Positions 1 through 64,000 of a stretch of 64,000 bases of DNA are shown here, piece after piece. Below the pieces are notes generated by a model. That model made no database searches. It was given only the letters and a program-made list of their open reading frames with translations, and was not told the DNA's origin. Made by a program: the position numbers and the translations under genes. The stretch is taken from positions 1 through 64,000 of the IMG/VR virus record IMGVR_UViG_3300031963_000016; one strand, written 5' to 3'. Each line of letters opens with the position of its first letter. The first letter of the stretch is position 1. The stretch comes from a virus.

Positions 1-2
1 TA

Positions 3-1508
3 GTTGATAATCTTAGTGAAACTAATTGGCTTAGTATGCTTGGTGGCGGTGTTGGCATTGGTTTTGGTATTCGTTCGGCAGATGATAAATCAACTGGAGT
101 TATGCCTCACCTCAAGATTTACGATGCGTCAAGTTTGGCTTATCGTCAAGGTCGCACTCGTCGTGGGAGCTATGCTGCTTATCTCGATATTTCCCATCCT
201 GATATTATTCCCTTCCTTGAGATGAGAAAACCAACAGGCGACCAAAACATGCGTTGCCTAAATTTACATCATGGAATTAATATTCCTGATGCATTTATGG
301 AACTAATTGAAAAGTGCATGATTGATCATGATGCAGATGATTCATGGGAGTTAAAAGATCCACATAGTGGTGAAATTCGTGAAGTAGTATCTGCACGTGA
401 ACTGTGGCAACGTATTCTTGAAATGCGTATGACAACTGGTGAACCATATCTACACTTTATTGATGAATCAAATCGCAAACTACCAGAATGGCTAAAAGAA
501 AAGGGTTTAAAGATTCATCAATCAAATCTTTGCTCAGAAATTATTTTACCAACAAACGAAGAAAGAACTGCTGTCTGCTGTTTATCTTCATTAAACTTGG
601 AGTATTATGATGACTGGAAAAATGACTCATTATTTTTACGTGACATTGCCGAGATGCTTGATAATGTCCTTCAGTATTTCATTGATAATGCTCCTGATGC
701 TATTGCTCGTGCAAAATATAGTGCAACCAGAGAGCGTTCTATTGGTATCGGTGCTCTTGGGTTCCATGCTTATCTACAAAGGAATAACATTCCTTGGGAA
801 TCTTCTATGGCAGTCGGAAGAAACAAGTCAATGTTTAAATACATTAGAGAGAGATTAGATGTTGCAAATAAAGAGTTGGGATCTGAGCGAGGTGAAGCAC
901 CTGATGCAGTGGGTACTGGGAATAGGTTTAGTCATCTTATGGCTATTGCTCCCAATGCTTCTTCTTCCATTCTTATGGGCAACACTAGTCCTAGCATTGA
1001 ACCTTATCGTGCCAATGCTTATCGCCAAGACACTTTATCGGGTTCTTTCTTAAATAAAAATCGTTATCTTGATAAAGTAATTAAAGAAAAATGTGAAACA
1101 GATGTCACAGCAACACTTGATTATAATGAAGTTTGGCGTTCCATTATTGCGAATGATGGTAGCGTTCAGCACATTGATTGGTTGGATGAATGGACAAAAG
1201 ATGTTTTCAAGACATCTATGGAAATTGACCAGCGTTGGGTCGTACAACATGCGGCAGATAGACAAGAACATATCGATCAAGCGCAATCATTAAACGTATT
1301 TTTCAGACCAGATTCACACATTAAGTATATTCATGCGGTGCATTTTATGGCATGGAAACTTGGGTTAAAAACAATGTATTATTGCCGTAGTGATAAAATT
1401 GCTAAGGCAGATAAAGTTGCTAAGCGAATTGAAAGAGAAGTTATCAAAGAGATCGATTTAACTGCACTCGCTACTGAAGAGGGTGCATGTCTAGCATGCG
1501 AGGGATAA
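3..1508 (+). CDS. nrdA: Ribonucleoside-diphosphate reductase alpha subunit, 5'-truncated by the window
   Basis: Catalytic large subunit of class I ribonucleotide reductase, which makes deoxyribonucleotides for phage replication. The reading frame is open to the left edge, so only about the last 500 residues are present. Visible family marks are the thiyl-radical cysteine in NLCSEI, the following cysteine cluster AVCCLSSLNL, the radical-transfer tyrosine pair in KTMYYCRS, and the C-terminal redox CLAC motif just before the stop. The first redox cysteine lies outside the window. nrdB starts 3 bp downstream, so the two subunits are co-transcribed. Family assignment is secure from the motifs. Confidence 0.97.
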   Translation, partial: VDNLSETNWLSMLGGGVGIGFGIRSADDKSTGVMPHLKIYDASSLAYRQGRTRRGSYAAYLDISHPDIIPFLEMRKPTGDQNMRCLNLHHGINIPDAFMELIEKCMIDHDADDSWELKDPHSGEIREVVSARELWQRILEMRMTTGEPYLHFIDESNRKLPEWLKEKGLKIHQSNLCSEIILPTNEERTAVCCLSSLNLEYYDDWKNDSLFLRDIAEMLDNVLQYFIDNAPDAIARAKYSATRERSIGIGALGFHAYLQRNNIPWESSMAVGRNKSMFKYIRERLDVANKELGSERGEAPDAVGTGNRFSHLMAIAPNASSSILMGNTSPSIEPYRANAYRQDTLSGSFLNKNRYLDKVIKEKCETDVTATLDYNEVWRSIIANDGSVQHIDWLDEWTKDVFKTSMEIDQRWVVQHAADRQEHIDQAQSLNVFFRPDSHIKYIHAVHFMAWKLGLKTMYYCRSDKIAKADKVAKRIEREVIKEIDLTALATEEGACLACEG

Positions 1509-1511
1509 GAA

Positions 1512-2501
1512 ATGATTAAAAAACATAGCAAGATGACGGATGAAAGAACATATTTTAAACCATTCAATTATCCATGGGCATATGAAGCATGGTTAAAACA
1601 TGAACAAGCGCATTGGCTACACACAGAAGTGCCAATGGCAGAAGATGTAAAGGATTGGAAAAAGAAACTAAGTAAAGATGAAAAAGAATTTCTCACAAAC
1701 ATCTTTCGTTTCTTTACGCAAGGTGATATTGACGTAGCTGGAGGATATGTAAAGAATTATCTACCACACTTTCCACAACCAGAAATTCGTATGATGTTAT
1801 CTGGTTTTGCAGCAAGAGAAGCATTACATATCGCTGCATACTCTCATTTGATTGAAACTCTAGGATTACCTGAGACAACATACAATCAGTTCCTTGAATA
1901 CCAGGCAATGCGAGATAAACACGATTATGTTATCGAGCAAAGTTCGAAGAATGGCACAGTTGAAAGCACTGCTGCGCACATCGCAATCTTCTCTGCATTC
2001 ACTGAAGGTATGCAGTTGTTCTCTTCATTCATTATGCTTTTGAACTTCCCACGTCATGGCATTATGAAAGGTATGGGACAGATCGTTACTTGGTCAATCG
2101 TTGATGAAACAATGCATGCTGAGTCAATGATGAAACTCTTTAAAGAATATATCAAAGAGAACCCAGAGATCTGGAATGATGAACTCAAAGGAAAGATCTA
2201 CACTATCGCTGAGAAGATGGTTGAACTCGAAGATAAGTTTATTGATCTAGCATTCCAGAGTGGTGACATGCGTGATCTAAAGGCAGAAGATGTTAAAGAG
2301 TATATTCGTTACATCGCAGATCGTCGTTTGATTGGTCTTGGTATGAAAGGTATTTTCAAGCGTAAAAAGAATCCTCTACCATGGGTTGAAGAAATGATCA
2401 ATGCACCAGTGCATGGCAACTTCTTTGAAAACAGAGTGACAGATTACGCAAAGGGTGCATTAACTGGTTCATGGGATGATGTATGGGGTAAAGCAGCATA
2501 A
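1512..2501 (+). CDS. nrdB: Ribonucleoside-diphosphate reductase beta subunit
   Basis: Diiron radical-generating partner of NrdA, 329 residues. A helical ferritin-like core carries the expected ligands: D72/D74 region (TQGDID), E103 and H106 in REALH, a later glutamate in FTEGMQLF, and E-x-x-H in VDETMH. A tyrosine sits four residues after H106 (HIAAY), the position of the radical tyrosine in class Ia enzymes. The ATG is preceded by GAGGG. A second ATG seven codons in (MTDERTYF) is a possible alternative start. It follows nrdA by 3 bp and precedes guaC by 15 bp, in one operon for nucleotide supply. Confidence 0.97.
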   Translation: MIKKHSKMTDERTYFKPFNYPWAYEAWLKHEQAHWLHTEVPMAEDVKDWKKKLSKDEKEFLTNIFRFFTQGDIDVAGGYVKNYLPHFPQPEIRMMLSGFAAREALHIAAYSHLIETLGLPETTYNQFLEYQAMRDKHDYVIEQSSKNGTVESTAAHIAIFSAFTEGMQLFSSFIMLLNFPRHGIMKGMGQIVTWSIVDETMHAESMMKLFKEYIKENPEIWNDELKGKIYTIAEKMVELEDKFIDLAFQSGDMRDLKAEDVKEYIRYIADRRLIGLGMKGIFKRKKNPLPWVEEMINAPVHGNFFENRVTDYAKGALTGSWDDVWGKAA

Positions 2502-2516
2502 AAGGAAACATATATT

Positions 2517-3536
2517 ATGAGAATTGAAGAAGATATTAAATTAGATTTTAAAGATGTTTTAATTCGCCCGAAACGATCAACATTAAATTCCAGAAAAGAA
2601 GTAACTCTAGAGAGGTCTTATACATTCAAGCATTCGGATTTAGAGTGGACTGGAATTCCTATTATGGCTTCAAATATGGATGGTGTGGGTACTTTTGAGA
2701 TGGCTCGTTCTTTATCGATGTGTGAATTATTTACAGTATTTAAAAAGTCTTACACTATTGCGGAGCACTTAGAAGGACTCAAAAATCTTAATTTTAATTA
2801 TTACGCTATCTCATGTGGTACCAGTGATACTGAGTTGTCTAAAGTAGAAATTATTATTCAAAATAATCCAGAGATTCAATTTATTTGTATTGATATTGCC
2901 AATGGTTACAGTGAACACTTTGGAGACTTTATTGAAAAAGTTAGAGAACAGTTTCCAACAAAAACTATCATAGCAGGTAATGTAGTAACTGCTGATATGA
3001 CGCAAGAGTTAATATTGCGTGGTGCCGATATAGTAAAGGTTGGTATTGGTCCAGGGTCAGTGTGTACTACTCGTGTTCAAACTGGTGTAGGATATCCACA
3101 ACTATCAGCAATCATTGAATGCGCTGATGCTGCACATGGTCTCGGAGCACATATCATTGCTGATGGAGGGTGTACCTGTCCTGGTGATGTAGCAAAAGCA
3201 TTTGGTGCAGGTGCTGACTTCGTAATGCTTGGTGGTATGTTTGCAGGTCATGACGAGGGTGGAGGCAAAATTGAAAATGGAAAAGTTACATTTTATGGTA
3301 TGAGTTCAGATACAGCAATGGAAAAACATCATGGTGGAGTTGCTGACTATCGCTCATCCGAAGGTCGCACAGTTGAAGTAACATATCGTGGTGCTGTACA
3401 AAATACAATTAAAGATTTACTTGGAGGTTTAAGATCAACTTGCACTTATGTTGGTGCATCATGTCTTAAACAATTACCAAAATGCACTACTTTTATTCGT
3501 GTAAATAGACAAATTAATGATGTGTTTTTAAAGTAA
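2517..3536 (+). CDS. guaC: GMP reductase
   Basis: Predicted NADPH-dependent GMP reductase (GMP to IMP), 339 residues, the usual length for the family. It is a TIM barrel of the IMPDH/GMPR superfamily with the catalytic-cysteine loop GPGSVCTTR, the phosphate-binding [19 protein letters not shown] segment, the YGMSS motif and the GGLRSTCTY region; these favour GMP reductase over IMP dehydrogenase, and no CBS domains are present. It sits behind nrdAB with a GGAAAC ribosome site. In a phage it would move guanine nucleotides toward IMP and so toward adenine nucleotides; that role is inferred. Confidence 0.93.
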
Positions 3537-3546
3537 AGGAAACTAT

Positions 3547-4218
3547 ATGAACGTAAATTTAACAGCAGCAGAAAGTTTAAATACAGCCGTAGCTGGAGTG
3601 ATCAGCAGAATGGCAATTGGTATTTTTTCTACGTTATTTTTTGCAGCAATTATTCAAAGTCTTGGTTTAGTTCCAGTATTATTCAGTGGAGTTTTAGGAT
3701 ACGTGATAATCTTCGCACCACTCGTTATGAGTTTGTTCCTTGCTTGGAAAGGCGCAGATATGTCAGCAGAAACTATTAAATTATGGTTCTTCGCTTTTGC
3801 GGCAACCATGGGATTAAGTCTAAGTTTAATCTTTCAAATTTATACAGGTGCTAGCATTGCTATGTCTTTGGTTGGTACGACAGTAAGTTTTGGTGCTCTT
3901 GCTGGTTGGGGGTATTTTACTAAGAAAGACATTTCTGGCTGGGGATCGTTTTTGTTCGCTGGTGTGATTGGATTGATTGTCGCTGGAGTTGTTAACATTT
4001 TTGTGGCATCAACTGCATTACAAATGACTCTTAATGTTTTATGTATTTTAATTTTCTTAGGACTTACAGCATATGACATGAATCGTATTCGTGATTTGTT
4101 CTGGAGTGCAAATGAAAATGAAATTGAACGTATGCAGTGGTTTGGTGCTCTAAGTTTGTACATTAATTTTATTAACATCTTTATTAGCATGTTGCAATTA
4201 TTTGGTAATAAAGAATAA
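3547..4218 (+). CDS. Bax inhibitor-1 / YccA-family membrane protein
   Basis: Seven-helix inner-membrane protein, 223 residues. The alternating hydrophobic segments, the LGLTAYDMNRIRD motif near residue 180 and the C-terminal GALSLYINFINIFISMLQLFG helix are characteristic of the BI-1 family (YbhL, YccA). Known bacterial members include YccA, a substrate and modulator of the FtsH protease, so a role in blocking host membrane proteolysis is conceivable but inferred. It is 10 bp downstream of guaC, ribosome site AAAGGAAAC, and 3 bp upstream of the next gene. Confidence 0.9.
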   Translation: MNVNLTAAESLNTAVAGVISRMAIGIFSTLFFAAIIQSLGLVPVLFSGVLGYVIIFAPLVMSLFLAWKGADMSAETIKLWFFAFAATMGLSLSLIFQIYTGASIAMSLVGTTVSFGALAGWGYFTKKDISGWGSFLFAGVIGLIVAGVVNIFVASTALQMTLNVLCILIFLGLTAYDMNRIRDLFWSANENEIERMQWFGALSLYINFINIFISMLQLFGNKE

Positions 4219-4221
4219 TTA

Positions 4222-4854
4222 ATGGCACATATAGTAGCAAATCTTCCACCTGTAAATTGTTTTGTTCGCAGAGAGTTTCTCTATAACTTTGAAAAAGGTC
4301 ATGAGGAACTTGAACCTTGCTGGTGGATAAGTATTAAGTCTTTACGAAGCCAAGCATTTCGTATTGAATGTTATCTTAATCATTATGGTGCACTATACGA
4401 TAAACTCCCTTTACATGCTTACTGTTGGAAACCGATTGAGGGAGATCCATATCCATTAGACTTTCTACAGCTATGGAACAGTATGTCTTATGACATAACT
4501 GTGATTAAAAAAGCCATGATAGCTAACATGAGATGTAGAATAAAAATGAAAGATGGTTCATGGGCAGAGGGAGAATATCTTTTTACTGTAGATTCTGCGC
4601 ATACAGATTTTAATACAATTGATTGTGGTCATAGCGAAGATGTTGAAGATCACAAATCTTTTAATTTTATCAAATTAGATAATGGACAATTCGCAGCACA
4701 ACCAAACAATCGTGTTCTAATTTTAGAACCAGCGAGTAATCCTAAAGAAATGAAAATACCTGATTTTCATGTAGCCACTACTAGATGGAATGTTGAGATG
4801 GATCCAAAATGGGACTACGGACTACCAGAAAACAAGTGGAGAATGAATGATTAG
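4222..4854 (+). CDS. Hypothetical protein, 210 residues
   Basis: Soluble protein of unknown function, not recognised. It has no signal peptide or membrane segment, is rich in tryptophan, tyrosine and acidic residues, and has an internal CGHSEDVEDHKSF stretch. It lies 3 bp after the BI-1 gene and overlaps the start of the desaturase by 8 bp, so it is translationally coupled to a lipid-modifying enzyme. A supporting role in the same membrane-related unit is only a guess. Confidence 0.75.
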   Translation: MAHIVANLPPVNCFVRREFLYNFEKGHEELEPCWWISIKSLRSQAFRIECYLNHYGALYDKLPLHAYCWKPIEGDPYPLDFLQLWNSMSYDITVIKKAMIANMRCRIKMKDGSWAEGEYLFTVDSAHTDFNTIDCGHSEDVEDHKSFNFIKLDNGQFAAQPNNRVLILEPASNPKEMKIPDFHVATTRWNVEMDPKWDYGLPENKWRMND

Positions 4855-5560
4855 TTTAATTTACTTATTGGTGATGACACACATCACCATTGTTTGTGTT
4901 ACTCTTTATTTACATAGAGGACAAACACATAGGGGTATAGTGTTTCACCCAGCATTAGAACACTTTATGAGATTTTGGTTGTGGTTAACAACTGGTATGA
5001 TTACTAAACAATGGGTTGCTATACATCGTAAACACCATCAGTTGTGTGAAAAAGAAGGTGATCCACACTCACCTCATGTGTATGGTATATGGAAAGTTTT
5101 ATTTGGAGGAGCGATTTTATATGCAAATGCATCAAATGATAAAAAGATGGTGGAACAATATGGAGTTGGTACTCCAGATGATTGGATCGAGAGAAATTTA
5201 TACTCAAGATACAGTAAAGTAGGATTTACACTTTTACTTATTTTAAATGTAATAATGTTTAATGGATGGGGGATTGTTCTTTGGTTAATACAAATGATAT
5301 GGATCCCGTTCTGGGCAGCTGGTGTAATAAATGGTCTGGGACATTGGTGGGGATACCGCAATACTGATACAAAAGATCGTTCAAAGAATATTTCTATTTT
5401 TGGAATTATAATAGGTGGTGAAGAGTTTCATAATAATCACCACGCAGAACCAGCAAACCCAAAGTTGAGTAGAAAGTGGTGGGAATTCGACATAGGTTGG
5501 ATGTGGTTCAAAATATTAAATCGATTTGGACTAGCATGGGAAAGAAAAGATGACAACTAA
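4847..5560 (+). CDS. Fatty acid desaturase (acyl-CoA delta-9 type)
   Basis: Membrane diiron enzyme that would introduce a double bond into acyl chains, 237 residues. All three histidine boxes of the stearoyl-CoA/DesC class are present: HRGQTH near residue 23, HRKHH near residue 59 followed by DPHSP, and EEFHNNHH near residue 192. Hydrophobic segments flank them as expected. The gene starts inside the previous gene by 8 bp and overlaps the next by 11 bp. It would alter host membrane fluidity during infection (inference). Slightly shorter than bacterial DesC proteins, mainly at the N-terminus. Confidence 0.92.
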   Translation: MISLIYLLVMTHITIVCVTLYLHRGQTHRGIVFHPALEHFMRFWLWLTTGMITKQWVAIHRKHHQLCEKEGDPHSPHVYGIWKVLFGGAILYANASNDKKMVEQYGVGTPDDWIERNLYSRYSKVGFTLLLILNVIMFNGWGIVLWLIQMIWIPFWAAGVINGLGHWWGYRNTDTKDRSKNISIFGIIIGGEEFHNNHHAEPANPKLSRKWWEFDIGWMWFKILNRFGLAWERKDDN

Positions 5561-5702
5561 ATACTTTGAGTGTAATGAATGTGGAGCGAGAGGCAAGATT
5601 ATCCTCAAAGGCGAAGAACATGCTGCAGAAGACTGTGTATATTGTCCAGTGTGTTCAGCAGATATCTATGAAGAAGAGGATGATTTTGATGATGACGAAT
5701 GA
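5550..5702 (+). CDS. Small zinc-ribbon protein
   Basis: 50 residues with two CxxC knuckles (CNECG and CPVCS) separated by about 20 residues, then a very acidic tail. The spacing is that of a zinc ribbon. It overlaps the desaturase stop and the next start, which is usual for short phage genes. Function unknown; such ribbons often bind nucleic acid or protein. Confidence 0.75.
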   Translation: MTTKYFECNECGARGKIILKGEEHAAEDCVYCPVCSADIYEEEDDFDDDE

Positions 5703-6127
5703 GTTGGTATTATCAAAACAAACCATTAACAGAACTTCCTGAAGATTGCGTGGGATTCGTTTATCTTATTACGAACCTAACAAACAATCGTAAATATGTA
5801 GGAAAGAAACTGTCTAAGTTTTCAAAAACTACTTATAAAACAATCAAGAAAAAAGACGGAACTAAAAAGAAAAAACGTATACGTTCTAAAATTGACTCTG
5901 ATTGGTTAAATTATTTTGGTTCGTCTATAGAACTAAATAAAGATGTAGAATTACTCGGTGAGGGAAACTTCACTCGAGAAATTTTGTACTTCTGCAAATC
6001 AAAAGCAGAGTGCTCTTATATTGAAGCAAGAGAACAATTTGCTAGAAAGGTACTAGAAAGCACTGAATACTATAATAATAACATTATGTGTCGTATTCAT
6101 GGCTCGCATATTCTAAACAAACTATGA
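5699..6127 (+). CDS. GIY-YIG-like phage protein
   Basis: 142 residues. The N-terminal GFVYLITNLTNNRKYVGKK segment matches the GIY-YIG nuclease core (xVYxI...YVGK), followed by a lysine-rich stretch and conserved WLNYFGSS and NFTREIL motifs. This is a family often labelled Seg-like homing endonuclease in T4-type phages, from memory of the family. Overlaps both neighbours by 4 bp. Whether it is an active nuclease is unknown; the fixed place in an operon argues against a mobile homing gene. Confidence 0.75.
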   Translation: MSWYYQNKPLTELPEDCVGFVYLITNLTNNRKYVGKKLSKFSKTTYKTIKKKDGTKKKKRIRSKIDSDWLNYFGSSIELNKDVELLGEGNFTREILYFCKSKAECSYIEAREQFARKVLESTEYYNNNIMCRIHGSHILNKL

Positions 6128-7266
6128 CTTATCTACTTTTTGCTGTAGCACTGTCATTATCCGCTGTAGCTGCTTGGTATGCAGTTGCGGGGCTTATTGC
6201 TATCTTTGCTGCTGCAGCAATACCAATTGCCATTATGGGTTCTTTGCTAGAAGCATCGAAACTTGTAGTAGCATCATGGCTTTATAGATCTTGGAGAGAA
6301 ATACCAAGATTTATGAAGTCATATTTTACGATTGCCCTAATTGTTTTAATGTTACTCACCTCGATGGGCATCTTCGGTTTCTTATCAAAAGCACACCTAG
6401 ACCAAGCAATTCCTACAGGAGATGTTCAGGCTAAGTTGTCTTTAATTGATGAGAGAATTAAAACAGAAAAGGAGAATATAAATGCAGCCCGTAAAGCAAT
6501 TGCTCAATTGGATCAGCAAGTTGATCAAACCATCGCAAGAACAGAAGACGCCAGAGGTGCAGAGCGTTCCATCGCCATCCGTAGAGGACAGCAAACCGAA
6601 CGAACCAAACTCCTCAACGAAATCGGTGCAGCGCAAACCAAGATCGCCAAGTACCAAGAAGAACGTGCACCCATCGCAGCCGAAGTCCGTAAAGTCGAAG
6701 CAGAAGTAGGACCAATTAAATATATTGCAGCACTAATTTATGGTGATAACCCAGAGACAGATGTCTTAGAAAAAGCAGTTCGCTGGGTTATTATCATGAT
6801 TGTGCTAGTATTTGATCCTCTGGCAGTTCTTATGTTAGTTGCTGCTAACTGGCAGTTAAGAAAAGACAACAATACTCTTCCACCATTTGTACAAAAAGAT
6901 TGGACATCTTTTTTCAAAAAAGAAAAAACAGAAGATTTTCCTGAAGAGAAAAATATTGTTGTTGAAGATAAGATAAACTTAGATGACACTATACAAACTA
7001 AACAAAATATAGAAACTTCTGATATTGAAATCCCAGAAATTAAAGTAGATGAACCTACAAAAGACTGGGAACCCCAGCTGTATGATAGAGTTAAGAAAAT
7101 TGAATACGACTCTGCTGGTAGAAGAATCACCCCACCATTAGATGACGAAATAAATCCATCTAAAACACAATCTTTTCTCAAAAAAGTTCAGGAATCTCTA
7201 CTTGGTGTTAAAACCATAGAAAAAGAGATAGAAGAACTTCAGGATAAACCTAAAAATCCTAAATAA
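6124..7266 (+). CDS. Membrane protein with central coiled coil
   Basis: 380 residues from the ATG that overlaps the upstream stop (ATGA). Three hydrophobic helices fill the first 90 residues, residues about 110-190 form a charged alpha-helical coiled coil, a further membrane helix (VIIMIVLVFDPLAVLMLVAA) follows near residue 220, and the C-terminal third is acidic and disordered-looking. Similar membrane/coil proteins occur in other T4-like phages without known function. A start 36 bp upstream is possible but would lie deep in the previous gene. Confidence 0.8.
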   Translation: MTYLLFAVALSLSAVAAWYAVAGLIAIFAAAAIPIAIMGSLLEASKLVVASWLYRSWREIPRFMKSYFTIALIVLMLLTSMGIFGFLSKAHLDQAIPTGDVQAKLSLIDERIKTEKENINAARKAIAQLDQQVDQTIARTEDARGAERSIAIRRGQQTERTKLLNEIGAAQTKIAKYQEERAPIAAEVRKVEAEVGPIKYIAALIYGDNPETDVLEKAVRWVIIMIVLVFDPLAVLMLVAANWQLRKDNNTLPPFVQKDWTSFFKKEKTEDFPEEKNIVVEDKINLDDTIQTKQNIETSDIEIPEIKVDEPTKDWEPQLYDRVKKIEYDSAGRRITPPLDDEINPSKTQSFLKKVQESLLGVKTIEKEIEELQDKPKNPK

Positions 7267-7320
7267 CATTAGACTAATGAAGAATTAGTCACATTTCAAA
7301 AAACTAAAAAAGGTAGTAAA

Positions 7321-7830
7321 ATGACTAAAAAGTTACTCGTTGGAGTGCTTTTTGTCATGGTTTTGTCCCCTGCGATGGCACAACCCATCGTCACTGATTC
7401 GACTTCTAGAAGCACTTCTGAAACAACAGTAAAGAGCCCACCTCCAACTGCAGTGGCTCCAGCAATCACATCTATCAATAATGATGTCTGCGCAGTAGCA
7501 GCATCAGGAGCAGTACAAACGCAGATTCTTGGTATCTCTATGGGTGGTACAATGAGAGATATGAATTGCGAAAGAATCAAACTCTCAAAAAATTTATATG
7601 ACATGGGTATGAAAGTAGCTGCAGTTGCTACTCTATGCCAAGACGAACGTGTATTTGCTGCTATGTTAGCAGCAGGAACTCCATGCCCAATTGAGGGTAA
7701 AATTGGCGAAGCAGCGAAAGAAGAGTGGAAAAAGAGAGGTGTATTAGATAATGTCGATAAAAAAGCAGTTGGAAATTATGCAACTAAACCTCCAGTAATT
7801 GATTTAAGTAGACCTGAACAAAAAGATTAA
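7321..7830 (+). CDS. Exported hypothetical protein
   Basis: 169 residues starting with a clear Sec signal peptide (KK, hydrophobic core, cleavage after PAMA-Q). The mature part contains four cysteines that could form disulfides (DVCAV, NCERI, TLCQD, PCPIEG) and ends lysine-rich. Located at the head of a run of exported and membrane proteins, about 55 bp after the previous gene; a CTAAATA late-promoter-like motif at 7259-7265 precedes it. Function unknown. Confidence 0.8.
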   Translation: MTKKLLVGVLFVMVLSPAMAQPIVTDSTSRSTSETTVKSPPPTAVAPAITSINNDVCAVAASGAVQTQILGISMGGTMRDMNCERIKLSKNLYDMGMKVAAVATLCQDERVFAAMLAAGTPCPIEGKIGEAAKEEWKKRGVLDNVDKKAVGNYATKPPVIDLSRPEQKD

Positions 7831-7835
7831 TGTAA

Positions 7836-8273
7836 ATGGAAATACCTAAAGACATATCTGATAGTTTAGGTGCTTTAAAACAAGCCAAAAAACTTGGAGA
7901 TGACACTAGTAAATTTGTTGGAGAAATACAAAGTGATATGGAAAAATCTGTTCAAAACGAACAGAAGAAAAGAGTTCAAGAAAGACGTAATCAAGAACAA
8001 CTTTTAATCAATGCAGAATTGGCAGCTATACGTAAATTTGAAGAAGAATTGCAAAGAGAACAATTAGTAAAAAAATTAAAAACAGATTTAACATCAAAAC
8101 ATGGTAAAGATGCTTGGACTAAGGTTGAAAAATACAAGGTCGAGATACAAGAACAAAATAATCAAGATATGAAATTTATTAATAGAGATCGTCAGAAAGT
8201 CCAAGATTTATTATGGTATTGTATTGGTGTAGCTGCACTAATCACATATTTCTTTAAATTGTATAAGGTTTGA
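7836..8273 (+). CDS. Coiled-coil protein with C-terminal membrane anchor
   Basis: 145 residues. Long, highly charged helix rich in Q, E and K through residue 120, then a single hydrophobic segment (LLWYCIGVAALITYFF) near the end, so a tail-anchored inner-membrane protein is predicted. Five bp after the previous gene. Not recognised. Confidence 0.75.
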   Translation: MEIPKDISDSLGALKQAKKLGDDTSKFVGEIQSDMEKSVQNEQKKRVQERRNQEQLLINAELAAIRKFEEELQREQLVKKLKTDLTSKHGKDAWTKVEKYKVEIQEQNNQDMKFINRDRQKVQDLLWYCIGVAALITYFFKLYKV

Positions 8274-8275
8274 TC

Positions 8276-8383
8276 GTGGCTAAACTTTTTGCTGCAGTTT
8301 GTGTAATAATTGGTTTAGTTGGTATTTGGCTAGAGCATCAAAGTACATCTATAAAACAGAATACAATATCAAAAGGTAAATAA
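8276..8383 (+). CDS. Very small membrane protein
   Basis: 35 residues starting at GTG; one hydrophobic helix (FAAVCVIIGLVGIWL) followed by a polar tail. The stop codon overlaps the next ATG by one base and the start is 2 bp after the previous stop, which supports it as a real gene despite its size. Confidence 0.55.
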   Translation: MAKLFAAVCVIIGLVGIWLEHQSTSIKQNTISKGK

Positions 8384-8724
8384 TGAAAAACTTTTTATTC
8401 ATGTTAATGTTTTTTCCATTAGTATCTTTTGCACAAAAAGAGAACAATGCAACTTACCAGACTGTTTGCGTAAACTTGGCTGTATTGGAATCAACATTAC
8501 AAGAATTTGAAGAAATACCTTTTGTTAGAGGATTAAGTGATAGAGATCCTATAGGGATTGTTTCTCTTGTAATATTTGTAAATCCAAAAACAGGTTCTTG
8601 GACTATTGTTGAAAAAATAAAGACTGATCAATATTGTATTTTGGCAGTCGGTAATAATTTTGAAGCAGTTCCTAATAATTTAAAACAAGAACTACAACAA
8701 GAAAGAAAGCGTGACATACTGTGA
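8383..8724 (+). CDS. Exported hypothetical protein
   Basis: 113 residues with an N-terminal signal peptide (cleavage likely after VSFA-Q). The mature domain has two cysteines and mixed alpha/beta character. It overlaps the large exported protein downstream by 4 bp and may be its partner. Not recognised. Confidence 0.75.
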   Translation: MKNFLFMLMFFPLVSFAQKENNATYQTVCVNLAVLESTLQEFEEIPFVRGLSDRDPIGIVSLVIFVNPKTGSWTIVEKIKTDQYCILAVGNNFEAVPNNLKQELQQERKRDIL

Positions 8725-10814
8725 AAAAACTTTTGTTGTTGTTTTTACTCGCATCAAATAATCTGTTTGCGCAGGTAGTGGGAACACAACCATCACCAAA
8801 TGCAACATATACATCAACATCAAATTTATTAAATCCAACAGTAAATGCTTGGACTGGAACTGTGCAAGGACAAAATGGTGGATTAAGTGGTGGTACTACA
8901 CCAGCATTTAATCCTGGAACTAACACTATAATTTTTGGTTATACGACGGCTACTGCTATGCAAACAATTGCTATTAATCAGGCATTGTCTGGAACAGGAA
9001 TACAAGTTGGTGGCTATAATTATTCATGGAATATCAATAATGATCCAGCAACTGGGCAGTATGGTACATTAACAGGTAGTGTTGTATTAAAAGATTCTGG
9101 AGGAAATGCCCTTCAGACATACAACTACAACTATCCACAACAGGCTGGTGGTTTTATAACTTACTCTGGCACACAATGGTTTAATCAAAACTATTCTTTG
9201 TTAGGTTTATCTAGTTTAGAGTTATCATTCACTGGTAAAGATGCTAAGTTTTGGGCAGGATATTATGGACCACAAGTTCGTAATCCATCATTAAGTTTAC
9301 AATATACAGTAGATCCGTGTGTTGCTAATCCAGGATACTCACCTTCCTGTCCAGGATATAATGCAACAATAAGTGGAAATTTACTTCCAGGAACAACAGG
9401 AGCACAAGCGTATGCAATAGCGTCTGCTTTATCTTTTGCGGGTGCTGGTGCTACTATTCACGGATTTGACTATGGCTATACGTATAATGTTCCAGGAAGA
9501 CAGTGCGCAATGTTTGATTTATTTGGATTGTGCTTAACAGGATGGAACTACTCTGATGCTGGTGTAGCTACTGTTATTACAGATAGCAACAATGCTACCA
9601 TATACTCTGACACTACAACACATAATGGTGGTAACAATGGAGTTAGTGGTAACTACACAAACAATTATAGATTAAGTTCTTCTTTACCAATATCATCTCT
9701 TGGCGCATTCGCTATGTCGCCATGGACACTTGGAACAGCAGCGATTAGCAATATGTGGAGTCAGGCTGTATATACCGCAGATCCTTGTGTATCAAACCCA
9801 TTGTCTTCACAATCATGCCCTGGATATGCAGCTGCTTATTTAAATCAACAATGTACATTAAATGCTTTGTATGACCCAGCATGCCCTGGATACCAAACAG
9901 CACAGTGTAATATTAATCCATTGTTTTCGCAATCATGTCCTGGTTATCAGGCAGCATATTATGCTCAACAATGCACATTGAATGCATTGTATGATACTGG
10001 ATGTCCTGGATATGCAACTGCTTATTACAACTATCAGTGTTCAGTGAATCCATTATATCATACTGGGTGTCCTGGGTATCAGCAAGCATATTTTACACAA
10101 CAGTGTTCTTTAAATGGATTGTATAGCAGAGAGTGCCCAAATTATTCTCAAGCATATGCAGTGCAACAAGCGTTAAATAACGTATCAACAAATACAACTA
10201 CGAACAATAGTACTTTATCTCAGACAACTGAACCAAACAAGATTGCTATTACAACAGATCCAACTGTTAATAATGTTATAACTACAACTGCTACATCTGT
10301 TAATCCATCACAATCTGCAACAACGACAGTCCCATTAGTTTCTACTCCTTCAGCGACAACTATAGTAGCAAATCAAGAGACAAAAAAAGAGGAGAAGAAA
10401 AATGTTATTGAGACAAGCACTTCTACAGGTTCATCATCAACATCTATTGCAAGTTCTCAAGAGAGTTCTACAGATAAAAATGCACCCAGAACAGTTAGAC
10501 AAGAATTACAAGAAAGAAGAATTGCTGCAGCGAGAGCCAATGCTATTGAGCAAGGAAAACAATTGGCTGAAAATGTAGGCAAGGCAGCATCATTAGAACA
10601 ACAGATAGCAGTACAGAATGTTGTTATTGCAGCAATGGGATACACACCTGGATTTGATGTATATAACAAAGCGATAATTCCAGATGGTGTTGGGTATAAA
10701 CCATTTTCAGTTTATAACAATCAGCGAAATGTTGATAATCCAATAGGGCGTAGATTTATGAGTGGCTCTGATAGATTACACAATGAGATGGTTGAATCAC
10801 AATATAAAAAATGA
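8721..10814 (+). CDS. Large exported protein with tandem two-cysteine repeats
   Basis: 697 residues. A signal peptide (cleavage near LFAQ) is followed by two beta-rich, Asn/Thr/Ser/Gly-rich domains of adhesin-like composition (to about residue 350), then six tandem units of 18-22 residues at nt 9786-10172, each of the form C-x-N-x-L(Y/F)-x3-C-P-G-Y, a low-complexity T/S/N linker, and a C-terminal helical region. A single related CPGY unit also occurs near nt 9320. The composition suggests a secreted or virion-surface binding protein. Exact function is unknown. Confidence 0.8.
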   Translation: MKKLLLLFLLASNNLFAQVVGTQPSPNATYTSTSNLLNPTVNAWTGTVQGQNGGLSGGTTPAFNPGTNTIIFGYTTATAMQTIAINQALSGTGIQVGGYNYSWNINNDPATGQYGTLTGSVVLKDSGGNALQTYNYNYPQQAGGFITYSGTQWFNQNYSLLGLSSLELSFTGKDAKFWAGYYGPQVRNPSLSLQYTVDPCVANPGYSPSCPGYNATISGNLLPGTTGAQAYAIASALSFAGAGATIHGFDYGYTYNVPGRQCAMFDLFGLCLTGWNYSDAGVATVITDSNNATIYSDTTTHNGGNNGVSGNYTNNYRLSSSLPISSLGAFAMSPWTLGTAAISNMWSQAVYTADPCVSNPLSSQSCPGYAAAYLNQQCTLNALYDPACPGYQTAQCNINPLFSQSCPGYQAAYYAQQCTLNALYDTGCPGYATAYYNYQCSVNPLYHTGCPGYQQAYFTQQCSLNGLYSRECPNYSQAYAVQQALNNVSTNTTTNNSTLSQTTEPNKIAITTDPTVNNVITTTATSVNPSQSATTTVPLVSTPSATTIVANQETKKEEKKNVIETSTSTGSSSTSIASSQESSTDKNAPRTVRQELQERRIAAARANAIEQGKQLAENVGKAASLEQQIAVQNVVIAAMGYTPGFDVYNKAIIPDGVGYKPFSVYNNQRNVDNPIGRRFMSGSDRLHNEMVESQYKK

Positions 10815-11005
10815 GTTTATTATTTGAATCGTTTATGGTATTTTATTTAATTGAGGTGTTTGTTTTGACAATAGTATGCATTTGGTATTATAAAGAACCT
10901 AAAACAGAAGAGGTAAAAATTGTTGAAGTCCAAACGAAAGGACCAGCAGCCTCTGATTTAATTAAAATGAGAAACTTAAAAAAACAGATAGAAAGAGGAA
11001 CATAA
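10811..11005 (+). CDS. Small single-helix membrane protein
   Basis: 64 residues: a hydrophobic helix near residues 8-27 followed by a basic/acidic cytoplasmic tail. It overlaps the upstream stop by 4 bp and the next gene begins 1 bp after it. Function unknown. Confidence 0.65.
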   Translation: MSLLFESFMVFYLIEVFVLTIVCIWYYKEPKTEEVKIVEVQTKGPAASDLIKMRNLKKQIERGT

Positions 11006-11006
11006 A

Positions 11007-11537
11007 GTGGGAGAACAAATCAAAGATGTAAATAAAAAAATTGATGATGCTGAAGCTGCGGTAAAAAAATATGCGAGTAAAGATACCGTAATCAGTATTG
11101 GTGGTTATGAATTTACCCCTGCCAAATTGATGGTTGCTTTTACATTAGTCTCATCAATTCTTGGTGGTTTATATGGAGCGTTTGAGGTTTATAAAGATTA
11201 TCAAAGTATGAAGAAACGTATTGCTGAGTACGTTGCACCAGATATGTCAGAGTTTGATAAAAGATTAGCAGTAATTAAAGAAAACTCAGACAAGTCAGTT
11301 CAGTATACGCAAGATATTAAAAATGATTTAAAACAAGATATTCGTCGTTTAGAAAATGTAGTAGATTCTGTAGAACGTAGTGCGAAACAGTCTCAGCGAG
11401 AAGCAGATCAGGCAGTTAAAGATGTTCGTGACGAGTTGAGGAAAAATTCAAAAGAGCAGGATCAAGCAATAAAAAATCTAAATAATGAACTTGATAAGAA
11501 AATTCAAAGAGCGTTAGATAATCCACTAGCAAAATAA
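11007..11537 (+). CDS. Membrane-anchored coiled-coil protein
   Basis: 176 residues from a GTG start placed 1 bp after the previous stop. One membrane helix (LMVAFTLVSSILGGLYGAF) near residue 40, then an almost uninterrupted charged coiled coil to the C-terminus. The topology resembles membrane-tethered fibres. Not recognised. Confidence 0.75.
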   Translation: MGEQIKDVNKKIDDAEAAVKKYASKDTVISIGGYEFTPAKLMVAFTLVSSILGGLYGAFEVYKDYQSMKKRIAEYVAPDMSEFDKRLAVIKENSDKSVQYTQDIKNDLKQDIRRLENVVDSVERSAKQSQREADQAVKDVRDELRKNSKEQDQAIKNLNNELDKKIQRALDNPLAK

Positions 11538-11555
11538 TTATAAGGATAAGTCGGC

Positions 11556-11825
11556 ATGAATGATAAAAGATTGTTTAAATGGGTAATACTTTTATTATTA
11601 CTACCAATTGGATTGGCATATTTTGGGGGAGATCGTTTTCGTTATCCTTGCCAAGATCCTAAAAATTGGGACAAAGAAATTTGTCAAAAACCATTATGCG
11701 ATGTGACACGAACATGTCCAGAACATGTATTTAAAGGTGGTAGAGATCCAAGACTTGGTCCCCCAGCAGATCAGCTACCACAAGGAACACCAACAACAAC
11801 AACAACAGGAGTGACTTGCAAATGA
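11556..11825 (+). CDS. Small exported or anchored protein, cysteine/proline-rich
   Basis: 89 residues. The N-terminal hydrophobic segment (WVILLLLLPIGLAYFGG) acts as signal or anchor; the rest has six cysteines (e.g. CQDPKNWDKEICQKPLC) and a threonine-rich end. Ribosome site ATAAGGATAA. Overlaps the next gene by 4 bp. Confidence 0.7.
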   Translation: MNDKRLFKWVILLLLLPIGLAYFGGDRFRYPCQDPKNWDKEICQKPLCDVTRTCPEHVFKGGRDPRLGPPADQLPQGTPTTTTTGVTCK

Positions 11826-12307
11826 GTGAACAATTTATGTATACAGAAGACCAGCTAATGGCTCGTCTTAAATTCTTTATCGGAATCTGTTTAGCATTAA
11901 CATTAACAGGAATCGTATTCGTAGTTCTTTATTCTATTATTTTTGTAACACAACCACTTAATGCAATTTCACCTATCGACCAAAAATTCTTTGAGTTGAT
12001 TATTCCTATTGCAACTTTTTTAACTGGTACATTATCAGGTATCATGTTGGCTGGTGGTGATAAAGAAGCGCAAAAAGAAGCATTGAAAGCAGCTAATGCT
12101 GGATGGTCTAGACCACCATCAGCACCAAGCACGCCACCAACTGGTGGAATGCCACCACGACCATCTATGCCATCACTCGGTGGTATGATGAGTGGAGTTG
12201 CAAATGCAGCAACTGGTTTTGGTATGGGTACACCACCACAAATGATGACTCGTATGCCAGATCTAGAGCCTGGAGATCCAACTCATAGAAATTTTAGAAA
12301 TGATTAA
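11822..12307 (+). CDS. Two-helix membrane protein with proline/glycine-rich tail
   Basis: 161 residues from the ATG that overlaps the previous stop. Two membrane helices (about residues 15-42 and 56-78) are followed by a PPSAPSTPPTGG-type low-complexity C-terminal domain. Function unknown; part of the membrane-protein run ended by the terminator at 12.4 kb. Confidence 0.7.
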   Translation: MSEQFMYTEDQLMARLKFFIGICLALTLTGIVFVVLYSIIFVTQPLNAISPIDQKFFELIIPIATFLTGTLSGIMLAGGDKEAQKEALKAANAGWSRPPSAPSTPPTGGMPPRPSMPSLGGMMSGVANAATGFGMGTPPQMMTRMPDLEPGDPTHRNFRND

Positions 12308-12386
12308 TCCATTTGATCTTTGGGTTTGGTTATTTTTGCAAGTATATTACCTACCATATACAATCCTAGGAGCAAGTAGTAAGTAA
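12300..12386 (+). CDS. Possible 28-residue membrane peptide
   Basis: Short hydrophobic reading frame (NPFDLWVWLFLQVYYLPYTI) overlapping the previous gene by 8 bp, last before the terminator. Its only support is position and hydrophobicity. Confidence 0.35.
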   Translation: MINPFDLWVWLFLQVYYLPYTILGASSK

Positions 12387-12408
12387 GCACTAACTTACTT
12401 CACCCTGC

Positions 12409-12435
12409 AACCCCTGTCAGATACAGGGGTTTTTT
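12409..12435 (+). terminator. Rho-independent terminator
   Basis: Perfect 9-bp stem AACCCCTGT / ACAGGGGTT with a 5-base loop, followed by a run of T. It closes the 6-12 kb membrane-protein operon and is followed 15 bp later by a promoter. Confidence 0.92.
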
Positions 12436-12449
12436 CATGCAAAAAGTTG

Positions 12450-12478
12450 TTGTCTTTAATTGCAATCTGGAGTAGAAT
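12450..12478 (+). promoter_or_regulatory. Sigma70-type promoter (TTGTCT-17-TAGAAT)
   Basis: -35 TTGTCT at 12450-12455, 17-bp spacer, -10 TAGAAT at 12473-12478. The predicted +1 falls on the ATG at 12485. Shares the GTTGTCTTTAATT upstream sequence with the promoter at 38161. Confidence 0.85.
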
Positions 12479-12484
12479 AGAGGT

Positions 12485-12667
12485 ATGAAAAGTGAAAAAG
12501 GAGTTGCAATGAAGGGTTCGATTCGCATGGTTATCGGTTTTCTTCTCGTGTTCGGTGCAGTTGGTGGCATGGATACAGTAGCAGATGCGTTGTTAATCCA
12601 GATCGCTGTTGCTGTTGTGGGTCTTGGTTTTATGTATTCTGGTTCTAAAGCAATGGAGCGTATGTGA
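12485..12667 (+). CDS. Small membrane protein
   Basis: 60 residues with two hydrophobic helices (VIGFLLVFGAVGG; LIQIAVAVVGLGFMYSG). Two starts compete: the ATG at 12485, which coincides with the predicted transcription start and would be leaderless, and the ATG at 12509, which has a good AAGGAG site and would give 52 residues. Overlaps the next gene by 4 bp. Function unknown. Confidence 0.65.
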   Translation: MKSEKGVAMKGSIRMVIGFLLVFGAVGGMDTVADALLIQIAVAVVGLGFMYSGSKAMERM

Positions 12668-12876
12668 TGAATAAACTTATGAGTGTCGATGAAATCAATG
12701 CACTATGTGCAGAGATCGCTGAAGAAGATCAGCGAAACTATCTAGAGAACATGATTGATGCTTTCTTGAGAGAACAAGAAGAACTCAGTAATCTCGAACT
12801 TCAAAAACAATATGAATTTATGCAATTTGCAGAGGATGCAGCAAATGCCGATGCACAATTTTATGGAGAAGTGTAA
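12664..12876 (+). CDS. Small acidic protein
   Basis: 70 residues, glutamate-rich and helical, linked to its neighbours by 4-bp and 1-bp overlaps. Not recognised. Confidence 0.6.
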   Translation: MMNKLMSVDEINALCAEIAEEDQRNYLENMIDAFLREQEELSNLELQKQYEFMQFAEDAANADAQFYGEV

Positions 12877-13112
12877 TGAAAAACACAATTGAATATCGTG
12901 GTCAGACTTTTTTGCGCACTCATGGTAGTCCCTTTGATCGTGGTAGTGCTGATTCTTACTATGGTCGTCCACAAGATCCACACTGGTGGCCAGAGGGAAC
13001 TGGTCATGGTAAACGAGTTGAGCCTAAAGATATGAGTATGGCGGAACTTCGTGCTTATTTTATGGGTTATGAGTATAATGAACAGTATGGCGATAAGAAA
13101 GATTGGGGTTGA
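12876..13112 (+). CDS. Conserved small phage protein
   Basis: 78 residues with the motif RGSADSYYGRP..PHWWPEGTG and a C-terminal AYFMGYEYNEQYGDKKDW. This pattern recurs in phage and bacterial small proteins as I recall it, with no known function. Basic and aromatic; possibly nucleic-acid or protein binding. Confidence 0.7.
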   Translation: MKNTIEYRGQTFLRTHGSPFDRGSADSYYGRPQDPHWWPEGTGHGKRVEPKDMSMAELRAYFMGYEYNEQYGDKKDWG

Positions 13113-13113
13113 T

Positions 13114-13326
13114 TTGATTACGATATTGAAGTGGGTCGCCACTGTCATAACTCTTGCTGGTGCTGTTTGTACAGCATTTATGATTGATCCACTTAATATC
13201 TGGTTATTGAACTTAGGTGCATTCTTGTTTATGATTTGGGGTTATCTTATTAGAGATAAGGCTATGATTACTGTGAATGCAGGATTGTTGTTAGTGTATG
13301 TTGGTGGAATTTTTTATAGGATATGA
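13114..13326 (+). CDS. Small membrane protein, two to three helices
   Basis: 70 residues from the TTG codon just after the previous stop; no ATG is available except deep inside the upstream gene. Composition (TILKWVATVITLAGAVCTAF..PLNIWLLNLGAFLFMIWGYLIRDKAMITVNAGLL) resembles the small PnuC-like single-unit membrane proteins of phages. Start choice uncertain. Confidence 0.6.
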   Translation: MITILKWVATVITLAGAVCTAFMIDPLNIWLLNLGAFLFMIWGYLIRDKAMITVNAGLLLVYVGGIFYRI

Positions 13327-13327
13327 T

Positions 13328-13609
13328 ATGAATGATCTTCAAAAAGAAGTGATGTTAATTACTCAGGAAGAGTGTGCTGAAGTTACGCAAGCGATAAGTA
13401 AATGTTTTCGTTTCGGATTTGATTCTGAATATAATGGAAAAACTAATTTAGAGAGACTCACAGAGGAAGTTGGTGATTTGCTTTGTATGATTAATCTAAT
13501 GATGGAAAAGAATATTATCCAAGAATCGAAAACATATAGTGCCTCACTTGCAAAACGCCATAAACTGGGAAAATGGTCTAACATATTCAAAGAAAAGGAA
13601 GTTGCATGA
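13328..13609 (+). CDS. MazG-like nucleotide pyrophosphohydrolase
   Basis: 93 residues. The all-alpha NTP-pyrophosphohydrolase motif is visible as EECAEVTQA followed by EEVGDLLCMINL (ExxE...ExxD magnesium ligands). The family hydrolyses non-canonical or signalling nucleotides; phage members are thought to adjust host nucleotide pools. The ATG overlaps the upstream stop region and the next gene overlaps by 4 bp. Confidence 0.85.
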   Translation: MNDLQKEVMLITQEECAEVTQAISKCFRFGFDSEYNGKTNLERLTEEVGDLLCMINLMMEKNIIQESKTYSASLAKRHKLGKWSNIFKEKEVA

Positions 13610-13839
13610 TTCAGATTAATAATCTAACTGCATACCAAGTGGAGATGCTTGATCATATGTGGTCACTTGATACTGAAGAAGAGTATTTTCAGTGGTATGA
13701 TTTGCTTGAGGAAGAAGATCAGAAACTCGCAGATAGTTTACAACAACTGGTTGTTCTTGCAAGTATGGATGAAATCATAGAACAAACAGAATATAAAGAA
13801 GCCAAAGAGGCATTAAAGAAATTTGCTTTGCAAAAATAA
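13606..13839 (+). CDS. Small acidic protein
   Basis: 77 residues, strongly acidic and helical, 4-bp overlap with the MazG gene. Not recognised. Confidence 0.6.
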   Translation: MIQINNLTAYQVEMLDHMWSLDTEEEYFQWYDLLEEEDQKLADSLQQLVVLASMDEIIEQTEYKEAKEALKKFALQK

Positions 13840-13842
13840 GTT

Positions 13843-13986
13843 ATGTATAATAAGACTTCTAAACCTAGAAATCCTGTTGCAAAGGATCTTCGCACTCCAA
13901 AGTATCGTATGAGAAAGGTGGAGAGCAAGGTTAAGTACACACGCAATCCTAAACATAAAAAGGAGTCTTATGGACAATACCTATGA
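13843..13986 (+). CDS. Small basic protein (KPRNPVAK family)
   Basis: 47 residues, about one third lysine or arginine, with the conserved-looking segment KPRNPVAKDLRTPKYRMR. Similar short basic proteins recur in many phages, function unknown; nucleic-acid binding is likely from charge. Overlaps the next gene by 17 bp in another frame. Confidence 0.65.
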   Translation: MYNKTSKPRNPVAKDLRTPKYRMRKVESKVKYTRNPKHKKESYGQYL

Positions 13987-14218
13987 AATCTTTCGTGGTG
14001 GACTTATGACCACAATTAAGATTAAAGACCACGATTACGACGTTATAGAGTTTACAATCTCACAGTACATGCAAGATGAAAATGGAAAGGAAATTGTAAA
14101 CAGCAAACACACATCATTTTATACAGCAAAGCAGTTGAAAGAATTTTTTACACCTATCGTGAATGATTTGAAAGTGAGATTTAACGATGAAAACGATTCA
14201 AGCAAACCAAACTCCTGA
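13970..14218 (+). CDS. Hypothetical protein
   Basis: 82 residues with a good AAGGAG site 6 bp before the ATG. Mixed beta/alpha, no motif recognised. Overlaps both neighbours. Confidence 0.65.
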   Translation: MDNTYEIFRGGLMTTIKIKDHDYDVIEFTISQYMQDENGKEIVNSKHTSFYTAKQLKEFFTPIVNDLKVRFNDENDSSKPNS

Positions 14219-14477
14219 GTTTCAAGATTGGCTAAGAGGATTACTCCATGATGAACACACCAAAGATCTGTGCGTTACTTTTACCAAAAAAGATGGAACA
14301 GAGCGAACAATGCGTTGCACACTCGTCGAATCAAGAATTCCATCAGAGAAAACTCCACACTCAAAAGAAACCAGTACCACGACTTCTGGATCCGCACTTC
14401 GAGTTTTTGACGAAGAAAAACAAGAATGGAGATCGTTCCGTTGGGACTCAATTAAAGAAGTAAAATTTAGTCTATGA
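14187..14477 (+). CDS. WYL_2 / SH3-like phage protein
   Basis: 96 residues. The pattern TMRCTLVESRIPSE...ALRVFDEEKQEWRSFRWDSIKEV is typical of the small Sm/SH3-barrel family (DUF2693, WYL_2) common in T4-like phages. Presumed nucleic-acid or ligand-binding regulator; no experimental role that I know. Confidence 0.8.
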   Translation: MKTIQANQTPEFQDWLRGLLHDEHTKDLCVTFTKKDGTERTMRCTLVESRIPSEKTPHSKETSTTTSGSALRVFDEEKQEWRSFRWDSIKEVKFSL

Positions 14478-14683
14478 TTAATTTGAAACCTACACCTATG
14501 AACATAACTGTTTTTGCATTGCTTGCTATCGCTATCATTATTGGTGCACCACTTGCACTTATTTGGTCACTAAACACTTTGTTTCCAATTCTAGCGATTC
14601 CATATACATTAGAAACTTGGTTAGCTGCATTTATTATTCCTGCTGCATTTAAAGCAACAGTAGCTACAAACAAAAAGGATTGA
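14474..14683 (+). CDS. Small two-helix membrane protein
   Basis: 69 residues, two hydrophobic helices separated by a short loop, 4-bp overlaps on both sides. Not recognised. Confidence 0.6.
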   Translation: MINLKPTPMNITVFALLAIAIIIGAPLALIWSLNTLFPILAIPYTLETWLAAFIIPAAFKATVATNKKD

Positions 14684-14685
14684 TT

Positions 14686-14934
14686 ATGAATTTAACTCCA
14701 GAACAAAAGAAAGATTTACAAAAAGCAGTACAAGAAATTTCTGACTCAATGACACGTATGGAAGCAGAGCGTGATCTGATTAAAGAAATTGTAAAAGATC
14801 AATCTGATCAATTACAGATTCCGAAGAAAGTTATTTCTAAAATTGCAAAAACATTCCATAAGCAAAATCTTGCACAAGAAGTTGCAGATCATGAAGAGTT
14901 TGTAGAACTATACGAAAAAGTTACATCGAAATAA
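14686..14934 (+). CDS. dsbA: DsbA-like late transcription DNA-binding protein
   Basis: 82 residues from the ATG behind AAGGA at 14673-14677. The helical pattern (ISDSMTRMEAERDLIKEIVKD...KVISKIAKTFHKQNLAQEVADHEEFVELYE) matches T4 DsbA, a double-stranded DNA-binding protein that assists late transcription. In T4 dsbA lies beside rnh and 33; here rnh is 1.4 kb downstream. The TAA stop is part of the terminator stem. Confidence 0.82.
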   Translation: MNLTPEQKKDLQKAVQEISDSMTRMEAERDLIKEIVKDQSDQLQIPKKVISKIAKTFHKQNLAQEVADHEEFVELYEKVTSK

Positions 14935-14956
14935 CCCCAAACCCAATGGGGTTATT
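14930..14956 (+). terminator. Terminator-like hairpin overlapping the dsbA stop
   Basis: Ten-base inverted repeat AATAACCCCA / TGGGGTTATT, with a weak A/T tail, followed 12 bp later by a promoter. Confidence 0.75.
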
Positions 14957-14968
14957 ATAAAATAGTTG

Positions 14969-14997
14969 TTGCCTTTTATTCCAATTTGAGGTATAAT
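14969..14997 (+). promoter_or_regulatory. Sigma70-type promoter (TTGCCT-17-TATAAT)
   Basis: -35 TTGCCT at 14969-14974, 17-bp spacer, perfect -10 at 14992-14997. Drives the 369-residue protein, whose ATG has a strong GGAGG site. Confidence 0.9.
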
Positions 14998-15025
14998 AGA
15001 TATTATTAATGGAGGTTACAAACCT

Positions 15026-16135
15026 ATGGCAACAGCAAAAAGACGTATGAAAGGTCATGCTATCCTAGCATCCCGCAAGGAAGCATTGGCTAACGAACCT
15101 ATTGTCACTCTTGACAATTACACCAACAGTCTCAATACCGCACTGTCTTGGTATTCAGAGTATGCAAACGAAAAACAACTTCGTAAGTTTGCTCTAGAAT
15201 ATTTTGCTAAACTTGGCAAAAAAGCAGAAGTGTTGGCTATTAATAAAGCAACCGATTCAGAAATTCGACAATTGGCAATCATTTGTCGTCTGAAATCTCG
15301 TGAGCAATTTCTTACAGACAAACATATCGAGTTTATCAGCAAAACTGTAGCTGATCTCGTAATCAAGTACAAAATTGTTAAAGAAAAGAAGACAGAGGTC
15401 GCAAAGACCAATGTTATTTCTATTCAAGATCGTATTGAAGAAAAAGCCAGAGAGATCGCTGGTGAAATCGAAGGTGCTATCGATGAATTCGTGTTGAGTA
15501 AAGGTAAGACTACTTTCTCAGCCAAGAATTATCTATTGGCTAACTCAGTCTCAGCACCTATCGCTAAAAAGATTGGTGATATGTTTGTTGGAACATATAA
15601 TGAACTTACTGAGGCGATTGATGGTGAAGATGACCAGCTTGTCGAAGGTTATTCTAATTTCACAAAGCGTGAACTCAAAGCATTTCATAAGTTTGTTGGA
15701 GAAATTATCACTGACTGCCAGCAGACTGTTCAGATCGCTAAAGCATCTCGTGCGCCACGTAAACGCAAGGCTACTCCTCCAAGCAAAGTAGTGAGTAAGA
15801 TGAAGTATATGCGAGAGTTTGCTGATCTTAAATTAAAGTCTATTAAACCAGAAGACATTCTTACTGCTAGTGAGTTGTGGGTATACAATACGAAATATCG
15901 TAAGGTTCAGGTTTATAAGGCAGAGATGGGTACACTTGGTGTTAAGGGTACTACCATCCTCGGATTCAGCGTAACAGATTCACTATCATTTACGTTGCGT
16001 AAACCAGAAGAATTCTTTAACAATACAGCCATCGGTAAACGTGGATTAAATGGTGCAATTAAAAAACTTACAACAAAACCGAGTACACCTAATGGACGTA
16101 TTAATGAAGAGTGTATCTTGTTGGGAGCATTTTAA
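15026..16135 (+). CDS. Conserved phage protein, 369 residues
   Basis: Lysine-rich soluble protein with its own strong promoter and a GGAGG ribosome site, implying high early expression. The N-terminal half is helical; after a basic linker (RAPRKRKATPPSK, near residue 247) a C-terminal beta-rich domain begins with KMKYMREFADLKLKS and contains ELWVYNTKYRKVQVY. I recall similar proteins in other T4-like phages of unknown function. The basic linker suggests nucleic-acid contact (inference). Confidence 0.85.
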   Translation: MATAKRRMKGHAILASRKEALANEPIVTLDNYTNSLNTALSWYSEYANEKQLRKFALEYFAKLGKKAEVLAINKATDSEIRQLAIICRLKSREQFLTDKHIEFISKTVADLVIKYKIVKEKKTEVAKTNVISIQDRIEEKAREIAGEIEGAIDEFVLSKGKTTFSAKNYLLANSVSAPIAKKIGDMFVGTYNELTEAIDGEDDQLVEGYSNFTKRELKAFHKFVGEIITDCQQTVQIAKASRAPRKRKATPPSKVVSKMKYMREFADLKLKSIKPEDILTASELWVYNTKYRKVQVYKAEMGTLGVKGTTILGFSVTDSLSFTLRKPEEFFNNTAIGKRGLNGAIKKLTTKPSTPNGRINEECILLGAF

Positions 16136-16347
16136 TGAACACTGTATATGCACTAATGATTATTACGATGTCTGGTGTGGTTGAAGCACCTAATACATTC
16201 TCAACTCTCGCTGAGTGCGAGAGGGTTGTCCAGCGAGTACAGAGAGAGACATATTGTGTTGAAAAGAAACCTGTGAACATCGAGAGTGAAGCGAAAAACT
16301 TCTTAAACATATTTAAGAGTTTAGTGAAAGAAATGGACAAATCATGA
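16135..16347 (+). CDS. Small protein with N-terminal hydrophobic segment
   Basis: 70 residues from the ATG overlapping the upstream stop. A weak membrane or signal segment (VYALMIITMSGVV) precedes two cysteines (ECER, YCVEKK), a pattern frequent in small periplasmic phage proteins. Overlaps rnh by 4 bp. Confidence 0.6.
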   Translation: MNTVYALMIITMSGVVEAPNTFSTLAECERVVQRVQRETYCVEKKPVNIESEAKNFLNIFKSLVKEMDKS

Positions 16348-17249
16348 TTTTAGTTGATTATTCACAGGTTGCTCTTGCTGCCATTTTGACATTTCAGCGT
16401 GAGTTGAAAGGTACTGAATCAGAAGTTAAGAATTTGATTCGTCATGTAACTCTTTCCACACTCAAGTCATACAAGAAAAAGTATGGTAAAGAATATGGTG
16501 AGTTGGTAATTTGTTGCGATGGTCGTAAGTATTGGAGACGAGAAGTCTTTGAACACTACAAGGCAGGTCGCAAAAAGATGCGTGATAACTCAGACTTAGA
16601 TTGGCATCTGATTTTTGATACACTGAATGAAATGCGACAAGAGATTGCTGAGCATTTTCCATGGAGAGTTATCCATGTAGATCGTGCAGAAGCAGACGAT
16701 ATCATTGCAGTAATGACTGGGTATCTTCAACAGGCTGAATTGGTTGTTGAAGGATTGGTTGAAGAACCACAAAAAGTTCTTATCTTGTCTTCTGACAAAG
16801 ACTTCAAACAACTACAACTCGCACCATTTTCTTCTGGTAATGTGCGTCAGTGGTCACCGATGCAAAAGAAGTTTATTCAAGCATCAAAGCAAGAAATTAT
16901 CGACTTTACTGTTGAGCATATTGTGAAAGGTGATACTGGCGACGGTATTCCAAATATCCTGTCAAAAGATGATGTATTTGTTTCTGGAGATAGGCAAAAA
17001 CCAGTTAGTGCTAAACGACTAGCCGAATTCATCGAAAAAGGTGAACAGGCATGTCGCACGGATGAGGAACGAAGAAACTGGAAACGCAATTCTATTCTAG
17101 TTGCTTTTGATAATATCCCACCTGATGTTCAAGAGAGCATCATTACTACATACATAAGTAATAAACCAAAGGGAGATAAGATGACTGTGATGAATTATCT
17201 CATGGAACATCGTTGTCGTTTATTGTTAGATGAAATTGAGGACTTTTAA
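16344..17249 (+). CDS. rnh: RNase H / 5'-3' flap exonuclease
   Basis: 301 residues (T4 RNase H is 305). It removes RNA primers during lagging-strand synthesis. Visible FEN/5'-nuclease motifs: the N-terminal DYSQV, LVICCDGRKYWRRE with HYKAGRKKMR, the metal-binding AEADDIIAV, SSDKDFKQLQ, and GDTGDGIPNI of the helix-three-turn-helix region. Shares its stop/start with the next gene. Confidence 0.93.
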   Translation: MILVDYSQVALAAILTFQRELKGTESEVKNLIRHVTLSTLKSYKKKYGKEYGELVICCDGRKYWRREVFEHYKAGRKKMRDNSDLDWHLIFDTLNEMRQEIAEHFPWRVIHVDRAEADDIIAVMTGYLQQAELVVEGLVEEPQKVLILSSDKDFKQLQLAPFSSGNVRQWSPMQKKFIQASKQEIIDFTVEHIVKGDTGDGIPNILSKDDVFVSGDRQKPVSAKRLAEFIEKGEQACRTDEERRNWKRNSILVAFDNIPPDVQESIITTYISNKPKGDKMTVMNYLMEHRCRLLLDEIEDF

Positions 17250-17677
17250 TGAAAAAATATCTTACAGAAATGCTTAAAGAAATTAATGAAGATCCAAAAA
17301 CTATTACAACCTATAAAGATGATTTTCTGTTGAAAGTTCTTTTTGCACACGCATTCCTTGATACACATAAGTGGTTGTTGCCTGAAGGAGAACCTCCATT
17401 TAAACCTGCTTCAGAACCTATGGGAATGACAGAAACTAATCTTTTTACAGAAGCAAAAAGATTGTATGTGTTTATGAGATCAGATTTAAAACCTCTCAAG
17501 AGAGAATCTTTGTTCATTGGTCTTTTGGAAGGCATTCATCCAGAAGAAGCAAAAGTTGTTATTGCAGTTAAAGATCAGAAGTTGCATAAACTTTATCCAA
17601 AGATTACTCATAAATTGGTTTCGGATGTTGGCTTTATTCCTCCGCCTGTAAAGAAAGTTGCCTTGCAAGAAAAATAG
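17249..17677 (+). CDS. Conserved T4-like phage protein (DUF6433-like)
   Basis: 142 residues with the recurring features LPEGEPPFKPA, EAKRLYVFMRSDLKPLKRESLFIGLLEGIHPEEAKVV and KLYPKIT, which I associate with the DUF6433 family next to replication genes in T4-like phages. Function unknown. A promoter for the next gene lies within its last 20 bp. Confidence 0.75.
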   Translation: MKKYLTEMLKEINEDPKTITTYKDDFLLKVLFAHAFLDTHKWLLPEGEPPFKPASEPMGMTETNLFTEAKRLYVFMRSDLKPLKRESLFIGLLEGIHPEEAKVVIAVKDQKLHKLYPKITHKLVSDVGFIPPPVKKVALQEK

Positions 17678-17686
17678 TAGTATAAT
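17658..17686 (+). promoter_or_regulatory. Sigma70-type promoter (TTGCCT-17-TATAAT)
   Basis: -35 at 17658-17663 lies inside the end of the upstream gene; -10 TATAAT at 17681-17686. Six bases separate the -10 from the ATG at 17693, so the transcript is probably leaderless. Confidence 0.88.
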
Positions 17687-17692
17687 TATATT

Positions 17693-18370
17693 ATGGAAAA
17701 ACCTAGTGGTGAATTCTTTGAAACTCTCGGACAGTATGTTTACAAATATGTAGATGAAGAGGGTGATGTTCTTTATATCGGTAAAGGGAATGGGGATCGT
17801 TGCCTTTCTCATTTGAAGAGTAAGAAGTATAAGATTGAGAATTGTTCTATTGTTGCTCGCAACTTAGAGCGTTTTGAAAACAAGAAAGATTGGCAGTCGT
17901 TCTTGCTTGAATCATTTTTGATTGCCACTGAATCACCAGAACACAACTCAGTGTCTGGTCATTATAAGGAGTGTTTTGTTATGGCTAGTTTATCATCTTT
18001 GTTTTCTGATTTTGAGTCAGAACAGTATGACAACTTTGAAGTTTTACCGCAATGGTATATCGAGAATTACGATACATTTAAGAATCGTATTCGAGAAATC
18101 AAAATCAATTCCACCACTACATATTTCCTCAGCAATGCCCGCAATGCAATTTACATGATGTGGTATTGGTCACCCAACGAAGAACAAGTTAAGGTTACAT
18201 TTGAAATTAACCAAGACAAAGAACGTATGATAGAGACAAAACGAAAATTGATTGGGTTACTTGAAAAAAAAGGATACGAAACTTTCTCTGATGGTAAAGA
18301 GGCAAAAGTAGCAATTAACGTGGACAGTATCCATACTGTAATCGAACTTTTTGCAGATTTTTGGAAATAA
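17693..18370 (+). CDS. GIY-YIG domain protein
   Basis: 225 residues. The first 80 residues hold a GIY-YIG core (YVYKYVDEEGDVLYIGKGNGDR, then a conserved FLLESFLI helix). The C-terminal part is unfamiliar and may bind DNA. No ribosome site precedes the ATG, consistent with leaderless start at the promoter +1. Could be a degradative or homing-type nuclease; no intron boundary is visible nearby. Confidence 0.8.
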   Translation: MEKPSGEFFETLGQYVYKYVDEEGDVLYIGKGNGDRCLSHLKSKKYKIENCSIVARNLERFENKKDWQSFLLESFLIATESPEHNSVSGHYKECFVMASLSSLFSDFESEQYDNFEVLPQWYIENYDTFKNRIREIKINSTTTYFLSNARNAIYMMWYWSPNEEQVKVTFEINQDKERMIETKRKLIGLLEKKGYETFSDGKEAKVAINVDSIHTVIELFADFWK

Positions 18371-18382
18371 GGAAAATATATT

Positions 18383-19072
18383 ATGCCTAACTGGTGCGAC
18401 AACTCTGTGACATTATATCATGAAGATAAATCAAAGATTGATGCTCTTGCAGAAGAAATGGAAAAGAAAAATGCCACAAATCAATCGATGGCTTGTCCAT
18501 TTCAACATCTTCATCCTCGTCCAGAAGACCAAGAAGAAAATTGGTATGATTGGAATGTGAATAATTGGGGTACAAAGTGGGAAGCAAGTATTATTGATTG
18601 GAGTCGAGACGATGACAATACGATTACAATCTATTTTGAATCAGCTTGGAGTCCACCAATCGCACTCTATGATTACCTGACAGATAATGATTGGGATGTA
18701 AATGCTCTCTATCATGAACCTGGAATGGGATATGCTGGTATGTATAATAATGGTAGTGATGAATATTATGAATATAATCCAGCAGATAAAGATAGCATTG
18801 ATAGTTTACCATCAGATGTGATTGATTTTGCTGGATTAGAAAATGCTCATAATGAATATGTGACTAATCTTCTTGAAGAAGAGTGGGGCGATGCAGAAAG
18901 AACAGAATGGATTGAAGCAAAAACTAGTCCTATCTTAGAAGGATGGTATGAAGTCTCAACCACCAGCTGGGAATTCCCACACTTTATGCAGTTCGTGAAT
19001 GGTGAATGGGATTGTTATGATCCTACTTGTGTTAAACAATGGCGTGGGCTAGCTAATAATCCAAATGTTTAA
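18383..19072 (+). CDS. Api92-like / DUF1281 protein
   Basis: 229 residues. Starts MPNWCDNSVTLY and contains the NNWGTKWEAS and FESAWSPP motifs that define the ferredoxin-like Api92 family found on phages and plasmids. Acidic and tryptophan-rich. Biological role unknown. Overlaps the next gene by 8 bp. Confidence 0.85.
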   Translation: MPNWCDNSVTLYHEDKSKIDALAEEMEKKNATNQSMACPFQHLHPRPEDQEENWYDWNVNNWGTKWEASIIDWSRDDDNTITIYFESAWSPPIALYDYLTDNDWDVNALYHEPGMGYAGMYNNGSDEYYEYNPADKDSIDSLPSDVIDFAGLENAHNEYVTNLLEEEWGDAERTEWIEAKTSPILEGWYEVSTTSWEFPHFMQFVNGEWDCYDPTCVKQWRGLANNPNV

Positions 19073-19838
19073 AAAATCTTTAGATGTTTACTGGTCTCCT
19101 TATGGTGGAAATGGAGAACATACAGAAAGAATAGAATACATGAGATGTATGTCCAACATCTTGTGGATCGAACCACAGCCTTTGTTAAAACATGTAGTTG
19201 AAGAAAGAAATAAAGATGTTTTGTATTTAAAATGTCCTGCATTTACCAGTGTGTATAAAAATACTTTTGTTATAAAATCTCCAGTTGACATTGAATTTAT
19301 CATAGCTCCAGATGCAACTGGTTCTAAAAAAGTTTATACTACCAATGATACTTCTGATATGCACTTAGATTTTTTCACAAACAGAAATGAAGACGAAAAC
19401 AATGTATTTAAGATGATGAGTTTTACTATTAGTTATTTGTTTTACGCCAAAGAAACTGTAGAGATGGAGATATATCCACCAGTGCTTTCTCAACATACAT
19501 CTGAAACTCTAAGGAATATTTCTGTTATCTGTGGAAAATTCGACATATCAAAATGGATCAGACCAGTAGATTTTGCATTCGAAATAATTGATGATTTTAA
19601 ACCTTTGGTATTCAAACGAGGAGATCCACTGTTTTATATCAGATTTAATACTGAAAAATCTGTTAACTTAAAAAGAATAGAATTGAATGACGATATAATT
19701 AAACTTGCAAGCACTAGTATTCGACTTAAAAAATATTTTCCATTCAACTCTCTAAAACAAAATTATGAATTTGCAAAACCATTAATTAACCTATACAATA
19801 AATCTTTATTTAAGAAAAAGTGTCCGTTTAAATTTTAA
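19065..19838 (+). CDS. Phage protein, paralogue of the 30570 gene
   Basis: 257 residues, soluble. It shares spaced motifs with the 247-residue protein at 30570-31313: a CPAF..YKNTFVIK segment and a late (F)xxGDPLFYIRF segment. The family is one I have seen in marine T4-like phages without an assigned function. One bp before the exported protein downstream. Confidence 0.7.
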   Translation: MFKKSLDVYWSPYGGNGEHTERIEYMRCMSNILWIEPQPLLKHVVEERNKDVLYLKCPAFTSVYKNTFVIKSPVDIEFIIAPDATGSKKVYTTNDTSDMHLDFFTNRNEDENNVFKMMSFTISYLFYAKETVEMEIYPPVLSQHTSETLRNISVICGKFDISKWIRPVDFAFEIIDDFKPLVFKRGDPLFYIRFNTEKSVNLKRIELNDDIIKLASTSIRLKKYFPFNSLKQNYEFAKPLINLYNKSLFKKKCPFKF

Positions 19839-19839
19839 T

Positions 19840-20559
19840 ATGAAATCTTTAATAAGTGCGGGTATATTATCTACATTTGTTTTTTCTACCAATGTATATG
19901 CGTTAGATATATCATTCGGTACTGGTGAAGATAAAGATTGTAATATCGCTAGAGCATTTGCAATTAATAATGCGATTGATCATCATGCTGAAAAAGAATT
20001 CGAAGTTATTAAGAGACAAACATGTAGGGAAACAAACTCGACTGGGGTTTCTTGTGAATTTATTAAGAGAACAGAGGTAGAATCTAATGGTGTGTTGAAA
20101 AAAGTTTTAAATGAACGAGTAAGGAAAAATAAACATACTTGTTTAGTTGATGTAAAAATAGAAATTGAACCATCTAGAATATTGCGTGGAGATATTATTA
20201 ATGCAAAAGAGATTGCGATAGATGGTGAGCGTTACAATTTTGATATTATAACAAAAGAACCTTTATATGTTTATTTGTTCAATGCATATCAAAATACAAT
20301 TAAACTAATGTATCCATATGACAATTCTAGTAATTTGTTGCATGGAAGTTTAAGCCTACCAGATGGTAATTGGTGGCAAGCAGATTTACCAAAGGGAGTC
20401 AATCAAAGTGAGGAAACACTTATGGCTGTATTCTCTAAAGAAAAAATTTCTTTTGGTAAACATATGGACAAAGATGAAATTTATCGCCAAATTGCATCAA
20501 TGCCCATGTATTCAAGAAGAGTAGTATATCACAATTTTGTAATAAAACGGAGAAAGTGA
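19840..20559 (+). CDS. Exported DUF4384-like protein
   Basis: 239 residues with a signal peptide (cleavage after VYA). Mature N-terminal part has four cysteines; the C-terminal part (YVYLFNAYQNTIKLMYPYDN...GNWWQADLPKGVNQSEETLMAVFSKE) matches the DUF4384 domain of bacterial surface and flagellar-associated proteins. It immediately precedes a lipoprotein gene, suggesting the two act together in the envelope. Confidence 0.72.
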   Translation: MKSLISAGILSTFVFSTNVYALDISFGTGEDKDCNIARAFAINNAIDHHAEKEFEVIKRQTCRETNSTGVSCEFIKRTEVESNGVLKKVLNERVRKNKHTCLVDVKIEIEPSRILRGDIINAKEIAIDGERYNFDIITKEPLYVYLFNAYQNTIKLMYPYDNSSNLLHGSLSLPDGNWWQADLPKGVNQSEETLMAVFSKEKISFGKHMDKDEIYRQIASMPMYSRRVVYHNFVIKRRK

Positions 20560-20560
20560 A

Positions 20561-21217
20561 ATGAGAACCAAAATGATTATGACATATATCCTCGCTTGTA
20601 GTCTTGGGTTAATAACGGCAGGTTGCACAACATTTAGTAAAGATCCTAATAAGACTGTAGAAATTCCAGCAAACAAACTGGATAATATTCCGCAGTGGTA
20701 TCTAGCAAAAGATCCAGAAGACAAGAAACACATTGTTGTTGTAGCTACAGACATATCTCGTGATATGCAGTTTGCAATTGACAAAGCAACACTTAACGCA
20801 AAGATTCAATTAGCATCTAGGTTAAAAACAGATGTTGATTCTCTAATGCGTGAATCTACAACCGAATCAGGAAACACTGGCTCTGGTAATGTTGAACGAG
20901 AAATTGATCGTGTATCAAAAGTTCGTGTTAAACAAGCACTTGGATTCTTTAAACGAGAGAATGTTGCAGTGTTTAGAGAAGGAGATAACTATCGTGCATA
21001 TGTACAATACAAAATTTCTATTGAAGATGTACATCAGTTTACACGAAAGGGAGACAACAAATCTCGTGAAGATCGTTTAAAAGAATTGGATGGAGAGAAA
21101 GTATCTTCTGCGCCCAATGTTGACTTGTTAGATGTTAATAATGAAGAATATAAACGTCTCCGTGCTGAAGCATTACAAAAACCAAATGCTGTCGTACAAA
21201 GATATACAATTCAATAA
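20561..21217 (+). CDS. LPP20-like outer-membrane lipoprotein
   Basis: 218 residues. Signal peptide ends in a lipobox (LITAGC), so the protein is lipidated and exported. The mature domain (IPQWYL..., DISRDMQFAIDKATLNAKIQLASRL, a YRAYVQYKI strand) follows the LPP20/FlgP architecture. Ribosome site GGAGAAAG. Such lipoproteins are unusual in phages; superinfection exclusion or envelope modification is conceivable but unproven. Confidence 0.78.
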   Translation: MRTKMIMTYILACSLGLITAGCTTFSKDPNKTVEIPANKLDNIPQWYLAKDPEDKKHIVVVATDISRDMQFAIDKATLNAKIQLASRLKTDVDSLMRESTTESGNTGSGNVEREIDRVSKVRVKQALGFFKRENVAVFREGDNYRAYVQYKISIEDVHQFTRKGDNKSREDRLKELDGEKVSSAPNVDLLDVNNEEYKRLRAEALQKPNAVVQRYTIQ

Positions 21218-21218
21218 T

Positions 21219-21647
21219 ATGAAACAGAAGTGGATTGACGCATTTATGGATACAGCTGAGAGATTCGCTCAGCTGTCCAGTGCTAAAAGACTGCAGGTCG
21301 GTGCGGTTGTCGTAAAAGACAATCGTATCATCTCAATTGGATATAATGGTATGCCATCTGGTTGGGACAATAATTGCGAACAAATAGTACAACATTCAGA
21401 TGATACAGTCGAGTTAAAGACAAAAGATGAAGTAATCCATGCTGAAGCCAATGCAATTAGTAAACTAGCAAAAAGTGGAGACAGCGGCAATGGCGCATAT
21501 CTATTTTGCACTCATGCACCTTGTATTCATTGTGCAAAGATCGTATATGGTGCAGGGATAAGTAAAGTGTTCTATCGTGATTCTTATCGAGACGATAGTG
21601 GTATTGATTTTTTAACTAAATGTAACATTGAAGTTACTAAAACATAA
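21219..21647 (+). CDS. dCMP deaminase
   Basis: 142 residues from the ATG 1 bp after the lipoprotein stop. Deaminates dCMP to dUMP to feed thymidylate synthesis. Zinc/active-site motifs HAEANAI and THAPCIHCAK (HxE...PCxxC) are intact, as is the N-terminal KRLQVGAVVVKDNRIISIGYNG of the family. T4 CD has the same function. Confidence 0.93.
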   Translation: MKQKWIDAFMDTAERFAQLSSAKRLQVGAVVVKDNRIISIGYNGMPSGWDNNCEQIVQHSDDTVELKTKDEVIHAEANAISKLAKSGDSGNGAYLFCTHAPCIHCAKIVYGAGISKVFYRDSYRDDSGIDFLTKCNIEVTKT

Positions 21648-21658
21648 AGGAAATTTAA

Positions 21659-22204
21659 ATGAAGACAGTAGGAGATAAACTCGATTCATTCGTTGTTACT
21701 GGAGTTCGTCCTGGACAACCACAAGACGCATTTTTTGATATTACGGAGAAATCATTTGAGGGAAAGTGGAAAGTAATCGTTTACTATCCAAAAGATTTTA
21801 CATTCGTATGTCCTACAGAAATTGTAGCATATGATAAATTGTTTCAAGATTTTACAGATCGTGACGCAGTTCTCTTGACAGGTAGCACTGATAATGAGTT
21901 TTGTAAAGTTGAATGGCAAAGATCACATGCTGAATTAAAACAAATTAAACATATTCAATTTGCTGATACTCAGCGTGAGTGGGATAAATCCTTGATCGAT
22001 CAACTTGGTGTGTTCTATAATCCAGCAGGTGCTGCTTTGCGTGCTACATTTATTGTAGATCCAGAGAATGTAATTCAGCATGTGACTGTGAACAATCTAA
22101 ATGTAGGTCGTTCACCTGAAGAGACATTGCGTATCCTTGATGCACTTCAAACTGGCGAGCTATGCGCATGTAATCGTACTGTTGGTGGAGAAACACTTAA
22201 ATGA
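21659..22204 (+). CDS. ahpC: AhpC-type peroxiredoxin
   Basis: 181 residues, full length for AhpC. Peroxidatic cysteine C51 in DFTFVCPTE; candidate resolving cysteines C169 and C171 in GELCACNR near the C-terminus. It reduces H2O2 and organic peroxides. Ribosome site AAAGGAAA. The next two genes overlap by 4 bp each and the third is AhpD, the classical reductant partner. Confidence 0.94.
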   Translation: MKTVGDKLDSFVVTGVRPGQPQDAFFDITEKSFEGKWKVIVYYPKDFTFVCPTEIVAYDKLFQDFTDRDAVLLTGSTDNEFCKVEWQRSHAELKQIKHIQFADTQREWDKSLIDQLGVFYNPAGAALRATFIVDPENVIQHVTVNNLNVGRSPEETLRILDALQTGELCACNRTVGGETLK

Positions 22205-22614
22205 TTGATTGTATGATCATTGGAGATAGTATCGCAGTTGGTGTGGCGATGGCTAGACCTGATTGTGTAAGTTATTCTCGTGGTGGATGGAACAGCTGGC
22301 AATGGAATAAAGATTATTTGTCAGTGGCTTCTACTCGTCAGCCAAAAACTTTAATTATTAGTCTGGGTGCTAATGATCATAAGGGTGTTAAAACAGAACA
22401 AGAGTTGCGAAAAATGCGTGCTGCTATAAAAGCAGATCGTGTCTTCTGGATTAGTCCAGGAGCAGAAAGAAAACCTGTTCCTCAAGAAGCAATAGAAAAA
22501 ATTGCTAAAGAATATAATGATGTAGTTCTTCCAAGACCTACTCAACATATGAGTTCTGATGGAATACATCCCACAGGTCGTGGATATAAATTATTAGGAG
22601 ATCAAACAAAATGA
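22201..22614 (+). CDS. SGNH-fold hydrolase
   Basis: 137 residues. Block I GDSIAVG (nucleophile Ser), block III LGANDHK, and block V SSDGIHPTGRGY (Asp-x-x-His) of the SGNH/GDSL esterase family. Short for the family, so a minimal domain. Substrate unknown: it could deacylate lipid, glycan or peptidoglycan groups. Lies between ahpC and ahpD with 4-bp overlaps. Confidence 0.85.
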   Translation: MIDCMIIGDSIAVGVAMARPDCVSYSRGGWNSWQWNKDYLSVASTRQPKTLIISLGANDHKGVKTEQELRKMRAAIKADRVFWISPGAERKPVPQEAIEKIAKEYNDVVLPRPTQHMSSDGIHPTGRGYKLLGDQTK

Positions 22615-23117
22615 GTTTTATTGACTCTGTTAAAGAAGCATTACCAGAATACGCAAAGGATACTAAATTAAATATTGATTCAGTTCTTTTACGTAGTACT
22701 CTAGATGCAGATGAGGCGATGGGTTGTGCAGTTGCTGCATTAGCAGCAACTGGTAATGGTAAGTTATTAAATTTACTACTTGCTGATGCACCATCTGATG
22801 CTACTGCTGCAATGACTGCTGCAAGTTTGATGGCGCAGAACAATGTTTGGTATCCATATGTTGAGATGACGAATGATCCTAATCTAAAAGGATTGCCAGC
22901 ACAATTAAGAATGAATGCCATTACTACTAGTGGTGGTACAACAAAAGGTAGATTTGAAGCGTATTCTCTTGCTGCAAGTATTGTTGGCAAATGTCATTTT
23001 TGTGTGAAGGCACATTATGATGGACTAAAAAGACTAGGTTACACTGTTGAACAATTGCGAGACATTGGACGAATTGCTGCAGTTATGAATGCATGTGCAA
23101 AAGTATTAAATAATTAA
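22611..23117 (+). CDS. ahpD: AhpD-like alkylhydroperoxidase
   Basis: 168 residues. The AhpD/carboxymuconolactone-decarboxylase active site is intact: E116, C128-x-x-C131 and H135 (GKCHFCVKAH), with the same E-to-C spacing of 12 as in mycobacterial AhpD. In that system AhpD recycles AhpC using dihydrolipoamide. Last gene of the operon; a hairpin follows at 23124. Confidence 0.92.
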   Translation: MSFIDSVKEALPEYAKDTKLNIDSVLLRSTLDADEAMGCAVAALAATGNGKLLNLLLADAPSDATAAMTAASLMAQNNVWYPYVEMTNDPNLKGLPAQLRMNAITTSGGTTKGRFEAYSLAASIVGKCHFCVKAHYDGLKRLGYTVEQLRDIGRIAAVMNACAKVLNN

Positions 23118-23123
23118 AATTTT

Positions 23124-23156
23124 GACAAAAATAACATTTTCAGATAAATTTTTGTC
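23124..23156 (+). terminator. Hairpin after the ahpCD operon
   Basis: Nine-bp inverted repeat GACAAAAAT / ATTTTTGTC beginning 7 bp after the ahpD stop. T-rich 3' arm; could act as an intrinsic terminator although no long T tail follows. Confidence 0.55.
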
Positions 23157-23175
23157 TAAATAGATATAGAAGTAT

Positions 23176-23204
23176 GGATAACCCTGCAAGCAATAGGGTT
23201 ATCC
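23176..23204 (+). other. Perfect 10-bp hairpin upstream of the tRNA promoter
   Basis: GGATAACCCT / AGGGTTATCC around a 9-base loop, no T tail. Lies 10 bp upstream of the -35 box at 23214; it may be an RNA 3' end of the upstream operon or a protein-binding palindrome. Confidence 0.6.
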
Positions 23205-23213
23205 AGAAACTGC

Positions 23214-23242
23214 TTGACAAATAACCAAATTTAGGGAATAAT
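23214..23242 (+). promoter_or_regulatory. Sigma70-type promoter upstream of the tRNA array (TTGACA-17-AATAAT)
   Basis: Consensus -35 TTGACA at 23214-23219, 17-bp spacer, -10 AATAAT at 23237-23242 in the context GAATAATCTCT, shared with the promoter at 36486. Confidence 0.85.
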
Positions 23243-23252
23243 CTCTTCTATT

Positions 23253-23430
23253 ATGAAACTCAGATCGATATCCACTGTAGCAAAGCATTTACCACCAACA
23301 AGTGGTTGGACATGCTCACGCCCACAGTTTGGATATGCCATTGAGAATGATACTGGGGGTTTGGCAAGTAGATAGAGATACATCTGTATACTTACCAAAC
23401 CCTCTGAGATGAAAATCCAGAGGGTTTTTT
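23253..23430 (+). promoter_or_regulatory. tRNA-array leader with mutually exclusive hairpins (possible attenuator)
   Basis: Transcribed leader. The 5' part could encode a 40-residue peptide (ATG 23253, stop 23373-23375) but without a ribosome site. Next, GGGTTTGGxAAGTA near 23357-23370 can pair with TACTTACCAAACCC near 23390-23402 (one mismatch). That pairing uses the AAACCC bases that form the 5' arm of a second hairpin, AAACCCTCTG 23397-23406 / CAGAGGGTTT 23418-23427, which ends in six T. The two folds exclude each other, the layout of an attenuator. Regulation is inference. Confidence 0.6.
23397..23430 (+). terminator. Intrinsic terminator in the tRNA leader
   Basis: Ten-bp stem AAACCCTCTG / CAGAGGGTTT with an 11-base loop and T tail to 23430. 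It lies between the promoter at 23214 and the first tRNA, so read-through would be needed for expression. Confidence 0.85.
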
Positions 23431-23437
23431 GTTTTAT

Positions 23438-23452
23438 TGCTCTTTAAAAATT
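23438..23452 (+). promoter_or_regulatory. boxA-like antitermination element
   Basis: TGCTCTTTAAAAATT closely matches the boxA of bacterial rRNA operons (TGCTCTTTAACAA), bound by NusB-NusE to prevent early termination. It is 11 bp before the first tRNA gene and just after a terminator. Confidence 0.65.
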
Positions 23453-23462
23453 CGGGATTCTG

Positions 23463-23539
23463 TAGGGGATTCGCCAAGTTGGTAAGGCATCGGATTTTGA
23501 TTCCGACATGCGGTGGTTCGAGTCCATCATCCCCTGCCA
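23463..23539 (+). tRNA. tRNA-Gln (UUG)
   Basis: Cloverleaf with TAGGGGA/TCCCCTG acceptor (U1-G72 wobble), anticodon loop TTTTGAT with TTG, TTCGA T-loop, encoded CCA. First gene of the array. The following 39 bp can fold into a long imperfect hairpin with the CCA. Confidence 0.92.
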
Positions 23540-23578
23540 AACAAATGTGCATTTGCACGAGGAAGTGTGCATCTGTTT

Positions 23579-23652
23579 GGGGGTATAACTTAGTGGTAAA
23601 GTAGTAGGCTTTTAACCTATTAACCAGAGTTCGATTCTCTGTGCCCCTACCA
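23579..23652 (+). tRNA. tRNA-Lys (UUU)
   Basis: Acceptor GGGGGTA/TGCCCCT, anticodon loop CTTTTAA, T-arm CAGAG-TTCGATT-CTCTG, discriminator A, encoded CCA. Confidence 0.92.
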
Positions 23653-23660
23653 AATTCAGT

Positions 23661-23736
23661 GGTGTCTATAGTGTAGTGGTCTGCACTTCTTGCTGTGAAC
23701 GAGAGAGTATGAGTTCGATCCTCATTAGACACCCCA
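23661..23736 (+). tRNA. tRNA-His (GUG)
   Basis: Anticodon loop CTGTGAA. Carries the histidine identity pair: extra G(-1) opposite C73, then encoded CCA. Confidence 0.93.
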
Positions 23737-23737
23737 T

Positions 23738-23813
23738 GCAACTCTAGCTGATGTGGTCATAGCGGTGGTCTGAAGAGCCATTGAAACAGGTTCGATTCCT
23801 GTGGGTTGCACCA
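23738..23813 (+). tRNA. tRNA-Phe (GAA)
   Basis: Acceptor GCAACTC/GGGTTGC, anticodon loop CTGAAGA, discriminator A, encoded CCA. Starts 1 bp after tRNA-His. Confidence 0.9.
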
Positions 23814-23822
23814 AAAGATTTT

Positions 23823-23897
23823 ACCGATGTAGCTCAGTGGTAGAGCAGTGTCTTGATAAGGCATTGGTCGGTGGTTCAATCCCACTCATCGGTACCA
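23823..23897 (+). tRNA. tRNA-Ile (GAU)
   Basis: Acceptor ACCGATG/CATCGGT, anticodon loop TTGATAA, encoded CCA. Confidence 0.93.
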
Positions 23898-23903
23898 AGA
23901 TAC

Positions 23904-23978
23904 GCTTCGTTAACTCAGCGGTAGAGTGTCTCCCTTACAAGGAGAAGGTCGGCAGTTCGATCCTGTCACGAAGCACCA
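23904..23978 (+). tRNA. tRNA-Val (UAC)
   Basis: Acceptor GCTTCGT/ACGAAGC, anticodon loop CTTACAA, encoded CCA. Confidence 0.93.
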
Positions 23979-23983
23979 ATACT

Positions 23984-24057
23984 GGGGGATTAGTTAAATG
24001 GGATAACATTGGCTTTGCAAGTCAAGATTGAGAGTTCGATTCTCTCATCCTCCACCA
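23984..24057 (+). tRNA. tRNA-Ala (UGC)
   Basis: Acceptor GGGGGAT/ATCCTCC, containing a G3-U70 pair, the alanine identity element; anticodon loop TTTGCAA; encoded CCA. Confidence 0.92.
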
Positions 24058-24058
24058 T

Positions 24059-24133
24059 ACCCGATTGGTGAAATGAATATCACATCTTGCTACGAACGAG
24101 AAGTTGGGAGTTTGATTCTCTCATTGGGTGCCA
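24059..24133 (+). tRNA. tRNA-Arg (ACG)
   Basis: Acceptor ACCCGAT/ATTGGGT, anticodon loop CTACGAA, encoded CCA. A34 would need host TadA for inosine. The T-loop reads TTTGATT, with T in place of the near-universal C56. Confidence 0.82.
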
Positions 24134-24140
24134 AAATTAT

Positions 24141-24232
24141 GGAGAGTAATGCAGGTGCGTTGGTGCGCCGACCAGCCTTGAAAACTGGGTTCTCAGAAAT
24201 GGGATGGGGTTCGACTCCTCTGCTCTCCGCCA
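24141..24232 (+). tRNA. tRNA-Ser (UGA)
   Basis: Class II tRNA with long variable arm, acceptor GGAGAGT/GCTCTCC, anticodon loop CTTGAAA, discriminator G, encoded CCA. Confidence 0.9.
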
Positions 24233-24268
24233 TTATACATACATAAGTAGATAACAAAGGAGATACTT

Positions 24269-24841
24269 ATGAATTTAGATGTTGATCAAAAAATTGTTGG
24301 TGACATGCCACTAGAGTTAATTAATAATCTTCTTAGTTCAATTGATGAAGAAGATTGGTATGCTGGTGATTATCGTCAACGTGTTGGTAATATGAGTGAT
24401 TGTAATTCAATACCAATTTATCACACTCCTTTGTGCGCTTCTGGTAGATGTGATATGGAACCAATCAGAAGTATACGCAAAGAAAAAATGTACAATAAGT
24501 TTTTTCCACTTGTTGAGCCGATATTAGAAGAGTTAAGAAAGTATTATGAGTTTAGACAGTACTCTTGTTTTATGGCAAGATTACATCCAGGTGGAATAAT
24601 TGGTGAACATATTGATCGTGGTAGTTTCTTAGAACTCTGTCATCGTGTGCATGTACCACTAAAATCTAATTCAAAAATAAGATACGTAATTGATGGAAAA
24701 TCTTATTATTGGGAACCAGGAAAGATTTATGAGTTTAACAATACTAAAATGCATGGCGTATATAATGAATCAGATGAACATCGAATTCATTTAGTTGTAA
24801 ATTTGTATAATCTTACTGACGAACAACTAGAAAAAGATTAA
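24269..24841 (+). CDS. 2OG-Fe(II) oxygenase (aspartyl-hydroxylase-like)
   Basis: 190 residues, inserted in the tRNA array with an AAAGGAG site. A double-stranded beta-helix dioxygenase is suggested by GEHIDRG (H-x-D), CHRVHVPLKSN, YEFNNTKMHGVYNES and DEHRIHLVVNLY (distal His and 2OG-binding Arg). Predicted to hydroxylate an amino-acid side chain or small molecule; substrate unknown. Its stop lies 1 bp before tRNA-Ser(GCU). Confidence 0.8.
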   Translation: MNLDVDQKIVGDMPLELINNLLSSIDEEDWYAGDYRQRVGNMSDCNSIPIYHTPLCASGRCDMEPIRSIRKEKMYNKFFPLVEPILEELRKYYEFRQYSCFMARLHPGGIIGEHIDRGSFLELCHRVHVPLKSNSKIRYVIDGKSYYWEPGKIYEFNNTKMHGVYNESDEHRIHLVVNLYNLTDEQLEKD

Positions 24842-24842
24842 T

Positions 24843-24930
24843 GGAGAGTTGGCAGAGTGGTTAATGCAGCAGTTTGCTAAACTGTCGTTTCGAAAGAGGC
24901 GCATAGGTTCGAATCCTATACTCTCCGCCA
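24843..24930 (+). tRNA. tRNA-Ser (GCU)
   Basis: Class II, acceptor GGAGAGT/ACTCTCC, anticodon loop TTGCTAA, long variable arm, encoded CCA. Confidence 0.9.
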
Positions 24931-24934
24931 AATT

Positions 24935-25026
24935 AGTGGGTTAGTTTAACGGTAAAACAGCGGATTTATATCCCGTGTGCAACAGATAATTGGCCAATAT
25001 GGGTTCGACTCCCATACCCACTACCA
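24935..25026 (+). tRNA. Unusual tRNA with long variable region, anticodon probably UAU
   Basis: Acceptor AGTGGGT/ACCCACT, short D-arm GTTT/AAAC, T-arm ATGGG-TTCGACT-CCCAT and encoded CCA are all sound. The anticodon arm is irregular: GCGGA / CCCGT leaves an A31-C39 mismatch and a loop TTTATAT, giving anticodon UAU (Ile, AUA codon). The variable region is about 22 bases, unlike any isoleucine tRNA. Could be a degenerate or novel class II tRNA. Confidence 0.6.
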
Positions 25027-25031
25027 GATAT

Positions 25032-25113
25032 GCCCCTGTGGACAAATTGGTAAAGTCACCTCTCTCAAACAGAGGAGTATGATATCTCCGTTCGAATCGG
25101 AGCAGGGGCACCA
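25032..25113 (+). tRNA. tRNA-Leu (CAA)
   Basis: Acceptor GCCCCTG/CAGGGGC, anticodon arm CCTCT-CTCAAAC-AGAGG, long variable arm, encoded CCA. Confidence 0.9.
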
Positions 25114-25114
25114 G

Positions 25115-25143
25115 TTGACATGCAAGATTGTTTGTGGTATAAT
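25115..25143 (+). promoter_or_regulatory. Sigma70 promoter inside the tRNA array (TTGACA-17-TATAAT)
   Basis: Full-consensus -35 and -10 with a 17-bp spacer, beginning 1 bp after the CCA of tRNA-Leu(CAA) and ending 9 bp before tRNA-Leu(UAA). Confidence 0.9.
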
Positions 25144-25152
25144 AGTGTTATT

Positions 25153-25235
25153 GCGAGTGTGGTGAAATTGGTAAACACAGGAGACTTAAAATCTCCCGCT
25201 TCGGCTTGTCGGTTCGAGTCCGACCATTCGCACCA
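25153..25235 (+). tRNA. tRNA-Leu (UAA)
   Basis: Acceptor GCGAGTG/CATTCGC, anticodon arm GGAGA-CTTAAAA-TCTCC, variable arm CGCTTCGGCTTG, encoded CCA. Confidence 0.93.
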
Positions 25236-25236
25236 T

Positions 25237-25311
25237 ATCCCCATAGTATAATGGATAATACAGTAGTCTTCTAAACTACGAATAGAGGTTCGATTCCTCT
25301 TGGGGGTGCCA
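25237..25311 (+). tRNA. tRNA-Arg (UCU)
   Basis: Acceptor ATCCCCA/TGGGGGT, anticodon arm GTAGT-CTTCTAA-ACTAC, discriminator G, encoded CCA. Confidence 0.92.
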
Positions 25312-25318
25312 AAAATTT

Positions 25319-25395
<77 letters not shown>

Positions 25396-25400
25396 AATAT

Positions 25401-25475
25401 GCACAGGTGACTGAATGGTAAGGTAGCAGTCTGCAAAACTGATGTTCGTGGGTTCGATTCCCACCCTGTGCTCCA
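25401..25475 (+). tRNA. tRNA-Cys (GCA)
   Basis: Acceptor GCACAGG/CCTGTGC, anticodon loop CTGCAAA, discriminator U as expected for cysteine, encoded CCA. Confidence 0.93.
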
Positions 25476-25491
25476 AGTTGCAAAACAGTTG

Positions 25492-25520
25492 TTGTCTTGC
25501 AAGATTAGTTGTAGTATAAT
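25492..25520 (+). promoter_or_regulatory. Sigma70-type promoter (TTGTCT-17-TATAAT)
   Basis: -35 at 25492-25497, -10 at 25515-25520, 17-bp spacer. It starts transcription about 130 bp upstream of tRNA-Glu, through a segment with no gene. Confidence 0.88.
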
Positions 25521-25526
25521 AGTTTA

Positions 25527-25655
25527 TTCAAAAGTCCTCTCTAAGTCGTGTGTGAATTCATACGCCTGAGGCAAGCGTGGCATAGGATGTTGCAATTCGC
25601 CTACACACCTCCCATGCAAGCAAGTTTGGTAGTTCTTGATAAAAACTGCCACTAT
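25527..25655 (+). ncRNA. Putative structured leader or small RNA
   Basis: Non-coding stretch between the promoter at 25492 and tRNA-Glu. GTGTGTG near 25549 can pair with CTACACAC near 25599, enclosing an ACGC/GCGT hairpin; a second hairpin, TGGTAGTT 25627-25634 / AACTGCCA 25644-25651, abuts the tRNA. No convincing reading frame. Resembles no RNA family I recognise. Confidence 0.45.
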
Positions 25656-25730
25656 GCACGATTCGTCTATCGGTTAGGACACTGCCCTTTCACGGCAGGA
25701 AGAGGAGTTCGATTCTCCTATCGTGTACCA
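25656..25730 (+). tRNA. tRNA-Glu (UUC)
   Basis: Acceptor GCACGAT/ATCGTGT, anticodon arm CTGCC-CTTTCAC-GGCAG, near identical to bacterial tRNA-Glu in the D and anticodon arms, encoded CCA. Confidence 0.94.
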
Positions 25731-25731
25731 T

Positions 25732-25817
25732 GGGTTGTGAGAAGCATTGGTGACTTCAGCAGACTGTAAATCTGTCGCCTTATGGCATACGGGGTTCGAT
25801 TCCCTGACAACCCACCA
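25732..25817 (+). tRNA. tRNA-Tyr (GUA)
   Basis: Class II: acceptor GGGTTGT/ACAACCC, anticodon arm GCAGA-CTGTAAA-TCTGT, variable arm CGCCTTATGGCATA, encoded CCA. Confidence 0.93.
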
Positions 25818-25825
25818 GAATTTAA

Positions 25826-25902
25826 GGTGCGTTAGTTCAGTTGGTTAGAATACTTGCCTGTCACGCAAGTGGTCAGGGGTTCGAGTCCCCTACGCATCGC
25901 CA
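25826..25902 (+). tRNA. tRNA-Asp (GUC)
   Basis: Acceptor GGTGCGT/ACGCATC, anticodon arm CTTGC-CTGTCAC-GCAAG, discriminator G, encoded CCA. Confidence 0.94.
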
Positions 25903-25905
25903 GTT

Positions 25906-25979
25906 TGCGGAGTAGAGAAATGGTATCTCGAGAGTTTCATATGCTCTAGTTGATGGTTCGATTCCGTCCTCCGCTACCA
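25906..25979 (+). tRNA. tRNA with CAU anticodon and U1xU72 mismatch
   Basis: Acceptor TGCGGAG/CTCCGCT leaves the first pair (U1, U72) unpaired, as in bacterial initiator tRNAs, but the anticodon stem AGAGT/GCTCT lacks the three G-C pairs typical of initiators. Loop TTCATAT, encoded CCA. Confidence 0.82.
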
Positions 25980-26191
25980 AACGTGCCAGCGTTACTGGCT
26001 AGTGTGATCCGCACGACGAGAAGCAGATTGACAACTGCAGGATGGTTCTCCCTTTGAATGGGGCATGAGTAAAATCATGGGTCGACCTAACCAGCGTTGG
26101 CAACACGAGAGTCCTTGTGATGGCGAGTGGGTGGAAGGCATGTGTGATGGAGAAACTGGTGCGATGTACACAATCCAGAAGTAAACTGATG
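25980..26191 (+). other. Non-tRNA segment in the array, possibly structured RNA plus a small gene
   Basis: Contains a short hairpin GCCAG 25985-25989 / CTGGC 25995-25999, a two-part stem GAGAA-GCAG...CTGC...TTCTC at about 26018-26052, and the small reading frame at 26065-26184. No tRNA cloverleaf can be drawn. Confidence 0.4.
26065..26184 (+). CDS. Possible 39-residue protein inside the tRNA array
   Basis: Reads MSKIMGRPNQRWQHES... with two cysteines and a CDGE repeat (PCDGEW, MCDGET). Upstream GGGG 2 bp before the ATG is too close for a good ribosome site. Composition looks protein-like but evidence is slight. Confidence 0.35.
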   Translation: MSKIMGRPNQRWQHESPCDGEWVEGMCDGETGAMYTIQK

Positions 26192-26200
26192 TGCTATAAT
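26192..26200 (+). promoter_or_regulatory. Extended -10 promoter (TGC-TATAAT)
   Basis: TGCTATAAT at 26192-26200 with no clear -35; 24 bp upstream of tRNA-Leu(UAG). Confidence 0.6.
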
Positions 26201-26224
26201 TACCACGATCACAAGGAAGCATTT

Positions 26225-26307
26225 GCCCTGATGGTGGAATTGGTAGACACGCTGGTCTTAGAAGCCAGTGCTTAGGCGTGAGAGTTCGAGTCTCTCTTGG
26301 GGCACCA
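26225..26307 (+). tRNA. tRNA-Leu (UAG)
   Basis: Acceptor GCCCTGA/TTGGGGC, anticodon arm CTGGT-CTTAGAA-GCCAG, long variable arm, encoded CCA. Its 3' CACCA is also the start of the 17-bp inverted repeat described next. Confidence 0.92.
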
Positions 26308-26419
26308 TAATGAAATAGATTAACGAGAGCATCATACTCCTGCCAGAGAAGTATGCTCAAGTCGGTTGGCAGACTGAGCGGATACTATATTATCCCGTTT
26401 AGTCTATTTCATTATGGTG
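26303..26419 (+). ncRNA. Structured RNA closed by a perfect 17-bp inverted repeat
   Basis: CACCATAATGAAATAGA (26303-26319) pairs exactly with 26403-26419. Inside are GAGCAT, CTGCCA, ATGCTC, TGGCAG in that order, which can form two crossing stems (pseudoknot), an alternative GCTC-AGTC/GACT-GAGC hairpin, and GGATA-CTATAT-TATCC. The closing stem includes the CCA of tRNA-Leu and the first bases of the next tRNA. No reading frame explains it; family unknown. Confidence 0.6.
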
Positions 26420-26490
26420 ATGTAGTTCAGTGGTAGAACATCTGCTTCATACGCAGTCGGTCGGTGGCTCGATTCCACCCATCACCACCA
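26416..26490 (+). tRNA. tRNA with CAU anticodon (third)
   Basis: Acceptor GGTGATG/CATCACC, anticodon arm TCTGC-TTCATAC-GCAGT, T-loop CTCGATT (C at position 54), encoded CCA. One of three CAU tRNAs, presumably elongator Met, initiator Met and Ile2 in some order. Confidence 0.86.
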
Positions 26491-26509
26491 GATAAGTAGT
26501 AAAGAGTAT

Positions 26510-26584
26510 TCCGAGATAGCACAGCGGTAGTGCAGTTGACTGTTAATCAATTGGTCGTAGGTTCGATCCCTACTCTCGGAGCCA
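26510..26584 (+). tRNA. tRNA-Asn (GUU)
   Basis: Acceptor TCCGAGA/TCTCGGA, anticodon arm GTTGA-CTGTTAA-TCAAT, discriminator G, encoded CCA. Confidence 0.93.
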
Positions 26585-26589
26585 AATTT

Positions 26590-26663
26590 GCCCCATTAGC
26601 ATGAAGGTCGTGCAGTCGCCTTGTAAGCGACAGGTGATAGTTCAATTCTGTCATGGGGCACCA
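26590..26663 (+). tRNA. tRNA-Thr (UGU)
   Basis: Acceptor GCCCCAT/ATGGGGC, anticodon arm GTCGC-CTTGTAA-GCGAC, encoded CCA. Confidence 0.92.
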
Positions 26664-26670
26664 GTTTTAT

Positions 26671-26748
26671 CCGAGTGTAGCGCAGTCTGGTTAGCGCATC
26701 TGCTTTGGGAGCAGAGGGTCGTAGGTTCGAATCCTACTACTCGGACCA
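26671..26748 (+). tRNA. tRNA-Pro (UGG)
   Basis: Acceptor CCGAGTG/TACTCGG, anticodon arm TCTGC-TTTGGGA-GCAGA, encoded CCA. Confidence 0.92.
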
Positions 26749-26753
26749 AAATT

Positions 26754-26829
26754 GCTCCAGTAACTCAGCTGGTAGAGTAACTGATTAGTAATCAGTAAGT
26801 CGGGAGTTCGAATCTCTCCTGGAGCACCA
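26754..26829 (+). tRNA. tRNA-Thr (AGU)
   Basis: Acceptor GCTCCAG/CTGGAGC, anticodon arm ACTGA-TTAGTAA-TCAGT. A34 is rare in bacterial threonine tRNAs; it would read ACU, or more if modified to inosine. Encoded CCA. Confidence 0.85.
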
Positions 26830-26846
26830 TGATAAGGAAAACTAAA

Positions 26847-27044
26847 ATGTCAGACAATACACCTTTAACATTTAAAGAACAGTGGGAACAAAAGAAACTA
26901 CTTAAACGTGTTAAGAAGAAAGCGAAGAAAAATCTTCAAGCACAAGGATTTGGCAGAAGGGAAGCAACGAAACAAGTAAATGCTGCTTTAAATAGAATCT
27001 CTTCTAACAAACCTATTAAACGTGCAGCAGGTAGAGGTGGATAA
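26847..27044 (+). CDS. Small basic protein
   Basis: 65 residues, lysine/arginine-rich (KKLLKRVKKKAKKNL). ATG follows AAGG by 8 bp; an earlier ATG lies in the tRNA CCA and is less likely. Shares one base with the next gene. Likely nucleic-acid binding from charge only. Confidence 0.65.
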   Translation: MSDNTPLTFKEQWEQKKLLKRVKKKAKKNLQAQGFGRREATKQVNAALNRISSNKPIKRAAGRGG

Positions 27045-27268
27045 TGAGTGATGGTGGTAAAGGTAGCAAGCCAAGACCATTTTCAGTTGATCAAAAAACT
27101 TTTGATAATAACTGGGATGCTATTTTTGGTAAGAAAATAGATAATACAGGTGTGTTAAAAAATGAGTATCAAGATATTTTGTCAACAGAAGATTGTTTTG
27201 AAATCGAAGACAGAATCACTAGATATAATGAAGAAACTCAAGAAGTAAAGAAAGTAGTATCTCGATAG
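27044..27268 (+). CDS. Conserved small phage protein
   Basis: 74 residues beginning MSDGGKGSKPRPFSV and containing NNWDAIFGKK, a pattern I recall from T4-like phage small proteins of unknown role. Its last 10 bp, including the stop codon, lie inside the tRNA-Trp gene. Confidence 0.7.
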   Translation: MSDGGKGSKPRPFSVDQKTFDNNWDAIFGKKIDNTGVLKNEYQDILSTEDCFEIEDRITRYNEETQEVKKVVSR

Positions 27269-27332
27269 TGTAATGGCAGCATATCTGTCTCCAAAACAGC
27301 AGGTGGGGGTTCAAGTCCCTCTCGGGATGCCA
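27259..27332 (+). tRNA. tRNA-Trp (CCA)
   Basis: Acceptor ATCTCGA/TCGGGAT, anticodon arm TCTGT-CTCCAAA-ACAGC, discriminator G, encoded CCA. Overlaps the upstream protein gene by 10 bp. Confidence 0.9.
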
Positions 27333-27341
27333 GAAAATAAA

Positions 27342-27584
27342 ATGGAAACACTTGAACAATATATTCTATTAGAGAATAGATACCCACATGTCGCAAAGAA
27401 TATCAAATTATTCTGGGGATCTAGTTATCTTCCAGATTACATAACGAATCTTATGCTTGATACAAGAAATGGAAAAAGAAAAGGATTTCCACCAGATGAT
27501 GCGAAAGCATTGACAGACTTACTAAAAATACATGATGATGTGTATCCAAGATACATAAAATATGAAATATGGGATAACGAATAA
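27342..27584 (+). CDS. Hypothetical protein
   Basis: 80 residues from the ATG at 27342; an in-frame ATG at 27327 within tRNA-Trp is an alternative. Helical, aromatic (NIKLFWGSSYLPDYI), PPDDAKALTDLLKIHDDVYP. Phage family without known function. Confidence 0.65.
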   Translation: METLEQYILLENRYPHVAKNIKLFWGSSYLPDYITNLMLDTRNGKRKGFPPDDAKALTDLLKIHDDVYPRYIKYEIWDNE

Positions 27585-27585
27585 T

Positions 27586-27661
27586 GCGGGTGTAATTCAG
27601 TTGGTAGAATGTTTGCTTGCCAAGCAAAATGTCACGAGTTCGAGTCTCGTTACCCGCTCCA
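27586..27661 (+). tRNA. tRNA-Gly (GCC)
   Basis: Acceptor GCGGGTG/TACCCGC, anticodon arm TTTGC-TTGCCAA-GCAAA, discriminator U, encoded CCA. Confidence 0.93.
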
Positions 27662-27693
27662 AATAATTAACAAAAAGAAAGTGAGCATTTATC

Positions 27694-28176
27694 ATGAAAC
27701 CTATCGATATCGATGAAGTTAAAACATTCATCGAGGCGCAGAGTCCCGAGACAAAGATCTACATTGGTGGAGACTCAGAACGATTCTTGATAGGTAAAGA
27801 TTGGTATGCTGACTACACACTTGCCATCGTTGTTCATATCGATGGTAAACATGGATGTAAAATCTTTGGAGAAGTTCATCGTGAACGTGACTATGATCAA
27901 AAGAGAGATCGTCCTCGTATGCGTTTGATGAATGAGGTTTACAAAATCGCAGAGTTATATCTTAAGATGCAAGATGTGCTAGAAAGTCGCAATGTTGAAG
28001 TTCATTTGGATATTAATCCAGATGAGAAGTATGGAAGTTCTTGTGTAGTACAAGAGGCAGTTGGTTATATTCGTGGTATGTGTAATGTTGTGCCAATGGT
28101 TAAACCAAGAGCATTCGCTGCGTCATATTGTGCAGATAGATTAAAACATATTATGGCAGAAAGAAAAGTTGCATAA
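27694..28176 (+). CDS. RNase H-like protein (DUF458/YkuK family)
   Basis: 160 residues. IYIGGDSERF at the N-terminus, HREREYD-like HRERDYD, a central helix MRLMNEVYKIAEL and VHLDINPDEKYGSS give the RNase H-like fold of the YkuK/DUF458 group, acidic residues D27 and D110-region being candidate metal ligands. Role in phages unknown. Stop and next start overlap by one base. Confidence 0.75.
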   Translation: MKPIDIDEVKTFIEAQSPETKIYIGGDSERFLIGKDWYADYTLAIVVHIDGKHGCKIFGEVHRERDYDQKRDRPRMRLMNEVYKIAELYLKMQDVLESRNVEVHLDINPDEKYGSSCVVQEAVGYIRGMCNVVPMVKPRAFAASYCADRLKHIMAERKVA

Positions 28177-29033
28177 TGATTCCAAAAATAATTCATCAGA
28201 TAATGCCACGAGACAAATCAAAGTGGCATCCAATCTGGAAAAGATGTCATCCATCTTGGAAAGTTCAGTTTCTTGACGATGAATTTGAGTACAAGATTTG
28301 GTATGATGATGAATTACATAAAATTATAGAGGAGTCTTATCCACAATATCTGGAAATGTTCAATGCATTTCCAAGACACATTCTTAAAATTGATTTTGCT
28401 CGATTTTGTATTCTGCATAAGTACGGAGGTATCTATGCAGATTTAGACATTTATTGCTATAAGAATTTTTATAAACATCTAAAAGATTTTGATGTTTATC
28501 TAATTGGTTCTGCTGTTCCACAAGACAGATCTGTAGAAAATGCATTGATGATATCGAAACCGAATTGTAGTTTCTTTGTAGAGTGTATGGAAGAAACTAA
28601 AAAACAATTTCTAAATTTTAAAAATGATATAGATTTTTCAAAACATTTAAACATAACAGAATTTGATCATAAAGCATATACTAGTTTTATCGGTAACACA
28701 ACTGGTATTTACATGGTATCCAATATCTATGAGAAATTAAAAAATAATCCTAGTTTGAAGATTGGAATTTTAAATTCCATGCTGTTTCAACCACCACCAT
28801 CATACTATGACACAAACTTAATGACTAAACATATGTGTAGTAATTGGTGGGGAAATGAAGAGATAGAATTAGCAGAGCATTTGTTTGAGACTAAATACGA
28901 TGATGTGGAAGCAAAAACCAGAGATGATTTCGTCGGAGTTTTCTATTCTAGAGGTAAATTAGAAGGATTAGTGTCAATAGAAGATTTTGATTTTTACACC
29001 AATTATTATATTGAAGAGGTAACAGATGACTGA
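28176..29033 (+). CDS. GT32-type glycosyltransferase
   Basis: 285 residues. IPKIIHQIMP at the start and ILKIDFARFCILHKYGGIYADLDIYCY (DxD nucleotide-sugar/metal site) are diagnostic for the OCH1/GT32 family, which transfers a sugar from a nucleotide sugar. It could decorate host surface glycans to block superinfection or modify virion proteins. Overlaps the cupin gene by 8 bp. Confidence 0.9.
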   Translation: MIPKIIHQIMPRDKSKWHPIWKRCHPSWKVQFLDDEFEYKIWYDDELHKIIEESYPQYLEMFNAFPRHILKIDFARFCILHKYGGIYADLDIYCYKNFYKHLKDFDVYLIGSAVPQDRSVENALMISKPNCSFFVECMEETKKQFLNFKNDIDFSKHLNITEFDHKAYTSFIGNTTGIYMVSNIYEKLKNNPSLKIGILNSMLFQPPPSYYDTNLMTKHMCSNWWGNEEIELAEHLFETKYDDVEAKTRDDFVGVFYSRGKLEGLVSIEDFDFYTNYYIEEVTDD

Positions 29034-29478
29034 ACCCAATCGCCCAGAAGTAAAGATTTTAGCAGTTAGTAACGTATATACTCGATTGATGCATTTTAAG
29101 AAAAAAGGTGATTTTGAGTTGGGGCATTATCATACTTACGACCACGGAACATTGTTGTCTTCTGGTAAACTACTGGTAGAAATGTTCGATAAGGAAAACA
29201 ATTTAGTTGGAGCTAAAGAATTTACTGCACCAAGTTTTATTATGGTGAAGAAAAACAATACTCATAAATTAACAGCACTAGAGGATAATACTATCGCTGG
29301 ATGTATCCATGCTCTTAGAACTATTGATGACGAGATCGTAGATCCAGAATTTATTATTGAAGAAACTGAATTGGCTGACGATATTAGAGTGACACCACAT
29401 TTACCTAGAATAGCTGATGTGTATAAAGATAAAGGTATTGAGTTTGTTCCCTTAACTAAAATGAAATCTGATGAATAA
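29026..29478 (+). CDS. Cupin-like protein
   Basis: 150 residues. Histidine-rich GHYHTYDHGTLLSSGKLLVE and SFIMVKKNNTHKLTAL look like the two cupin motifs (small metal-binding beta barrel). Common in T4-like phages next to oxygenase and glycosyltransferase genes; possible sugar or amino-acid modification role. Confidence 0.65.
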   Translation: MTEPNRPEVKILAVSNVYTRLMHFKKKGDFELGHYHTYDHGTLLSSGKLLVEMFDKENNLVGAKEFTAPSFIMVKKNNTHKLTALEDNTIAGCIHALRTIDDEIVDPEFIIEETELADDIRVTPHLPRIADVYKDKGIEFVPLTKMKSDE

Positions 29479-30148
29479 TATATTAGCATTCAAAAGTTTT
29501 TCTCCATTTTTACCTGAGATAGAAATACCTGTTTACATTTCTACATTAGAAGAAAAATATTTAGAAAAACTTTTACAATTTTGTTTGAATAAAATTCCTA
29601 GTATATTTAAAGAAACTGATGAGAATTTAATACCACCTGGAAAAACATCTCCTCCACCTGCTCATTGGTTAACTAATAGAGGTTGGCAATACAATATTCT
29701 TGATAATCAAGACGAATCAATTGTTTATTTAAAACAACACATATTAAAATCTTATCATGAGTATTGTGAAGATAATGATGTTACACCAGAAAAAATTTAT
29801 GCGCATGGATGGTTAAATGAATGTCCTACTGGAACAAAAATTCACCCTCATAATCATGAACATGTTTTAGACGGAAATAATCCTCTGGAACTTTCTTATC
29901 TTTCTGGAAATGTTTGCATTCGTACTAAAAATACTGTGACTAATTTTAAAAGTCCATTTGTAAATATGTGGGCTCCGATTAACAATGAGAGTGGAAAGGT
30001 ATATATTTTCCCATCTTATGTGACACATTCGACTTCAGAGAATAACGAAGAAGAAACAAGGATCACTTTAGCGTTCGACTTAATAACAGAATACATATAT
30101 AACCTAAATTCGGATCATTATAATGGCACTTTTTGCGAGTTAAAATAA
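29471..30148 (+). CDS. 2OG-Fe(II) oxygenase
   Basis: 225 residues. TKIHPHNHEHVL (H-x-H/D), LSYLSGNVCIRTK, and GKVYIFPSYVTHSTSENNEEETRITLAFDL (distal His and 2OG-binding Arg) match the putative 2OG-Fe(II) oxygenase family frequent in aquatic phages. Substrate unknown. Overlaps the cupin gene by 8 bp. Confidence 0.85.
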   Translation: MNNILAFKSFSPFLPEIEIPVYISTLEEKYLEKLLQFCLNKIPSIFKETDENLIPPGKTSPPPAHWLTNRGWQYNILDNQDESIVYLKQHILKSYHEYCEDNDVTPEKIYAHGWLNECPTGTKIHPHNHEHVLDGNNPLELSYLSGNVCIRTKNTVTNFKSPFVNMWAPINNESGKVYIFPSYVTHSTSENNEEETRITLAFDLITEYIYNLNSDHYNGTFCELK

Positions 30149-30151
30149 TAG

Positions 30152-30158
30152 ATAAATA
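30152..30158 (+). promoter_or_regulatory. Late-promoter-like motif ATAAATA
   Basis: GATAAATATAT just upstream of tRNA-Gly(UCC), matching the TATAAATA core of T4 late promoters. Confidence 0.45.
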
Positions 30159-30161
30159 TAT

Positions 30162-30237
30162 GCGGATATGGTGTTAACGGTAGCATGACTGCCTTCCAAG
30201 CAGACGGAGAGGAGTTCGAATCTCCCTATCCGCTCCA
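30162..30237 (+). tRNA. tRNA-Gly (UCC)
   Basis: Acceptor GCGGATA/TATCCGC, anticodon arm ACTGC-CTTCCAA-GCAGA, discriminator U, encoded CCA. Last tRNA of the window. Confidence 0.93.
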
Positions 30238-30259
30238 ATCATAAATCAAGGAGAAAGTA

Positions 30260-30553
30260 ATGGCATTTACACATAAAACAGTAACAGAATGGAATGTTAG
30301 TGCTCAAGAGCAAAGAGCTATTCCAGAGTTAATGGAAGAAAGAACAGAGTGGCTTAAACAAGCAGTTGAAGATGGAAAAACAGATACTGTAATAGGAACT
30401 GCGTTAAGTGATGATGAGGATGGTTCTGCTCAAAATGCGATAGGAGAAAGAGTTTGGAATAATCAAACTTCTGCTCAGAGTTGGAAAACTTTTGTTGAAG
30501 AACTTGCAACAAAGCACAATAAACAGGTTACTGTAACTATTTCTGAACTTTAA
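30260..30553 (+). CDS. Acidic hypothetical protein
   Basis: 97 residues with a GGAG site. Acidic, Gln/Thr-rich (VTEWNVSAQEQRAIPELMEERTEW), no membrane segment. It starts the unit leading to the putative adhesin, so a virion component is possible. Not recognised. Confidence 0.65.
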   Translation: MAFTHKTVTEWNVSAQEQRAIPELMEERTEWLKQAVEDGKTDTVIGTALSDDEDGSAQNAIGERVWNNQTSAQSWKTFVEELATKHNKQVTVTISEL

Positions 30554-30569
30554 TTATCATGATTTTGTT

Positions 30570-31313
30570 ATGTTTATTTTTAAAAGAAATAAAGTAGTTT
30601 TGGATACGTTCACAGATAATGTGAACGTATTTCATTATGCAAAACCTGAAAAGGCAATTCGTTATTTCCCTGAGTGGTGGAAAACTATTCCAGTAAAAAC
30701 TCAGTCTTTAACACCATATGGTTTACAATATGATATTGATACAATGGCTAGTTGTCCTGGTTTTATTGATCATTTTAAGAATAGTATTGTGTTACCTTTA
30801 TGGTCTGATCTTATTATTGAGACTAGTGATAACGGAGATTACAAATATAAGTACGCAGATGATTCTAGTCCACCAATTGTTTCTCATTCAGATAAACAAT
30901 ATGGATTTTTTTTTCAGGATAAAATACATCTAAAAATTTGTTATCCTTGGTTATTTCAAGAAAAAACTGGGATTAATTTTGTTTGTGTAGAACCAACTTG
31001 GAATCTTTTAAATAAAGAGTTCCCAGGTAAAATCTTACCAGGAACAGTACAGTACCAAATGAATGTTAGTGGTAACATTAACATGTTTTTCCCAAAGATA
31101 AATAATAGAATAAAACTAGAATTTGGTACTCCGCTTTATCAATTGTTTCCTCAAAGTGAAAAAGATATTGAAATAAAAACTCATTTAGTTAGTAGCGAGG
31201 AATATAAAAATTTGAATAAGATATCCAGTTACAGATTTAAGTTTAATAAAAATTATTCTTTTAAAAAGAAAACTTTTGGCACTTGCCCTTTTAACTCTAT
31301 TTTGAAAAAATGA
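30570..31313 (+). CDS. Phage protein, paralogue of the 19065 gene
   Basis: 247 residues. Shares with the 19065 protein the MASCPGFIDHFKNSIVLPLW segment (cf. CPAF..YKNTFVIK) and FGTPLYQLFP (cf. GDPLFYIRF). Also EPTWN motif. Family seen in T4-like phages, function unknown; possibly structural because it leads into the adhesin genes. Confidence 0.72.
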   Translation: MFIFKRNKVVLDTFTDNVNVFHYAKPEKAIRYFPEWWKTIPVKTQSLTPYGLQYDIDTMASCPGFIDHFKNSIVLPLWSDLIIETSDNGDYKYKYADDSSPPIVSHSDKQYGFFFQDKIHLKICYPWLFQEKTGINFVCVEPTWNLLNKEFPGKILPGTVQYQMNVSGNINMFFPKINNRIKLEFGTPLYQLFPQSEKDIEIKTHLVSSEEYKNLNKISSYRFKFNKNYSFKKKTFGTCPFNSILKK

Positions 31314-31660
31314 AAGATATAAGGTTTAATACAACTAGCGGATTTATTGAATCAATTGGTAGAAGTTCTACATCATTAGAATTTATTGAATGGTGGGGGA
31401 AGGAAGGAATGCAATTTGATTTTTATAATCCTATGGATGACGAGGTTAAGACTATCTCTTTAACAAAAGATGAGATTCATGCTCTCGTCACAGCAACTAT
31501 AGCCTCTAACTTTGTTGATGTTGATTCTGCTAAAAAAGATGCGGAAGAAATGAAAGTCGAATCTGATAAAAGAAGAGAAGAGTATGAAAAGAATAAAAAC
31601 CTAGCTCTTTTACCAGACCAAATAACTGGTCTAGGAAACTTAGATAGATTAAACTTTTAA
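31310..31660 (+). CDS. Hypothetical protein
   Basis: 116 residues. Beta-rich N-terminal half with FNTTSGFIESIGRSS, then a helical charged segment (AKKDAEEMKVESDKRREEYEKN). Overlaps the previous gene by 4 bp. Could be a tail-fibre accessory by position. Confidence 0.65.
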   Translation: MKDIRFNTTSGFIESIGRSSTSLEFIEWWGKEGMQFDFYNPMDDEVKTISLTKDEIHALVTATIASNFVDVDSAKKDAEEMKVESDKRREEYEKNKNLALLPDQITGLGNLDRLNF

Positions 31661-31672
31661 CTAGAGGAATAA

Positions 31673-32893
31673 ATGATAGAAGATAATAATTTTTACAGAT
31701 CAGTGTTAATGAGTAGAATCATTGCTCTGGTTGGAGGTGCTGGATTAGAAGCAGCAGAACGATGGCTTCAGACTCCACACAAAGATTTTAATTTTAGAAC
31801 CCCAGAGTCTTTTTTAAATGCTGCAGAGTGGATGACAGTAAGAGATTGGTTAGTAGATAATGTCTCTGGACAGTTTTATAATGACGTTGATTACTATGCA
31901 GTAGCACAAAACTCAGAACAATATACAACAAGTCTCGTAACTGGAGAAGGTATGGACGCATTCGAAGACCTAAGAAATAGACATATTATTGCCACAGGTG
32001 GAACTAGATCAGTTTTAAATTTTCATCAGAGCAAACCCAAAACAAATGCATCATATATTATCCATACATTTACTTCTAGTGGAACTTTTAGGGTTGAACG
32101 TGGTGGTAGAATAGAATTCATCATCGTCGGTGGAGGTGGTGGTGGAGGTGCTGGATCTGCCTCACATGCTGGAGGTGGTGGTGGAGGCGGACAAGTAATT
32201 ATTGGCTCTACTGTAATTACTGCTAATCCATATAATATCGTTGTTGGAGCAGGTGGTGCTGCTGGAAATGATATTGGAGATGCAAGAGTAAACACAAATG
32301 GTGGAAACAGTATCGCATTTGGATTTACTGCTTTTGGTGGTGGTGCTGGCGGAACTGCTATCACAGTAATGAACACTGGTGTAGCACTTACTAATGCGAC
32401 TGGTGGTGGAGGTAGTTCTCAAACTGGTTCTACTGCAGGAGCAGTAGGTATAAATGGTCGTGGATTTGCAGGTGGCAATGGAATGACTGCATTTCCTGCT
32501 GGCGGTGGTGGTGGTGGCGCAGGTGGGGCTGGTGTTGTAGCAACTGGAACTAACGCAGGAAATGGTGGAATTGGTAAATCAAATAGGATTGTAGGAATTT
32601 TACCTATACCATATAGTGGTGGTGGGGAAAATGATTTCTTTACAGGAACAGAAATTTTTTATGGTGGTGGAGGTGGTGGTGGTGCTTGTGGACCTGGACC
32701 ATCCTCTGCACCAATTTTAGGTGGAGTTGGTGGGAGAGGTGGTGGCGGATCCGCACCAAATTCTAATAATCAAGGTGCAGGAGCAGCTGGGCAAGCCAAC
32801 ACTGGTGGTGGTGGCGCAGGTGGTTCTGGTAATTTTGTTGGTGGTGCAGGTGGTTCTGGAATCGTTATAATTCGATATTTGGTAGGTATTTAA
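31673..32893 (+). CDS. Probable receptor-binding adhesin with glycine-rich domain
   Basis: 406 residues. Residues 10-65 (ALVGGAGLEAAERWLQTPH...TPESFLNAAEW..VRDWL) form a small helical module shared with the next gene and resembling the MbcA/ParS/Xre C-terminal domain. From about residue 125, after SYIIHTFTSSGTFRV, the protein is a glycine-rich domain with runs such as VGGGGGGGAGSA, ending GGSGIVIIRYLV. Polyglycine sandwiches of this kind form phage gp38-type adhesins and tail-fibre tips. Function inferred from composition and place. Confidence 0.78.
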   Translation: MIEDNNFYRSVLMSRIIALVGGAGLEAAERWLQTPHKDFNFRTPESFLNAAEWMTVRDWLVDNVSGQFYNDVDYYAVAQNSEQYTTSLVTGEGMDAFEDLRNRHIIATGGTRSVLNFHQSKPKTNASYIIHTFTSSGTFRVERGGRIEFIIVGGGGGGGAGSASHAGGGGGGGQVIIGSTVITANPYNIVVGAGGAAGNDIGDARVNTNGGNSIAFGFTAFGGGAGGTAITVMNTGVALTNATGGGGSSQTGSTAGAVGINGRGFAGGNGMTAFPAGGGGGGAGGAGVVATGTNAGNGGIGKSNRIVGILPIPYSGGGENDFFTGTEIFYGGGGGGGACGPGPSSAPILGGVGGRGGGGSAPNSNNQGAGAAGQANTGGGGAGGSGNFVGGAGGSGIVIIRYLVGI

Positions 32894-32894
32894 T

Positions 32895-33245
32895 ATGATA
32901 ATCGATCCATTAAGCGAAAACTTTAAAAAAAGTGGACTGTGGCAAAGACTACTCGAGCACGTAGGTGGTGATGAGCAGAGTGCAATTAGATGGTGGGACA
33001 CACCATTAGGTTGTGATCCTTTTTTTGGTAGAACACCAAGAGATCTTATGACTGCTAACGAATGGGATACTGTTCGTGTATTCCTTGAGTCTAGAAATCC
33101 AGTTAGTGGTGCCATATACAATTATGGTATATCTGATCAATATATTGGCATGAATCCGACTCAAGACATGAATTCATTAAATCAATACTACTATACTAAA
33201 ACCGCTGAAGTAGTTTATCCAAAGACAAAGCGACCAAGAAAATAA
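32895..33245 (+). CDS. Protein sharing the MbcA/ParS-like module of the adhesin
   Basis: 116 residues. LLEHVGGDEQSAIRWWDTPLGCDPFFGRTPRDLMTANEW..VRVFLE aligns with residues 10-65 of the preceding adhesin. Followed by an asparagine/tyrosine-rich end. Two bp after the adhesin gene; may be an attachment or chaperone partner. Confidence 0.65.
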   Translation: MIIDPLSENFKKSGLWQRLLEHVGGDEQSAIRWWDTPLGCDPFFGRTPRDLMTANEWDTVRVFLESRNPVSGAIYNYGISDQYIGMNPTQDMNSLNQYYYTKTAEVVYPKTKRPRK

Positions 33246-33261
33246 AACAGGTGAAGATATT

Positions 33262-33540
33262 ATGCATCCTTTGATTAAACAGTTATACAATCAGTCATAT
33301 AAACATGAAGATGGTGCCAAAGTATGGCACGACCAAATTTTTGATATCGAAGCATTTGCACAGCGTATCGTATTTCGCTGTGCAATGACTGCCAAAACAG
33401 CACTTGCAGAAGGTAGAGATCCGTACGAAGAAATACTTACAAAGTATGGAACAGAAACGCAAGTCGCATCAGAATCACGCACATTGCAGATAAAAAATGG
33501 TGAGTGCCCAGAGGTGGGTGAACCAAACGAACTAATTTGA
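33262..33540 (+). CDS. Hypothetical protein
   Basis: 92 residues, helical N-terminal part (IKQLYNQSYKHEDGAKVWHDQIFDIEAFAQRIVFRCAMTA broken over two helices) and polar end. A phage family without function known to me. Confidence 0.65.
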   Translation: MHPLIKQLYNQSYKHEDGAKVWHDQIFDIEAFAQRIVFRCAMTAKTALAEGRDPYEEILTKYGTETQVASESRTLQIKNGECPEVGEPNELI

Positions 33541-33547
33541 GATTGCA

Positions 33548-33901
33548 ATGGAAGCATACGATCCAATTACTGGTTCGATAGTACCTCTCAATACAGAAGC
33601 AAAACAATATACACCATATACAGTTGGCGAAGATACAAGATTGGTAGAATTAGTTGTCTTTCAACGTGGAAAAAGAGTAGAATGTTATGAGTGGGATGAA
33701 GATCTTTGGATTGAGTCTGCAACGGATATGTTTGCTCTTACTTCGCCGAAAATGCAAGATAAACGTGTAAGGATTATCGATAGCAAAAAGTGGATGAGGG
33801 GTAAAAAGATAGAGTTAGCACCCATTCTAAAATGTTTCGTCTGCGGTAAACCTACATGTCGTGGTGAATGCGACGAGGATAGATTCTTAGGATTAATATG
33901 A
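33548..33901 (+). CDS. Hypothetical protein with C-terminal zinc knuckle
   Basis: 117 residues. The end, CFVCGKPTCRGECDED, carries four cysteines (CxxC...CxxxC) likely to bind zinc. Beta-rich before that. 4-bp overlap with the next small gene. Confidence 0.65.
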   Translation: MEAYDPITGSIVPLNTEAKQYTPYTVGEDTRLVELVVFQRGKRVECYEWDEDLWIESATDMFALTSPKMQDKRVRIIDSKKWMRGKKIELAPILKCFVCGKPTCRGECDEDRFLGLI

Positions 33902-34020
33902 ATTGCTGCAATCATAACTGTCGTCAGGGTAGAGACTGTCCGTATCGTATAAATTATTGGGAGGAGAGAATCAGACCATGGATATTAAAGATTATCAAAA
34001 GATGCCAGAGAAGGCACTAA
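33898..34020 (+). CDS. Small cysteine-rich protein
   Basis: 40 residues starting MNCCNHNCRQGRDCPYR, a CC...C...C pattern I recall from small phage proteins. Its 3' part overlaps the next gene in another frame by 43 bp. Confidence 0.5.
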   Translation: MNCCNHNCRQGRDCPYRINYWEERIRPWILKIIKRCQRRH

Positions 34021-34187
34021 CATTTGAAGAGTGGAAGGGAAGCGTAGCACCACCTGTAGATGATGAATTTATGAAATCTGTGCAAAGAATGCATGGAGTT
34101 GACTACAAGAAAGAATTTGACGAGATGTTACGTAAAGAATACGAAGAGTATCTAGACAATCTAAATGGAAGTTGGTTATTAAAATGA
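33978..34187 (+). CDS. Small acidic protein
   Basis: 69 residues from the ATG preceded by GGGAGGAGAG; charged and helical (KEFDEMLRKEYEEYLDNL). Not recognised. Confidence 0.6.
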   Translation: MDIKDYQKMPEKALTFEEWKGSVAPPVDDEFMKSVQRMHGVDYKKEFDEMLRKEYEEYLDNLNGSWLLK

Positions 34188-34372
34188 TCACTAAAGAAAA
34201 ACTTGAGCATCATATCTCGCATCTTCAAGAACAGCATCGTGCGTTGGATAAAGAAATCACAGAGTTGGATTGTCACTGGGATGAGTCGGTCGAGTGTCAT
34301 AAATTAAAAAAGAAACGACTTAAATTAAAAGACGAAATCGAAAAGTGTCGAAAACAATTAACTTTATTGTAG
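34184..34372 (+). CDS. DUF465/YdcH-like coiled-coil protein
   Basis: 62 residues. The pattern HHISHLQEQHRALDKEITEL...CHKLKKKRLKLKDEIEK matches the short helical hairpin of the YdcH (DUF465) family. ATGA overlap with the previous stop. Confidence 0.7.
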   Translation: MITKEKLEHHISHLQEQHRALDKEITELDCHWDESVECHKLKKKRLKLKDEIEKCRKQLTLL

Positions 34373-34455
34373 GAGTTGCGATTACATTTGGACTGCTAAT
34401 GTTAGTAATTCCAGGGATCGGTATTCTTTTTGGATTGTTGAGGAAACTACTATGA
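34345..34455 (+). CDS. Very small membrane protein
   Basis: 36 residues from GTG: one hydrophobic helix (FIVGVAITFGLLMLVIPGIGILFGLL). ATGA overlap with the next gene supports it. Confidence 0.45.
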   Translation: MSKTINFIVGVAITFGLLMLVIPGIGILFGLLRKLL

Positions 34456-34619
34456 GTAATTTTGCACGCTGGATCATCGGACTATTAACAGTAGTATTTT
34501 TTCCTTTTACAATTGCAATACTAGCTGCCTATGCCATACTCTATAAAATTCCAGTATTCGTCGGATATATCGTAGAGGATATCATAAATGGAGTAAGAGA
34601 GAAGTGGTCGGAGAAATAA
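34452..34619 (+). CDS. Small membrane protein
   Basis: 55 residues, hydrophobic helix WIIGLLTVVFFPFTIAILAA near the N-terminus then an amphipathic basic/acidic tail. ATGA overlap with the previous stop. Confidence 0.55.
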   Translation: MSNFARWIIGLLTVVFFPFTIAILAAYAILYKIPVFVGYIVEDIINGVREKWSEK

Positions 34620-34690
34620 TAATTGCAATTATTGTTGCAGCATTTATAGGATTTTTAATCTACTGTGGAGATCATTTAAACGATGAGTGA
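34604..34690 (+). CDS. Possible 28-residue membrane peptide
   Basis: GTG start inside the previous gene; hydrophobic helix IIIAIIVAAFIGFLIYC; stop overlaps the next ATG. Weak evidence. Confidence 0.35.
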   Translation: MVGEIIIAIIVAAFIGFLIYCGDHLNDE

Positions 34691-34889
34691 TGCAAAGATT
34701 ATCATTATCAAAGATTTGCTCGATACCAAAGCGAGAAAAGAACGAGAGTTAGCCTATTATCAAGAAGAATTACGTAAGTTAGAAGAAAAAATGCACTGGC
34801 TACGTATGGAAATTAAACTAACCAGTGATATCATAAACATGATCGAAAAAGAGAAAATGGTCGATATAATGGAAATGATAAAGAAATGA
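34683..34889 (+). CDS. Small coiled-coil protein
   Basis: 68 residues, almost wholly a charged helix (KARKERELAYYQEELRKLEE and onward). ATGA-type overlaps on both sides. Not recognised. Confidence 0.6.
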   Translation: MSDAKIIIIKDLLDTKARKERELAYYQEELRKLEEKMHWLRMEIKLTSDIINMIEKEKMVDIMEMIKK

Positions 34890-35044
34890 AACTTATACAG
34901 TATAGAGACGCTGGTCTGCATACCTATACCTACTTCTGGGTAAACGAGGATAATAAAGTAATAAGTCCTTACTTTGATACTGCGGCAGAGGCAGAAAAAT
35001 GGATGCAATCTTGGGAAGAGTGGAAACCGAGTAGAGATCTATGA
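34886..35044 (+). CDS. Small hypothetical protein
   Basis: 52 residues, aromatic and acidic, ending WMQSWEEWKPSRDL. ATGA overlaps with both neighbours make it credible though short. Confidence 0.55.
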   Translation: MKLIQYRDAGLHTYTYFWVNEDNKVISPYFDTAAEAEKWMQSWEEWKPSRDL

Positions 35045-35379
35045 AATTCTGGAGTGAATTATCGCATAACGATAAAATTTCTGTCTTACTTGGATTGCTC
35101 GGTGTCTCAGTATTTACAATTATTATACTCTATGCATTCCTAGTATCTCGTGGAAACGATGTTGACTACTTTAAGTCTCGTATTGATATGGTCGATCAAC
35201 GAACTCTCTATATGGACTCAAAGATCGATAAAATGAGTGAGAAACTTGCAGATTATCGATCGCAGTTAAATGAGTTACGTAGAAAAGAGGACGAACTCGA
35301 GAAACGTCTAGATGCATATGGTCACTGGATCGAGTACTGGAAAACTTTACCACAACTACCAAAACCACCAAAAAGATGA
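35041..35379 (+). CDS. Membrane-anchored coiled-coil protein
   Basis: 112 residues: N-terminal membrane helix (ISVLLGLLGVSVFTIIILYAF) then coiled coil (IDMVDQRTLYMDSKIDKMSE...) and a proline/lysine end. The layout is compatible with an i-spanin or with an envelope tether; there is no o-spanin directly overlapping, so this is not claimed. Confidence 0.6.
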   Translation: MKFWSELSHNDKISVLLGLLGVSVFTIIILYAFLVSRGNDVDYFKSRIDMVDQRTLYMDSKIDKMSEKLADYRSQLNELRRKEDELEKRLDAYGHWIEYWKTLPQLPKPPKR

Positions 35380-35540
35380 GCGTCTGGATTCTTGTAGTCA
35401 TTCTAAATGGACAGTCTGCAGACTTTCCTACACATCACAAGACTAATGCATCCTGCGAAGAACATCGTAAACTTGTCGAACGTGCTCTAAAGCAAGCAGA
35501 ATCCACTGCCACAGTACGTTGCGAGTGGCGTACTCTATAG
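35376..35540 (+). CDS. Small protein, possibly secreted
   Basis: 54 residues with a short hydrophobic start (VWILVVILNGQSA) and two cysteines (CEEH, CEWR), similar in layout to the protein at 16135. 4-bp overlap upstream. Confidence 0.5.
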   Translation: MSVWILVVILNGQSADFPTHHKTNASCEEHRKLVERALKQAESTATVRCEWRTL

Positions 35541-35568
35541 TCTATTCTTATTTCCTCGGGTCGAAAAA

Positions 35569-35796
35569 ATGAACAACACAATAAAATCAAGAGATAATGA
35601 TTTCGAAGTCTTACCAATGGACGAATACAGTGGTCTACCATCTCCAGAAGCATATGAAGATAAGACAGTCGATCACGATGATCCAGAGAGAATCGAATTC
35701 GAGAGAAAAAGAAATGCATCATTGGAAGAGTATCGTAAACAAGCGATGGAACTCTGGAATGATTCCTGCACGAGTGTAAGAAAAGAAAATGTATGA
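35569..35796 (+). CDS. Small acidic protein
   Basis: 75 residues, Asp/Glu-rich (KTVDHDDPERIEFERKRN). No ribosome site of note. Overlaps the next small gene by 4 bp. Confidence 0.5.
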   Translation: MNNTIKSRDNDFEVLPMDEYSGLPSPEAYEDKTVDHDDPERIEFERKRNASLEEYRKQAMELWNDSCTSVRKENV

Positions 35797-35957
35797 AGTA
35801 CTATTGCAATTGTTGGTTATGCACGAGAGCAAAGACTAAGAAAGCACTTGCCAGAGAGAAAGAAAAGCGTTTATTTAGGTGTCGCTCTCGCATGGTGGAC
35901 AGACTCGAGGAAAAATCGGAAATGCAACGAATACAAGCGAACAGGCATGGCGTATAA
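35793..35957 (+). CDS. Small basic cysteine-containing protein
   Basis: 54 residues, starts MKYYCNCWLCTRAKTKKA; three clustered cysteines suggest a metal knuckle; rest is basic and helical. Overlaps the next gene by 11 bp. Confidence 0.5.
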   Translation: MKYYCNCWLCTRAKTKKALAREKEKRLFRCRSRMVDRLEEKSEMQRIQANRHGV

Positions 35958-36240
35958 AGAAAAAATCTGCCCAAAGTGCCAAGCCAAGCATAATAAGCGT
36001 GGTGAGTTCTGCTCTCGTAGCTGTGGTAATACACGAAAGCACACGAAGGAAACGAAACAGAAAATCGCTGATGCACAACGAGCATACCTGACTAGTGGCA
36101 CTGAACCTGCTGAAGTCGCCAAGCATAACTTTATCTCTAAGCGTAATAATGGTGATCCTGATCCGATTCCACCGATGAAACCGATTGATCTCGGTAGTGG
36201 GCGATTTGTTCAAGATGGTGATATTTGGGAAGAAGCCTAA
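35947..36240 (+). CDS. Zinc-knuckle protein with NUMOD3-like motif
   Basis: 97 residues. KICPKCQAKHNKRGEFCSRSCGN binds metal by CxxC...CxxxC; it is followed by KHTKETKQKIADAQRAYL, which resembles the NUMOD3 DNA-binding repeat of homing endonucleases. No catalytic domain follows, so this may be a stand-alone DNA binder or a homing-nuclease remnant. Confidence 0.6.
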   Translation: MAYKEKICPKCQAKHNKRGEFCSRSCGNTRKHTKETKQKIADAQRAYLTSGTEPAEVAKHNFISKRNNGDPDPIPPMKPIDLGSGRFVQDGDIWEEA

Positions 36241-36261
36241 TTGCAATATTGCAAAAAAGAT

Positions 36262-36290
36262 TTGACATTTATTTGACTTTGAGCGAGAAT
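36262..36290 (+). promoter_or_regulatory. Sigma70-type promoter (TTGACA-17-GAGAAT)
   Basis: -35 TTGACA at 36262-36267 and -10-like GAGAAT at 36285-36290, 30 bp upstream of a small gene. Weaker -10 than the others. Confidence 0.6.
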
Positions 36291-36319
36291 TCGGTGTTAC
36301 CCTTTGATATGGAATAAAC

Positions 36320-36466
36320 ATGTTTGAACTTAAAATCACTACCGAGCTAAACGAAGTAGTTACTTACTTTGGAGACGCTGAGACTGTCTCTGAGACCGTA
36401 AGAGAGTGGTTACTTACTTCCGATGAGACCCCTATCTATGGGCTAGAAATAACCCCCAAAGACTGA
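36320..36466 (+). CDS. Small acidic protein
   Basis: 48 residues (FELKITTELNEVVTYFG...), Thr/Glu-rich, single gene between a promoter and a hairpin. Not recognised. Confidence 0.55.
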   Translation: MFELKITTELNEVVTYFGDAETVSETVREWLLTSDETPIYGLEITPKD

Positions 36467-36475
36467 GGGTTTTTC
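36451..36475 (+). terminator. Short terminator-like hairpin
   Basis: AACCC / GGGTT stem spanning the stop codon, followed by TTTTT. Short stem, so moderate strength, but a promoter begins 11 bp later. Confidence 0.6.
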
Positions 36476-36485
36476 CAGAAATCTG

Positions 36486-36514
36486 TTGTCGGAAATTCGC
36501 AATTAGAGAATAAT
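36486..36514 (+). promoter_or_regulatory. Sigma70-type promoter (TTGTCG-17-AATAAT)
   Basis: -35 at 36486-36491, -10 AATAAT at 36509-36514 in GAATAATCTCT, the same -10 context as the tRNA-array promoter at 23214. Drives the AAA+ ATPase. Confidence 0.8.
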
Positions 36515-36546
36515 CTCTCTTATTGAATGATTATGAAGGAATGTGA

Positions 36547-37443
36547 ATGAAAGTCTCTGCTGTTGAATTTGATGCTAAATCGGGTAACTATTTCGCTATG
36601 GTCGGTTCCAAGAAAATCAAGTCTTACTCGAAAGCATACGTCGAGCGTCGTGTAAAAGCGATGGTTGGCGACATTGAGACTGCAGTCGCTGTTGCCACTG
36701 AAAAGCAGAATCGCTACGGCATTAATGAGCGATTCGGGTTTGTTGAGAAACTGGTCACGATGGTTGCGACTGGTGTTCAACCCTCTGCTGTCATTACTGG
36801 TGAAGGTGGTCTGGGTAAGACCTACACTGTGACCAAGACTTTGGAAGCCCATGGCTACAAAGACATCTCTGATCTGGCTGACTTTCAAGTTGGTTCGATT
36901 ATCAATACTCGGAAATGCTTTACGATGGTAAAGGGTTTCTCGACTGCCAAGGGTCTGTATCGGACTCTCTTCGAAAACAACAAGTCCATTATCGTGTTCG
37001 ATGACTGTGACGCTGTTCTGAAAGATCCCGTCGCACTGAATCTTCTGAAGGGTGCACTCGACTCTTACGGTAAACGCATCATCTCCTGGAATGCCGATAT
37101 GCGTGACGAAGACCTCCCTCGCTCCTTTAACTTCGAAGGTCGTGTGATCTTTATCTCGAACATGGATCAAGATCGTATCGATCAAGCCATTCGTAGTCGT
37201 TCGATGATGATTGATCTGTCGATGACTCTCGACCAGAAGATCGATCGCATGGAGTTTATTGCAAAGAGTGATGAATTCCTGCCTGAGTATGATGACATCT
37301 CTAAGAGTGATGCCCTCTCTCTGATTCGTGAACTGAAGACCGAATGCAAAGAGATATCTCTCCGTACTCTGATCTCTGTTACGAAGATTCGTGCCAGTAA
37401 CAAAGACTGGAAAGACCTTGCTACCTACATGTTGACTGCCTAA
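36547..37443 (+). CDS. AAA+ ATPase
   Basis: 298 residues. Walker A GEGGLGKT near residue 85, Walker B IIVFDDCD near residue 152, sensor-1-like VIFISNMD near 200 and an arginine-finger-like RSRS near 217. Similar AAA+ proteins are widespread in T4-like phages; helicase-loader or remodelling roles are guesses. Own promoter and a GAAGGAATGTG ribosome site. Third positions are visibly richer in G and C than in neighbouring genes. Confidence 0.88.
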   Translation: MKVSAVEFDAKSGNYFAMVGSKKIKSYSKAYVERRVKAMVGDIETAVAVATEKQNRYGINERFGFVEKLVTMVATGVQPSAVITGEGGLGKTYTVTKTLEAHGYKDISDLADFQVGSIINTRKCFTMVKGFSTAKGLYRTLFENNKSIIVFDDCDAVLKDPVALNLLKGALDSYGKRIISWNADMRDEDLPRSFNFEGRVIFISNMDQDRIDQAIRSRSMMIDLSMTLDQKIDRMEFIAKSDEFLPEYDDISKSDALSLIRELKTECKEISLRTLISVTKIRASNKDWKDLATYMLTA

Positions 37444-37454
37444 GGAGATTGATT

Positions 37455-37664
37455 ATGATGCGAGTAATTGTGAATGGTGTGTCCTTCTATACTACAGAGA
37501 GTAGAGTAAAGAGTGGTGTGGGCTCTGATACTACAGTCAATTCAGCGATTCGTGCTGTGTATGGTCTACTGAAGAAGAAGGAACAAGGGATTGCAAGTCG
37601 AGTGGCAGTATATAATCACAAGATGCAACAGCAATATTTCGATGTGCAAATTGATAGACTGTAA
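37455..37664 (+). CDS. Hypothetical protein
   Basis: 69 residues, AAGGAG site 8 bp before the ATG. Basic, with TTESRVKSGVGSDTTVNSAIRAVYGLLKKK. Not recognised. Confidence 0.6.
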   Translation: MMRVIVNGVSFYTTESRVKSGVGSDTTVNSAIRAVYGLLKKKEQGIASRVAVYNHKMQQQYFDVQIDRL

Positions 37665-37675
37665 GGAGTGTTATA

Positions 37676-37915
37676 ATGGGTTATTTTAGTAATTTGTCTG
37701 TGGATATTATAGAGGCATATGAGGATGGTATGGACATTACATTAATTGCTACAAAAATGGGTGTATCACCAGAAGAAGTACGTGATATAATAGAAGCATA
37801 CGAGGACGGTAATTACGATGCTGATCCTGGTGAGATGGATGGGGATTTTGATTCTGCCATGGCATCTGCTGGTTTCGGTACAGACGAAGATTATGGTTAT
37901 TATGGTGATGAGTAA
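37676..37915 (+). CDS. Acidic protein with helix-turn-helix-like segment
   Basis: 79 residues, GGAG site. DITLIATKMGVSPEEVRDIIEAYEDG resembles a short helix-turn-helix, followed by a very acidic tail. Duplicated IIEAYEDG element. Might act as a small transcription factor or DNA mimic. Confidence 0.55.
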   Translation: MGYFSNLSVDIIEAYEDGMDITLIATKMGVSPEEVRDIIEAYEDGNYDADPGEMDGDFDSAMASAGFGTDEDYGYYGDE

Positions 37916-38010
37916 TCTGTAGAGGGATAGGGGCATTATCTGTATTTCAAGGGACTCCTACCTCATCTCCTAAGCCGACTTTAACCCCACCACACATTTA
38001 TATCAAAGTC

Positions 38011-38181
38011 ATGATTCAATTTCTAATCTCTGCGGGACTCCTGTTCTTAGGATTTTTCTTTCTTTTTACAGGATCCTATTGGTGGGCACTTCTTGCATTT
38101 GCTTGTTCGATATCCATTACAATTACAATTCTTTGTATTCTTGCAGTAATAATGTTTTCGTTGTCTTTAATTGTATTTTGA
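38011..38181 (+). CDS. Possible small membrane protein
   Basis: 56 residues, two strongly hydrophobic helices. It lies in the 37.9-38.3 kb gap, has no good ribosome site, and its 3' end contains the -35 of the promoter at 38161. Upstream, 37916-38010 shows nothing recognisable. Confidence 0.45.
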   Translation: MIQFLISAGLLFLGFFFLFTGSYWWALLAFACSISITITILCILAVIMFSLSLIVF

Positions 38182-38189
38182 TGTATAAT
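38161..38189 (+). promoter_or_regulatory. Sigma70-type promoter (TTGTCT-17-TATAAT)
   Basis: -35 at 38161-38166, -10 at 38184-38189. Identical TTGTCTTTAATTG start to the promoter at 12450. The roughly 80-base leader to the HNH gene contains a TTTTTTGCAAAAAA palindrome and a possible 16-codon peptide. Confidence 0.88.
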
Positions 38190-38278
38190 CTCTATAGGGT
38201 TGCATGATATGAAATCCATTTTTTGCAAAAAATTCCCGAGAAAAATTTTTGATGTCTAACCTTTGTTATGGAGTTTTT

Positions 38279-38689
38279 ATGAAAAAAGCGATGTTGCATG
38301 GTAGAGTTCTTAAAGACTATTATGTGGATAATGATGGCTATATTTGGAAACTAAAGGATAATTATTATCGTAGTGTTTCTACATGTATCGGTGGCGGAAA
38401 CAGATACCCTAGAGTAAGTCTATATGAAGCATATAGTGATGGTGCGATAAAAACATCTACATATGCACATAAGATTGTGTGTGAGACTTTTCATTCATTT
38501 CCGATTCCCGAAGGAGTCACAAAGAAAGAATGGGATAATACGCCAGAGTCGGTTAAGATTAGACTTAATGAATTATATCAAGTCAATCATATAGATCATG
38601 ATCCAGAGAATTATCATCCATCTAATTTAGAATGGGTAACCGTAAAACAGAATCAAAGAAAATATCAGGAACATAGTCGGAGAAAATAA
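38279..38689 (+). CDS. HNH homing-type endonuclease
   Basis: 136 residues from the ATG behind TATGGAG. The HNH core is NHIDHDPENYHPSNLEWVTVKQN in two parts (VNHIDHD; NLEWVT). N-terminal region DYYVDNDGYIWKLK resembles a NUMOD4-type domain. Probably a free-standing homing endonuclease inserted between small-gene clusters, with its own promoter. Confidence 0.88.
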   Translation: MKKAMLHGRVLKDYYVDNDGYIWKLKDNYYRSVSTCIGGGNRYPRVSLYEAYSDGAIKTSTYAHKIVCETFHSFPIPEGVTKKEWDNTPESVKIRLNELYQVNHIDHDPENYHPSNLEWVTVKQNQRKYQEHSRRK

Positions 38690-38785
38690 ATGAAGCACAT
38701 CGAAACTTTTTTGGTATTTTGTGTAATTCAACCAGCGTTATTGCTATTTGCTATCTTTGTTTTTATTAGTGGATTTTGGAGTTAA
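38690..38785 (+). CDS. Very small membrane protein
   Basis: 31 residues, one hydrophobic helix (LVFCVIQPALLLFAIFVFI). Begins at the base after the HNH stop and is 1 bp from the next gene. Confidence 0.45.
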   Translation: MKHIETFLVFCVIQPALLLFAIFVFISGFWS

Positions 38786-38786
38786 T

Positions 38787-38993
38787 ATGAAAGAACAATA
38801 TTTTAATTTTTTGGATGCCCTAAGAGACAGTGGACAGACTAATATGTTTGGTGCTGGTCCATGGCTACAGCGAGCATTTGGACTGGAACGACACGAAGCA
38901 AAAGACATTGTATTAGAATGGATGAATACCTATGGCGAACGTAAAGCAAGGAAACTCGACAAGACCACCACAGTGGTGGAAACATCTACGTGA
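38787..38993 (+). CDS. Conserved small phage protein
   Basis: 68 residues with NMFGAGPWLQRAFGLERHEAKDIVLEWMNTYGER, a helical motif common in T4-like and other phages, function unknown. Its end overlaps the next gene by 62 bp in another frame. Confidence 0.7.
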   Translation: MKEQYFNFLDALRDSGQTNMFGAGPWLQRAFGLERHEAKDIVLEWMNTYGERKARKLDKTTTVVETST

Positions 38994-39066
38994 ATGGAAG
39001 CGAGTCTTCTGGAAGAAAGAACGTAAGGCACAGAAGAAAGATATCAAACAACGGAGTGAAGAATGA
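38932..39066 (+). CDS. Small basic tryptophan-rich protein overlapping in another frame
   Basis: 44 residues: PPQWWKHLREWKRVFWKKERKAQKKDI, strongly basic and aromatic, like small phage proteins I recall. Starts within the previous gene and overlaps the next by 4 bp. Confidence 0.55.
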   Translation: MANVKQGNSTRPPQWWKHLREWKRVFWKKERKAQKKDIKQRSEE

Positions 39067-39251
39067 GGATTGTGCTACTTTGTTTATTGTTGACAGGGTG
39101 TTCACACTACAAACATAGTGTGCAAATGAAAGATTTGTATATCGATAACTCTGTAAATAATTTTTCAGGAAATCCTTGTACTCTCTGGCTTAACGATCGT
39201 TGTATAATTGTAAAGCCAACTCCAAGAGATCCAGAAAGGACATCGAAATGA
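39063..39251 (+). CDS. Small lipoprotein
   Basis: 62 residues. Short signal peptide ending in lipobox LLTGC, then a small mature domain with two cysteines. Such small lipoproteins can be o-spanins or exclusion proteins; no i-spanin is directly embedded here, so the role is open. Confidence 0.65.
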   Translation: MRIVLLCLLLTGCSHYKHSVQMKDLYIDNSVNNFSGNPCTLWLNDRCIIVKPTPRDPERTSK

Positions 39252-39442
39252 AAGGTCTTGAACTTGATTGGGAAACGGCAGATCGTATTACTTTACTCTG
39301 CCTAAAAGATCAACTAAATTATCTAACAGAAGAATTACGTACACATCGTGAAGATGGGCATTGGATGCATCCAGAAGATGTAATGAAGTCAGAAGAATAT
39401 ATTCCTGCATTAAAACTCTTAATTGCTTACTACGGAGGATAA
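39248..39442 (+). CDS. Conserved small phage protein
   Basis: 64 residues with LDWETADRITLLCLKDQLNYL and HWMHPEDVMKSEEYIPALKLLIAYY, a recurrent phage family without known function. ATGA-type overlap upstream. Confidence 0.68.
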   Translation: MKGLELDWETADRITLLCLKDQLNYLTEELRTHREDGHWMHPEDVMKSEEYIPALKLLIAYYGG

Positions 39443-39619
39443 ATGAGACCGATAGTAGTTCGTTGTCGTAACAAGATTGTAATTCATATTGATCGTTATT
39501 ATAGACCACTTGCGATCTATCGTGATTCGACTTGTTTCTCTGATCCAGATCCACGTTTTGAGTATATTAGTGAGGAACAATGGAAAACATTACAACGAAC
39601 TCTTTGGAGTGAAGAATAG
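39443..39619 (+). CDS. Small hypothetical protein
   Basis: 58 residues, GGAG site, starts MRPIVVRCRNKIVIHIDRYY; beta-rich and basic at first, acidic at the end. Not recognised. Confidence 0.5.
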   Translation: MRPIVVRCRNKIVIHIDRYYRPLAIYRDSTCFSDPDPRFEYISEEQWKTLQRTLWSEE

Positions 39620-39628
39620 GAGATAATT

Positions 39629-39802
39629 ATGTGGCGTTATGTATTTAATAATCTACAAGTAAAAGTGGCAATGACAGTAGATGCCGAAGATGATGAGATA
39701 GCATGGGCAGAGTTAAAGAAACTTTGGAATAAAGCAGCAGAACTAAAGATTGATTTACCACCAATTGACACGTTTGCAATCGTGCACAAAACAATATTAT
39801 GA
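39629..39802 (+). CDS. Small hypothetical protein
   Basis: 57 residues, AGGAGA site 7 bp before the ATG. MWRYVFNNLQVKVAMTVDAEDDEIAWAELKK; probably a beta-alpha-beta fold. 4-bp overlap downstream. Confidence 0.5.
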   Translation: MWRYVFNNLQVKVAMTVDAEDDEIAWAELKKLWNKAAELKIDLPPIDTFAIVHKTIL

Positions 39803-40002
39803 AGCCTAAGATTTTAGAGATATTCGAGAAGCATAACATATCTGTTGAATATGAACAGGCAGAATCTATTATAAACGATATTATTGAAGAATGCATATTT
39901 ACATTCTTAATGAACTATCAAGGCAAACTAAATCCGATTGAGTTAAAACAACTATTGGATGAACAATTTGGTATTAATCTATTTTATTATAAAGATGAGT
40001 GA
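39799..40002 (+). CDS. Small acidic protein
   Basis: 67 residues, helical and acidic. 4-bp overlap with the previous and 8-bp overlap with the next gene. Not recognised. Confidence 0.55.
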   Translation: MKPKILEIFEKHNISVEYEQAESIINDIIEECIFTFLMNYQGKLNPIELKQLLDEQFGINLFYYKDE

Positions 40003-40216
40003 TATGAATAATATGCAACTTGAGGAATTATCTTACGAGATCGATGATCTTTTACTTGGATTGTCAAATAAGTATCATTGCTCTGGATTATCTCTCTGTT
40101 CAATCCTAATCGCTCGTATGATGAGACTCTCTATGGAGACTGGTTCTCTTGATGATCTTAAATCAATTATGGCACTTGCCACGCAACACAAAGAAGAAAA
40201 GAAAGTTTTACAATGA
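39995..40216 (+). CDS. Small helical protein
   Basis: 73 residues, helical with two cysteines in HCSGLSLCSILIARMMRL. Overlaps both neighbours. Not recognised. Confidence 0.6.
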   Translation: MSDMNNMQLEELSYEIDDLLLGLSNKYHCSGLSLCSILIARMMRLSMETGSLDDLKSIMALATQHKEEKKVLQ

Positions 40217-41124
40217 AAATAGCAGTATGTTCAGATATTCATCTTGAGTTTGGTCCAATCACTCTCGAAAATAATGAGGGTGTGGAAGTGCTCATTCTCT
40301 CAGGCGATATTTGTGTTGCTAGGGATCTACTTGATCACGATGATCCGATGCCATCTGAAAAGTCTAAAAAGGTGCACGAGTTCTTTTATAACTGTGCAAA
40401 TAAGTTTCCTTTTGTAATCTATGTGGCAGGTAATCATGAGCACTATCATGGTGACTTTGCGCACACGCTAAAGGATCTCAAACGTAAACTCAAGTATCTG
40501 CCCAATCTACAGGTTCTTGATAAAGAGTCGTGGATGCTACATGAAGAAGTAGTATTCGTCGGTGGTACACTATGGACTGATATGAATAAAGAAGATGCTT
40601 TAACTCTTTATCAAATTAAAGGTTACATGAATGACTTTCGCTGTATTAAAAACAGCAATCGTATGGTCACTTACAAATCACCAAAATATAAAACCGATGA
40701 GGAAGGTAAGTTGGTTTATGAGAACGATAAACTTATTGAGATTGGTATGAATGTCTCCGAACGTGTCTCTACATTCTGTCCTGAAGACACAGTAGAAGAT
40801 CATAAGAAGATGCTTGATGTAATTGACAAAGTCTACAATGAAACTCCTCCATGGATAAAGATTGTTGTGGTTGGTCATCACGCACCAAGCAAACTTTCTA
40901 CACATCCTCGCTACGCAGATGAGGTAATTACCAATGGTGCGTACTCTTCTGATCTATCTAACTTTATGCTTGATCGTCCAGGAATTAAACTTTGGACACA
41001 TGGGCATACTCATGAAGAGTTTGACTACATGATTGGTGATTGTCGTGTTGTTTGTAATCCTCGTGGTTATGACGGATATGAAGCACGTGCTGATAATTTT
41101 AAACTAAAGGTAGTAGAAGTATGA
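40213..41124 (+). CDS. Calcineurin-like metallophosphoesterase
   Basis: 303 residues. Complete phosphoesterase motif set: CSDIHLE, LSGDI, AGNHEHY, GHHAPS and THGHTHEE. A dinuclear-metal phosphatase or nuclease; phage members are often annotated as serine/threonine phosphatase or nucleotide phosphatase without proof. Overlaps neighbours by 4 bp. Confidence 0.9.
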   Translation: MKIAVCSDIHLEFGPITLENNEGVEVLILSGDICVARDLLDHDDPMPSEKSKKVHEFFYNCANKFPFVIYVAGNHEHYHGDFAHTLKDLKRKLKYLPNLQVLDKESWMLHEEVVFVGGTLWTDMNKEDALTLYQIKGYMNDFRCIKNSNRMVTYKSPKYKTDEEGKLVYENDKLIEIGMNVSERVSTFCPEDTVEDHKKMLDVIDKVYNETPPWIKIVVVGHHAPSKLSTHPRYADEVITNGAYSSDLSNFMLDRPGIKLWTHGHTHEEFDYMIGDCRVVCNPRGYDGYEARADNFKLKVVEV

Positions 41125-41456
41125 GTGATTATTATCCAGATAAGTGGGTTGTTATCAAGATTAGTATGCCAAACTCTACATCAATTCATAAAATTTTTGC
41201 TTGTTGGTATGGTGGTTGGGCTGGTGCAGATTCTTGGAAACTAAACAGTGGGATTACCAAAGCAACTCTCAGGGGGTGTGTTTATTCTTTTGAGGGTAGT
41301 TCTGGTTCTGTTTATGATTGTCATAAAGATTATTATGGGACAAACATGTATGGGCATGGTGTACTAAACAATCTGATTGATAAAATTACAAAAGCAGGTG
41401 GTAAGTGTGATATTCTTCCATCTGATACAAACTGGTTGGAGATAAATTATGAATAA
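41121..41456 (+). CDS. Hypothetical phage protein
   Basis: 111 residues, Trp/Gly-rich (ACWYGGWAGADSWKLNSGI). Soluble, not recognised. Overlaps the AbrB-like gene by 8 bp. Confidence 0.65.
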   Translation: MSDYYPDKWVVIKISMPNSTSIHKIFACWYGGWAGADSWKLNSGITKATLRGCVYSFEGSSGSVYDCHKDYYGTNMYGHGVLNNLIDKITKAGGKCDILPSDTNWLEINYE

Positions 41457-41637
41457 TTGGACAATTAAATTGGAAGAAGATCCAAAAACTGGAGATTTAA
41501 TCATGCCACTACCACCTGATCTTCTAAATCAGGTGGGATGGGATTTTGGTGATACATTAATTTGGGAGGATATGCAAAATGGAAGTTGGTCACTTAGAAA
41601 GAAAGACGATGGAACACCTACAGATTCCTCTGAGTGA
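41449..41637 (+). CDS. AbrB/SpoVT-like small DNA-binding protein
   Basis: 62 residues. GDLIMPLPPDLLNQVGWDFGDTLIWEDMQNGSWSLRK follows the swapped-hairpin AbrB pattern (PxxLLxxxGWxxGDxLxW). Likely a transcription or regulatory factor. Confidence 0.72.
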   Translation: MNNWTIKLEEDPKTGDLIMPLPPDLLNQVGWDFGDTLIWEDMQNGSWSLRKKDDGTPTDSSE

Positions 41638-41752
41638 TACTGAAGAAGCTGTTTTACATTTGTTAAAGCGAGTAAAACAATTAGAATCAGAAAATCAATC
41701 ACTAAAAGAAGAAAATAAACAATTAAGATGGTCTTTGACGGAGCATGATTAA
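41609..41752 (+). CDS. Small leucine-zipper-like protein
   Basis: 47 residues. LLKRVKQLESENQSLKEENKQLRW has leucines and isoleucine-type positions every seven residues, a short parallel coiled coil. Overlaps the AbrB-like gene by 29 bp. Confidence 0.55.
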   Translation: MEHLQIPLSDTEEAVLHLLKRVKQLESENQSLKEENKQLRWSLTEHD

Positions 41753-41754
41753 AT

Positions 41755-42006
41755 ATGACACTACCAAATGAAAGAAGAGTTGCTGTTTTACGCACAGAGG
41801 ACTTTTTAAAAGATCTATTAAATCCTCAAAAAACGCCAAGAGTGCCAAAAGAAATTCGTCAACGTGCGTCTGCATGTTTGAGACATTATCCATCTTCTTA
41901 TCATATGGATAAGGCTAAAGAAATCGCTCCAACGATTTTTGGTGAGTGGGATTCTGAATATACTCAGCATTCAGATTATTATTTTGATACGGAGAGAAAT
42001 AAATGA
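41755..42006 (+). CDS. BPSL0761-like protein
   Basis: 83 residues. The pattern MTLPNERRVAVLRTEDFLKDLLNPQKTPRVPKEIRQRASACLRHYPSS (read in short blocks) matches the BPSL0761 family that I know from Burkholderia-type genomes. Function unknown; its presence hints at a betaproteobacterial host. Confidence 0.7.
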   Translation: MTLPNERRVAVLRTEDFLKDLLNPQKTPRVPKEIRQRASACLRHYPSSYHMDKAKEIAPTIFGEWDSEYTQHSDYYFDTERNK

Positions 42007-42374
42007 GCAAAGTATTTACAGATGTACAAATGTTTATGCGAGCATGTGATCACATCACACCAAATGTTCCTTCTGAACCATCTGCATTGTCTGATTTGTA
42101 TAAATCACTAATTGAGGAAGAGTATGCTGAGTTTCAAGCTGCTTGCGACGCTAATAATGATGTAGAACAACTTGATGCATGTTTTGATATGATCTGGGTC
42201 ATTGTTGCATATGCTAAAACACGTGGTTGGGACATTGATAAAGCATGGGATGAGGGTGCAAAGAGCAATCTTTACAAGATTGATCAACTTTCTGGACGTG
42301 TACTTCGTCGTGAAGACGGAAAAATCTTGAAACCAAGGGGTTGGGAACCACCAAATTTCTCAAAATTTGTTTAA
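42003..42374 (+). CDS. MazG-like / phosphoribosyl-ATP pyrophosphohydrolase-like protein
   Basis: 123 residues. LIEEEYAEFQAA and DACFDMIWVIVAYAKTRGWD supply the ExxE...DxxD metal motif; NLYKIDQLSGRVLRREDGKILKPRGWEPPN is the C-terminal signature of the phage MazG-like group. Second nucleotide pyrophosphohydrolase in the window. Confidence 0.85.
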   Translation: MSKVFTDVQMFMRACDHITPNVPSEPSALSDLYKSLIEEEYAEFQAACDANNDVEQLDACFDMIWVIVAYAKTRGWDIDKAWDEGAKSNLYKIDQLSGRVLRREDGKILKPRGWEPPNFSKFV

Positions 42375-42380
42375 AATGCA

Positions 42381-42407
42381 AAAAAATGTTGCTTTGTAAC
42401 ATTTTTT
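42381..42407 (+). terminator. AT-rich terminator hairpin overlapping the next promoter
   Basis: Perfect 10-bp AAAAAATGTT / AACATTTTTT with a 7-base loop, starting 6 bp after the stop. It contains the -35 of the following promoter. Confidence 0.7.
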
Positions 42408-42417
42408 GTGGTATAAT
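42389..42417 (+). promoter_or_regulatory. Sigma70-type promoter (TTGCTT-17-TATAAT)
   Basis: -35 at 42389-42394 within the hairpin, -10 at 42412-42417. Six bases separate the -10 from the ATG at 42424, predicting a leaderless transcript. Confidence 0.85.
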
Positions 42418-42423
42418 GACATT

Positions 42424-42921
42424 ATGAAAAAACTTTATATTGATATGGATGGTGTTTTGAGTGATTTTGACACGAAATTTGCAGAAATTTCGCCAGATTT
42501 ACCTGATCACGATCGTTTTAAGTCGGCTGTTTTGGATCACCAGATCTTTATTCATCTAAAACCACTTCCAGATGCTCAAGAATTGATGAAATATTGTCAA
42601 TGTTTGAGAAATATTCACATTGAAATTCTTACTTCTGTTGGTACATTCAATGAAGAGCGTGGTTTAGCCGCAAAATTACAAAAAAGAGCATGGTTAGACA
42701 AGTACAATATGTTTTATCCAGTCAATTTTGTTCGTTGCAAACCAGAAAAGGCAAATTTTGCTAATAAAGAGTCAATTTTAATTGACGATTCTCCAGGATG
42801 TATCAATCCATTCAATGAAAAAGGTGGTTGGGGAATTTTGCACAAGTCTGCCAAGAACTCTATTGAAGAATTAGAGAATGTTTTTAAGAAAATGAGAGAG
42901 TATACAGCATACACAACATGA
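42424..42921 (+). CDS. 5'(3')-deoxyribonucleotidase-like HAD phosphatase
   Basis: 165 residues. HAD motif I DMDGVLSDFD, motif II ILTSVG, motif III-IV KANFANKESILIDDSPGCINPFNEKGGWGI. Matches the NT5C-type deoxynucleotidases found in phages, which dephosphorylate nucleoside monophosphates. No ribosome site; ATG coincides with predicted +1. Confidence 0.88.
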   Translation: MKKLYIDMDGVLSDFDTKFAEISPDLPDHDRFKSAVLDHQIFIHLKPLPDAQELMKYCQCLRNIHIEILTSVGTFNEERGLAAKLQKRAWLDKYNMFYPVNFVRCKPEKANFANKESILIDDSPGCINPFNEKGGWGILHKSAKNSIEELENVFKKMREYTAYTT

Positions 42922-43205
42922 TGATAGATTTATTAAAGCCAACATTTGAATGGATCCGTGATGACTTTCATTCTCACCCTTTTCGTTTTATGGTCGAGTT
43001 TATTGCTTGGTGCATTAGTATTGGATGTAGCATCACAATGGCTCTTACAGTTCCAACTCCACCACTGCTTATTCTATATCCTATATGGATTCTTGGGTGT
43101 GCTATGTATGCTTGGGCTGCTTATACTCGCAAGTCCTTTGGTATGCTCGCTAATTATTTGCTCTTAACTACAATTGATATGTTTGGTTTGATAAGGATGC
43201 TATAA
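42918..43205 (+). CDS. Small membrane protein, three helices
   Basis: 95 residues with helices near 25-45, 48-66 and 74-92. ATGA overlap upstream, one-base overlap downstream. Not recognised; a holin role is possible from size and topology but nothing specific supports it. Confidence 0.6.
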   Translation: MMIDLLKPTFEWIRDDFHSHPFRFMVEFIAWCISIGCSITMALTVPTPPLLILYPIWILGCAMYAWAAYTRKSFGMLANYLLLTTIDMFGLIRML

Positions 43206-43870
43206 TGTTTATCAATTTATTGGAATTTTTAAACAATGAAAATACAAATATTGCATCCACGCATTTACCGAATATTGGAATTACATCTGTAAAGTTTACA
43301 GACGAAGAACTTTCACCATTGGTGAATGAAATTAATAAGATAAAATCTAATTTTGATACTGCAGATCCTTATCACTATGGATTAGCTGGACATATAAATC
43401 ATGAGTATCTTTTATCAGATAGTTTAAAACATGTCGAAGAAATTATGTTTCCTTCTATCTCAGAATTTATTATGACATATGAGATACATAAGAAAAATGG
43501 TATGCAAGTAAACAGCACAGTATATGCTTCTTTGAATCAACTGTGGGTGAACTTTCAAAATAAGAATGAATTCAATCCTTTACATAGACATTCTGGTGAT
43601 ATAAGTTTTGTTATCTGGTTAGAAATACCTTTTGAATTTAAAGAAGAACAAAAATATTACACTAAACATAATGAACCACGAGTTGGGTCTTTTAATTTTC
43701 ATTATACTAATACCATAGGTGAACTTATTAATGTATCAATCCCTGCTGATAAATCATATAAAAATTTAGCAGTAATTTTTCCTGCAGAAATGTCACATTC
43801 TGTTCATCCATTCTATTCTGATGGATATAGGATATCTGTTTCTGGTAATTGGAGTGTAAAGACACAATGA
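43205..43870 (+). CDS. 2OG-Fe(II) oxygenase-like protein
   Basis: 221 residues. FNPLHRHSGDISFVIWLEIP (H-x-H/D motif) and LAVIFPAEMSHSVHPFYSDGYRISVSGN (distal His and Arg) mark the phage 2OG oxygenase fold. Third such enzyme in the window. Substrate unknown. 4-bp overlap with the next gene. Confidence 0.82.
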   Translation: MFINLLEFLNNENTNIASTHLPNIGITSVKFTDEELSPLVNEINKIKSNFDTADPYHYGLAGHINHEYLLSDSLKHVEEIMFPSISEFIMTYEIHKKNGMQVNSTVYASLNQLWVNFQNKNEFNPLHRHSGDISFVIWLEIPFEFKEEQKYYTKHNEPRVGSFNFHYTNTIGELINVSIPADKSYKNLAVIFPAEMSHSVHPFYSDGYRISVSGNWSVKTQ

Positions 43871-44034
43871 AAAATTCTAAATTTAGACTTTGGGTTCAGC
43901 GTATTTGGTTTGAAAACACCCAAGAGCATTTAGACTATCATGAACTTCCATATACAATGGAACAATATTGGAATATGTACAAATATTGGCTTAAACGTGA
44001 ATATAAACATAGAATGAAAACAGGTAAATTGTGA
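43867..44034 (+). CDS. Small basic aromatic phage protein
   Basis: 55 residues: KFRLWVQRIWFENTQEHLDY and YWNMYKYWLKREYKHR. Recurrent small phage family as I recall, function unknown. ATGA overlap upstream and 4-bp overlap downstream. Confidence 0.62.
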   Translation: MKNSKFRLWVQRIWFENTQEHLDYHELPYTMEQYWNMYKYWLKREYKHRMKTGKL

Positions 44035-44651
44035 ACATCTTTTATCTACATAATGATACTAAAGAATGTGCCAAACAACATCTTGATAAACACGTTGTCA
44101 AGATGATTCTAGAATATGCACAACTTCTTTCTACTGCTCATCGTCTTCTTGATGGAACAGAATATGAAGGTCGTACTGTAAAAGGTACTCGTAAAGCAAC
44201 TCGTTGGTTGTTATCAGACGATCGTGAGTCAAATATCTACATGGCATCACATATGAAACATCCATCAGGTATCTGGTGTCGTCAATCACAAGATAATTAC
44301 TGGTGGTTGTATAATCTTTGGCGTGATCTAATGAAAGAATACACATTTCGTTATGGAAAACATCATGTTGCTGAAAAATTGATTCCGTATCTCTCGTTCG
44401 CACCATCAAACATTCCTGTAGCTATTGCAGATCCTATGCCACAGTGCATGCCAGATCATTACAAAGTTCCTGGAGATTCTATTCAGGCATATCATAACTA
44501 TTATATCGGTGCTAAGCAATCATTTGCAGTATGGACTAATCGACCTATTCCAGAATGGTATGTCGAAGCATGGAAAACACAGAATCATAAACCCACAGCC
44601 CAAATAGATAAAAAGAACAATAAAGTTCGATTTAGAATGGTTTCATTATAA
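44031..44651 (+). CDS. Conserved phage protein, 206 residues
   Basis: GTG start. HNDTKECAKQHLDKHVVKMILEYAQLLSTAHR is a strongly conserved feature of a T4-like phage family of unknown function; histidines and lysine there could form an active site. Later motifs: WWLYNLWRDLMKEYTFRYGK, SFAVWTNRPIPEWY. Previously sometimes labelled as a DNA glycosylase, which the sequence alone does not establish. Confidence 0.78.
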   Translation: MNIFYLHNDTKECAKQHLDKHVVKMILEYAQLLSTAHRLLDGTEYEGRTVKGTRKATRWLLSDDRESNIYMASHMKHPSGIWCRQSQDNYWWLYNLWRDLMKEYTFRYGKHHVAEKLIPYLSFAPSNIPVAIADPMPQCMPDHYKVPGDSIQAYHNYYIGAKQSFAVWTNRPIPEWYVEAWKTQNHKPTAQIDKKNNKVRFRMVSL

Positions 44652-44654
44652 ATA
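44647..44654 (+). promoter_or_regulatory. T4-type late promoter core TATAAATA
   Basis: Exact TATAAATA, 5 bp before the ATG of the FmdB-like gene; overlaps the previous stop codon. No -35 box, as expected for T4-like late promoters. Confidence 0.55.
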
Positions 44655-44659
44655 CATTT

Positions 44660-44908
44660 ATGCCTACATATTCATTTCGAGATAAACAAACAGGTGTTGT
44701 ATTTGAGAGATTTCTATCTTTTTCAGGTAGAGAAGAATATTTACAACAAAATCCACACTTAGAGCAGATTCACACTGCTGCGCCAGCGTTTACTGGCGAT
44801 CACATAGATGGTGTCAAGAAATACGACACAGGATTTAAGGAGGTGCTACAGAGAATACACGAAAAAACTCCAGGAAGCCAACTAAACAAATCATCATCAC
44901 AACTATAA
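44660..44908 (+). CDS. FmdB-like small protein without zinc cysteines
   Basis: 82 residues. MPTYSFRDKQTGVVFERFLSFSGREEYLQQNPH followed by GVKKYDTGFKEVLQRIHEKTPGS is the phage FmdB-like pattern, but the CxxC knuckles of bacterial FmdB are missing. Precedes phoH by 13 bp. Confidence 0.78.
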   Translation: MPTYSFRDKQTGVVFERFLSFSGREEYLQQNPHLEQIHTAAPAFTGDHIDGVKKYDTGFKEVLQRIHEKTPGSQLNKSSSQL

Positions 44909-44921
44909 TTAAGGAGTCCTC

Positions 44922-45698
44922 ATGGCTCGTAAAACAAACGCTGCACTAGCAGTTGTTGAAAATAATGAATCTCGTGAGCCTAGAAAAGTTAACAATCAAC
45001 TGAAGTTAAGATTAGATGATTTAAAAACTTTTGAACCACTAACTGATAATCAGAAAAAGTTTTTTGATGCTTATAAAAGAGGAGATTATTTCGTAGCATT
45101 ACATGGAGTAGCAGGAACAGGTAAAACATTTATTGCTTTGTATAAAGCAATAGAAGAAGTCATGGATAAAAGCAATCCATTTAATAAAATAATTGTTGTT
45201 CGTTCTGCAGTACAGTCGAGAGAGATCGGTCATCTTCCAGGAGATGTTGGGGAGAAGATGGAAATTTATCAGCAACCATATCGTCAGATTTGCGAAACAC
45301 TGTTTGGTCGTAAAGATGCATGGGATCGTTTAGAGGAGCAACATCATATTGAATTTATTTCAACGTCGTTTATTAGGGGTATGTCTTTTGACGACGCTAT
45401 TATTATTGTAGATGAAATGCAAAATATGAATTTTGAAGAGATTGACACTGTTATGACACGTGTTGGTTATCGTTCAAAAATCATTTGGTGTGGCGATTAT
45501 CGTCAGACCGATTTAAGGAAAAATAATGACAAGTCTGGTTTGTTGAAATTTTTTGATATTGCTCAGCATATGGGCGCATTTACGAGAATTGAGTTTACCC
45601 CAGACGATATCGTGAGAAGCAGTTTAGTTAAAGATTACATCTTGGCTAAATTAAAATACGAAGATATCATAGAAGGAAAACCAAATGCTAACAGCTGA
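44922..45698 (+). CDS. phoH: PhoH-like ATPase
   Basis: 258 residues. Walker A GVAGTGKT near residue 67, Walker B IIIVDEMQ near 166, and the VVRSAVQSREIGHLPGD element typical of PhoH. An RNA helicase-like P-loop ATPase common in marine and freshwater phages; exact role uncertain. Ribosome site AAGGAG. Overlaps the endolysin gene by 14 bp. Confidence 0.95.
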   Translation: MARKTNAALAVVENNESREPRKVNNQLKLRLDDLKTFEPLTDNQKKFFDAYKRGDYFVALHGVAGTGKTFIALYKAIEEVMDKSNPFNKIIVVRSAVQSREIGHLPGDVGEKMEIYQQPYRQICETLFGRKDAWDRLEEQHHIEFISTSFIRGMSFDDAIIIVDEMQNMNFEEIDTVMTRVGYRSKIIWCGDYRQTDLRKNNDKSGLLKFFDIAQHMGAFTRIEFTPDDIVRSSLVKDYILAKLKYEDIIEGKPNANS

Positions 45699-46308
45699 AC
45701 AATTTGCTCATCTATTTCCAAGAGCACAAGATCCACAAGGGTGGGTCAATTCAATGAATAATGTATTCCCAACATACGAAATTAATACACCCAATCGTAT
45801 TGCTGCATTCCTGGCACAATGCGGACATGAATCTGGTGGTTGGACAGTATTTGAAGAAAATTTAAACTATTCAGCAAAGGGATTGATGGGTATTTTTAGA
45901 AAGTATTTCCCAACAGAAGATCTAGCGAATGCTTATGCACGACAGCCTATGAAAATTGCCAATCGTGTTTATGCAAATCGTATGGGCAATGGTCCAGAGG
46001 AATCTGGCGACGGATGGTTATATCGTGGTCGTGGACCAATCCAGTTGACTGGAAAAGATAACTATCGTGCATTTGCAAAAGAAATGTTTGAAGATTGGGA
46101 AAATCTTTTTAATAATCCTGATTGGGTAAATGCAGATCGTGAGTTTGCTCTTATGTCTGCTATCTGGTTCTGGAATAAAAATAAATTAAATCGTGAAGCA
46201 GATGCTGGCGATATAAAAACGATGACTCGTAAAATCAATGGTGGTTTTATTGGTCTTGAAGATAGAATTAAACACTACAATGAGGCAATACATTTGCTAC
46301 ACGGATAA
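45685..46308 (+). CDS. GH19 chitinase-like endolysin
   Basis: 207 residues. Lysozyme-like GH19 fold: AAFLAQCGHESGGW (catalytic Glu), EENLNYSAKGLMGIF, then WLYRGRGPIQLTGKDNY and MSAIWFWNKNKLN. Cleaves peptidoglycan for lysis. No signal peptide, so a holin or similar is needed. The last base is shared with the exonuclease start. Confidence 0.95.
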   Translation: MLTAEQFAHLFPRAQDPQGWVNSMNNVFPTYEINTPNRIAAFLAQCGHESGGWTVFEENLNYSAKGLMGIFRKYFPTEDLANAYARQPMKIANRVYANRMGNGPEESGDGWLYRGRGPIQLTGKDNYRAFAKEMFEDWENLFNNPDWVNADREFALMSAIWFWNKNKLNREADAGDIKTMTRKINGGFIGLEDRIKHYNEAIHLLHG

Positions 46309-46961
46309 TGAAAACATTTATACATCATGATTTACCCAAACTTGAACGTGATACAAAACCCGATGGAACTCGTTTATACAAAACGCCATCGGGTTTGTCC
46401 TATCCAAGCGTCACAACGATTACAGGATTGCTTAACAAGAAAGCAATTTTTGAGTGGCGAAAAAGAGTCGGAGAAGAAGAAGCAAACCGAGTATCATCAA
46501 GAGCATCAAGCAGAGGAACGAAAGTTCACCAACTCTGTGAAGACTATCTCCGTGGAAAACTTAATGAACCAGATATCTTTCATAAAGAAATGTTCGATTC
46601 AATTCGACCACTACTCGACCAAATCGACAACATTCACTGCTTGGAAGATCCACTCTATTCTGACCATCTACAAGTCGCTGGAACAGTTGACTGTATTGCA
46701 GAGTTCCAAGGTAAACTTAGTGTTATAGATTTTAAGACTTCTTCTCGTCCTAAAAGTAGAGATGACATTCACAATTATTTTATGCAAACATCAGCATATG
46801 CAGTCGCCTTTGAGGAACGAACAGGAATTCCTGTAGGACGTATGGTAATTATCATGGCTGTTGAAAATGATGATCCACGTTGGTTTATCGAGAAACGAGA
46901 TAACTGGGTTGCAGGATTTAAAAAACTTAGACTTGACTACAAGCATAAGTATAATGTATAA
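46308..46961 (+). CDS. PD-(D/E)XK exonuclease (RecB/Cas4-type)
   Basis: 217 residues. HQLCEDYLRGK, then AGTVDCIAEFQGKLSVIDFKTSSR (D...DxK catalytic core) and QTSAYAVAFEERTG (Q-x3-Y motif) identify a RecB-family single-strand exonuclease. Nucleotide recycling or recombination role likely. The tmRNA promoter sits in its last 30 bp. Confidence 0.92.
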   Translation: MKTFIHHDLPKLERDTKPDGTRLYKTPSGLSYPSVTTITGLLNKKAIFEWRKRVGEEEANRVSSRASSRGTKVHQLCEDYLRGKLNEPDIFHKEMFDSIRPLLDQIDNIHCLEDPLYSDHLQVAGTVDCIAEFQGKLSVIDFKTSSRPKSRDDIHNYFMQTSAYAVAFEERTGIPVGRMVIIMAVENDDPRWFIEKRDNWVAGFKKLRLDYKHKYNV

Positions 46962-46962
46962 T
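46933..46962 (+). promoter_or_regulatory. Sigma70-type promoter of the tmRNA gene (TTGACT-18-TATAAT)
   Basis: -35 TTGACT at 46933-46938, -10 TATAAT at 46957-46962 (a second TATAAT at 46950-46955). Predicted start near 46969, just before the acceptor piece. Confidence 0.82.
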
Positions 46963-46968
46963 AGAGGA

Positions 46969-47282
46969 ATTGCTGTATGAAGCGATGAGAAAGGTGTTCT
47001 GGACGAGGGTTCGATTCCCTCCACCTCCACCAGAAGCATACTAGGACTGGCGTAAGCCATCGTGGGTATAGTTCCTTCCGAGCCACGGATTTAAGTATGC
47101 TTCTGATGGGGGTGACTAGGTTTCGACAGGGCAAGTAGTAACAAAGTGGACAGCACGACAGGCGATCGTCGTAAATGAAGCAAATAAAGTAAACGCAAAT
47201 GATGAGGTTTACGCACTAGCTGCCTAATTAAAAGGTAAGCAGGAGTTTCGGTGGGTTTCTTGGCAACAGAATAACCCACCAC
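46969..47282 (+). ncRNA. ssrA: Circularly permuted (two-piece) tmRNA
   Basis: Acceptor piece first: a T-arm (GAGGG-TTCGATT-CCCTC), then CACCTCC, A, and CCA ending at 47032. Coding piece second: GGGGGTGACTAGGTTTCGACAGGG starts at 47108, and its GGGGGTG pairs with CACCTCC to rebuild the tRNA-like acceptor. The tag frame, 47195-47227, encodes ANDEVYALAA and a TAA (E. coli ANDENYALAA). The intervening 47033-47107 is bounded by an exact 11-bp inverted repeat (47032-47042 / 47094-47104) and would be removed. A GGTGGGTT/AACCCACC hairpin closes the coding piece at 47250-47280. The RNA rescues stalled ribosomes. 5' and 3' limits of the precursor are approximate. Confidence 0.92.
47195..47227 (+). other. 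tmRNA tag reading frame (ANDEVYALAA)
   Basis: Resume codon GCA at 47195 to TAA at 47225-47227. The C-terminal ALAA is the ClpXP/ClpAP degradation signal, so tagged proteins should be degraded by host proteases; the only change from E. coli is Asn to Val at position 5. Confidence 0.93.
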
Positions 47283-47295
47283 TTATGGAGACACA

Positions 47296-48165
47296 ATGGA
47301 AAAATTTTATGTAGATGATTGTCCAAAAGAATTACCAGTAGCAGATTGGATTAAAAGTAAAATAAAATGGAGAGAAGCAACTAATGATGTCATTGCTTCA
47401 TCACCATCTGCAAAATATATGGACATGGTATTTGAATTCACAGGTGATCTGGATGGATTAAAAAAATCTGTGAGTGATGCATTAAGTACTTATGGTTTTT
47501 TTGGATGGAGAACATCAGTAGGTGATGAAAAGAATTATGGTGGATATTCTATAACTTATAATCCAAATCTACAATATGATGACCAGGATATTCATCAACA
47601 CACACTTGGTACTAAATTAAACGCACCAAGTGATTTCTATGCAGGATCGTCAGTAAATCACACGTATTTAAAAAATAGTTATCTTGATGGCATGTCATTC
47701 ACAGAGTTTACTCCAGCAGCAAAGATTGGCTACATGGGAAAATTATTAGAAGATATAAACAGTAGAATTACAATCACAAGAAGCAGATTAGGAATAGTTA
47801 AAGGATCTGAAGTCTCAGATGAAAATAGATATCATATAGATTCAGAAGTGTTTGAATTATGTAGATTGAATATTCCTATTATTGCAAATGAATGTTTTGC
47901 TTTTCAATTTCAAGGTAGATTACCATATGTTTTAGAAGAAGGAAGAGCATATACTTGGCAAACAGAATTACCCCATAGAGTTTATTGTCATAAGAAAACT
48001 AGTCTTGACAGAGCAAATATGGTGATAGGATTATCTCCTTGGTTAAGTTACGATAAACAAGAGAGATATTGGTACGCTAATGAGTTTTATGGAAAGAAAC
48101 ACCCATTTGATATGATTATAGATGGAGATGTTACTGATAAAATAAAATTTTTAGGTGCCAGATAA
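47296..48165 (+). CDS. Aspartyl/asparaginyl hydroxylase-like oxygenase
   Basis: 289 residues with a GGAG site. ENRYHIDSEVFELCRLNIPI (H-x-D), then a beta segment and TWQTELPHRVYCHKKTSLDRANMVIGLSPW (distal His, Arg) fit the Asp/Arg hydroxylase-like 2OG fold. Fourth such enzyme here. First gene after the tmRNA and perhaps transcribed with it, since no terminator separates them. Confidence 0.75.
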   Translation: MEKFYVDDCPKELPVADWIKSKIKWREATNDVIASSPSAKYMDMVFEFTGDLDGLKKSVSDALSTYGFFGWRTSVGDEKNYGGYSITYNPNLQYDDQDIHQHTLGTKLNAPSDFYAGSSVNHTYLKNSYLDGMSFTEFTPAAKIGYMGKLLEDINSRITITRSRLGIVKGSEVSDENRYHIDSEVFELCRLNIPIIANECFAFQFQGRLPYVLEEGRAYTWQTELPHRVYCHKKTSLDRANMVIGLSPWLSYDKQERYWYANEFYGKKHPFDMIIDGDVTDKIKFLGAR

Positions 48166-48280
48166 TGTTAGTGAGTCTTTGCTACACGACAGCAACCGAT
48201 ACCCAATGGTATCTTGTACTGTAATGATAGTGACGAGCTGATAATAGATGTTTAACAATTTCATTAAAAGGAAAAAATAA

Positions 48281-48448
48281 ATGAAAGCATTAATTACAGC
48301 AGTTATGATGACATTTGCATCAATTTCTTTTGCAGCCGATGCTAAAAAAGAAGCACCTAAAAAAGATGCTCCTAAAGCAGAAGTTAAGAAAGATGCTCCA
48401 AAGGCAGAAGTTAAGAAAGATGACAAGAAGCCAGCAGAGAAAAAGTAA
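48281..48448 (+). CDS. Small exported Lys/Ala-rich protein
   Basis: 55 residues: signal peptide (cleavage after FAA), then two copies of KDAPKAEVK and a KK-rich end. Highly basic mature peptide; could bind DNA, LPS or peptidoglycan outside the inner membrane. The 115 bp before it hold a GATACC/GGTATC hairpin and no gene. A similar protein lies at 49524. Confidence 0.7.
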   Translation: MKALITAVMMTFASISFAADAKKEAPKKDAPKAEVKKDAPKAEVKKDDKKPAEKK

Positions 48449-48454
48449 TTGATT

Positions 48455-48484
48455 ATTAGTGGGGTTCGCCCCACTAATATTTTC
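48455..48484 (+). terminator. Terminator hairpin with TTCG loop
   Basis: Perfect 10-bp ATTAGTGGGG / CCCCACTAAT with a TTCG tetraloop, then ATTTT. Directly after the Lys/Ala-rich gene. Confidence 0.85.
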
Positions 48485-48490
48485 ATCTTT

Positions 48491-49036
48491 ATGGATTTAA
48501 TAAAGCAATATAAAGAAATGCATAAAGATGAAAATCTTTATGAAGGATCATCTTTAAATATACACAAAGATAATATTCGTCAGTATTTAATTGGTTGTGA
48601 AAGTATTTTAGATTATGGATGTGGTAAAGCGATACAATATTATAAAGAAAAAACTCACGAAACACATTTCTTTGGTATAATGCCATCTCTTTATGACCCA
48701 GCAGTTGAACAATATTCAGTATTACCCGAAGGAACTTTTGATGCTGTTATATGCACAGATGTTCTAGAACATATTGAAGAACAACATGTTGGTAGTATTA
48801 TAAAAGAAATATATTCTAAGGCAAACAAATTCGTTTATCTTGGTATATGTAATATACCAGCAAATTCGTTTCTGCCAGATGGTAGAAATGCACATGTAAC
48901 ACTAAAAGATTTAAAATGGTGGGTAGAGCAAACATTGCCTTATGCAAATATTAAAACCTTAATGTATGTATATGGTAAAGGCAATGGAAAAGCCATTTTA
49001 GATAACTATGAAATTAATATGTTCAAAGACAGATGA
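48491..49036 (+). CDS. SAM-dependent methyltransferase
   Basis: 181 residues. Class I Rossmann motif I ILDYGCGKA and the later FDAVICTDVLEHIEEQH of small-molecule methyltransferases. Start taken at 48491 after the terminator. Substrate unknown; paired with a sugar/nucleotide-type protein next to it. Overlaps the next gene by 4 bp. Confidence 0.82.
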   Translation: MDLIKQYKEMHKDENLYEGSSLNIHKDNIRQYLIGCESILDYGCGKAIQYYKEKTHETHFFGIMPSLYDPAVEQYSVLPEGTFDAVICTDVLEHIEEQHVGSIIKEIYSKANKFVYLGICNIPANSFLPDGRNAHVTLKDLKWWVEQTLPYANIKTLMYVYGKGNGKAILDNYEINMFKDR

Positions 49037-49527
49037 GAACAGCATTACTTGGAAATGGAAATAGTAGGATTCTTTATGAACCTAATCCTAACAAATATGA
49101 CTATGTTATCGGGTGTAATATTCCCTGGACTACAGTTGATGCTACTGTTATAATGGATGTGAATGTATTAGAAAAGTTTGATACTTTATGGAAATGCTAT
49201 ATCAGTAGAAAAGCGTGGATTGAATGTCCAAATAAAATAAAAGATAAAATAGTTGGATGTGTAATAGGATTATTTGAAACTGTACCTGACTATGATTCTG
49301 CAGGTCACGCTGCTTGTAGAAAATTATTAGAGCTAGGTTCGACTGAAATAGATATATATGGATGTGATTCTTGGTTTACAAACAATACTGATAGTTACAC
49401 TCATCAGTGGATTGATAGTAGATCAATAGATATGAGTAAGAATGTAAGTGTTTGGCGTGCTAGATGGTATGATCTTATTGCTAAACACTCTAATGTTAAG
49501 TTTAATTTTATAGGAGAAACTAAATGA
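49033..49527 (+). CDS. Rossmann-like protein of unknown function
   Basis: 164 residues starting with a nucleotide-binding-like LLGNGNSR loop, then YDYVIGCN and HAACRKLLELGSTEIDIYGCDSW. Similar in pattern to DUF115-type or glycan-modifying proteins, but the assignment is weak. Couples to the methyltransferase and to the next small exported protein (4-bp overlaps). Confidence 0.6.
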   Translation: MRTALLGNGNSRILYEPNPNKYDYVIGCNIPWTTVDATVIMDVNVLEKFDTLWKCYISRKAWIECPNKIKDKIVGCVIGLFETVPDYDSAGHAACRKLLELGSTEIDIYGCDSWFTNNTDSYTHQWIDSRSIDMSKNVSVWRARWYDLIAKHSNVKFNFIGETK

Positions 49528-49724
49528 AGTTACTACTCGGTTCATTAATTATGGCAGTTGCAATTACTGGATTTGCAGCAGAGCCAGCAAAGAAATCAGA
49601 TGCAAAACCAGTGGAAAACACTAATTGCGTAAAGAAAGATAAAGATGGTAAGTGTCCTCCACTACCAAAAGGTGATAAACCAACACCAAAAGCACCAGCC
49701 AAAAAGGAAGAAGCAAAGAAGTAA
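49524..49724 (+). CDS. Small exported Lys/Pro-rich protein
   Basis: 66 residues. Signal peptide (cleavage after GFAA), mature part rich in K, P and A with two cysteines, ending KKEEAKK. Resembles the exported protein at 48281 in design. Confidence 0.7.
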   Translation: MKLLLGSLIMAVAITGFAAEPAKKSDAKPVENTNCVKKDKDGKCPPLPKGDKPTPKAPAKKEEAKK

Positions 49725-49727
49725 TTC

Positions 49728-49734
49728 CTAAATA
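49728..49734 (+). promoter_or_regulatory. Late-promoter-like motif CTAAATA
   Basis: CTAAATAATATAT just after the previous stop, followed by a hairpin and then the 49819 gene. Confidence 0.45.
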
Positions 49735-49752
49735 ATATATCCAGAGATGGAT

Positions 49753-49772
49753 CGTGGTTGGAGGCAACCACG
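49753..49772 (+). other. Hairpin in the leader of the 49819 gene
   Basis: CGTGGTTG / CAACCACG with a 4-base GAGG loop, then TTAAAAA. No T run, so either a weak terminator or a leader structure. Confidence 0.5.
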
Positions 49773-49818
49773 TTAAAAACCTTCATTACACACAACTCAT
49801 AACACACAAGGAGTAAAC

Positions 49819-50097
49819 ATGAGTAACTTGACCCCGTTCGAGATTCGCCTAGAACTATTAAAAATGGCGAAAGATATGCTTAACGATGACTATTATGGTA
49901 AGCGTGAAGTAATCAGCAACGAGTGGCAGATGAAAATTGAATCTGCTAGACTCAATGGGGGTGCGATGCCTGAACATCCAGGATTCCCACCATATCCATC
50001 AGAAACAGAAATCATTGCTAAAGCACAAGTGCTAAATGGTTTTGTTTCAAATATTCCCACTAATACATTAGAAAAGACTAGCAAAAAGTCCACCTGA
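49819..50097 (+). CDS. Conserved T4-like phage protein
   Basis: 92 residues, AAGGAG site. TPFEIRLELLKMAKDMLNDDYYGKREVISNEWQ is a pattern I recall in many T4-like marine phages; function unknown. Confidence 0.72.
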   Translation: MSNLTPFEIRLELLKMAKDMLNDDYYGKREVISNEWQMKIESARLNGGAMPEHPGFPPYPSETEIIAKAQVLNGFVSNIPTNTLEKTSKKST

Positions 50098-50106
50098 TAG
50101 GGATCG

Positions 50107-50133
50107 GGCAGAGGGATATTGCATTCCTCTGCC
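50107..50133 (+). other. Intergenic hairpin
   Basis: GGCAGAGG / CCTCTGCC, 8 bp, 11-base loop, no T tail, between the 49819 and SleB genes. May be a processing or regulatory structure. Confidence 0.5.
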
Positions 50134-50157
50134 TCTAACTGAAATAAGGAGATCAAT

Positions 50158-50682
50158 ATGCGAATAAGAATCTATTCAATATTAATATTATTTTCAATAA
50201 GTTTTTCAATTATATTATATTCATATTTGTTTTTTAACGAGACAACAAAAGTTCTTAATATAGAACTGTCACAATTAACCAAAGACGCTAAGCAACAAGT
50301 TATTTGCTTGGCTGATAATATCTATCATGAAGCAGGATATGAACCTGAGAAGGGTAAGATTGCAGTTGCTCTTGTAACATTGAATAGAGTGCAAGATCCA
50401 CGATACCCAAAAGATATTTGCTCTGTAGTGAAACAAAAGGTAAACTATACATGTCAATTCACATGGTGGTGCGAAAATAAAATCACTAACAGAGAAAAAA
50501 TTGCATATGAAAAATCTAAAGAAGTTGCATTATATGTTTATGCAAATTATGAAAAAATAAAAGACTTCACAAATGGAGCATTGTTTTATCATGCTGATTA
50601 TGTTCGTCCGAATTGGAGAGGTTTAGAAAAAACCGCTGTAATAGGTAGACATATTTTTTATAAAGAGAAAGAAAAGTTATAA
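50158..50682 (+). CDS. SleB-family cell wall hydrolase
   Basis: 174 residues. N-terminal hydrophobic anchor or signal (about residues 5-27), then the SleB/CwlJ catalytic domain: LADNIYHEAGYEPEKGKIAVALVTLNRV, CSVVKQKV, CQFTWWC, GALFYHADYVRPNW. A second peptidoglycan enzyme besides the GH19 endolysin, perhaps exported for wall weakening or signal-arrest lysis. Confidence 0.88.
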   Translation: MRIRIYSILILFSISFSIILYSYLFFNETTKVLNIELSQLTKDAKQQVICLADNIYHEAGYEPEKGKIAVALVTLNRVQDPRYPKDICSVVKQKVNYTCQFTWWCENKITNREKIAYEKSKEVALYVYANYEKIKDFTNGALFYHADYVRPNWRGLEKTAVIGRHIFYKEKEKL

Positions 50683-51242
50683 TGTTAAACAAATTGAACA
50701 TTCAACTTAAAGAATCGCCAGATGCACAGCATTCCTTCTTTTTGTTGATGGAAGAAATATCATTAACTTCTGCTAAGCAAGTTGTTGAATGGATTTTTGA
50801 AACGAACTTTCAAGAAGAAAGACCAGACTTGCTTAATCTTATAATCACATCTCCAGGTGGTGATCTTAACGCAGCATTTGCTATGATTGATGCGATGAGA
50901 GGTTCTGCTGTTCCAATTAGAACAATTGGATTGGGACAGATTGCTTCTGCAGGTCTTATGGTTTTTATTGCTGGAGAAAAGGGAAGTCGTATTCTAACAC
51001 CAAACACATCAATTCTAAGTCACCAGTATTCTTGGGGTGCTTTTGGTAAAGAACACGAATTATTCGCAACTGTCAAAGAGTTCGATTTAACCACAAAGAA
51101 AATGATTACACACTATAAAAAGTGTACTGGTCTTAATGAGAAAAGAATTAGAGATGTTCTTCTCCCACCTCAAGACATATGGTTAAGTCCTCAAGAGGCA
51201 AAAGATATGGGGCTATGCGATGCAATTAAAGAATTATCTTAA
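50682..51242 (+). CDS. clpP: ClpP-type serine protease
   Basis: 186 residues. ITSPGGDLNAAFAMIDAM, catalytic Ser in GQIASAGLMVF, catalytic His in SILSHQYSWG, and QDIWLSPQEAKDMGLCD near the acid residue. Phage ClpP proteins are known in T4-like aquatic phages; the role may be protein turnover or prohead processing. Shares a base with sleB. Confidence 0.9.
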   Translation: MLNKLNIQLKESPDAQHSFFLLMEEISLTSAKQVVEWIFETNFQEERPDLLNLIITSPGGDLNAAFAMIDAMRGSAVPIRTIGLGQIASAGLMVFIAGEKGSRILTPNTSILSHQYSWGAFGKEHELFATVKEFDLTTKKMITHYKKCTGLNEKRIRDVLLPPQDIWLSPQEAKDMGLCDAIKELS

Positions 51243-51402
51243 ATATTCTGGATTATGGATGGGATTTATTTTAAATCCTTATCATTGGGAATTTAAAGCA
51301 GTTAATATTAAACCTGATGATATGAATCCAAGAAATTATGGTTTTATGATTTCATTTGGACCAGTATGGGTTCGTGGAGTTGTAGATGATGGTGCTTGGT
51401 AA
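51220..51402 (+). CDS. Small conserved phage protein
   Basis: 60 residues, Trp-rich (SGLWMGFILNPYHWEF...PDDMNPRN...GPVWVRGVVDDGAW). Recurrent phage family by recall. Overlaps the clpP end by 23 bp. Confidence 0.65.
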   Translation: MQLKNYLKYSGLWMGFILNPYHWEFKAVNIKPDDMNPRNYGFMISFGPVWVRGVVDDGAW

Positions 51403-51418
51403 ATTAAAGGAGTTTATA

Positions 51419-51649
51419 ATGAATGATAAAGTTTTTACTATTTCAGTTTTAATCGCAGTAGTGACATTTATTATTTCAGTCACTTTTTATCAATATAGTG
51501 AATTGAAGTCTGTTGAAAAAAATGTAGAGTCAGCAATTGTTAAAGGAATCGATCCTGTAGCTGTTCGTTGTGCTTATGCAAATGAACGAGATGTTGTATG
51601 TATAGCGTATGGCGCATCTCACCCAGCGACTCCAGTAAAAAGTAAGTGA
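51419..51649 (+). CDS. Small single-helix membrane protein
   Basis: 76 residues from the ATG with AAAGGAG site. N-terminal helix FTISVLIAVVTFIISVTFYQY then a periplasmic-looking tail with two cysteines (VRCAYANERDVVCIAY). Not recognised. Confidence 0.68.
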   Translation: MNDKVFTISVLIAVVTFIISVTFYQYSELKSVEKNVESAIVKGIDPVAVRCAYANERDVVCIAYGASHPATPVKSK

Positions 51650-51663
51650 ATACTAACTTAAAT

Positions 51664-51692
51664 CCCCTCTAGGATACAGGGATTCTAGGGGG
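51664..51692 (+). terminator. Terminator-like hairpin before the gp88-like gene
   Basis: CCCC(T)CTAG / CTAGGGGG with one bulged T, running into TTGTCTTTT, which is also the -35 of the next promoter. Confidence 0.7.
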
Positions 51693-51721
51693 TTGTCTTT
51701 TATTCAGGATTGATGTATAAT
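51693..51721 (+). promoter_or_regulatory. Sigma70-type promoter (TTGTCT-17-TATAAT)
   Basis: -35 at 51693-51698, -10 at 51716-51721. Directly adjoins the hairpin at 51664-51692. Leader of about 27 bases with GGAG. Confidence 0.9.
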
Positions 51722-51754
51722 AACTCTGTTATCGTTGAAATGGAGTCTTAAATT

Positions 51755-52450
51755 ATGAGTCTGCTTACAGTTGGAAACCCAAAGTTGTTGAAGGGTCAGA
51801 AGAAAGGTTATCTGTCTTCAGTACTGCACCTCGCACCTGCAAACTTGTCAGGTAAAGAAGTGTGCCCTAAGAGAACAGTTGGTTGCACTGCTGCTTGTTT
51901 GAACACTGCTGGTCGTGGTGGCATCTTCAAGAAAGGTGAGACAACGAATGTGATTCAGCAAGCACGTATTCGCAAGACTAAAGCATTCTTCGAAAATCGT
52001 CAAGCATTTCTTCTTGAGTTGTTTGTTGAAATTCGTAAGACTATCAAGAAAGCAGAGAAACAAGGATTGATTCCTGTCTTTCGTCTTAATGGCACTTCTG
52101 ATCTCTCATGGGAGAAGTATGAAGTGCAAGACAATAAGAACATCTTTCAGATGTTTCCTAATGTGCAGTTCTATGACTATACCAAAGTGAACAATCGTAA
52201 AGTGAAACATATCCCTAACTACCACCTGACTTTCTCTAAAGCAGATGGCAACGACATGGATGTTCGCATTGCATTGTCAAATGGTATGAATGTTGCAGCT
52301 GTATTTCACAAAGTACCCGAAACATATCTTGGTCGTCCAGTCATCAATGGTGACGAAACTGATCTTCGTTTCTTGGATTCAAAGGGTGTGATTGTTGGTT
52401 TGAAAGCCAAAGGTAAGGCTAAGAAAGACACCACTGGCTTTGTTATTTAA
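51755..52450 (+). CDS. Gene-product-88-like phage protein
   Basis: 231 residues. The cysteine-rich VCPKRTVGCTAACLNTAGRGG and NVIQQARIRKTKAFFENR blocks define the family related to mycobacteriophage gp88, present in very diverse phages. The clustered cysteines could bind a metal or Fe-S cluster. Function unknown. Strong promoter and GGAG site suggest early expression. Confidence 0.85.
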   Translation: MSLLTVGNPKLLKGQKKGYLSSVLHLAPANLSGKEVCPKRTVGCTAACLNTAGRGGIFKKGETTNVIQQARIRKTKAFFENRQAFLLELFVEIRKTIKKAEKQGLIPVFRLNGTSDLSWEKYEVQDNKNIFQMFPNVQFYDYTKVNNRKVKHIPNYHLTFSKADGNDMDVRIALSNGMNVAAVFHKVPETYLGRPVINGDETDLRFLDSKGVIVGLKAKGKAKKDTTGFVI

Positions 52451-52451
52451 C

Positions 52452-52480
52452 TTGTCTTGCAATTTTTACTGGAGTATAAT
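52452..52480 (+). promoter_or_regulatory. Sigma70-type promoter (TTGTCT-17-TATAAT)
   Basis: -35 at 52452-52457, -10 at 52475-52480; six bases to the ATG at 52487, again predicting a leaderless mRNA. Confidence 0.88.
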
Positions 52481-52486
52481 TATATC

Positions 52487-52825
52487 ATGATTGTATACGC
52501 AAGTCTTGGAAAATCTAAGAAAAGAAAACCTAATGCAAAGCAGCGAGAGTTGCAAGCAGACTGGGAAAACCTTCTTCAAAAATATGCTCCGAAGAAACCG
52601 ATCAAACATCAATCGGGTGACTGGGCATATTCTCTTGGGAAACCTGCTCGTCGGGAGACGCCTAACATCCCAAGTTTACCATTTACAGCAGGTGTTTGTG
52701 CAAAGAAAGAATCTCATGTCTATACTGGAACTGCTATGAAAGGTATTGGTACTTTGCATAAGTCTAACGCTATACCTATCTTCACAGATGAGGAAGCAGT
52801 TGATATTGCAAAGATGAGAAGGTGA
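52487..52825 (+). CDS. Conserved phage protein, 112 residues
   Basis: Basic N-terminus, then RRETPNIPSLPFTAGVCAKKESHVYTGTAMKGIGTLHKSNAIPIFTDEEAVDIAKMRR in short recognisable blocks, a strongly conserved phage family of unknown function. ATG lies on the predicted +1 and lacks a ribosome site. Confidence 0.75.
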   Translation: MIVYASLGKSKKRKPNAKQRELQADWENLLQKYAPKKPIKHQSGDWAYSLGKPARRETPNIPSLPFTAGVCAKKESHVYTGTAMKGIGTLHKSNAIPIFTDEEAVDIAKMRR

Positions 52826-52831
52826 TAAATA
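52825..52831 (+). promoter_or_regulatory. Late-promoter-like motif ATAAATA
   Basis: GATAAATAAAC at the stop of the previous gene, about 57 bp before the 52888 gene that leads to gp33-gp59-gp32. Confidence 0.45.
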
Positions 52832-52887
52832 AACAATGCAATATAATGGACTGTTGAATCTAAAACAAAACACAAGGACTTAACGTA

Positions 52888-53130
52888 ATGGGCAAAAGAT
52901 CTTCTATTAACAGATATAACGAACTTATCGCAATCAAAATGCGACTAGATAAGTTTTTCACAATGTTTCTGGATACTTATGGAGACAAGATGGATCCAGA
53001 TAATGCAGAGACTCCTATTTGGAAATTATATAAAGCCAAACTAAATGAATATGAAGAAGTGAGTAAGGAAATCAAGGCACTTGAGTATTGGATGAAAAAG
53101 AAGGATGTCAAACTTGATGAGGAAGACTAA
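52888..53130 (+). CDS. Conserved small protein upstream of gp33
   Basis: 80 residues, charged and helical (RYNELIAIKMRLDKFFTMFLDTYGDKMDPDNAETPIWKLYKAKLNEYEEV split over two helices). Shares its last base with the gp33 start. Role unknown; placed with late-transcription and replication genes. Confidence 0.68.
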   Translation: MGKRSSINRYNELIAIKMRLDKFFTMFLDTYGDKMDPDNAETPIWKLYKAKLNEYEEVSKEIKALEYWMKKKDVKLDEED

Positions 53131-53345
53131 TGTTTAAAACTGCCAATGAGTTTTCTCTTCATATTGAACAATTAGTTGCCTCAAAAAAGTTTTCATATAT
53201 GGATGCAGTATTAGAGTATTGTCGAGAAAATTATCTCGAACCTGAAGATATTGCATCATTGATTAATAAGTCTTTAAAAGATAAAATTGAAATGAATTTT
53301 CGTGAGTTGAATTATCTCCCAAAACAAGCACAACTTGATATCTAA
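53130..53345 (+). CDS. 33: gp33-like late promoter transcription accessory protein
   Basis: 71 residues. FKTANEFSLHIEQLVASKKFSYMDAVLEYCRENYLE...IASLINKSLKDKIEMNFRELNYL resembles the T4-like gp33 co-activator that links the sliding clamp and RNA polymerase at late promoters. Beside 59 and 32 as in T4. Confidence 0.82.
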   Translation: MFKTANEFSLHIEQLVASKKFSYMDAVLEYCRENYLEPEDIASLINKSLKDKIEMNFRELNYLPKQAQLDI

Positions 53346-53377
53346 GTTAGATATAATTTTAGTTATGAGATTTTACC

Positions 53378-53989
53378 GTGGACGGCTTTAAAGCATACAG
53401 ATATTATCTGGCTATTAAACTTCACTTCACCACTGATAAATTTAATGTCTTTGAGAACAGAGGTAATGTTCGTGGTACACGTGAAGCATTTAACGCTAGG
53501 AATGATAGATATATCTTTGAGAAATTGGCTCAAAAGTACCAAGATGATAAAGATATAATTCAATTTTTCGTTTCAAATTTTGCATACAATAGTGATAATG
53601 CAATATATGATGGACAGCTAGCAGAAGACAACTATCTCGAGTGGAATAGAAGAAAACAAAGTATTACAAAAGTTTTTATAGATGACTTGGCTAAGATTAT
53701 CACTCATGTTGAGATAAACAGATTAAAAAACACTGCAATATTTGATTTCACTGATAATGAGTATCCTATTGCATTAAATATGTTTATAGGTGGTAAACTT
53801 GCTATTGAGACTATGAGAATTATTGATGATTTTACAGATATTTTAGAAAAGTGGAAACAAAACATATCTGTGAAGTACATTTGGGAAAACGAGATGCGAC
53901 GAATTACAAAGTTGACTGGTTTTGTTAAATACGATAGAATTAAACTTGAAAAAATCTTTAACCACTTCTCAGAAGAAGTTGTGAATTAA
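53378..53989 (+). CDS. 59: gp59-like helicase loader
   Basis: 203 residues (T4 gp59 217) from a GTG start. DGFKAYRYYLAIKLHFTTDKFNVFENRGNV and RYIFEKLAQKY...IIQFFVSNF are characteristic. It loads the gp41 helicase on gp32-coated DNA. Gene order 33-59-32 mirrors the T4 cluster. A TATAAT at 53352 lacks a -35. Confidence 0.88.
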   Translation: MDGFKAYRYYLAIKLHFTTDKFNVFENRGNVRGTREAFNARNDRYIFEKLAQKYQDDKDIIQFFVSNFAYNSDNAIYDGQLAEDNYLEWNRRKQSITKVFIDDLAKIITHVEINRLKNTAIFDFTDNEYPIALNMFIGGKLAIETMRIIDDFTDILEKWKQNISVKYIWENEMRRITKLTGFVKYDRIKLEKIFNHFSEEVVN

Positions 53990-53990
53990 A

Positions 53991-54221
53991 ATGGGCAAGA
54001 CTTATAAGAAAAATGCTCGTCTGTTTGACGATGAGCAATCCAGTGGGCGATCTGGTAAACATGCCAAACACTCTAATAACAAAAAGAGTGGAGGTATGAA
54101 AACGCTAAATAGTTATGTTGAAGAAGATTATGATTTTGATAACGATCCATTTGATGATGAGATTGAAATTCAAGATGATGTAACAATTGAACATACTAAA
54201 AATACTAACGATACTCCGTAA
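53991..54221 (+). CDS. Small polar protein between gp59 and gp32
   Basis: 76 residues; basic, serine/lysine-rich N-terminal half, very acidic second half (EEDYDFDNDPFDDEIEIQDD). Possibly interacts with gp32 or DNA. Contains a CTAAATAG motif near 54104. Confidence 0.6.
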   Translation: MGKTYKKNARLFDDEQSSGRSGKHAKHSNNKKSGGMKTLNSYVEEDYDFDNDPFDDEIEIQDDVTIEHTKNTNDTP

Positions 54222-54224
54222 ATA
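54218..54224 (+). promoter_or_regulatory. Late-promoter-like motif GTAAATA
   Basis: GTAAATAC at the stop of the previous gene, 15 bp before the gp32 ATG. Confidence 0.4.
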
Positions 54225-54238
54225 CGAAAGGAAATACA

Positions 54239-55147
54239 ATGGATATTCAAACTCTACGCAAAATGCGTTCCTCTGACTTCGGTCAAATCTCTCAAGCATT
54301 CGATAAGATTGCTAATCCCCAAACCGAAACTAAGTCTTATGCCGATGATCGCTTTTGGCGATTGGAAGGCGACAAGGCAGGTAATGGTACAGCCACAATT
54401 CGATTCCTGCCACGAGTTGAAGGTGATGAACTCCCATGGGTACGTATCTTTTCTCATGGATTCCAAGGTCCAACTGGGAAATGGTATATTGAAAACTCTT
54501 TGACCACTCTTGGTGAAAACGATCCAGTTGGTGAACTAAACACTCAGCTGTGGAATAGTGGTTCTGAAGCAAACAAAGAGATTGCACGTAAGCAAAAGCG
54601 TAAACTCTCTTTTATTGCTAATATTCTTGTTGTCAGCGATCCTAAACATCCTGAGAATGAGGGTAAGGTTTTCTTATTTAAATTTGGTAAGAAAATCTTT
54701 GATAAGATTATGGACAAGGCTCGTCCGACTTTTGAAGACGAAAAGCCAGTCAATGTCTTTGATCTTTGGGAAGGTGCTAACTTTAAACTTCGCATGCGCA
54801 AGAAAGATGGCTATGCGAATTATGACGAATCTGTATTTACAGATCCTGTTGCAGTATCTGATGATGAACAAGAGTTATTGAAGATTGTTTCTGCTCAACA
54901 TAAACTTGCTGAATTTACAGATCGTAAAAACTTCAAGTCTTATGATGAACTAAAACGCAAGTTGAATGAGGTTCTTTCTGGCGACACTTATGTAAGTAAA
55001 TCTGCTGCAGAAATTGCAGATGAAGATGAACGTCCATCTGCGCCAGCACCAAAAATTGCATCTAAACCTGCTCCGTCTCCAAAATCTGTAGATGAAGACG
55101 ATGATGATGTGATGTCTTATTTTGAGAAAATTGCGAAAGAAGATTAA
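54239..55147 (+). CDS. 32: gp32 single-stranded DNA-binding protein
   Basis: 302 residues (T4 gp32 301). Coats ssDNA in replication, recombination and repair. Basic N-terminal cooperativity region, OB-fold core with FWRLEGDKAGNGTATIRFLP and WVRIFSHGFQGPTGKWYIENSL, a KVFLFKFGKKIFDKI segment, and the acidic C-terminal tail (EDDDDVMSYFEKI) that recruits partners. Ribosome site AAAGGAAA. Followed by a strong terminator. Confidence 0.94.
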   Translation: MDIQTLRKMRSSDFGQISQAFDKIANPQTETKSYADDRFWRLEGDKAGNGTATIRFLPRVEGDELPWVRIFSHGFQGPTGKWYIENSLTTLGENDPVGELNTQLWNSGSEANKEIARKQKRKLSFIANILVVSDPKHPENEGKVFLFKFGKKIFDKIMDKARPTFEDEKPVNVFDLWEGANFKLRMRKKDGYANYDESVFTDPVAVSDDEQELLKIVSAQHKLAEFTDRKNFKSYDELKRKLNEVLSGDTYVSKSAAEIADEDERPSAPAPKIASKPAPSPKSVDEDDDDVMSYFEKIAKED

Positions 55148-55167
55148 TCTACACTTCGCTACATAAG

Positions 55168-55199
55168 AAAGGGGATCGAAAGATCCCCTTTTGTTTTTT
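55168..55199 (+). terminator. Intrinsic terminator of gp32
   Basis: AAAGGGGATC / GATCCCCTTT with a GAAA tetraloop and a T-rich tail. Lies between convergent genes; the tail overlaps the stop of the minus-strand gp29. Confidence 0.93.
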
Positions 55200-56913
55200 A
55201 GAAAGCGAATCTATTTCGATCTCTTTCGTATCTTTCTAATGATGATTCTTGATTTCTTATATTTGCTTTAATATAATTGTTTTGATTGTTATTTACAGGA
55301 GCATTAACTACAGCATTGTTAGAAGATCTAACTTGTGGTGTCATTGCTCTAATCTTTGCTTCTTCTGAAGCAGCTGATGCAGAAGAAACTTGTGTGGCTG
55401 TTCTTGGTGGTTCAACTGGTTTTGCTACTGCTGGAACAGCTACTACTGGCGATGTAGTTGGAGCAGCTGTCGCTGGCGCAGGAGCAGCTTCTACAGCTGG
55501 AGCAGGTTTTTCTTTGAAACCAAAGAAACCTTTTAATTTACTCATTGTAGAACCAGTTTTTGGTGGTTCCTGTACGACAGCAGCAGAAGGCGATTCTTCT
55601 GGAGAAACTACACCACTGTAATCAACAACTCGTGGTTCTTGGCGTTGGGCAGGTTTAACTGGAGCTGTTTCTTCTTTCTTATCATCGCCAAATCCAAAGA
55701 AAGATTTAACTTTATCAAGTTTATCTTTAAACCATTTAGAAATAGCAGAAGAAATTTCTGTGACTTGATTTGAAATACTAGTAATAACATCACTAATAGA
55801 CCAACCATTCCACCATTCAATAATACCATCTTTTAATTTACCAAAACCAGTTACTACACTTCCAATAGATTCTGTAATAAATGTTGTTATCTTTCCCCAC
55901 AGTTCATCCCAATTGAAAGATTCCCATAGTTCTATCGCTTTGTCACGTATCCAAATAAATGGTTTTGCTAGATTATCAATCATGTTACTAAACATTGTCT
56001 CAAAGGAGAATGATTTTAATGCTTCTTCTGCCTTATCAAACCCAAATACTCCAAGCACCCAAGCAATAGCATTTTTTAACATGTCTAATGGTGCAAAAAT
56101 TAATGAATTAAAGAAACCTTTAACTGCACCCATAACACCACCAATAATTCCACCATCTTCAAATCCAGCTATAAATCCTTTTACCGTATCCCATAAAGTC
56201 ATGATAACTGTAAATGGAATTGCTAATTTTGAAAATATTTTAACAGCACCTCCGAATATTTTCATAAACTCATCACCCCATGCAGCAACTGTGGAGAAAA
56301 ATGATTTAACCTTTCCTACCATATCCATAACAAAATCGATACCTCTTCCTACTGCAGCAGAACCATCTTTTATTAGATCTGCTCCCTTTGCAATTGGTGC
56401 GAAGAATTTTGATATACCATCTTTTAAAGAGGTTATCATTTTACCGATTGTAGAACCCTCATCAAAAACAAAAAGACTTTTAATCTTGGCAAATCCTTTA
56501 GCAATAAGATCTCCTATTTTACCAAAGAAATCGACAATAGCATCAAAGCCAGTTTTAATTGCGGCGATCCACTTTTCTGGCAATAATACTTTAGCAAGTT
56601 TACCCAGAAGAGTTACATATCCTTTAATATAACCAACAATTGCACCTAAAGCCACTGCTAACATAGTGCCAAGTGCGCCAATGCCAAAATCACCACCAGC
56701 AGGTTTTGCACTTTTTGCAGCACCACCTATAGCTCCAGCTGTATTCTTTTCAATTTTTACAAGAAGTTCGATCATCTTGTCTTGACGTCTTTGATTCTCT
56801 AAATCATTTTCTTTAGATGAAGTTGGGGGTGTTACATTTGCTGGGGTGAGTCTAGCATCATTCGCTGCTATCATCGACCTTTGTGCTTGTAAAAGTGCTG
56901 CCATTTGCGCCAT
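55198..56913 (-). CDS. 29: Tail tape measure protein (gp29-like)
   Basis: 571 residues (T4 gp29 590). Long, mostly helical, with hydrophobic stretches (GIGALGTMLAVALGAIVGYIKGY), Phe/Lys-rich repeats such as KVKSFFS, and a proline/alanine-rich linker near residues 430-510. Begins one base after the gp51 frame and follows the gp26 chaperone, the conserved place of a tape measure. It sets tail length and occupies the tube lumen. Confidence 0.85.
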   Translation of the reverse strand: MAQMAALLQAQRSMIAANDARLTPANVTPPTSSKENDLENQRRQDKMIELLVKIEKNTAGAIGGAAKSAKPAGGDFGIGALGTMLAVALGAIVGYIKGYVTLLGKLAKVLLPEKWIAAIKTGFDAIVDFFGKIGDLIAKGFAKIKSLFVFDEGSTIGKMITSLKDGISKFFAPIAKGADLIKDGSAAVGRGIDFVMDMVGKVKSFFSTVAAWGDEFMKIFGGAVKIFSKLAIPFTVIMTLWDTVKGFIAGFEDGGIIGGVMGAVKGFFNSLIFAPLDMLKNAIAWVLGVFGFDKAEEALKSFSFETMFSNMIDNLAKPFIWIRDKAIELWESFNWDELWGKITTFITESIGSVVTGFGKLKDGIIEWWNGWSISDVITSISNQVTEISSAISKWFKDKLDKVKSFFGFGDDKKEETAPVKPAQRQEPRVVDYSGVVSPEESPSAAVVQEPPKTGSTMSKLKGFFGFKEKPAPAVEAAPAPATAAPTTSPVVAVPAVAKPVEPPRTATQVSSASAASEEAKIRAMTPQVRSSNNAVVNAPVNNNQNNYIKANIRNQESSLERYERDRNRFAF

Positions 56914-56914
56914 A

Positions 56915-57091
56915 TTAGCGTTCCATTCTTTTCTTTTCTTCTTCTAAATGTCTAATTAGTAGGTAGATATAGATCTCTCTCTCAAATGGTATCATATTTT
57001 CAATATCTTCTAGTGTATATTTATGGTATTGCATCAATGAAAAGTTTAATTCATAATAATTAGATAAAGTATCATGAGAGAGAGCTATCAA
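56915..57091 (-). CDS. 51: gp51-like baseplate hub/tape-measure chaperone extension, -1 frame of gp26
   Basis: 58 codons if read from the TTG overlapping the gp26 stop; contains LSHDTLSNYYELNFSLMQYHKYTLEDIENMIPFEREIYIYLL (in blocks), typical of the gp51 hub-assembly protein of T4-like aquatic phages. No good start codon: the first ATG would give only 39 residues. Expected to be translated by frameshift from gp26. Confidence 0.75.
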   Translation of the reverse strand: MIALSHDTLSNYYELNFSLMQYHKYTLEDIENMIPFEREIYIYLLIRHLEEEKKRMER

Positions 57092-57112
57092 AAAAAACTA
57101 TCTAGACCCTCC
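57088..57112 (-). promoter_or_regulatory. Candidate -1 ribosomal frameshift site
   Basis: On the minus strand, Shine-Dalgarno-like GGAGGG (57112-57107), 9 bases, then eight T (57097-57090) ending in the gp26 stop TGA. Slippery T-TTT-TTT would move ribosomes into the gp51 frame. Layout matches dnaX-type stimulatory SD plus slippery run. Confidence 0.7.
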
Positions 57113-57816
57113 AGTTTAACCTCGTTATATTTACTACAGACTGGACAATTAAAATGTAGTTTGTGAGATAATTTGGGCATAGTTTCAAAAAACTTCTGCA
57201 GTTTTTCAAATTGTTCTGCGGTTAGATTATCAATAAACTCTTTAACTTCCGCTTTGGTCTGATCTTTAATAGGATATATTTCGTCATTATCATAGATGTA
57301 ATCCATAGATTCTGCAATTATATCAAAGACTAAACTAGCGTCATTATTTTTAACATTTTGAAACTTTGTTAGAGTTTCTAGTGATGGATATTTCATAACA
57401 ACCCCAACATCATTAAATAAAGGAATTTTATTTGTATGTTCTTTGGATTGTTCTACTTTAATGTCATCAATATTAATTTTTACATTTACTGTTGCTTTTT
57501 TATTTGCCTCTTCGGAACCATGTTCTTCTGGACATTTCAAAACTAACTCAATTTCCTCCCCAACAGATTTTGCTCTAAGCTGAAGAAAAATATATTCCAT
57601 ATCAAATAAAGATAAAGATTCGATATCAATTGTAGAAGTTACAGAAGATTTAATAATACTCTTTAGAGTATCCATCATTACCATAACATTCTCACTCTGT
57701 TGAGCGATTAAAAGTGCTTTTTGCTCTTTTACTAGAAATGGTCTAAATTTGATAGTTTCTTTAGTAGAAGGAACAACTAGATTGTACGTTGGTGTACTAT
57801 TTACTGGTAAAGCCAT
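57088..57816 (-). CDS. 26: gp26-like baseplate hub / tape-measure chaperone
   Basis: 242 residues. IKFRPFLVKEQKALLIAQQSE near the start is typical of T4-like gp26; FLQLRAKSVGEEIELVLKCPE and a C-terminal FNCPVCSKYNEV CxxC pair may bind zinc. Gene 16 ends at its ATG. Its C-terminus runs into the slippery T run before gp51. Confidence 0.87.
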   Translation of the reverse strand: MALPVNSTPTYNLVVPSTKETIKFRPFLVKEQKALLIAQQSENVMVMMDTLKSIIKSSVTSTIDIESLSLFDMEYIFLQLRAKSVGEEIELVLKCPEEHGSEEANKKATVNVKINIDDIKVEQSKEHTNKIPLFNDVGVVMKYPSLETLTKFQNVKNNDASLVFDIIAESMDYIYDNDEIYPIKDQTKAEVKEFIDNLTAEQFEKLQKFFETMPKLSHKLHFNCPVCSKYNEVKLEGLDSFF

Positions 57817-58232
57817 TATGCATCTCCTTTGGTCATATTCTTAATTAACTTATTCAACTCAGTTGTGCTACCTACAAAGATAGCATTATTTGTAACCTGT
57901 TTAGTCTTATCAGACTTAGATGGTTCGTCTAATTTTTGTTTTTGTGAATGTAAATCTAATAGTTGCTGATTAATGTCAGCTAATTGTTTTATTAAATTTC
58001 CAACAACTTCAAATGCACGAGGATGTTCTGATTGTCTAGCTACCTCAAGAGCACTAGTTAATGCTTCTTGTCCTTGTTGAAGCAATACACGCATATTATT
58101 GCGAGAGACTTCATAGTCGTCATCAATTTTATTATCAGATGGTTTTATAAGATCACCATTTTTAGATATCACTTCAGTTTTGCTGATTGGTTGTATACCA
58201 AATTCAGCGGATAATGTTTCATCAACTTTCAT
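57816..58232 (-). CDS. 16: gp16-like terminase small subunit
   Basis: 138 residues. SRNNMRVLLQQGQEALTSALEVARQSEHPRAFEVVGNLIKQLADINQQLLDLHSQKQKL (in blocks) and VTNNAIFVGSTTELNKLIKNM are signature segments of T4-like small terminases, which regulate DNA packaging. Positioned between gp26 and a membrane protein, away from gene 17 in this window. Confidence 0.92.
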   Translation of the reverse strand: MKVDETLSAEFGIQPISKTEVISKNGDLIKPSDNKIDDDYEVSRNNMRVLLQQGQEALTSALEVARQSEHPRAFEVVGNLIKQLADINQQLLDLHSQKQKLDEPSKSDKTKQVTNNAIFVGSTTELNKLIKNMTKGDA

Positions 58233-58233
58233 A

Positions 58234-58560
58234 CTATTCCTTTTTACTATTTACATATTTGTCAAATATAGCATTTGCTACCCATGCTCCCATATACCCA
58301 ATAAAATACCACTCTGGAAATGTTGTAGGGTTACTAATGATCAGATATATAAACCCCCATGTACTAATCACCCATGCCCCAAATCTAGTAAATTTTTTCT
58401 CATCTAGTTTTCCGTCACTACTTACTAAATCTTTAATGTCAAACGAATCTTTTGGGTTGCGATGCATCGCAACCATAGTCATAATGACCATTAATATTAA
58501 TAACGCTAATAATAGTGATAGCGTAGTTTTAACTGTAAAGAATGCTATAATTTCTGACAT
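58234..58560 (-). CDS. Membrane protein between gp54 and terminase small subunit
   Basis: 108 residues with an N-terminal helix (TLSLLLALLILMVIMTMVA) and two later helices around GAWVISTWGFIYLII and WYFIGYMGAWVAN. Similar membrane proteins sit near tail genes in T4-like aquatic phages. Holin-like topology is a possible but untested idea. Confidence 0.7.
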   Translation of the reverse strand: MSEIIAFFTVKTTLSLLLALLILMVIMTMVAMHRNPKDSFDIKDLVSSDGKLDEKKFTRFGAWVISTWGFIYLIISNPTTFPEWYFIGYMGAWVANAIFDKYVNSKKE

Positions 58561-59309
58561 TAGAATTTTAATAGTCCAGGGATTTTGGTAACACCATATG
58601 TTAAAGCAGATCCAGTTATAAAATTACCTGCTGTAGTTCCTAGAGTATTGTTTAGTGTCTCTTGAAAACCAGAAAAATTTTTCATCATTTTTTCATATAA
58701 AGTTAAAGGAACTTTTTGACCATTACTCAATGGAGATTTTGGTTCAGCTGTCCAATATTTGTACTGCATAGTTATAGGTAGTTTCATAACTTCTTTTGAT
58801 GAATGATCAAGATTTATTGCACCTATTGATTTTGGATAACACTCCCATAAAGTCATTTCATAACGAGTATTATCATTAATATCTTGAACTTCAATAACCA
58901 TATTTGTTATATAATTATTGTAATAATTCCAGTTTCTTGTTACTGGATTTTGTACTGTGTCAACCCATCTATCGAATAACTCTTTTACTTTTAGATCCAA
59001 ATCTACATAAAAGGTCATATTTACCGCATCATAGAGTTTTTCATATGGAACTTCACGAAATTCGCCATATGTTCTATTTTGAATAGTTGAGAAATTAGTT
59101 CCAGGAAGTTGGATAGTATCGCAAAATAATAAAACTTTTCGCAGTGCTTGTGGATTTACACCAGCAGGAGGAGTGAATAATACAGCAAAACGATTTTGTC
59201 TTGATAATGCTCCACTTTTTACTTGAGCAACGAAATCTCCTATGCTTCCAGGTTTAGCACTTCCACCTCTAGAAGAGTTTTGTGTTAAGAATGGTAAATT
59301 TAATGCCAT
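58560..59309 (-). CDS. 54: gp54-like baseplate tail tube initiator
   Basis: 249 residues. LSRQNRFAVLFTPP, CDTIQLPGTNFSTI, REVPYEKLYDAVNMTFYVDLDLKVKELFDRWVDTV and YEMTLWECYPKSIGAINLDHS are tail-tube-fold motifs shared by gp19 and gp54; the context (near gp48, gp4, gp53) favours gp54, which caps the baseplate and starts tube growth. Shorter than T4 gp54 (320). Confidence 0.83.
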   Translation of the reverse strand: MALNLPFLTQNSSRGGSAKPGSIGDFVAQVKSGALSRQNRFAVLFTPPAGVNPQALRKVLLFCDTIQLPGTNFSTIQNRTYGEFREVPYEKLYDAVNMTFYVDLDLKVKELFDRWVDTVQNPVTRNWNYYNNYITNMVIEVQDINDNTRYEMTLWECYPKSIGAINLDHSSKEVMKLPITMQYKYWTAEPKSPLSNGQKVPLTLYEKMMKNFSGFQETLNNTLGTTAGNFITGSALTYGVTKIPGLLKF

Positions 59310-59310
59310 T

Positions 59311-59913
59311 TTAGTTCTTTCTTATAATTTTTTTAGAATCTGCCCAAACCTCTTGTTTTGACGCACCTACAAATCGTTCAACAGGTAATAACATTGCAGT
59401 TGCCCAGTCATTTGAATGTACTTGTCTAAATTGCGTTCTAACATGACTGGTAAGATATTGTTTTACACATGGTTTTGCTGCTTGATATTTTGATATGCCA
59501 TTAATTAGTTGCCATGAATATTTAATTCTAGTAGTTTCATCATATCTTGTGTTGCTAGCAAATGTTAATAAACTATCTAATAACCCAATTCTTAATGGGT
59601 ATGGTAAATAGTGCATATTTAATCCATAAAATCCATCTGAAGATTTACGAAAAGGAAATACTAGAGGAAACCTGTCATAGTATGGAAGATCTTCTTTAGT
59701 TTTAGGATCATAACCAAACATATACAAATGTCCAGGCATAATTCTAGTAACTAACTGTTCTGGATTACCATTTAACACTCTTTGTGGAGTGAGTTGCTGC
59801 CTAGTCATCAAAAGGACTTGTTGTTCAAACCAAGCACGACTTTTTCTAACCGAGGTTAAAAGGTCATACTTGTTTCTCTCGAATACGTCGATCATAGTTG
59901 GTTTTTTAGCCAT
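59311..59913 (-). CDS. Conserved T4-like virion-associated protein
   Basis: 200 residues. MPGHLYMFGYDPKTKEDLPYYDRFPLVFPF is a motif block I recall from marine T4-like phages, where the gene lies near gp4 and gp54. No enzymatic motif. Its start follows a CTAAATA motif, suggesting late expression. Confidence 0.72.
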   Translation of the reverse strand: MAKKPTMIDVFERNKYDLLTSVRKSRAWFEQQVLLMTRQQLTPQRVLNGNPEQLVTRIMPGHLYMFGYDPKTKEDLPYYDRFPLVFPFRKSSDGFYGLNMHYLPYPLRIGLLDSLLTFASNTRYDETTRIKYSWQLINGISKYQAAKPCVKQYLTSHVRTQFRQVHSNDWATAMLLPVERFVGASKQEVWADSKKIIRKN

Positions 59914-59918
59914 AAATA

Positions 59919-60350
59919 TTATTTAGGTGTTAACCCTAACTCCTGTTCAGTAATAATTTTAAATTCCCAACCTCGATCTTTACAATACATTTTAGCTGCT
60001 TCCCATTTAGCCTGATTTTTAATAAAGATTAAAGATTCAGTTAAGTATCTTTTTGTTCTTTTTCCAGGATATTCTGGAGGAATTGTTTGGGATTTGGGTT
60101 TTACTTCTACAAGATAAGTTTTACCGTTATTAATTATAATTTTAAAATCAACAAAATAGCGATGTATTAAATTATCTGTGGGACAGCGATAAGGAATAAT
60201 CGTTTCTTCAGAACTCCATTTTATAATAGATGGGTTTTTATCACACCAATTGGCGAACATGGTTTCCCATGAACTTCTCATAATAATATTTGTGTGATCT
60301 CCTGTGTATTTTTCAGGAAATAATGGAGTAAACTTTCTTTTATGGAACAT
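59919..60350 (-). CDS. 4: gp4-like head completion nuclease
   Basis: 143 residues (T4 gp4 150). RSSWETMFANWCDKNPSIIKWSSEE, then YFVDFKIIINNGKTYLVEVKPKSQ (D...ExK TnsA-like nuclease motif). Required for head completion and joining to tails. Divergent from gp48 across a 51-bp intergenic promoter region. Confidence 0.93.
   Translation of the reverse strand: MFHKRKFTPLFPEKYTGDHTNIIMRSSWETMFANWCDKNPSIIKWSSEETIIPYRCPTDNLIHRYFVDFKIIINNGKTYLVEVKPKSQTIPPEYPGKRTKRYLTESLIFIKNQAKWEAAKMYCKDRGWEFKIITEQELGLTPK
59920..59926 (-). promoter_or_regulatory. Late-promoter-like motif CTAAATA
   Basis: Minus-strand CTAAATAATATTTATG, embedding the gp4 stop and ending at the ATG of the 200-residue gene. Confidence 0.5.
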
Positions 60351-60355
60351 AAATA
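60349..60355 (+). promoter_or_regulatory. Late-promoter-like motif ATAAATA toward gp48
   Basis: CATAAATAACT in the gp4-gp48 divergent gap, 46 bp before the gp48 ATG. Confidence 0.55.
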
Positions 60356-60380
60356 ACTAATTAGAGGTAATATTCACCTT

Positions 60381-60387
60381 TATTTAT
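60381..60387 (-). promoter_or_regulatory. Late-promoter-like motif ATAAATA toward gp4
   Basis: Minus-strand GAATAAATAAAGG, about 30 bp before the gp4 ATG; with the plus-strand motif it makes a divergent promoter pair. Confidence 0.55.
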
Positions 60388-60401
60388 TCTAAAGGCATCA
60401 A

Positions 60402-61508
60402 ATGGCAGAACAAGCAGACCTTCGTAAATTTGAACAAAGACAGGAACAAAAAGCCAATCTCTATACCCCAAGAGGTGGTCCAAGCACATTTAGAAGTGGG
60501 GGATCTGATGGCTATAATGTTGAATCATTTTCTTATCCAGATGATTTATTTTCTGCGAAAGGAACGTATGGTGGAAACTATGTAGTATTTTACATTAACG
60601 TCGGAACCGATTCTAAACTAGCAAAATCCTTACCTGAAAACGAGTTTGTCAATGATTTAACTCCTAGAGATCGTGGAGATCTAATTGCACAGAACCTTTC
60701 TAAAGATAGACTAGTTGCGGCTCAGGGAACTGTTAACACAATAACTGGCATAGTCGGAGGAAGTATTGCTTTTGGTAATGTAGCTGGTGCACTCAAGGGA
60801 ACCGCTATAGCAAATATACCAACAGTAGGTCTTGCGGTGACTGCTACTCTCGCCCCAGATGCGACAAGATCTCAAAAACGCTTAAAAACTGCAATCGCTA
60901 TGCATGTCCCAAATCAATTACAAATTCGTTACGGAATGCAATGGTCAGAAGAAGATACTACATCATTATCGATAGCTGCTGAAGGTATAGATGAAGTTAT
61001 GAAAGCACTTGACAGTAAAGGTAAAGACAGTGATGTTAAGGGTGTTGGTGCAGCTATTATTGCTAATTTAACTTTAGGCAAAACACCTGGTGCTTCTGCT
61101 GCTCTGGGATTGGCAGCAAATCCTAAAAAGGAACAAGTTTTTAAAGGTGTAGATTTTAGAACATTTCAATTCGACTATCAATTTTTTCCAAGAAGTTCTC
61201 AAGAAGCAAAAAATGTATTAAACATTATACAGCAATTTAAATATCATATGCATCCAGAATTTAAGGATGAGTATAATTTTGTATATATGTATCCTTCTGA
61301 ATTCGATATTCTTTATTATAATAATGGTGTGGAAAATTTAAAACTACATAGACACACCTCATGTGTTTTAACAGAGCTAAATGTAAACTATACACCAAAC
61401 GGAACATTTACTACATTTGAAGATGGAATGCCAACTCAAATTAATGTAACAATGAATTTCCGTGAACTTGCTCTTCTAACAAAAGATAAAGTGAAGGATG
61501 GTCTATAA
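60402..61508 (+). CDS. 48: gp48-like baseplate tail tube cap
   Basis: 368 residues (T4 gp48 364). FSYPDDLFSAKGTYGGNYVVFYINV at the start; MHVPNQLQIRYGMQWSEEDTTSL and KGVDFRTFQFDYQFFPRSSQEAKNVLNIIQQFKYHMHPE (in blocks) are the family core. Forms the junction between baseplate hub and gp54. One-base overlap with gp53. Confidence 0.9.
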   Translation: MAEQADLRKFEQRQEQKANLYTPRGGPSTFRSGGSDGYNVESFSYPDDLFSAKGTYGGNYVVFYINVGTDSKLAKSLPENEFVNDLTPRDRGDLIAQNLSKDRLVAAQGTVNTITGIVGGSIAFGNVAGALKGTAIANIPTVGLAVTATLAPDATRSQKRLKTAIAMHVPNQLQIRYGMQWSEEDTTSLSIAAEGIDEVMKALDSKGKDSDVKGVGAAIIANLTLGKTPGASAALGLAANPKKEQVFKGVDFRTFQFDYQFFPRSSQEAKNVLNIIQQFKYHMHPEFKDEYNFVYMYPSEFDILYYNNGVENLKLHRHTSCVLTELNVNYTPNGTFTTFEDGMPTQINVTMNFRELALLTKDKVKDGL

Positions 61509-61999
61509 TGTATTTTAAAGAATTTCCTGATTTTCTTTACGACTTTAGATATGGAACTAAGTTAAAAACTTCTATTGTTAAAGATATTACAAGAAATGTT
61601 CGTTTTCGTAAAGAAATTTTATCAAATATAACATTGTATGATGAATATGATATAATTGATGGGGAAACACCAGAAATTATAGCAGAAAAGATCTATGGAA
61701 ATGCAGAATATCATTGGATAATTATGCTTTGCAACGACAAATATGATTATCTTACAGATTTTCCATTAGAGGAATATGCTCTTGTTAAACATATTGAAAC
61801 AAAATATGGAACTACTGCAAATAACATTAAACATTATGTAGATGAAAGAGGATTTATAGTTAATTCAAATTATCCAGGTGCAGTGCCTATAACTAATGCA
61901 TCTTATGAACGAGATTTAAATGAAAAGAAAAGAAGAATAAAGATAGTATCTCCACAGATAATTAATGCTATTATTAAGAATTTTGAAGAATTGTTATAA
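61508..61999 (+). CDS. 53: gp53-like baseplate wedge protein
   Basis: 163 residues (T4 gp53 196). YFKEFPDFLYDF, DEYDIIDGETPEIIAEKIYGNAEYHWIIMLCNDKYDYLTDFPL contains the LysM-like wedge segment of gp53. Connects wedges in the baseplate. One-base overlap with the next gene. Confidence 0.92.
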   Translation: MYFKEFPDFLYDFRYGTKLKTSIVKDITRNVRFRKEILSNITLYDEYDIIDGETPEIIAEKIYGNAEYHWIIMLCNDKYDYLTDFPLEEYALVKHIETKYGTTANNIKHYVDERGFIVNSNYPGAVPITNASYERDLNEKKRRIKIVSPQIINAIIKNFEELL

Positions 62000-63279
62000 T
62001 GAAGGCTGTTTCTAAATTAAGATTTGCTGGTGATGTCAGCATTGATAAGGTTAAAATAGTAACCTTAAAGGGATTCACACAAGATATCGCTGCTCAGGTT
62101 ATTAATATTCAAATATATGAAGATTTATTCTCACCATTTATGAGTGGAAGTTTAATCATTAAAGATGCTTTAGATTTAGTTAATTTATTTCCATTTATTG
62201 GTGAAGAATTTGTAGAATTAGATATATCTACGCCAACTCTAAAAAAGACTAAAAATATAAAAGGGACATTTTATATTTACAAATTATCTAATCGTGAAAT
62301 AGTTGGAGATCGTTCCGTAGTTTATCAACTACATTTTGTGTCAAAAGAAGCCATTGTAGATTTAAATAAAAAAATTAGTAGAGTTTTTGGTAATAAAGTT
62401 TCTGAATTAGTAGAACCATTTCTAAAAGATAAAACAATAGGATTAGAAAGCGATAAACAGGTTTTTATAGAACCAACAATTAATAATACAAAATATATTT
62501 CAAATTTTTGGTCTCCTGTTAAAAATATTATGCATTTAGTTGCTTCTGCTTCCAATTTAAATAAAACTCCAAATTATGTATTTTTTGAAAATAGAGATGG
62601 ATTTTATTTTATAAGTTTAGACAGTTTATATGGAGCAAATCCTTACCAAGAATTTACATATGACAAATATACTAGAGATAAATTACCACAAGGTGGCGAT
62701 GCTAGAAACATACCAGAAGATTATAAAAGAATTAAAGAAATAAGCATTCCTGTAGGATTTGACTATATGGATAGAATTTCTTCAGGTATGTTATCTTCTA
62801 AAATTATCTCATACGATGTTACAACTAAAAAATATACAACTAGAAACTATAATATGTTTCAAAGATTTAATGAACAAAAACATTTAAATAAATTTCCTGT
62901 AAATTCAGATAGAGCTGTTTTTCGTTCTAATTCTTTTCATATAAGATATCCAAAATATTATGGTAATTTTAATGCATTTGGTGATGTAACAAATCAAAAA
63001 ACTATTCAAGAAAGACTCTCACTAATTAAATTAGCAGAGGCAAATAAATTACAAATAACTGTTCCTGGAAGAACTGATTATACAGTAGGACAAAAGGTAG
63101 CTATAGTTTTAAATAAAATGGAACCAATAACTCCAAGAGATAAAAATACTACAGATAAAATGTTTTCTGGATTTTATTTAATTTCTGCTGTTAATCATTA
63201 CATTGATAGAGAAAAACATGAATGTATTATGGAAGTTATAAAAGAATCTTCGCAGATGGATATGAACAAAGGAAAATAA
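61999..63279 (+). CDS. 27: gp27-like baseplate hub protein
   Basis: 426 residues. DVSIDKVKIVTLKGFTQDIAAQVINIQIYEDLFSPFMSGSLIIKDALDLVNLFPFIGEE (in blocks) opens a beta-rich hub fold; it immediately precedes the gp5-like gene, its expected partner in the (gp27-gp5)3 hub. Similarity to T4 gp27 itself is weak by eye, so the call leans on context. Confidence 0.75.
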   Translation: MKAVSKLRFAGDVSIDKVKIVTLKGFTQDIAAQVINIQIYEDLFSPFMSGSLIIKDALDLVNLFPFIGEEFVELDISTPTLKKTKNIKGTFYIYKLSNREIVGDRSVVYQLHFVSKEAIVDLNKKISRVFGNKVSELVEPFLKDKTIGLESDKQVFIEPTINNTKYISNFWSPVKNIMHLVASASNLNKTPNYVFFENRDGFYFISLDSLYGANPYQEFTYDKYTRDKLPQGGDARNIPEDYKRIKEISIPVGFDYMDRISSGMLSSKIISYDVTTKKYTTRNYNMFQRFNEQKHLNKFPVNSDRAVFRSNSFHIRYPKYYGNFNAFGDVTNQKTIQERLSLIKLAEANKLQITVPGRTDYTVGQKVAIVLNKMEPITPRDKNTTDKMFSGFYLISAVNHYIDREKHECIMEVIKESSQMDMNKGK

Positions 63280-64000
63280 TGAATTTTTATTATGGTATCG
63301 TAGAAAATAGACAAGATCCTTTAAAACTTGGTAGATGTCAAGTAAGGATAGTTGGTCTGCACACGCATGATAAATCTCAACTTCCAACAGAAGAATTACC
63401 ATGGTCTGTTCCTATACAACCAGTAGTTTCTGCAGCAATGAACGGGATTGGATTTTCTCCAGTTGGACCAGTTGAAGGAACTTCTGTTATCATTATATTT
63501 GCAGATGAAGATCAACAACAACCAATTATTCTTGGAACTGTTGGTGGTATTTCTACTACACCTGGATCTATAGATGTTGATGATGATGCAGGAATATTAC
63601 CTTCTGTAAAAACTAGTGATATTAAATTAAGAACTATTCCTGGACCAGTTAATGGAACTGTTATCACGTTTTATGATCCAGATGGCGAGGTAACAAATTT
63701 TACTGGTAATTTAAGACCTAATATGTACGTTTATGGATTTGGTATTCCAGATGGTGCCACTATTGTTTCCATAAATGGAAGAGATAAAATTACAATTAGT
63801 AAGCCAGTAAATGCCTTTGGCGAAAATATACTCACATTTGGAGATCCACCATCTAATTTAAATGCTGTAACACAAAGCAAGTTACAGGGAGTATTGGTTG
63901 ATGGTTCTGGTAATCCTGTGTTATCTGGTAGTGGTCAGCCAGTAACTACGGGAAGCGCATCGCCAACTCCAGTTCAATCTACAGTTGTAAATGATTCTAT
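63279..64000 (+). CDS. 5: gp5-like baseplate spike protein, 3'-truncated by the window
   Basis: First 240 residues only. N-terminal OB-fold: FYYGIVENRQDPLKLGRCQVRIVGLHTHDKSQLPTEELPWSVPI, then GIGFSPVGPVEGTSVIIIFAD..QQQPIILGTVGG, as in gp5/VgrG spikes. A glycine/serine/threonine-rich linker follows. Whether a lysozyme domain is present cannot be seen. Confidence 0.88.
   Translation, partial: MNFYYGIVENRQDPLKLGRCQVRIVGLHTHDKSQLPTEELPWSVPIQPVVSAAMNGIGFSPVGPVEGTSVIIIFADEDQQQPIILGTVGGISTTPGSIDVDDDAGILPSVKTSDIKLRTIPGPVNGTVITFYDPDGEVTNFTGNLRPNMYVYGFGIPDGATIVSINGRDKITISKPVNAFGENILTFGDPPSNLNAVTQSKLQGVLVDGSGNPVLSGSGQPVTTGSASPTPVQSTVVNDS

Follow-up and report, generated by a model that had tools for sequence, protein, structure and literature searches.

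Organization of the permuted tmRNA gene

The window, i.e., the whole 64,000-nt stretch of DNA that was analysed (bases 1–64000 of a 161,711-base IMG/VR record), contains an intact, circularly permuted two-piece tmRNA gene downstream of an exonuclease gene (Table 1). ARAGORN called this gene as tmRNA* at 46940–47318 with the tag ANDEVYALAA (GCA-AAT-GAT-GAG-GTT-TAC-GCA-CTA-GCT-GCC-TAA), and the Rfam permuted tmRNA model RF04321 matched it over the full model length (positions 1–213; 149.8 bits, gathering score 47, E = 1.1e−29), with the alignment ending at 47227. The Rfam beta_tmRNA model RF01850, the best model of its clan, scored 137.3 bits (gathering score 84) and was aligned as far as 47293. 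ARAGORN and Rfam agreed on a permuted two-piece ssrA gene with the piece boundaries and the tag that had been proposed in an earlier, sequence-only reading of this DNA, and in the covariance search both models exceeded their gathering scores.

The acceptor segment precedes the coding segment, and the acceptor strands CACCTCC and GGGGGTG pair with each other across the spacer, as had been proposed; they form an inverted repeat, and the stem types found in relatives are compensated. The window tmRNA has both the alanine identity pair G3-U70 and a CCA end, and its resume codon is GCA in the context TAAAC-GCA, a context that is conserved in relatives. The 11-bp perfect inverted repeat described around the spacer is also present and is common to bacterial permuted tmRNAs; it combines with the acceptor stem into 21-nt arms that are 90% complementary. 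The precursor folded better than 100 of 100 shuffled sequences (z = −3.35). No fitting ORF was found in the window's own spacer.

Table 1. Features of the tmRNA locus in the window
Feature	Coordinates	Strand	Basis and remarks
Exonuclease, PD-(D/E)XK type	46308–46961	+	phrog_298; conserved upstream neighbour
Sigma70-like promoter, TTGACT-18-TATAAT	46933–46962	+	11/12 consensus positions; overlaps end of exonuclease gene
tmRNA gene, two-piece, permuted	46967–47285	+	Both gene ends approximate
Acceptor piece (5′ segment of gene), with helix strand	46967–47032	+	RF04321 alignment, motif parse; 5′ end approximate
T arm	47005–47021		Part of acceptor piece
Acceptor 3′ strand, CACCTCC	47022–47028		Part of acceptor piece
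Discriminator A and encoded CCA	47029–47032	+
Intervening spacer, 75 nt	47033–47107	+	Predicted to be removed on maturation; inverted repeat, covarying hairpin in 73 relatives
Spacer-closing hairpin	47032–47042 / 47094–47104		11-bp perfect inverted repeat
Coding piece (with D-like region, pseudoknot region and tag)	47108–47285	+	RF04321, RF01850, inverted repeat I6; 3′ end approximate
Acceptor 5′ strand, GGGGGTG	47108–47114		Part of coding piece
Tag reading frame, ANDEVYALAA and stop	47195–47227	+	ARAGORN
3′ stem of coding piece	47250–47257 / 47273–47280		Inverted repeat I6
ClpP-family serine protease, putative partner	50682–51242	+	PF00574, E = 2.7e−29; downstream neighbour

The record ends with a repeat of its first 127 bases, and the genome, of approximately 161.6 kb, therefore appears closed. 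The assignment to T4-like phages was upheld by homologues of gp20, gp21, gp23, terminase, gp55, gp45, gp33, and thyX of Methylophilales phage Melnitz, by Pfam matches to gp33 and gp59, and by PHROGs matches to gp32, PhoH, endolysin, and the exonuclease; among cultured phages, Melnitz has the closest gp32 (54.5%). ARAGORN detected 28 tRNA genes, i.e., 29 genes with the tmRNA, and the tRNA cluster (23.5–30.2 kb) lies approximately 17–23 kb away, so that the earlier description of the tmRNA as standing beside 29 tRNAs has to be corrected. The gene directly 3′ of the tmRNA (47296–48165, 289 amino acids) had no Pfam or PHROG match. Two mutually similar small proteins encoded nearby (48281–48448 and 49524–49724), also without a Pfam match, combine a signal-peptide-like start with Lys/Pro/Ala-rich tails.

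The tmRNA gene had also been credited with its own sigma70 promoter. Taken alone, the window site is weak evidence, because six promoter-like sites were found in the region where 9.3 were expected. However, a sigma70-like site matching at least 10 of 12 positions occurs upstream of the tmRNA in 38 of 75 relatives, whereas 2.7% of background stretches have one; in the relatives, its distance is mostly fixed, at 53–57 bases before the T loop. Approximately half of the relatives have no recognisable promoter directly upstream, which we count against our preferred explanation; in those phages, transcription from further upstream is therefore likely.

Conservation among related phages and dependence on the host

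A search with the exonuclease as the query yielded 80 related loci. In 72 of these, ARAGORN placed a permuted tmRNA downstream of the exonuclease gene, and Rfam found it in two more, several of the remaining loci ending too soon after the exonuclease for its presence to be judged. The 102 distinct phage tmRNAs that were compared have six acceptor-stem types, all fully paired; G3-U70 is present in every one of them, CCA is encoded in 96, and 85 have GTAAACGCA or GTAAATGCA as their resume context. All 102 tags end in LAA, and the middle of the tag varies (e.g., ANDAQFALAA, ANDSVYALAA, ANDELFALAA, and ANDNVWALAA). The spacer hairpin had a mean of 9.8 contiguous pairs in 73 phage spacers versus 5.1 when the arms were swapped between loci, and none of 500 shuffles of the arms reached the observed pairing, although the compared sequences share kinship and the shuffles serve as a guide rather than a strict test. 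The bacterial beta-type genes covary likewise (9.3 versus 5.3 pairs), so that the inverted repeat can be regarded as usual for this permuted RNA type.

These sequence patterns indicate that the tmRNA gene is maintained under selection in the 102 phage copies and that this uncultured T4-like phage lineage carries the two-piece tmRNA as a standing gene; it is a fixture of a widespread lineage rather than a stray acquisition. The gene might instead be a host ssrA remnant that was gained by recombination and is useless to the phage, as ssrA fragments have been found in prophage genomes (PMC9004378), but an intact gene with compensated changes, conserved at one place across the whole lineage, leaves this explanation scarcely credible.

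A search for SmpB (PF01668) was negative for the closed genome and for 12 related records, and neither SspB nor a ClpX/A-type ATPase (AAA_2) was found in the closed genome. Host factors are therefore needed: SmpB, RNase P, AlaRS, EF-Tu, and ClpX/ClpA must be provided by the host. The earlier suggestion that the phage supplies its own ribosome rescue consequently holds for the RNA, which has all the parts for tagging, but not for these proteins, and the dependence implied by the missing SmpB is counted against our preferred explanation. A phage without SmpB would compete for that of its host, and its RNA could be a decoy that competes with the host tmRNA for SmpB and the ribosome and so blocks host trans-translation; the tag-less tmRNA reported for phage DS6A is a precedent (PMC11915505). 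Such a decoy would need none of the tag, resume context, CCA, and G3-U70, all of which are kept under selection, and we consider it very unlikely.

A ClpP-family gene downstream of the tmRNA

In the window, a gene for a ClpP-family protein lies approximately 3.4 kb from the tmRNA. Its product matched solved ClpP chains (E = 2.7e−16), and the triad Ser89, His114, and Asp165 is invariant in 22 ClpP-family sequences; the AlphaFold model of the phage protein is of low confidence (mean pLDDT 49). A role as the head protease was rejected, since gp21 adjoins gp20 and gp23.

A ClpP-family gene was present in all 13 records searched, and in 66 of the 72 exonuclease-anchored loci it follows the tmRNA on the same strand, 1.06–2.97 kb downstream; only one anchored tmRNA locus (L071) has no ClpP despite at least 4 kb of sequence. 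When the search was anchored on ClpP, a permuted tmRNA was found 0.9–2.6 kb upstream in 51 loci, most of the others being cut too close upstream to judge its presence. Meanwhile, phages that share the tag and were found irrespective of the exonuclease often have no ClpP (11 such loci, each with 4 kb or more of downstream sequence); the link between tmRNA and ClpP therefore belongs to the lineage of the window. Within 10 kb of the closest cultured ClpP relatives, those of cyanophage BUCT-ZZ01 and a Sinorhizobium phage, there is no permuted tmRNA, suggesting that part of the link may be an inherited neighbourhood. A literature search on a tmRNA–ClpP link in phages returned nothing relevant.

The tmRNA and the phage ClpP may be working partners, and a stronger proposal would be that the tmRNA chiefly marks proteins for a protease that includes the phage ClpP-family subunit, with directed proteolysis, over ribosome rescue, as the selected function. 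The presence of ClpP in all 13 records, its same-strand position less than 3 kb downstream of the tmRNA in 66 of 72 loci, and its invariant catalytic residues favour this proposal, as does the separate gp21 head protease, which means that the head needs no ClpP. However, the genome has no ClpX/A-type ATPase; the ClpP gene of BUCT-ZZ01 follows an exonuclease gene without any tmRNA, so that proximity may be inherited; and Melnitz (MZ577097) has a tmRNA with no ClpP match in 30–141.5 kb, whereas the lineage of the window has ClpP. On this balance, directed proteolysis as the selected function is possible but rather doubtful. In either case, the steady ClpP neighbourhood makes phage steering of SsrA-tag proteolysis testable.

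Putative protein genes nested in the spacers of relatives

Of 88 distinct phage spacers, 13 (L008, L009, L013, L019, L026, L031, L038, L054, L059, L073, L092, L110, and L124) contain an ATG frame of 23–64 codons that begins 9–14 bases beyond the CCA and whose terminal TGA stops one base short of the coding piece. When the spacers were shuffled, 1.0 such frame was obtained on average, with a maximum of four in 1000 trials. An SD-like motif occurs in the 5′ part of 10 of the 13 spacers, the same part that contains the hairpin's 5′ arm. Homologues of the 64-codon frame of L013 (L391–L405) occur partly inside the tmRNA spacers of other phages and partly (L401–L405) outside any called tmRNA, and the changes among them fall mostly at the third codon position (e.g., 3 changes at position 1, 2 at position 2, and 19 at position 3). 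On these grounds, the nested frames look like real protein genes. The same 64-codon gene is also nested in L400 (1396–1920), a phage tmRNA whose T loop and tag (ANDNFFALEDNRLAA) both resemble the alpha type; its occurrence in both alpha-like and beta-type tmRNAs suggests that the gene, or the flanking tmRNA parts, was exchanged between lineages. A search of the literature for ORFs in tmRNA spacers found nothing relevant, and within the literature searched there was no report of protein genes that exactly fill tmRNA spacers, as in these relatives. In the 142-nt spacer of Melnitz (L147), an SD-like GGAG is present, and an ATG frame is open to the spacer end and continues into the coding piece.

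Taken jointly, these observations and the ClpP linkage could be combined into a tag-and-degrade module in which the phage tmRNA and ClpP are kept together to act on the same products and, in some relatives, the spacer is a nest for small phage protein genes; the ribosome-binding site of the nested gene would lie in the processing hairpin, so that processing and translation would control each other. We propose this combination tentatively and regard it as unlikely to hold in full.

Proposed mechanism

We conclude that the window gene is, with high probability, a working circularly permuted ssrA of a T4-like phage, in which rescue and tagging depend on the host. The steps proposed below for processing, charging, delivery, tagging, and degradation are drawn from established tmRNA biology. 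A single precursor would be transcribed from the tmRNA gene; host RNase P would cut the 5′ end of the coding piece, host enzymes would trim the 3′ end to CCA, and the hairpin spacer would be lost, while the acceptor stem, together with the helix beneath it, would keep the acceptor and coding pieces joined. The tmRNA would then be charged with alanine by host AlaRS via G3-U70, and host SmpB and EF-Tu would deliver it to stalled ribosomes, where the tag (A)ANDEVYALAA would be appended to the stalled product. The tagged product would be degraded by host ClpXP or ClpAP, possibly including the phage ClpP-family subunit. As a benefit to the phage, ribosome turnover might continue during infection, and incomplete proteins might be recycled or their amino acids recovered.

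Comparison with known tmRNAs

The sequence-only reading had treated a permuted tmRNA in a T4-like phage as a surprise, but such genes have been known since 2022, when Melnitz was reported to carry a two-piece ssrA and two-piece forms were called for 53 of 133 distinct phage tmRNA structures, most of the 53 coming from marine or aquatic phages (PMC9004378); the window gene therefore adds to an already known kind. The roles proposed for phage tmRNAs were to keep the translation machinery running or to recycle host proteins (PMC9004378), and a tmRNA database of 2025 contains 79 phage sequences (PMC11915505). We found no description, in the literature searched, of the lineage-wide conservation, the beta type at this position, or the ClpP neighbourhood.

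Judged from the ranking of RF01850 within its clan and from a tree of 101 mature sequences, the tmRNA of the window lineage is of the beta-proteobacterial type. In the tree, which has long branches and incomplete bootstrap convergence and should be read with caution, one side (99/98) comprised the phage and beta-proteobacterial genes, and another (99/98) comprised Melnitz and the alpha-proteobacterial genes; one common origin for the phage copies was neither shown nor rejected (AU p = 0.175). The nearest bacterial genes in the tree identified no host, and beta-type permuted genes scored above the cut-off in 12 of 300 genomes sampled from one order and in 26 of 200 sampled from one family. Like the beta-proteobacterial permuted tmRNAs, the window gene is matched end to end by RF01850 and has a hairpin spacer, and their tags include ANDESYALAA and ANDENFALAA, which resemble its own. 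The beta-type placement in the tree (99/98) agrees with acquisition of the gene from a bacterium whose two-piece tmRNA was functional. In contrast to those genes, it is carried by a phage without SmpB, and phage spacers are longer (median 76 nt) than the beta-proteobacterial ones (mostly 24–50 nt). The putative one-piece tmRNAs of Stenotrophomonas phages share only about 65 matching bases with the window gene, in the T-arm region (80% match).

The SsrA tag of E. coli is AANDENYALAA; with the charged alanine, the phage tag becomes AANDEVYALAA and differs from it by one residue, whereas the window gene differs from E. coli ssrA in being permuted and two-piece. The exact tag ANDEVYALAA occurs in 46 viral loci and in only six bacterial genome stretches, four of which were called by ARAGORN, all as one-piece genes; the tag was therefore rejected as an indicator of the host.

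Melnitz offers a close parallel. This Kyanoviridae T4-like phage likewise has a permuted two-piece tmRNA between PhoH/PDDEXK nuclease genes and gp33/gp59/gp32 (in the order PhoH, nuclease, tmRNA, gp33, gp59, thyX, and gp32). However, the Melnitz tmRNA has the tag ANDNYVPVDYALAA and groups with alpha-proteobacterial genes (99/96), whereas that of the window groups with beta-proteobacterial genes (99/98). At a comparable gene position, one phage group thus carries an alpha-type tmRNA and another a beta-type tmRNA, so that two tmRNA lineages have come to occupy it by replacement or by separate gains.

Follow-up and report, generated by a model that had tools for sequence, protein, structure and literature searches.

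A very probable programmed -1 ribosomal frameshift joins gp26 and gp51 in the tail assembly chaperone gene of a T4-like virus

Is gp51 a gene of its own, or is it the C-terminal part of a protein that ribosomes begin in gp26 and complete after a change of reading frame? This question is raised by a junction upstream of the tape measure gene in the IMG/VR virus record IMGVR_UViG_3300031963_000016, of which we analyzed positions 1 to 64,000 (the whole stretch of 64,000 nucleotides is referred to here as the window). A first-pass annotation had proposed that a programmed -1 frameshift fuses the two frames. Our analysis indicates that the locus is, with very high probability, a tail assembly chaperone (TAC) gene with a programmed -1 ribosomal frameshift. 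The features on which this assignment is built are compiled in Table 1.

Table 1. Features of the gp26/gp51 junction and its surroundings in the window
Feature	Position	Strand	Basis
gp26-like ORF, 242 aa, short tail assembly chaperone form (TAC-N)	57088..57816	-	PF12322, phrog_150, AF2 model
GGAGGG, putative Shine-Dalgarno (SD)-like 5' stimulator	57107..57112	-	direct reading, enrichment in homologues, spacing
Slippery heptamer T TTT TTT, before TGA	57091..57097	-	direct reading; in-phase T TTT TTN at 177/195 loci
gp51 -1 extension, 60 codons + TAA, C-terminal part of TAC-NC	56915..57097	-	phrog_634, phrog_150, open frame, constraint
ORF of 571 aa for the tape measure protein, directly 3'	55198..56913	-	phrog_167 (E 3e-8); position like that in other TAC-TMP pairs

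Read on the minus strand, the gp26-like frame ends in CTG GAG GGT CTA GAT AGT TTT TTT TGA, just as the first-pass annotation had described it, with gp51 lying in the -1 frame. Direct reading places a run of eight T's (T8) at 57097-57090, which is divided in the zero frame among AGT (57099-57097), TTT (57096-57094), TTT (57093-57091) and the TGA stop (57090-57088). Tandem -1 slippage requires the phase X XXY YYZ, which the heptamer T TTT TTT has; the TGA follows it directly, and a spacer of 9 nt separates GGAGGG from the T8 run. In the -1 frame the sequence reads FFLIALSHDTLSNYYELNFSLMQ... and remains open for 60 codons (57097-56918) up to a TAA (56917-56915), just past which the tape measure ORF begins with an ATG at 56913. 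The predicted gp26-gp51 fusion has 242 + 58 = 300 residues, in agreement with the size of about 300 residues that had been proposed for it, and the ORF adjoining it is indeed related to tape measure proteins (phrog_167).

Runs of at least eight T's occur once, and runs of at least eight A's twice, on the plus strand of the 64 kb. Among 17 in-frame T TTT TTN sites in window ORFs of at least 100 codons, the gp26 site is the only one that combines an adjacent stop codon, a -1 extension of more than 40 codons and an SD-like element. An in-frame T TTT TTC at 35964 on the minus strand is located 81 nt before the stop codon of its ORF and is associated with a 54-codon -1 frame, without an SD-like element.

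Alignment of gp26 and gp51 across related phages, which had been suggested as a check, revealed that the slippery site is widely conserved. An in-phase T TTT TTN was present at the end of gp26, 0-6 nt before the stop codon, in 177 of the 195 homologous loci that possess a complete gp26 3' end (127 TTTTTTC, 43 TTTTTTT, 5 TTTTTTA and 2 TTTTTTG); this is the unselected figure, and further related-locus queries from phages phi-Grn1 and Cr30 added almost no new loci. The heptamer was also found in the Straboviridae (Aeh1, the KVP40-type phage phi-Grn1, and AS-szw), in pelagiphage HTVC008M, in phiN3 and Cr30, and in the Pootjesviridae. All 85 representatives (less than 80% identity) carry the NNT TTT context, compared to about 40% per locus predicted from pooled codon usage, although the formal probability of this conservation is overstated because the representatives were taken from loci having the slip site and the null model ignores shared ancestry. 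The Rhizobium phages AF3 and RHph_N34 (L093, L095) have T TTT TTG as slip site, and their zero frame ends in F-L-H.

The 18 loci without the heptamer comprise 16 of the Kuttervirus type, Vibrio phage K474 and Stenotrophomonas phage IME-SM1 (L091). The latter was dropped as a counterexample because its sequence is 1 nt shorter than its sister records (L214), a difference that brings the annotated gp26 into the third frame and that is probably a homopolymer sequencing error. Since such errors are common, as IME-SM1 may illustrate, one could ask if the window itself contains one continuous ORF that was split when the T run was missequenced or misassembled. We assign this explanation next to no probability: the two-frame layout is kept in another IMG/VR contig (L004; its gp26 is identical, and the contig possibly derives from the same population), and it is shared by many divergent loci, including those of isolate genomes, so that the error hypothesis is refuted by independent genomes.

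The GGAGGG upstream of the slippery run, which the first-pass annotation had compared with the stimulator of dnaX, also has counterparts across the family. Where a Glu-Gly pair is encoded upstream of the heptamer, Glu is specified by GAG in 50 of 70 cases, compared to 28% in the remainder of the gene (p = 6e-14, a value that ignores shared ancestry), and the gap between the SD-like element and the heptamer is fixed at 8-9 nt in 76 of the 85 representatives. These data also bear on the possibility that gp51 is brought into frame by transcriptional slippage at the eight T's instead of by a ribosomal frameshift. Eight T's are generally sufficient for some slippage by RNA polymerase; however, 62 of the 85 representatives possess only six T's with the heptamer phase unchanged, and an SD-like element works on ribosomes and not on the polymerase. 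Transcriptional slippage is thus a very improbable explanation of the layout.

A potential contribution of downstream RNA structure was assessed family-wide by synonymous-codon shuffling. Excess structure was confined to segments starting at the slip site, with mean z values of -1.46 at +0..+45 and -1.22 at +15..+60, about 0 farther on, and -0.1 to -0.5 within gp26. The signal is significant across the family and reaches its maximum in marine cyanophages (z -2.66). In these, a 5-bp hairpin, GGTCC-AYAT-GGACC, is located about 10 nt past the heptamer (L001, L047, L139-L200 and others; alignment A4, columns 18-31). Its GGTCC/GGACC stem covaries, with 36 double-changed cells compared to 5.2 +/- 2.7 in shuffles of the 65 sequences. 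Judged by this covariation, the cyanophage hairpin is a candidate 3' frameshift stimulator that is absent from the clade of the window. Because downstream structure in the window itself was not significant (z -0.6) and RNAalifold found no consensus 3' hairpin for its clade, we claim no such part for the window.

If ribosomes did not enter gp51 from gp26, they would have to initiate within it. The sole start candidate near the junction of the window is a TTG (57091-57089) that is situated within the T run, overlaps the gp26 stop codon and has GGAGGG 15 nt away; the first ATG of the -1 frame (57034-57032) lies 21 codons inside the conserved domain. The earlier view that gp51 lacks a credible start codon is borne out by this arrangement. 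Nevertheless, gp51 could be a separate small gene that is translated by stop-start coupling, or by reinitiation at the TTG or a non-AUG codon by the gp26 stop. The overlap of the TTG with this stop codon is in keeping with such a scheme, as is the annotation of gp51 as its own gene in many public records (it is unannotated in others), and the Ackermannviridae and Vibrio phage K474 indeed possess a TAATG overlap without the heptamer. Against it, most homologues with a T8 run have TTA where the window has TTG. While all of 83 representatives keep the -1 frame free of stop codons over 58-71 codons, its first ATG, GTG or TTG is at least 12 codons downstream, inside the conserved domain, in 32 of them, and only 1 of the 83 has an SD-like 4-mer ahead of its first candidate start. 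Moreover, the conserved phase of the heptamer would be needless for a separate gene, and T4 gp51 is a continuous fusion. Taken together, we consider separate initiation of gp51 in the window very unlikely.

The pattern of substitutions points to frameshifting as well. Over the 12 codons that follow the heptamer, related pairs of sequences differ in the -1 frame by 9704 synonymous and 5544 nonsynonymous single-base codon changes, a nonsynonymous-to-synonymous ratio of 0.57 compared to about 4.1 for random change, whereas the other two frames, with 2958/12273 and 1554/14998 synonymous/nonsynonymous changes, display no such bias. By this comparative measure, the -1 frame is under purifying selection right after the slip, upstream of usable start codons in many phages. 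Since this constraint precedes the usable starts, entry of translation from gp26 is its simplest reading, and the programmed -1 frameshift that had been proposed is well supported by the comparison of sequences. In the records of the Straboviridae phages Aeh1 and AS-szw (L085, L089), the gp51 extension is unannotated even though gp26 is followed by the heptamer and by a conserved -1 frame.

Both parts of the predicted fusion belong to known protein families. The gp26 of the window matches PF12322 with an E-value of 9.1e-63 (212.3 bits; gathering cut-off, 24.5) and positions 5-232 of the 282 positions of phrog_150 (E 6.3e-67). The gp51 extension matches positions 231-279 of phrog_150 and, with an E-value of 1.6e-25, phrog_634, a family annotated as 'baseplate hub assembly catalyst'. 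A sequence search for homologous solved structures found none. In the AF2 model of gp26 (pLDDT 89), residues 1-95 gave the best VIA-align matches to 3FGX (Z 7.8), 2OB9 (Z 7.5) and 3KLU (Z 7.4), with the next match at 5.4; these three proteins are phage tail assembly chaperones (PMC9603447). According to this model, the N-terminal domain of gp26 has the TAC fold, with the moderate Z of 7-8 possibly reflecting, by itself, a common arrangement; Foldseek returned an E-value of 1.8 for 2OB9. Because VIA-align with the model of a T4-type gp51 gave no match above Z 4.8, the structural support derives from the gp26 model of the window. The tail in the T4-type gp51 model adds three helices (206-248).

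Family membership and predicted fold support the equivalence with lambda G/GT and the role as a tape-measure chaperone that the first-pass annotation had put forward by analogy. In the mechanism that we propose, most ribosomes would terminate at the TGA and release gp26 as TAC-N. The upstream GGAGGG would pair with 16S rRNA during the slip, and a minority of ribosomes, in which both Phe-tRNAs move back by one base on T TTT TTT, would skip the stop codon and synthesize the TAC-NC fusion. If the analogy to lambda gpG/gpGT holds, the TAC domain coats the neighboring tape measure protein, a role taken by the abundant short form, and the helical C-terminal tail of the rare long form would recruit tail tube subunits. 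The conservation of the putative stimulators renders the efficiency of the frameshift, and hence the ratio of the chaperone forms, directly testable. Given that gp51 is unannotated or annotated as its own gene in many public genomes, the predicted 300-aa product has been missed there.

The first-pass annotation had named, as a finding that would speak against a frameshift, related phages in which gp51 is independent, has a strong start and lacks a slippery run. Such genes exist, but solely in a distant clade (the Ackermannviridae and some Vibrio phages) and in T4 itself, where gp51 is a full-length paralogue that contains both parts. T4 gp26 and T4 gp51 both match full-length PF12322 (T4 gp51 with an E-value of 3.9e-52); on phrog_150, T4 gp51 covers positions 13-280, whereas T4 gp26 covers only 14-235. 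BLASTP aligned residues 75-287 of the fusion to T4 gp51 (E 3e-9); the tail encoded by gp51, when used by itself, aligned to residues 200-244 of T4 gp51. On the strength of these matches, T4 gp26 is the counterpart of the short form and T4 gp51, a natural continuous fusion, that of the full fusion, and the two are paralogues; T4 would thus have replaced the frameshift by two genes. Some T4-like phages have likewise been described as possessing a short gene together with a long, fused one in place of frameshifting (PMC10885494). T4 gp51 is reported to be needed for assembly and to be absent from the particle (PMC3004832).

Two PF12322 copies, as separate genes on opposite strands, were present in four T4-clade genomes, compared to one copy in 14 others tested; the 161.7 kb record of the window likewise has a single copy. 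In a tree whose rooting is not established, T4 gp26 forms one group and T4 gp51 another, both of them separate from the single-copy genes; a single duplication on the T4 lineage could account for this topology. The Ackermannviridae and the Vibrio phages K474 and D506 are without the heptamer (L211:1547, L212:1544, L087:2723, L213:1331, L088:3744). Stop and start codons overlap as TAATG in Limestonevirus, Agtrevirus and K474/D506; the sequence in Kuttervirus is TAATT, from which gp51 may start at AUU there. We tentatively suggest, at slightly below even odds, that the family has kept a dnaX-like multi-part cassette whose 3' stem-loop was gained or lost by clade, and that the frameshift was replaced twice, by duplication in the T4 clade and by a stop-start overlap giving separate C-terminal subunits in the Ackermannviridae and K474/D506. 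If true, nature would have provided, in the two replacements, an experiment on why two forms of the chaperone are required at a fixed ratio for tails. The site is retained by marine and freshwater T4-like phages and by several enteric or soil ones, so that the frameshift appears to be used across the wider family of T4, and T4 looks like a derived exception.

The gp26/gp51 proteins of T4-like phages, which fall into the same protein family as those of the window (PF12322/phrog_150/phrog_634), were reportedly identified as tail assembly chaperones by Vladimirov, Gautam and Davidson in 2022 (Virology 566:9-15). T4 has separate, divergent genes for the short and the long form, whereas the window and most of its relatives possess one gene with a slip site. 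In later papers, Vladimirov et al. 2022 are credited with poly-T -1 frameshift signals in T4-like TAC-N genes (PMC12846349) and with the variant made up of two genes (PMC10885494). The poly-T TAC frameshift is therefore already known for T4-like phages, and the locus studied here is a new example of it. The quantified SD-like element, the covarying cyanophage 3' hairpin and the clade with the stop-start overlap are possibly new; neither the SD-like element nor the hairpin nor the Ackermannviridae exception was described in the papers that we searched, although Vladimirov et al. 2022 may contain them.

Three further systems are suited for comparison with the junction of the window. In the dnaX cassette of Escherichia coli, an SD-like GGAGGG is positioned about 9-10 nt ahead of the homopolymeric heptamer A AAA AAG. 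The window resembles it in its GGAGGG, the 9 nt spacing and the X XXY YYZ heptamer, but it differs in using a T run without a significant 3' hairpin (its cyanophage relatives have one) and in that its predicted product is an extension, while that of dnaX is a truncation. In the Vandenendeviridae and Andersonviridae, a poly-T tract near the 3' end of TAC-N is likewise accompanied by a -1 frame that is open and conserved ahead of the tape measure gene (PMC12846349); these are other phage families with a GTTTTT motif, and the likeness is one of arrangement. The same applies to lambda gpG/gpGT, where the short chaperone gene, located ahead of the tape measure gene, has a -1 frameshift at its 3' end that gives a minor longer product (PMC5009743), whereas in the window the slip site T TTT TTT adjoins the stop codon and is accompanied by an SD-like element. 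In the lambda model, the tape measure protein is coated by the abundant short form, and the tube subunit is recruited by the rare long form (PMC5009743).
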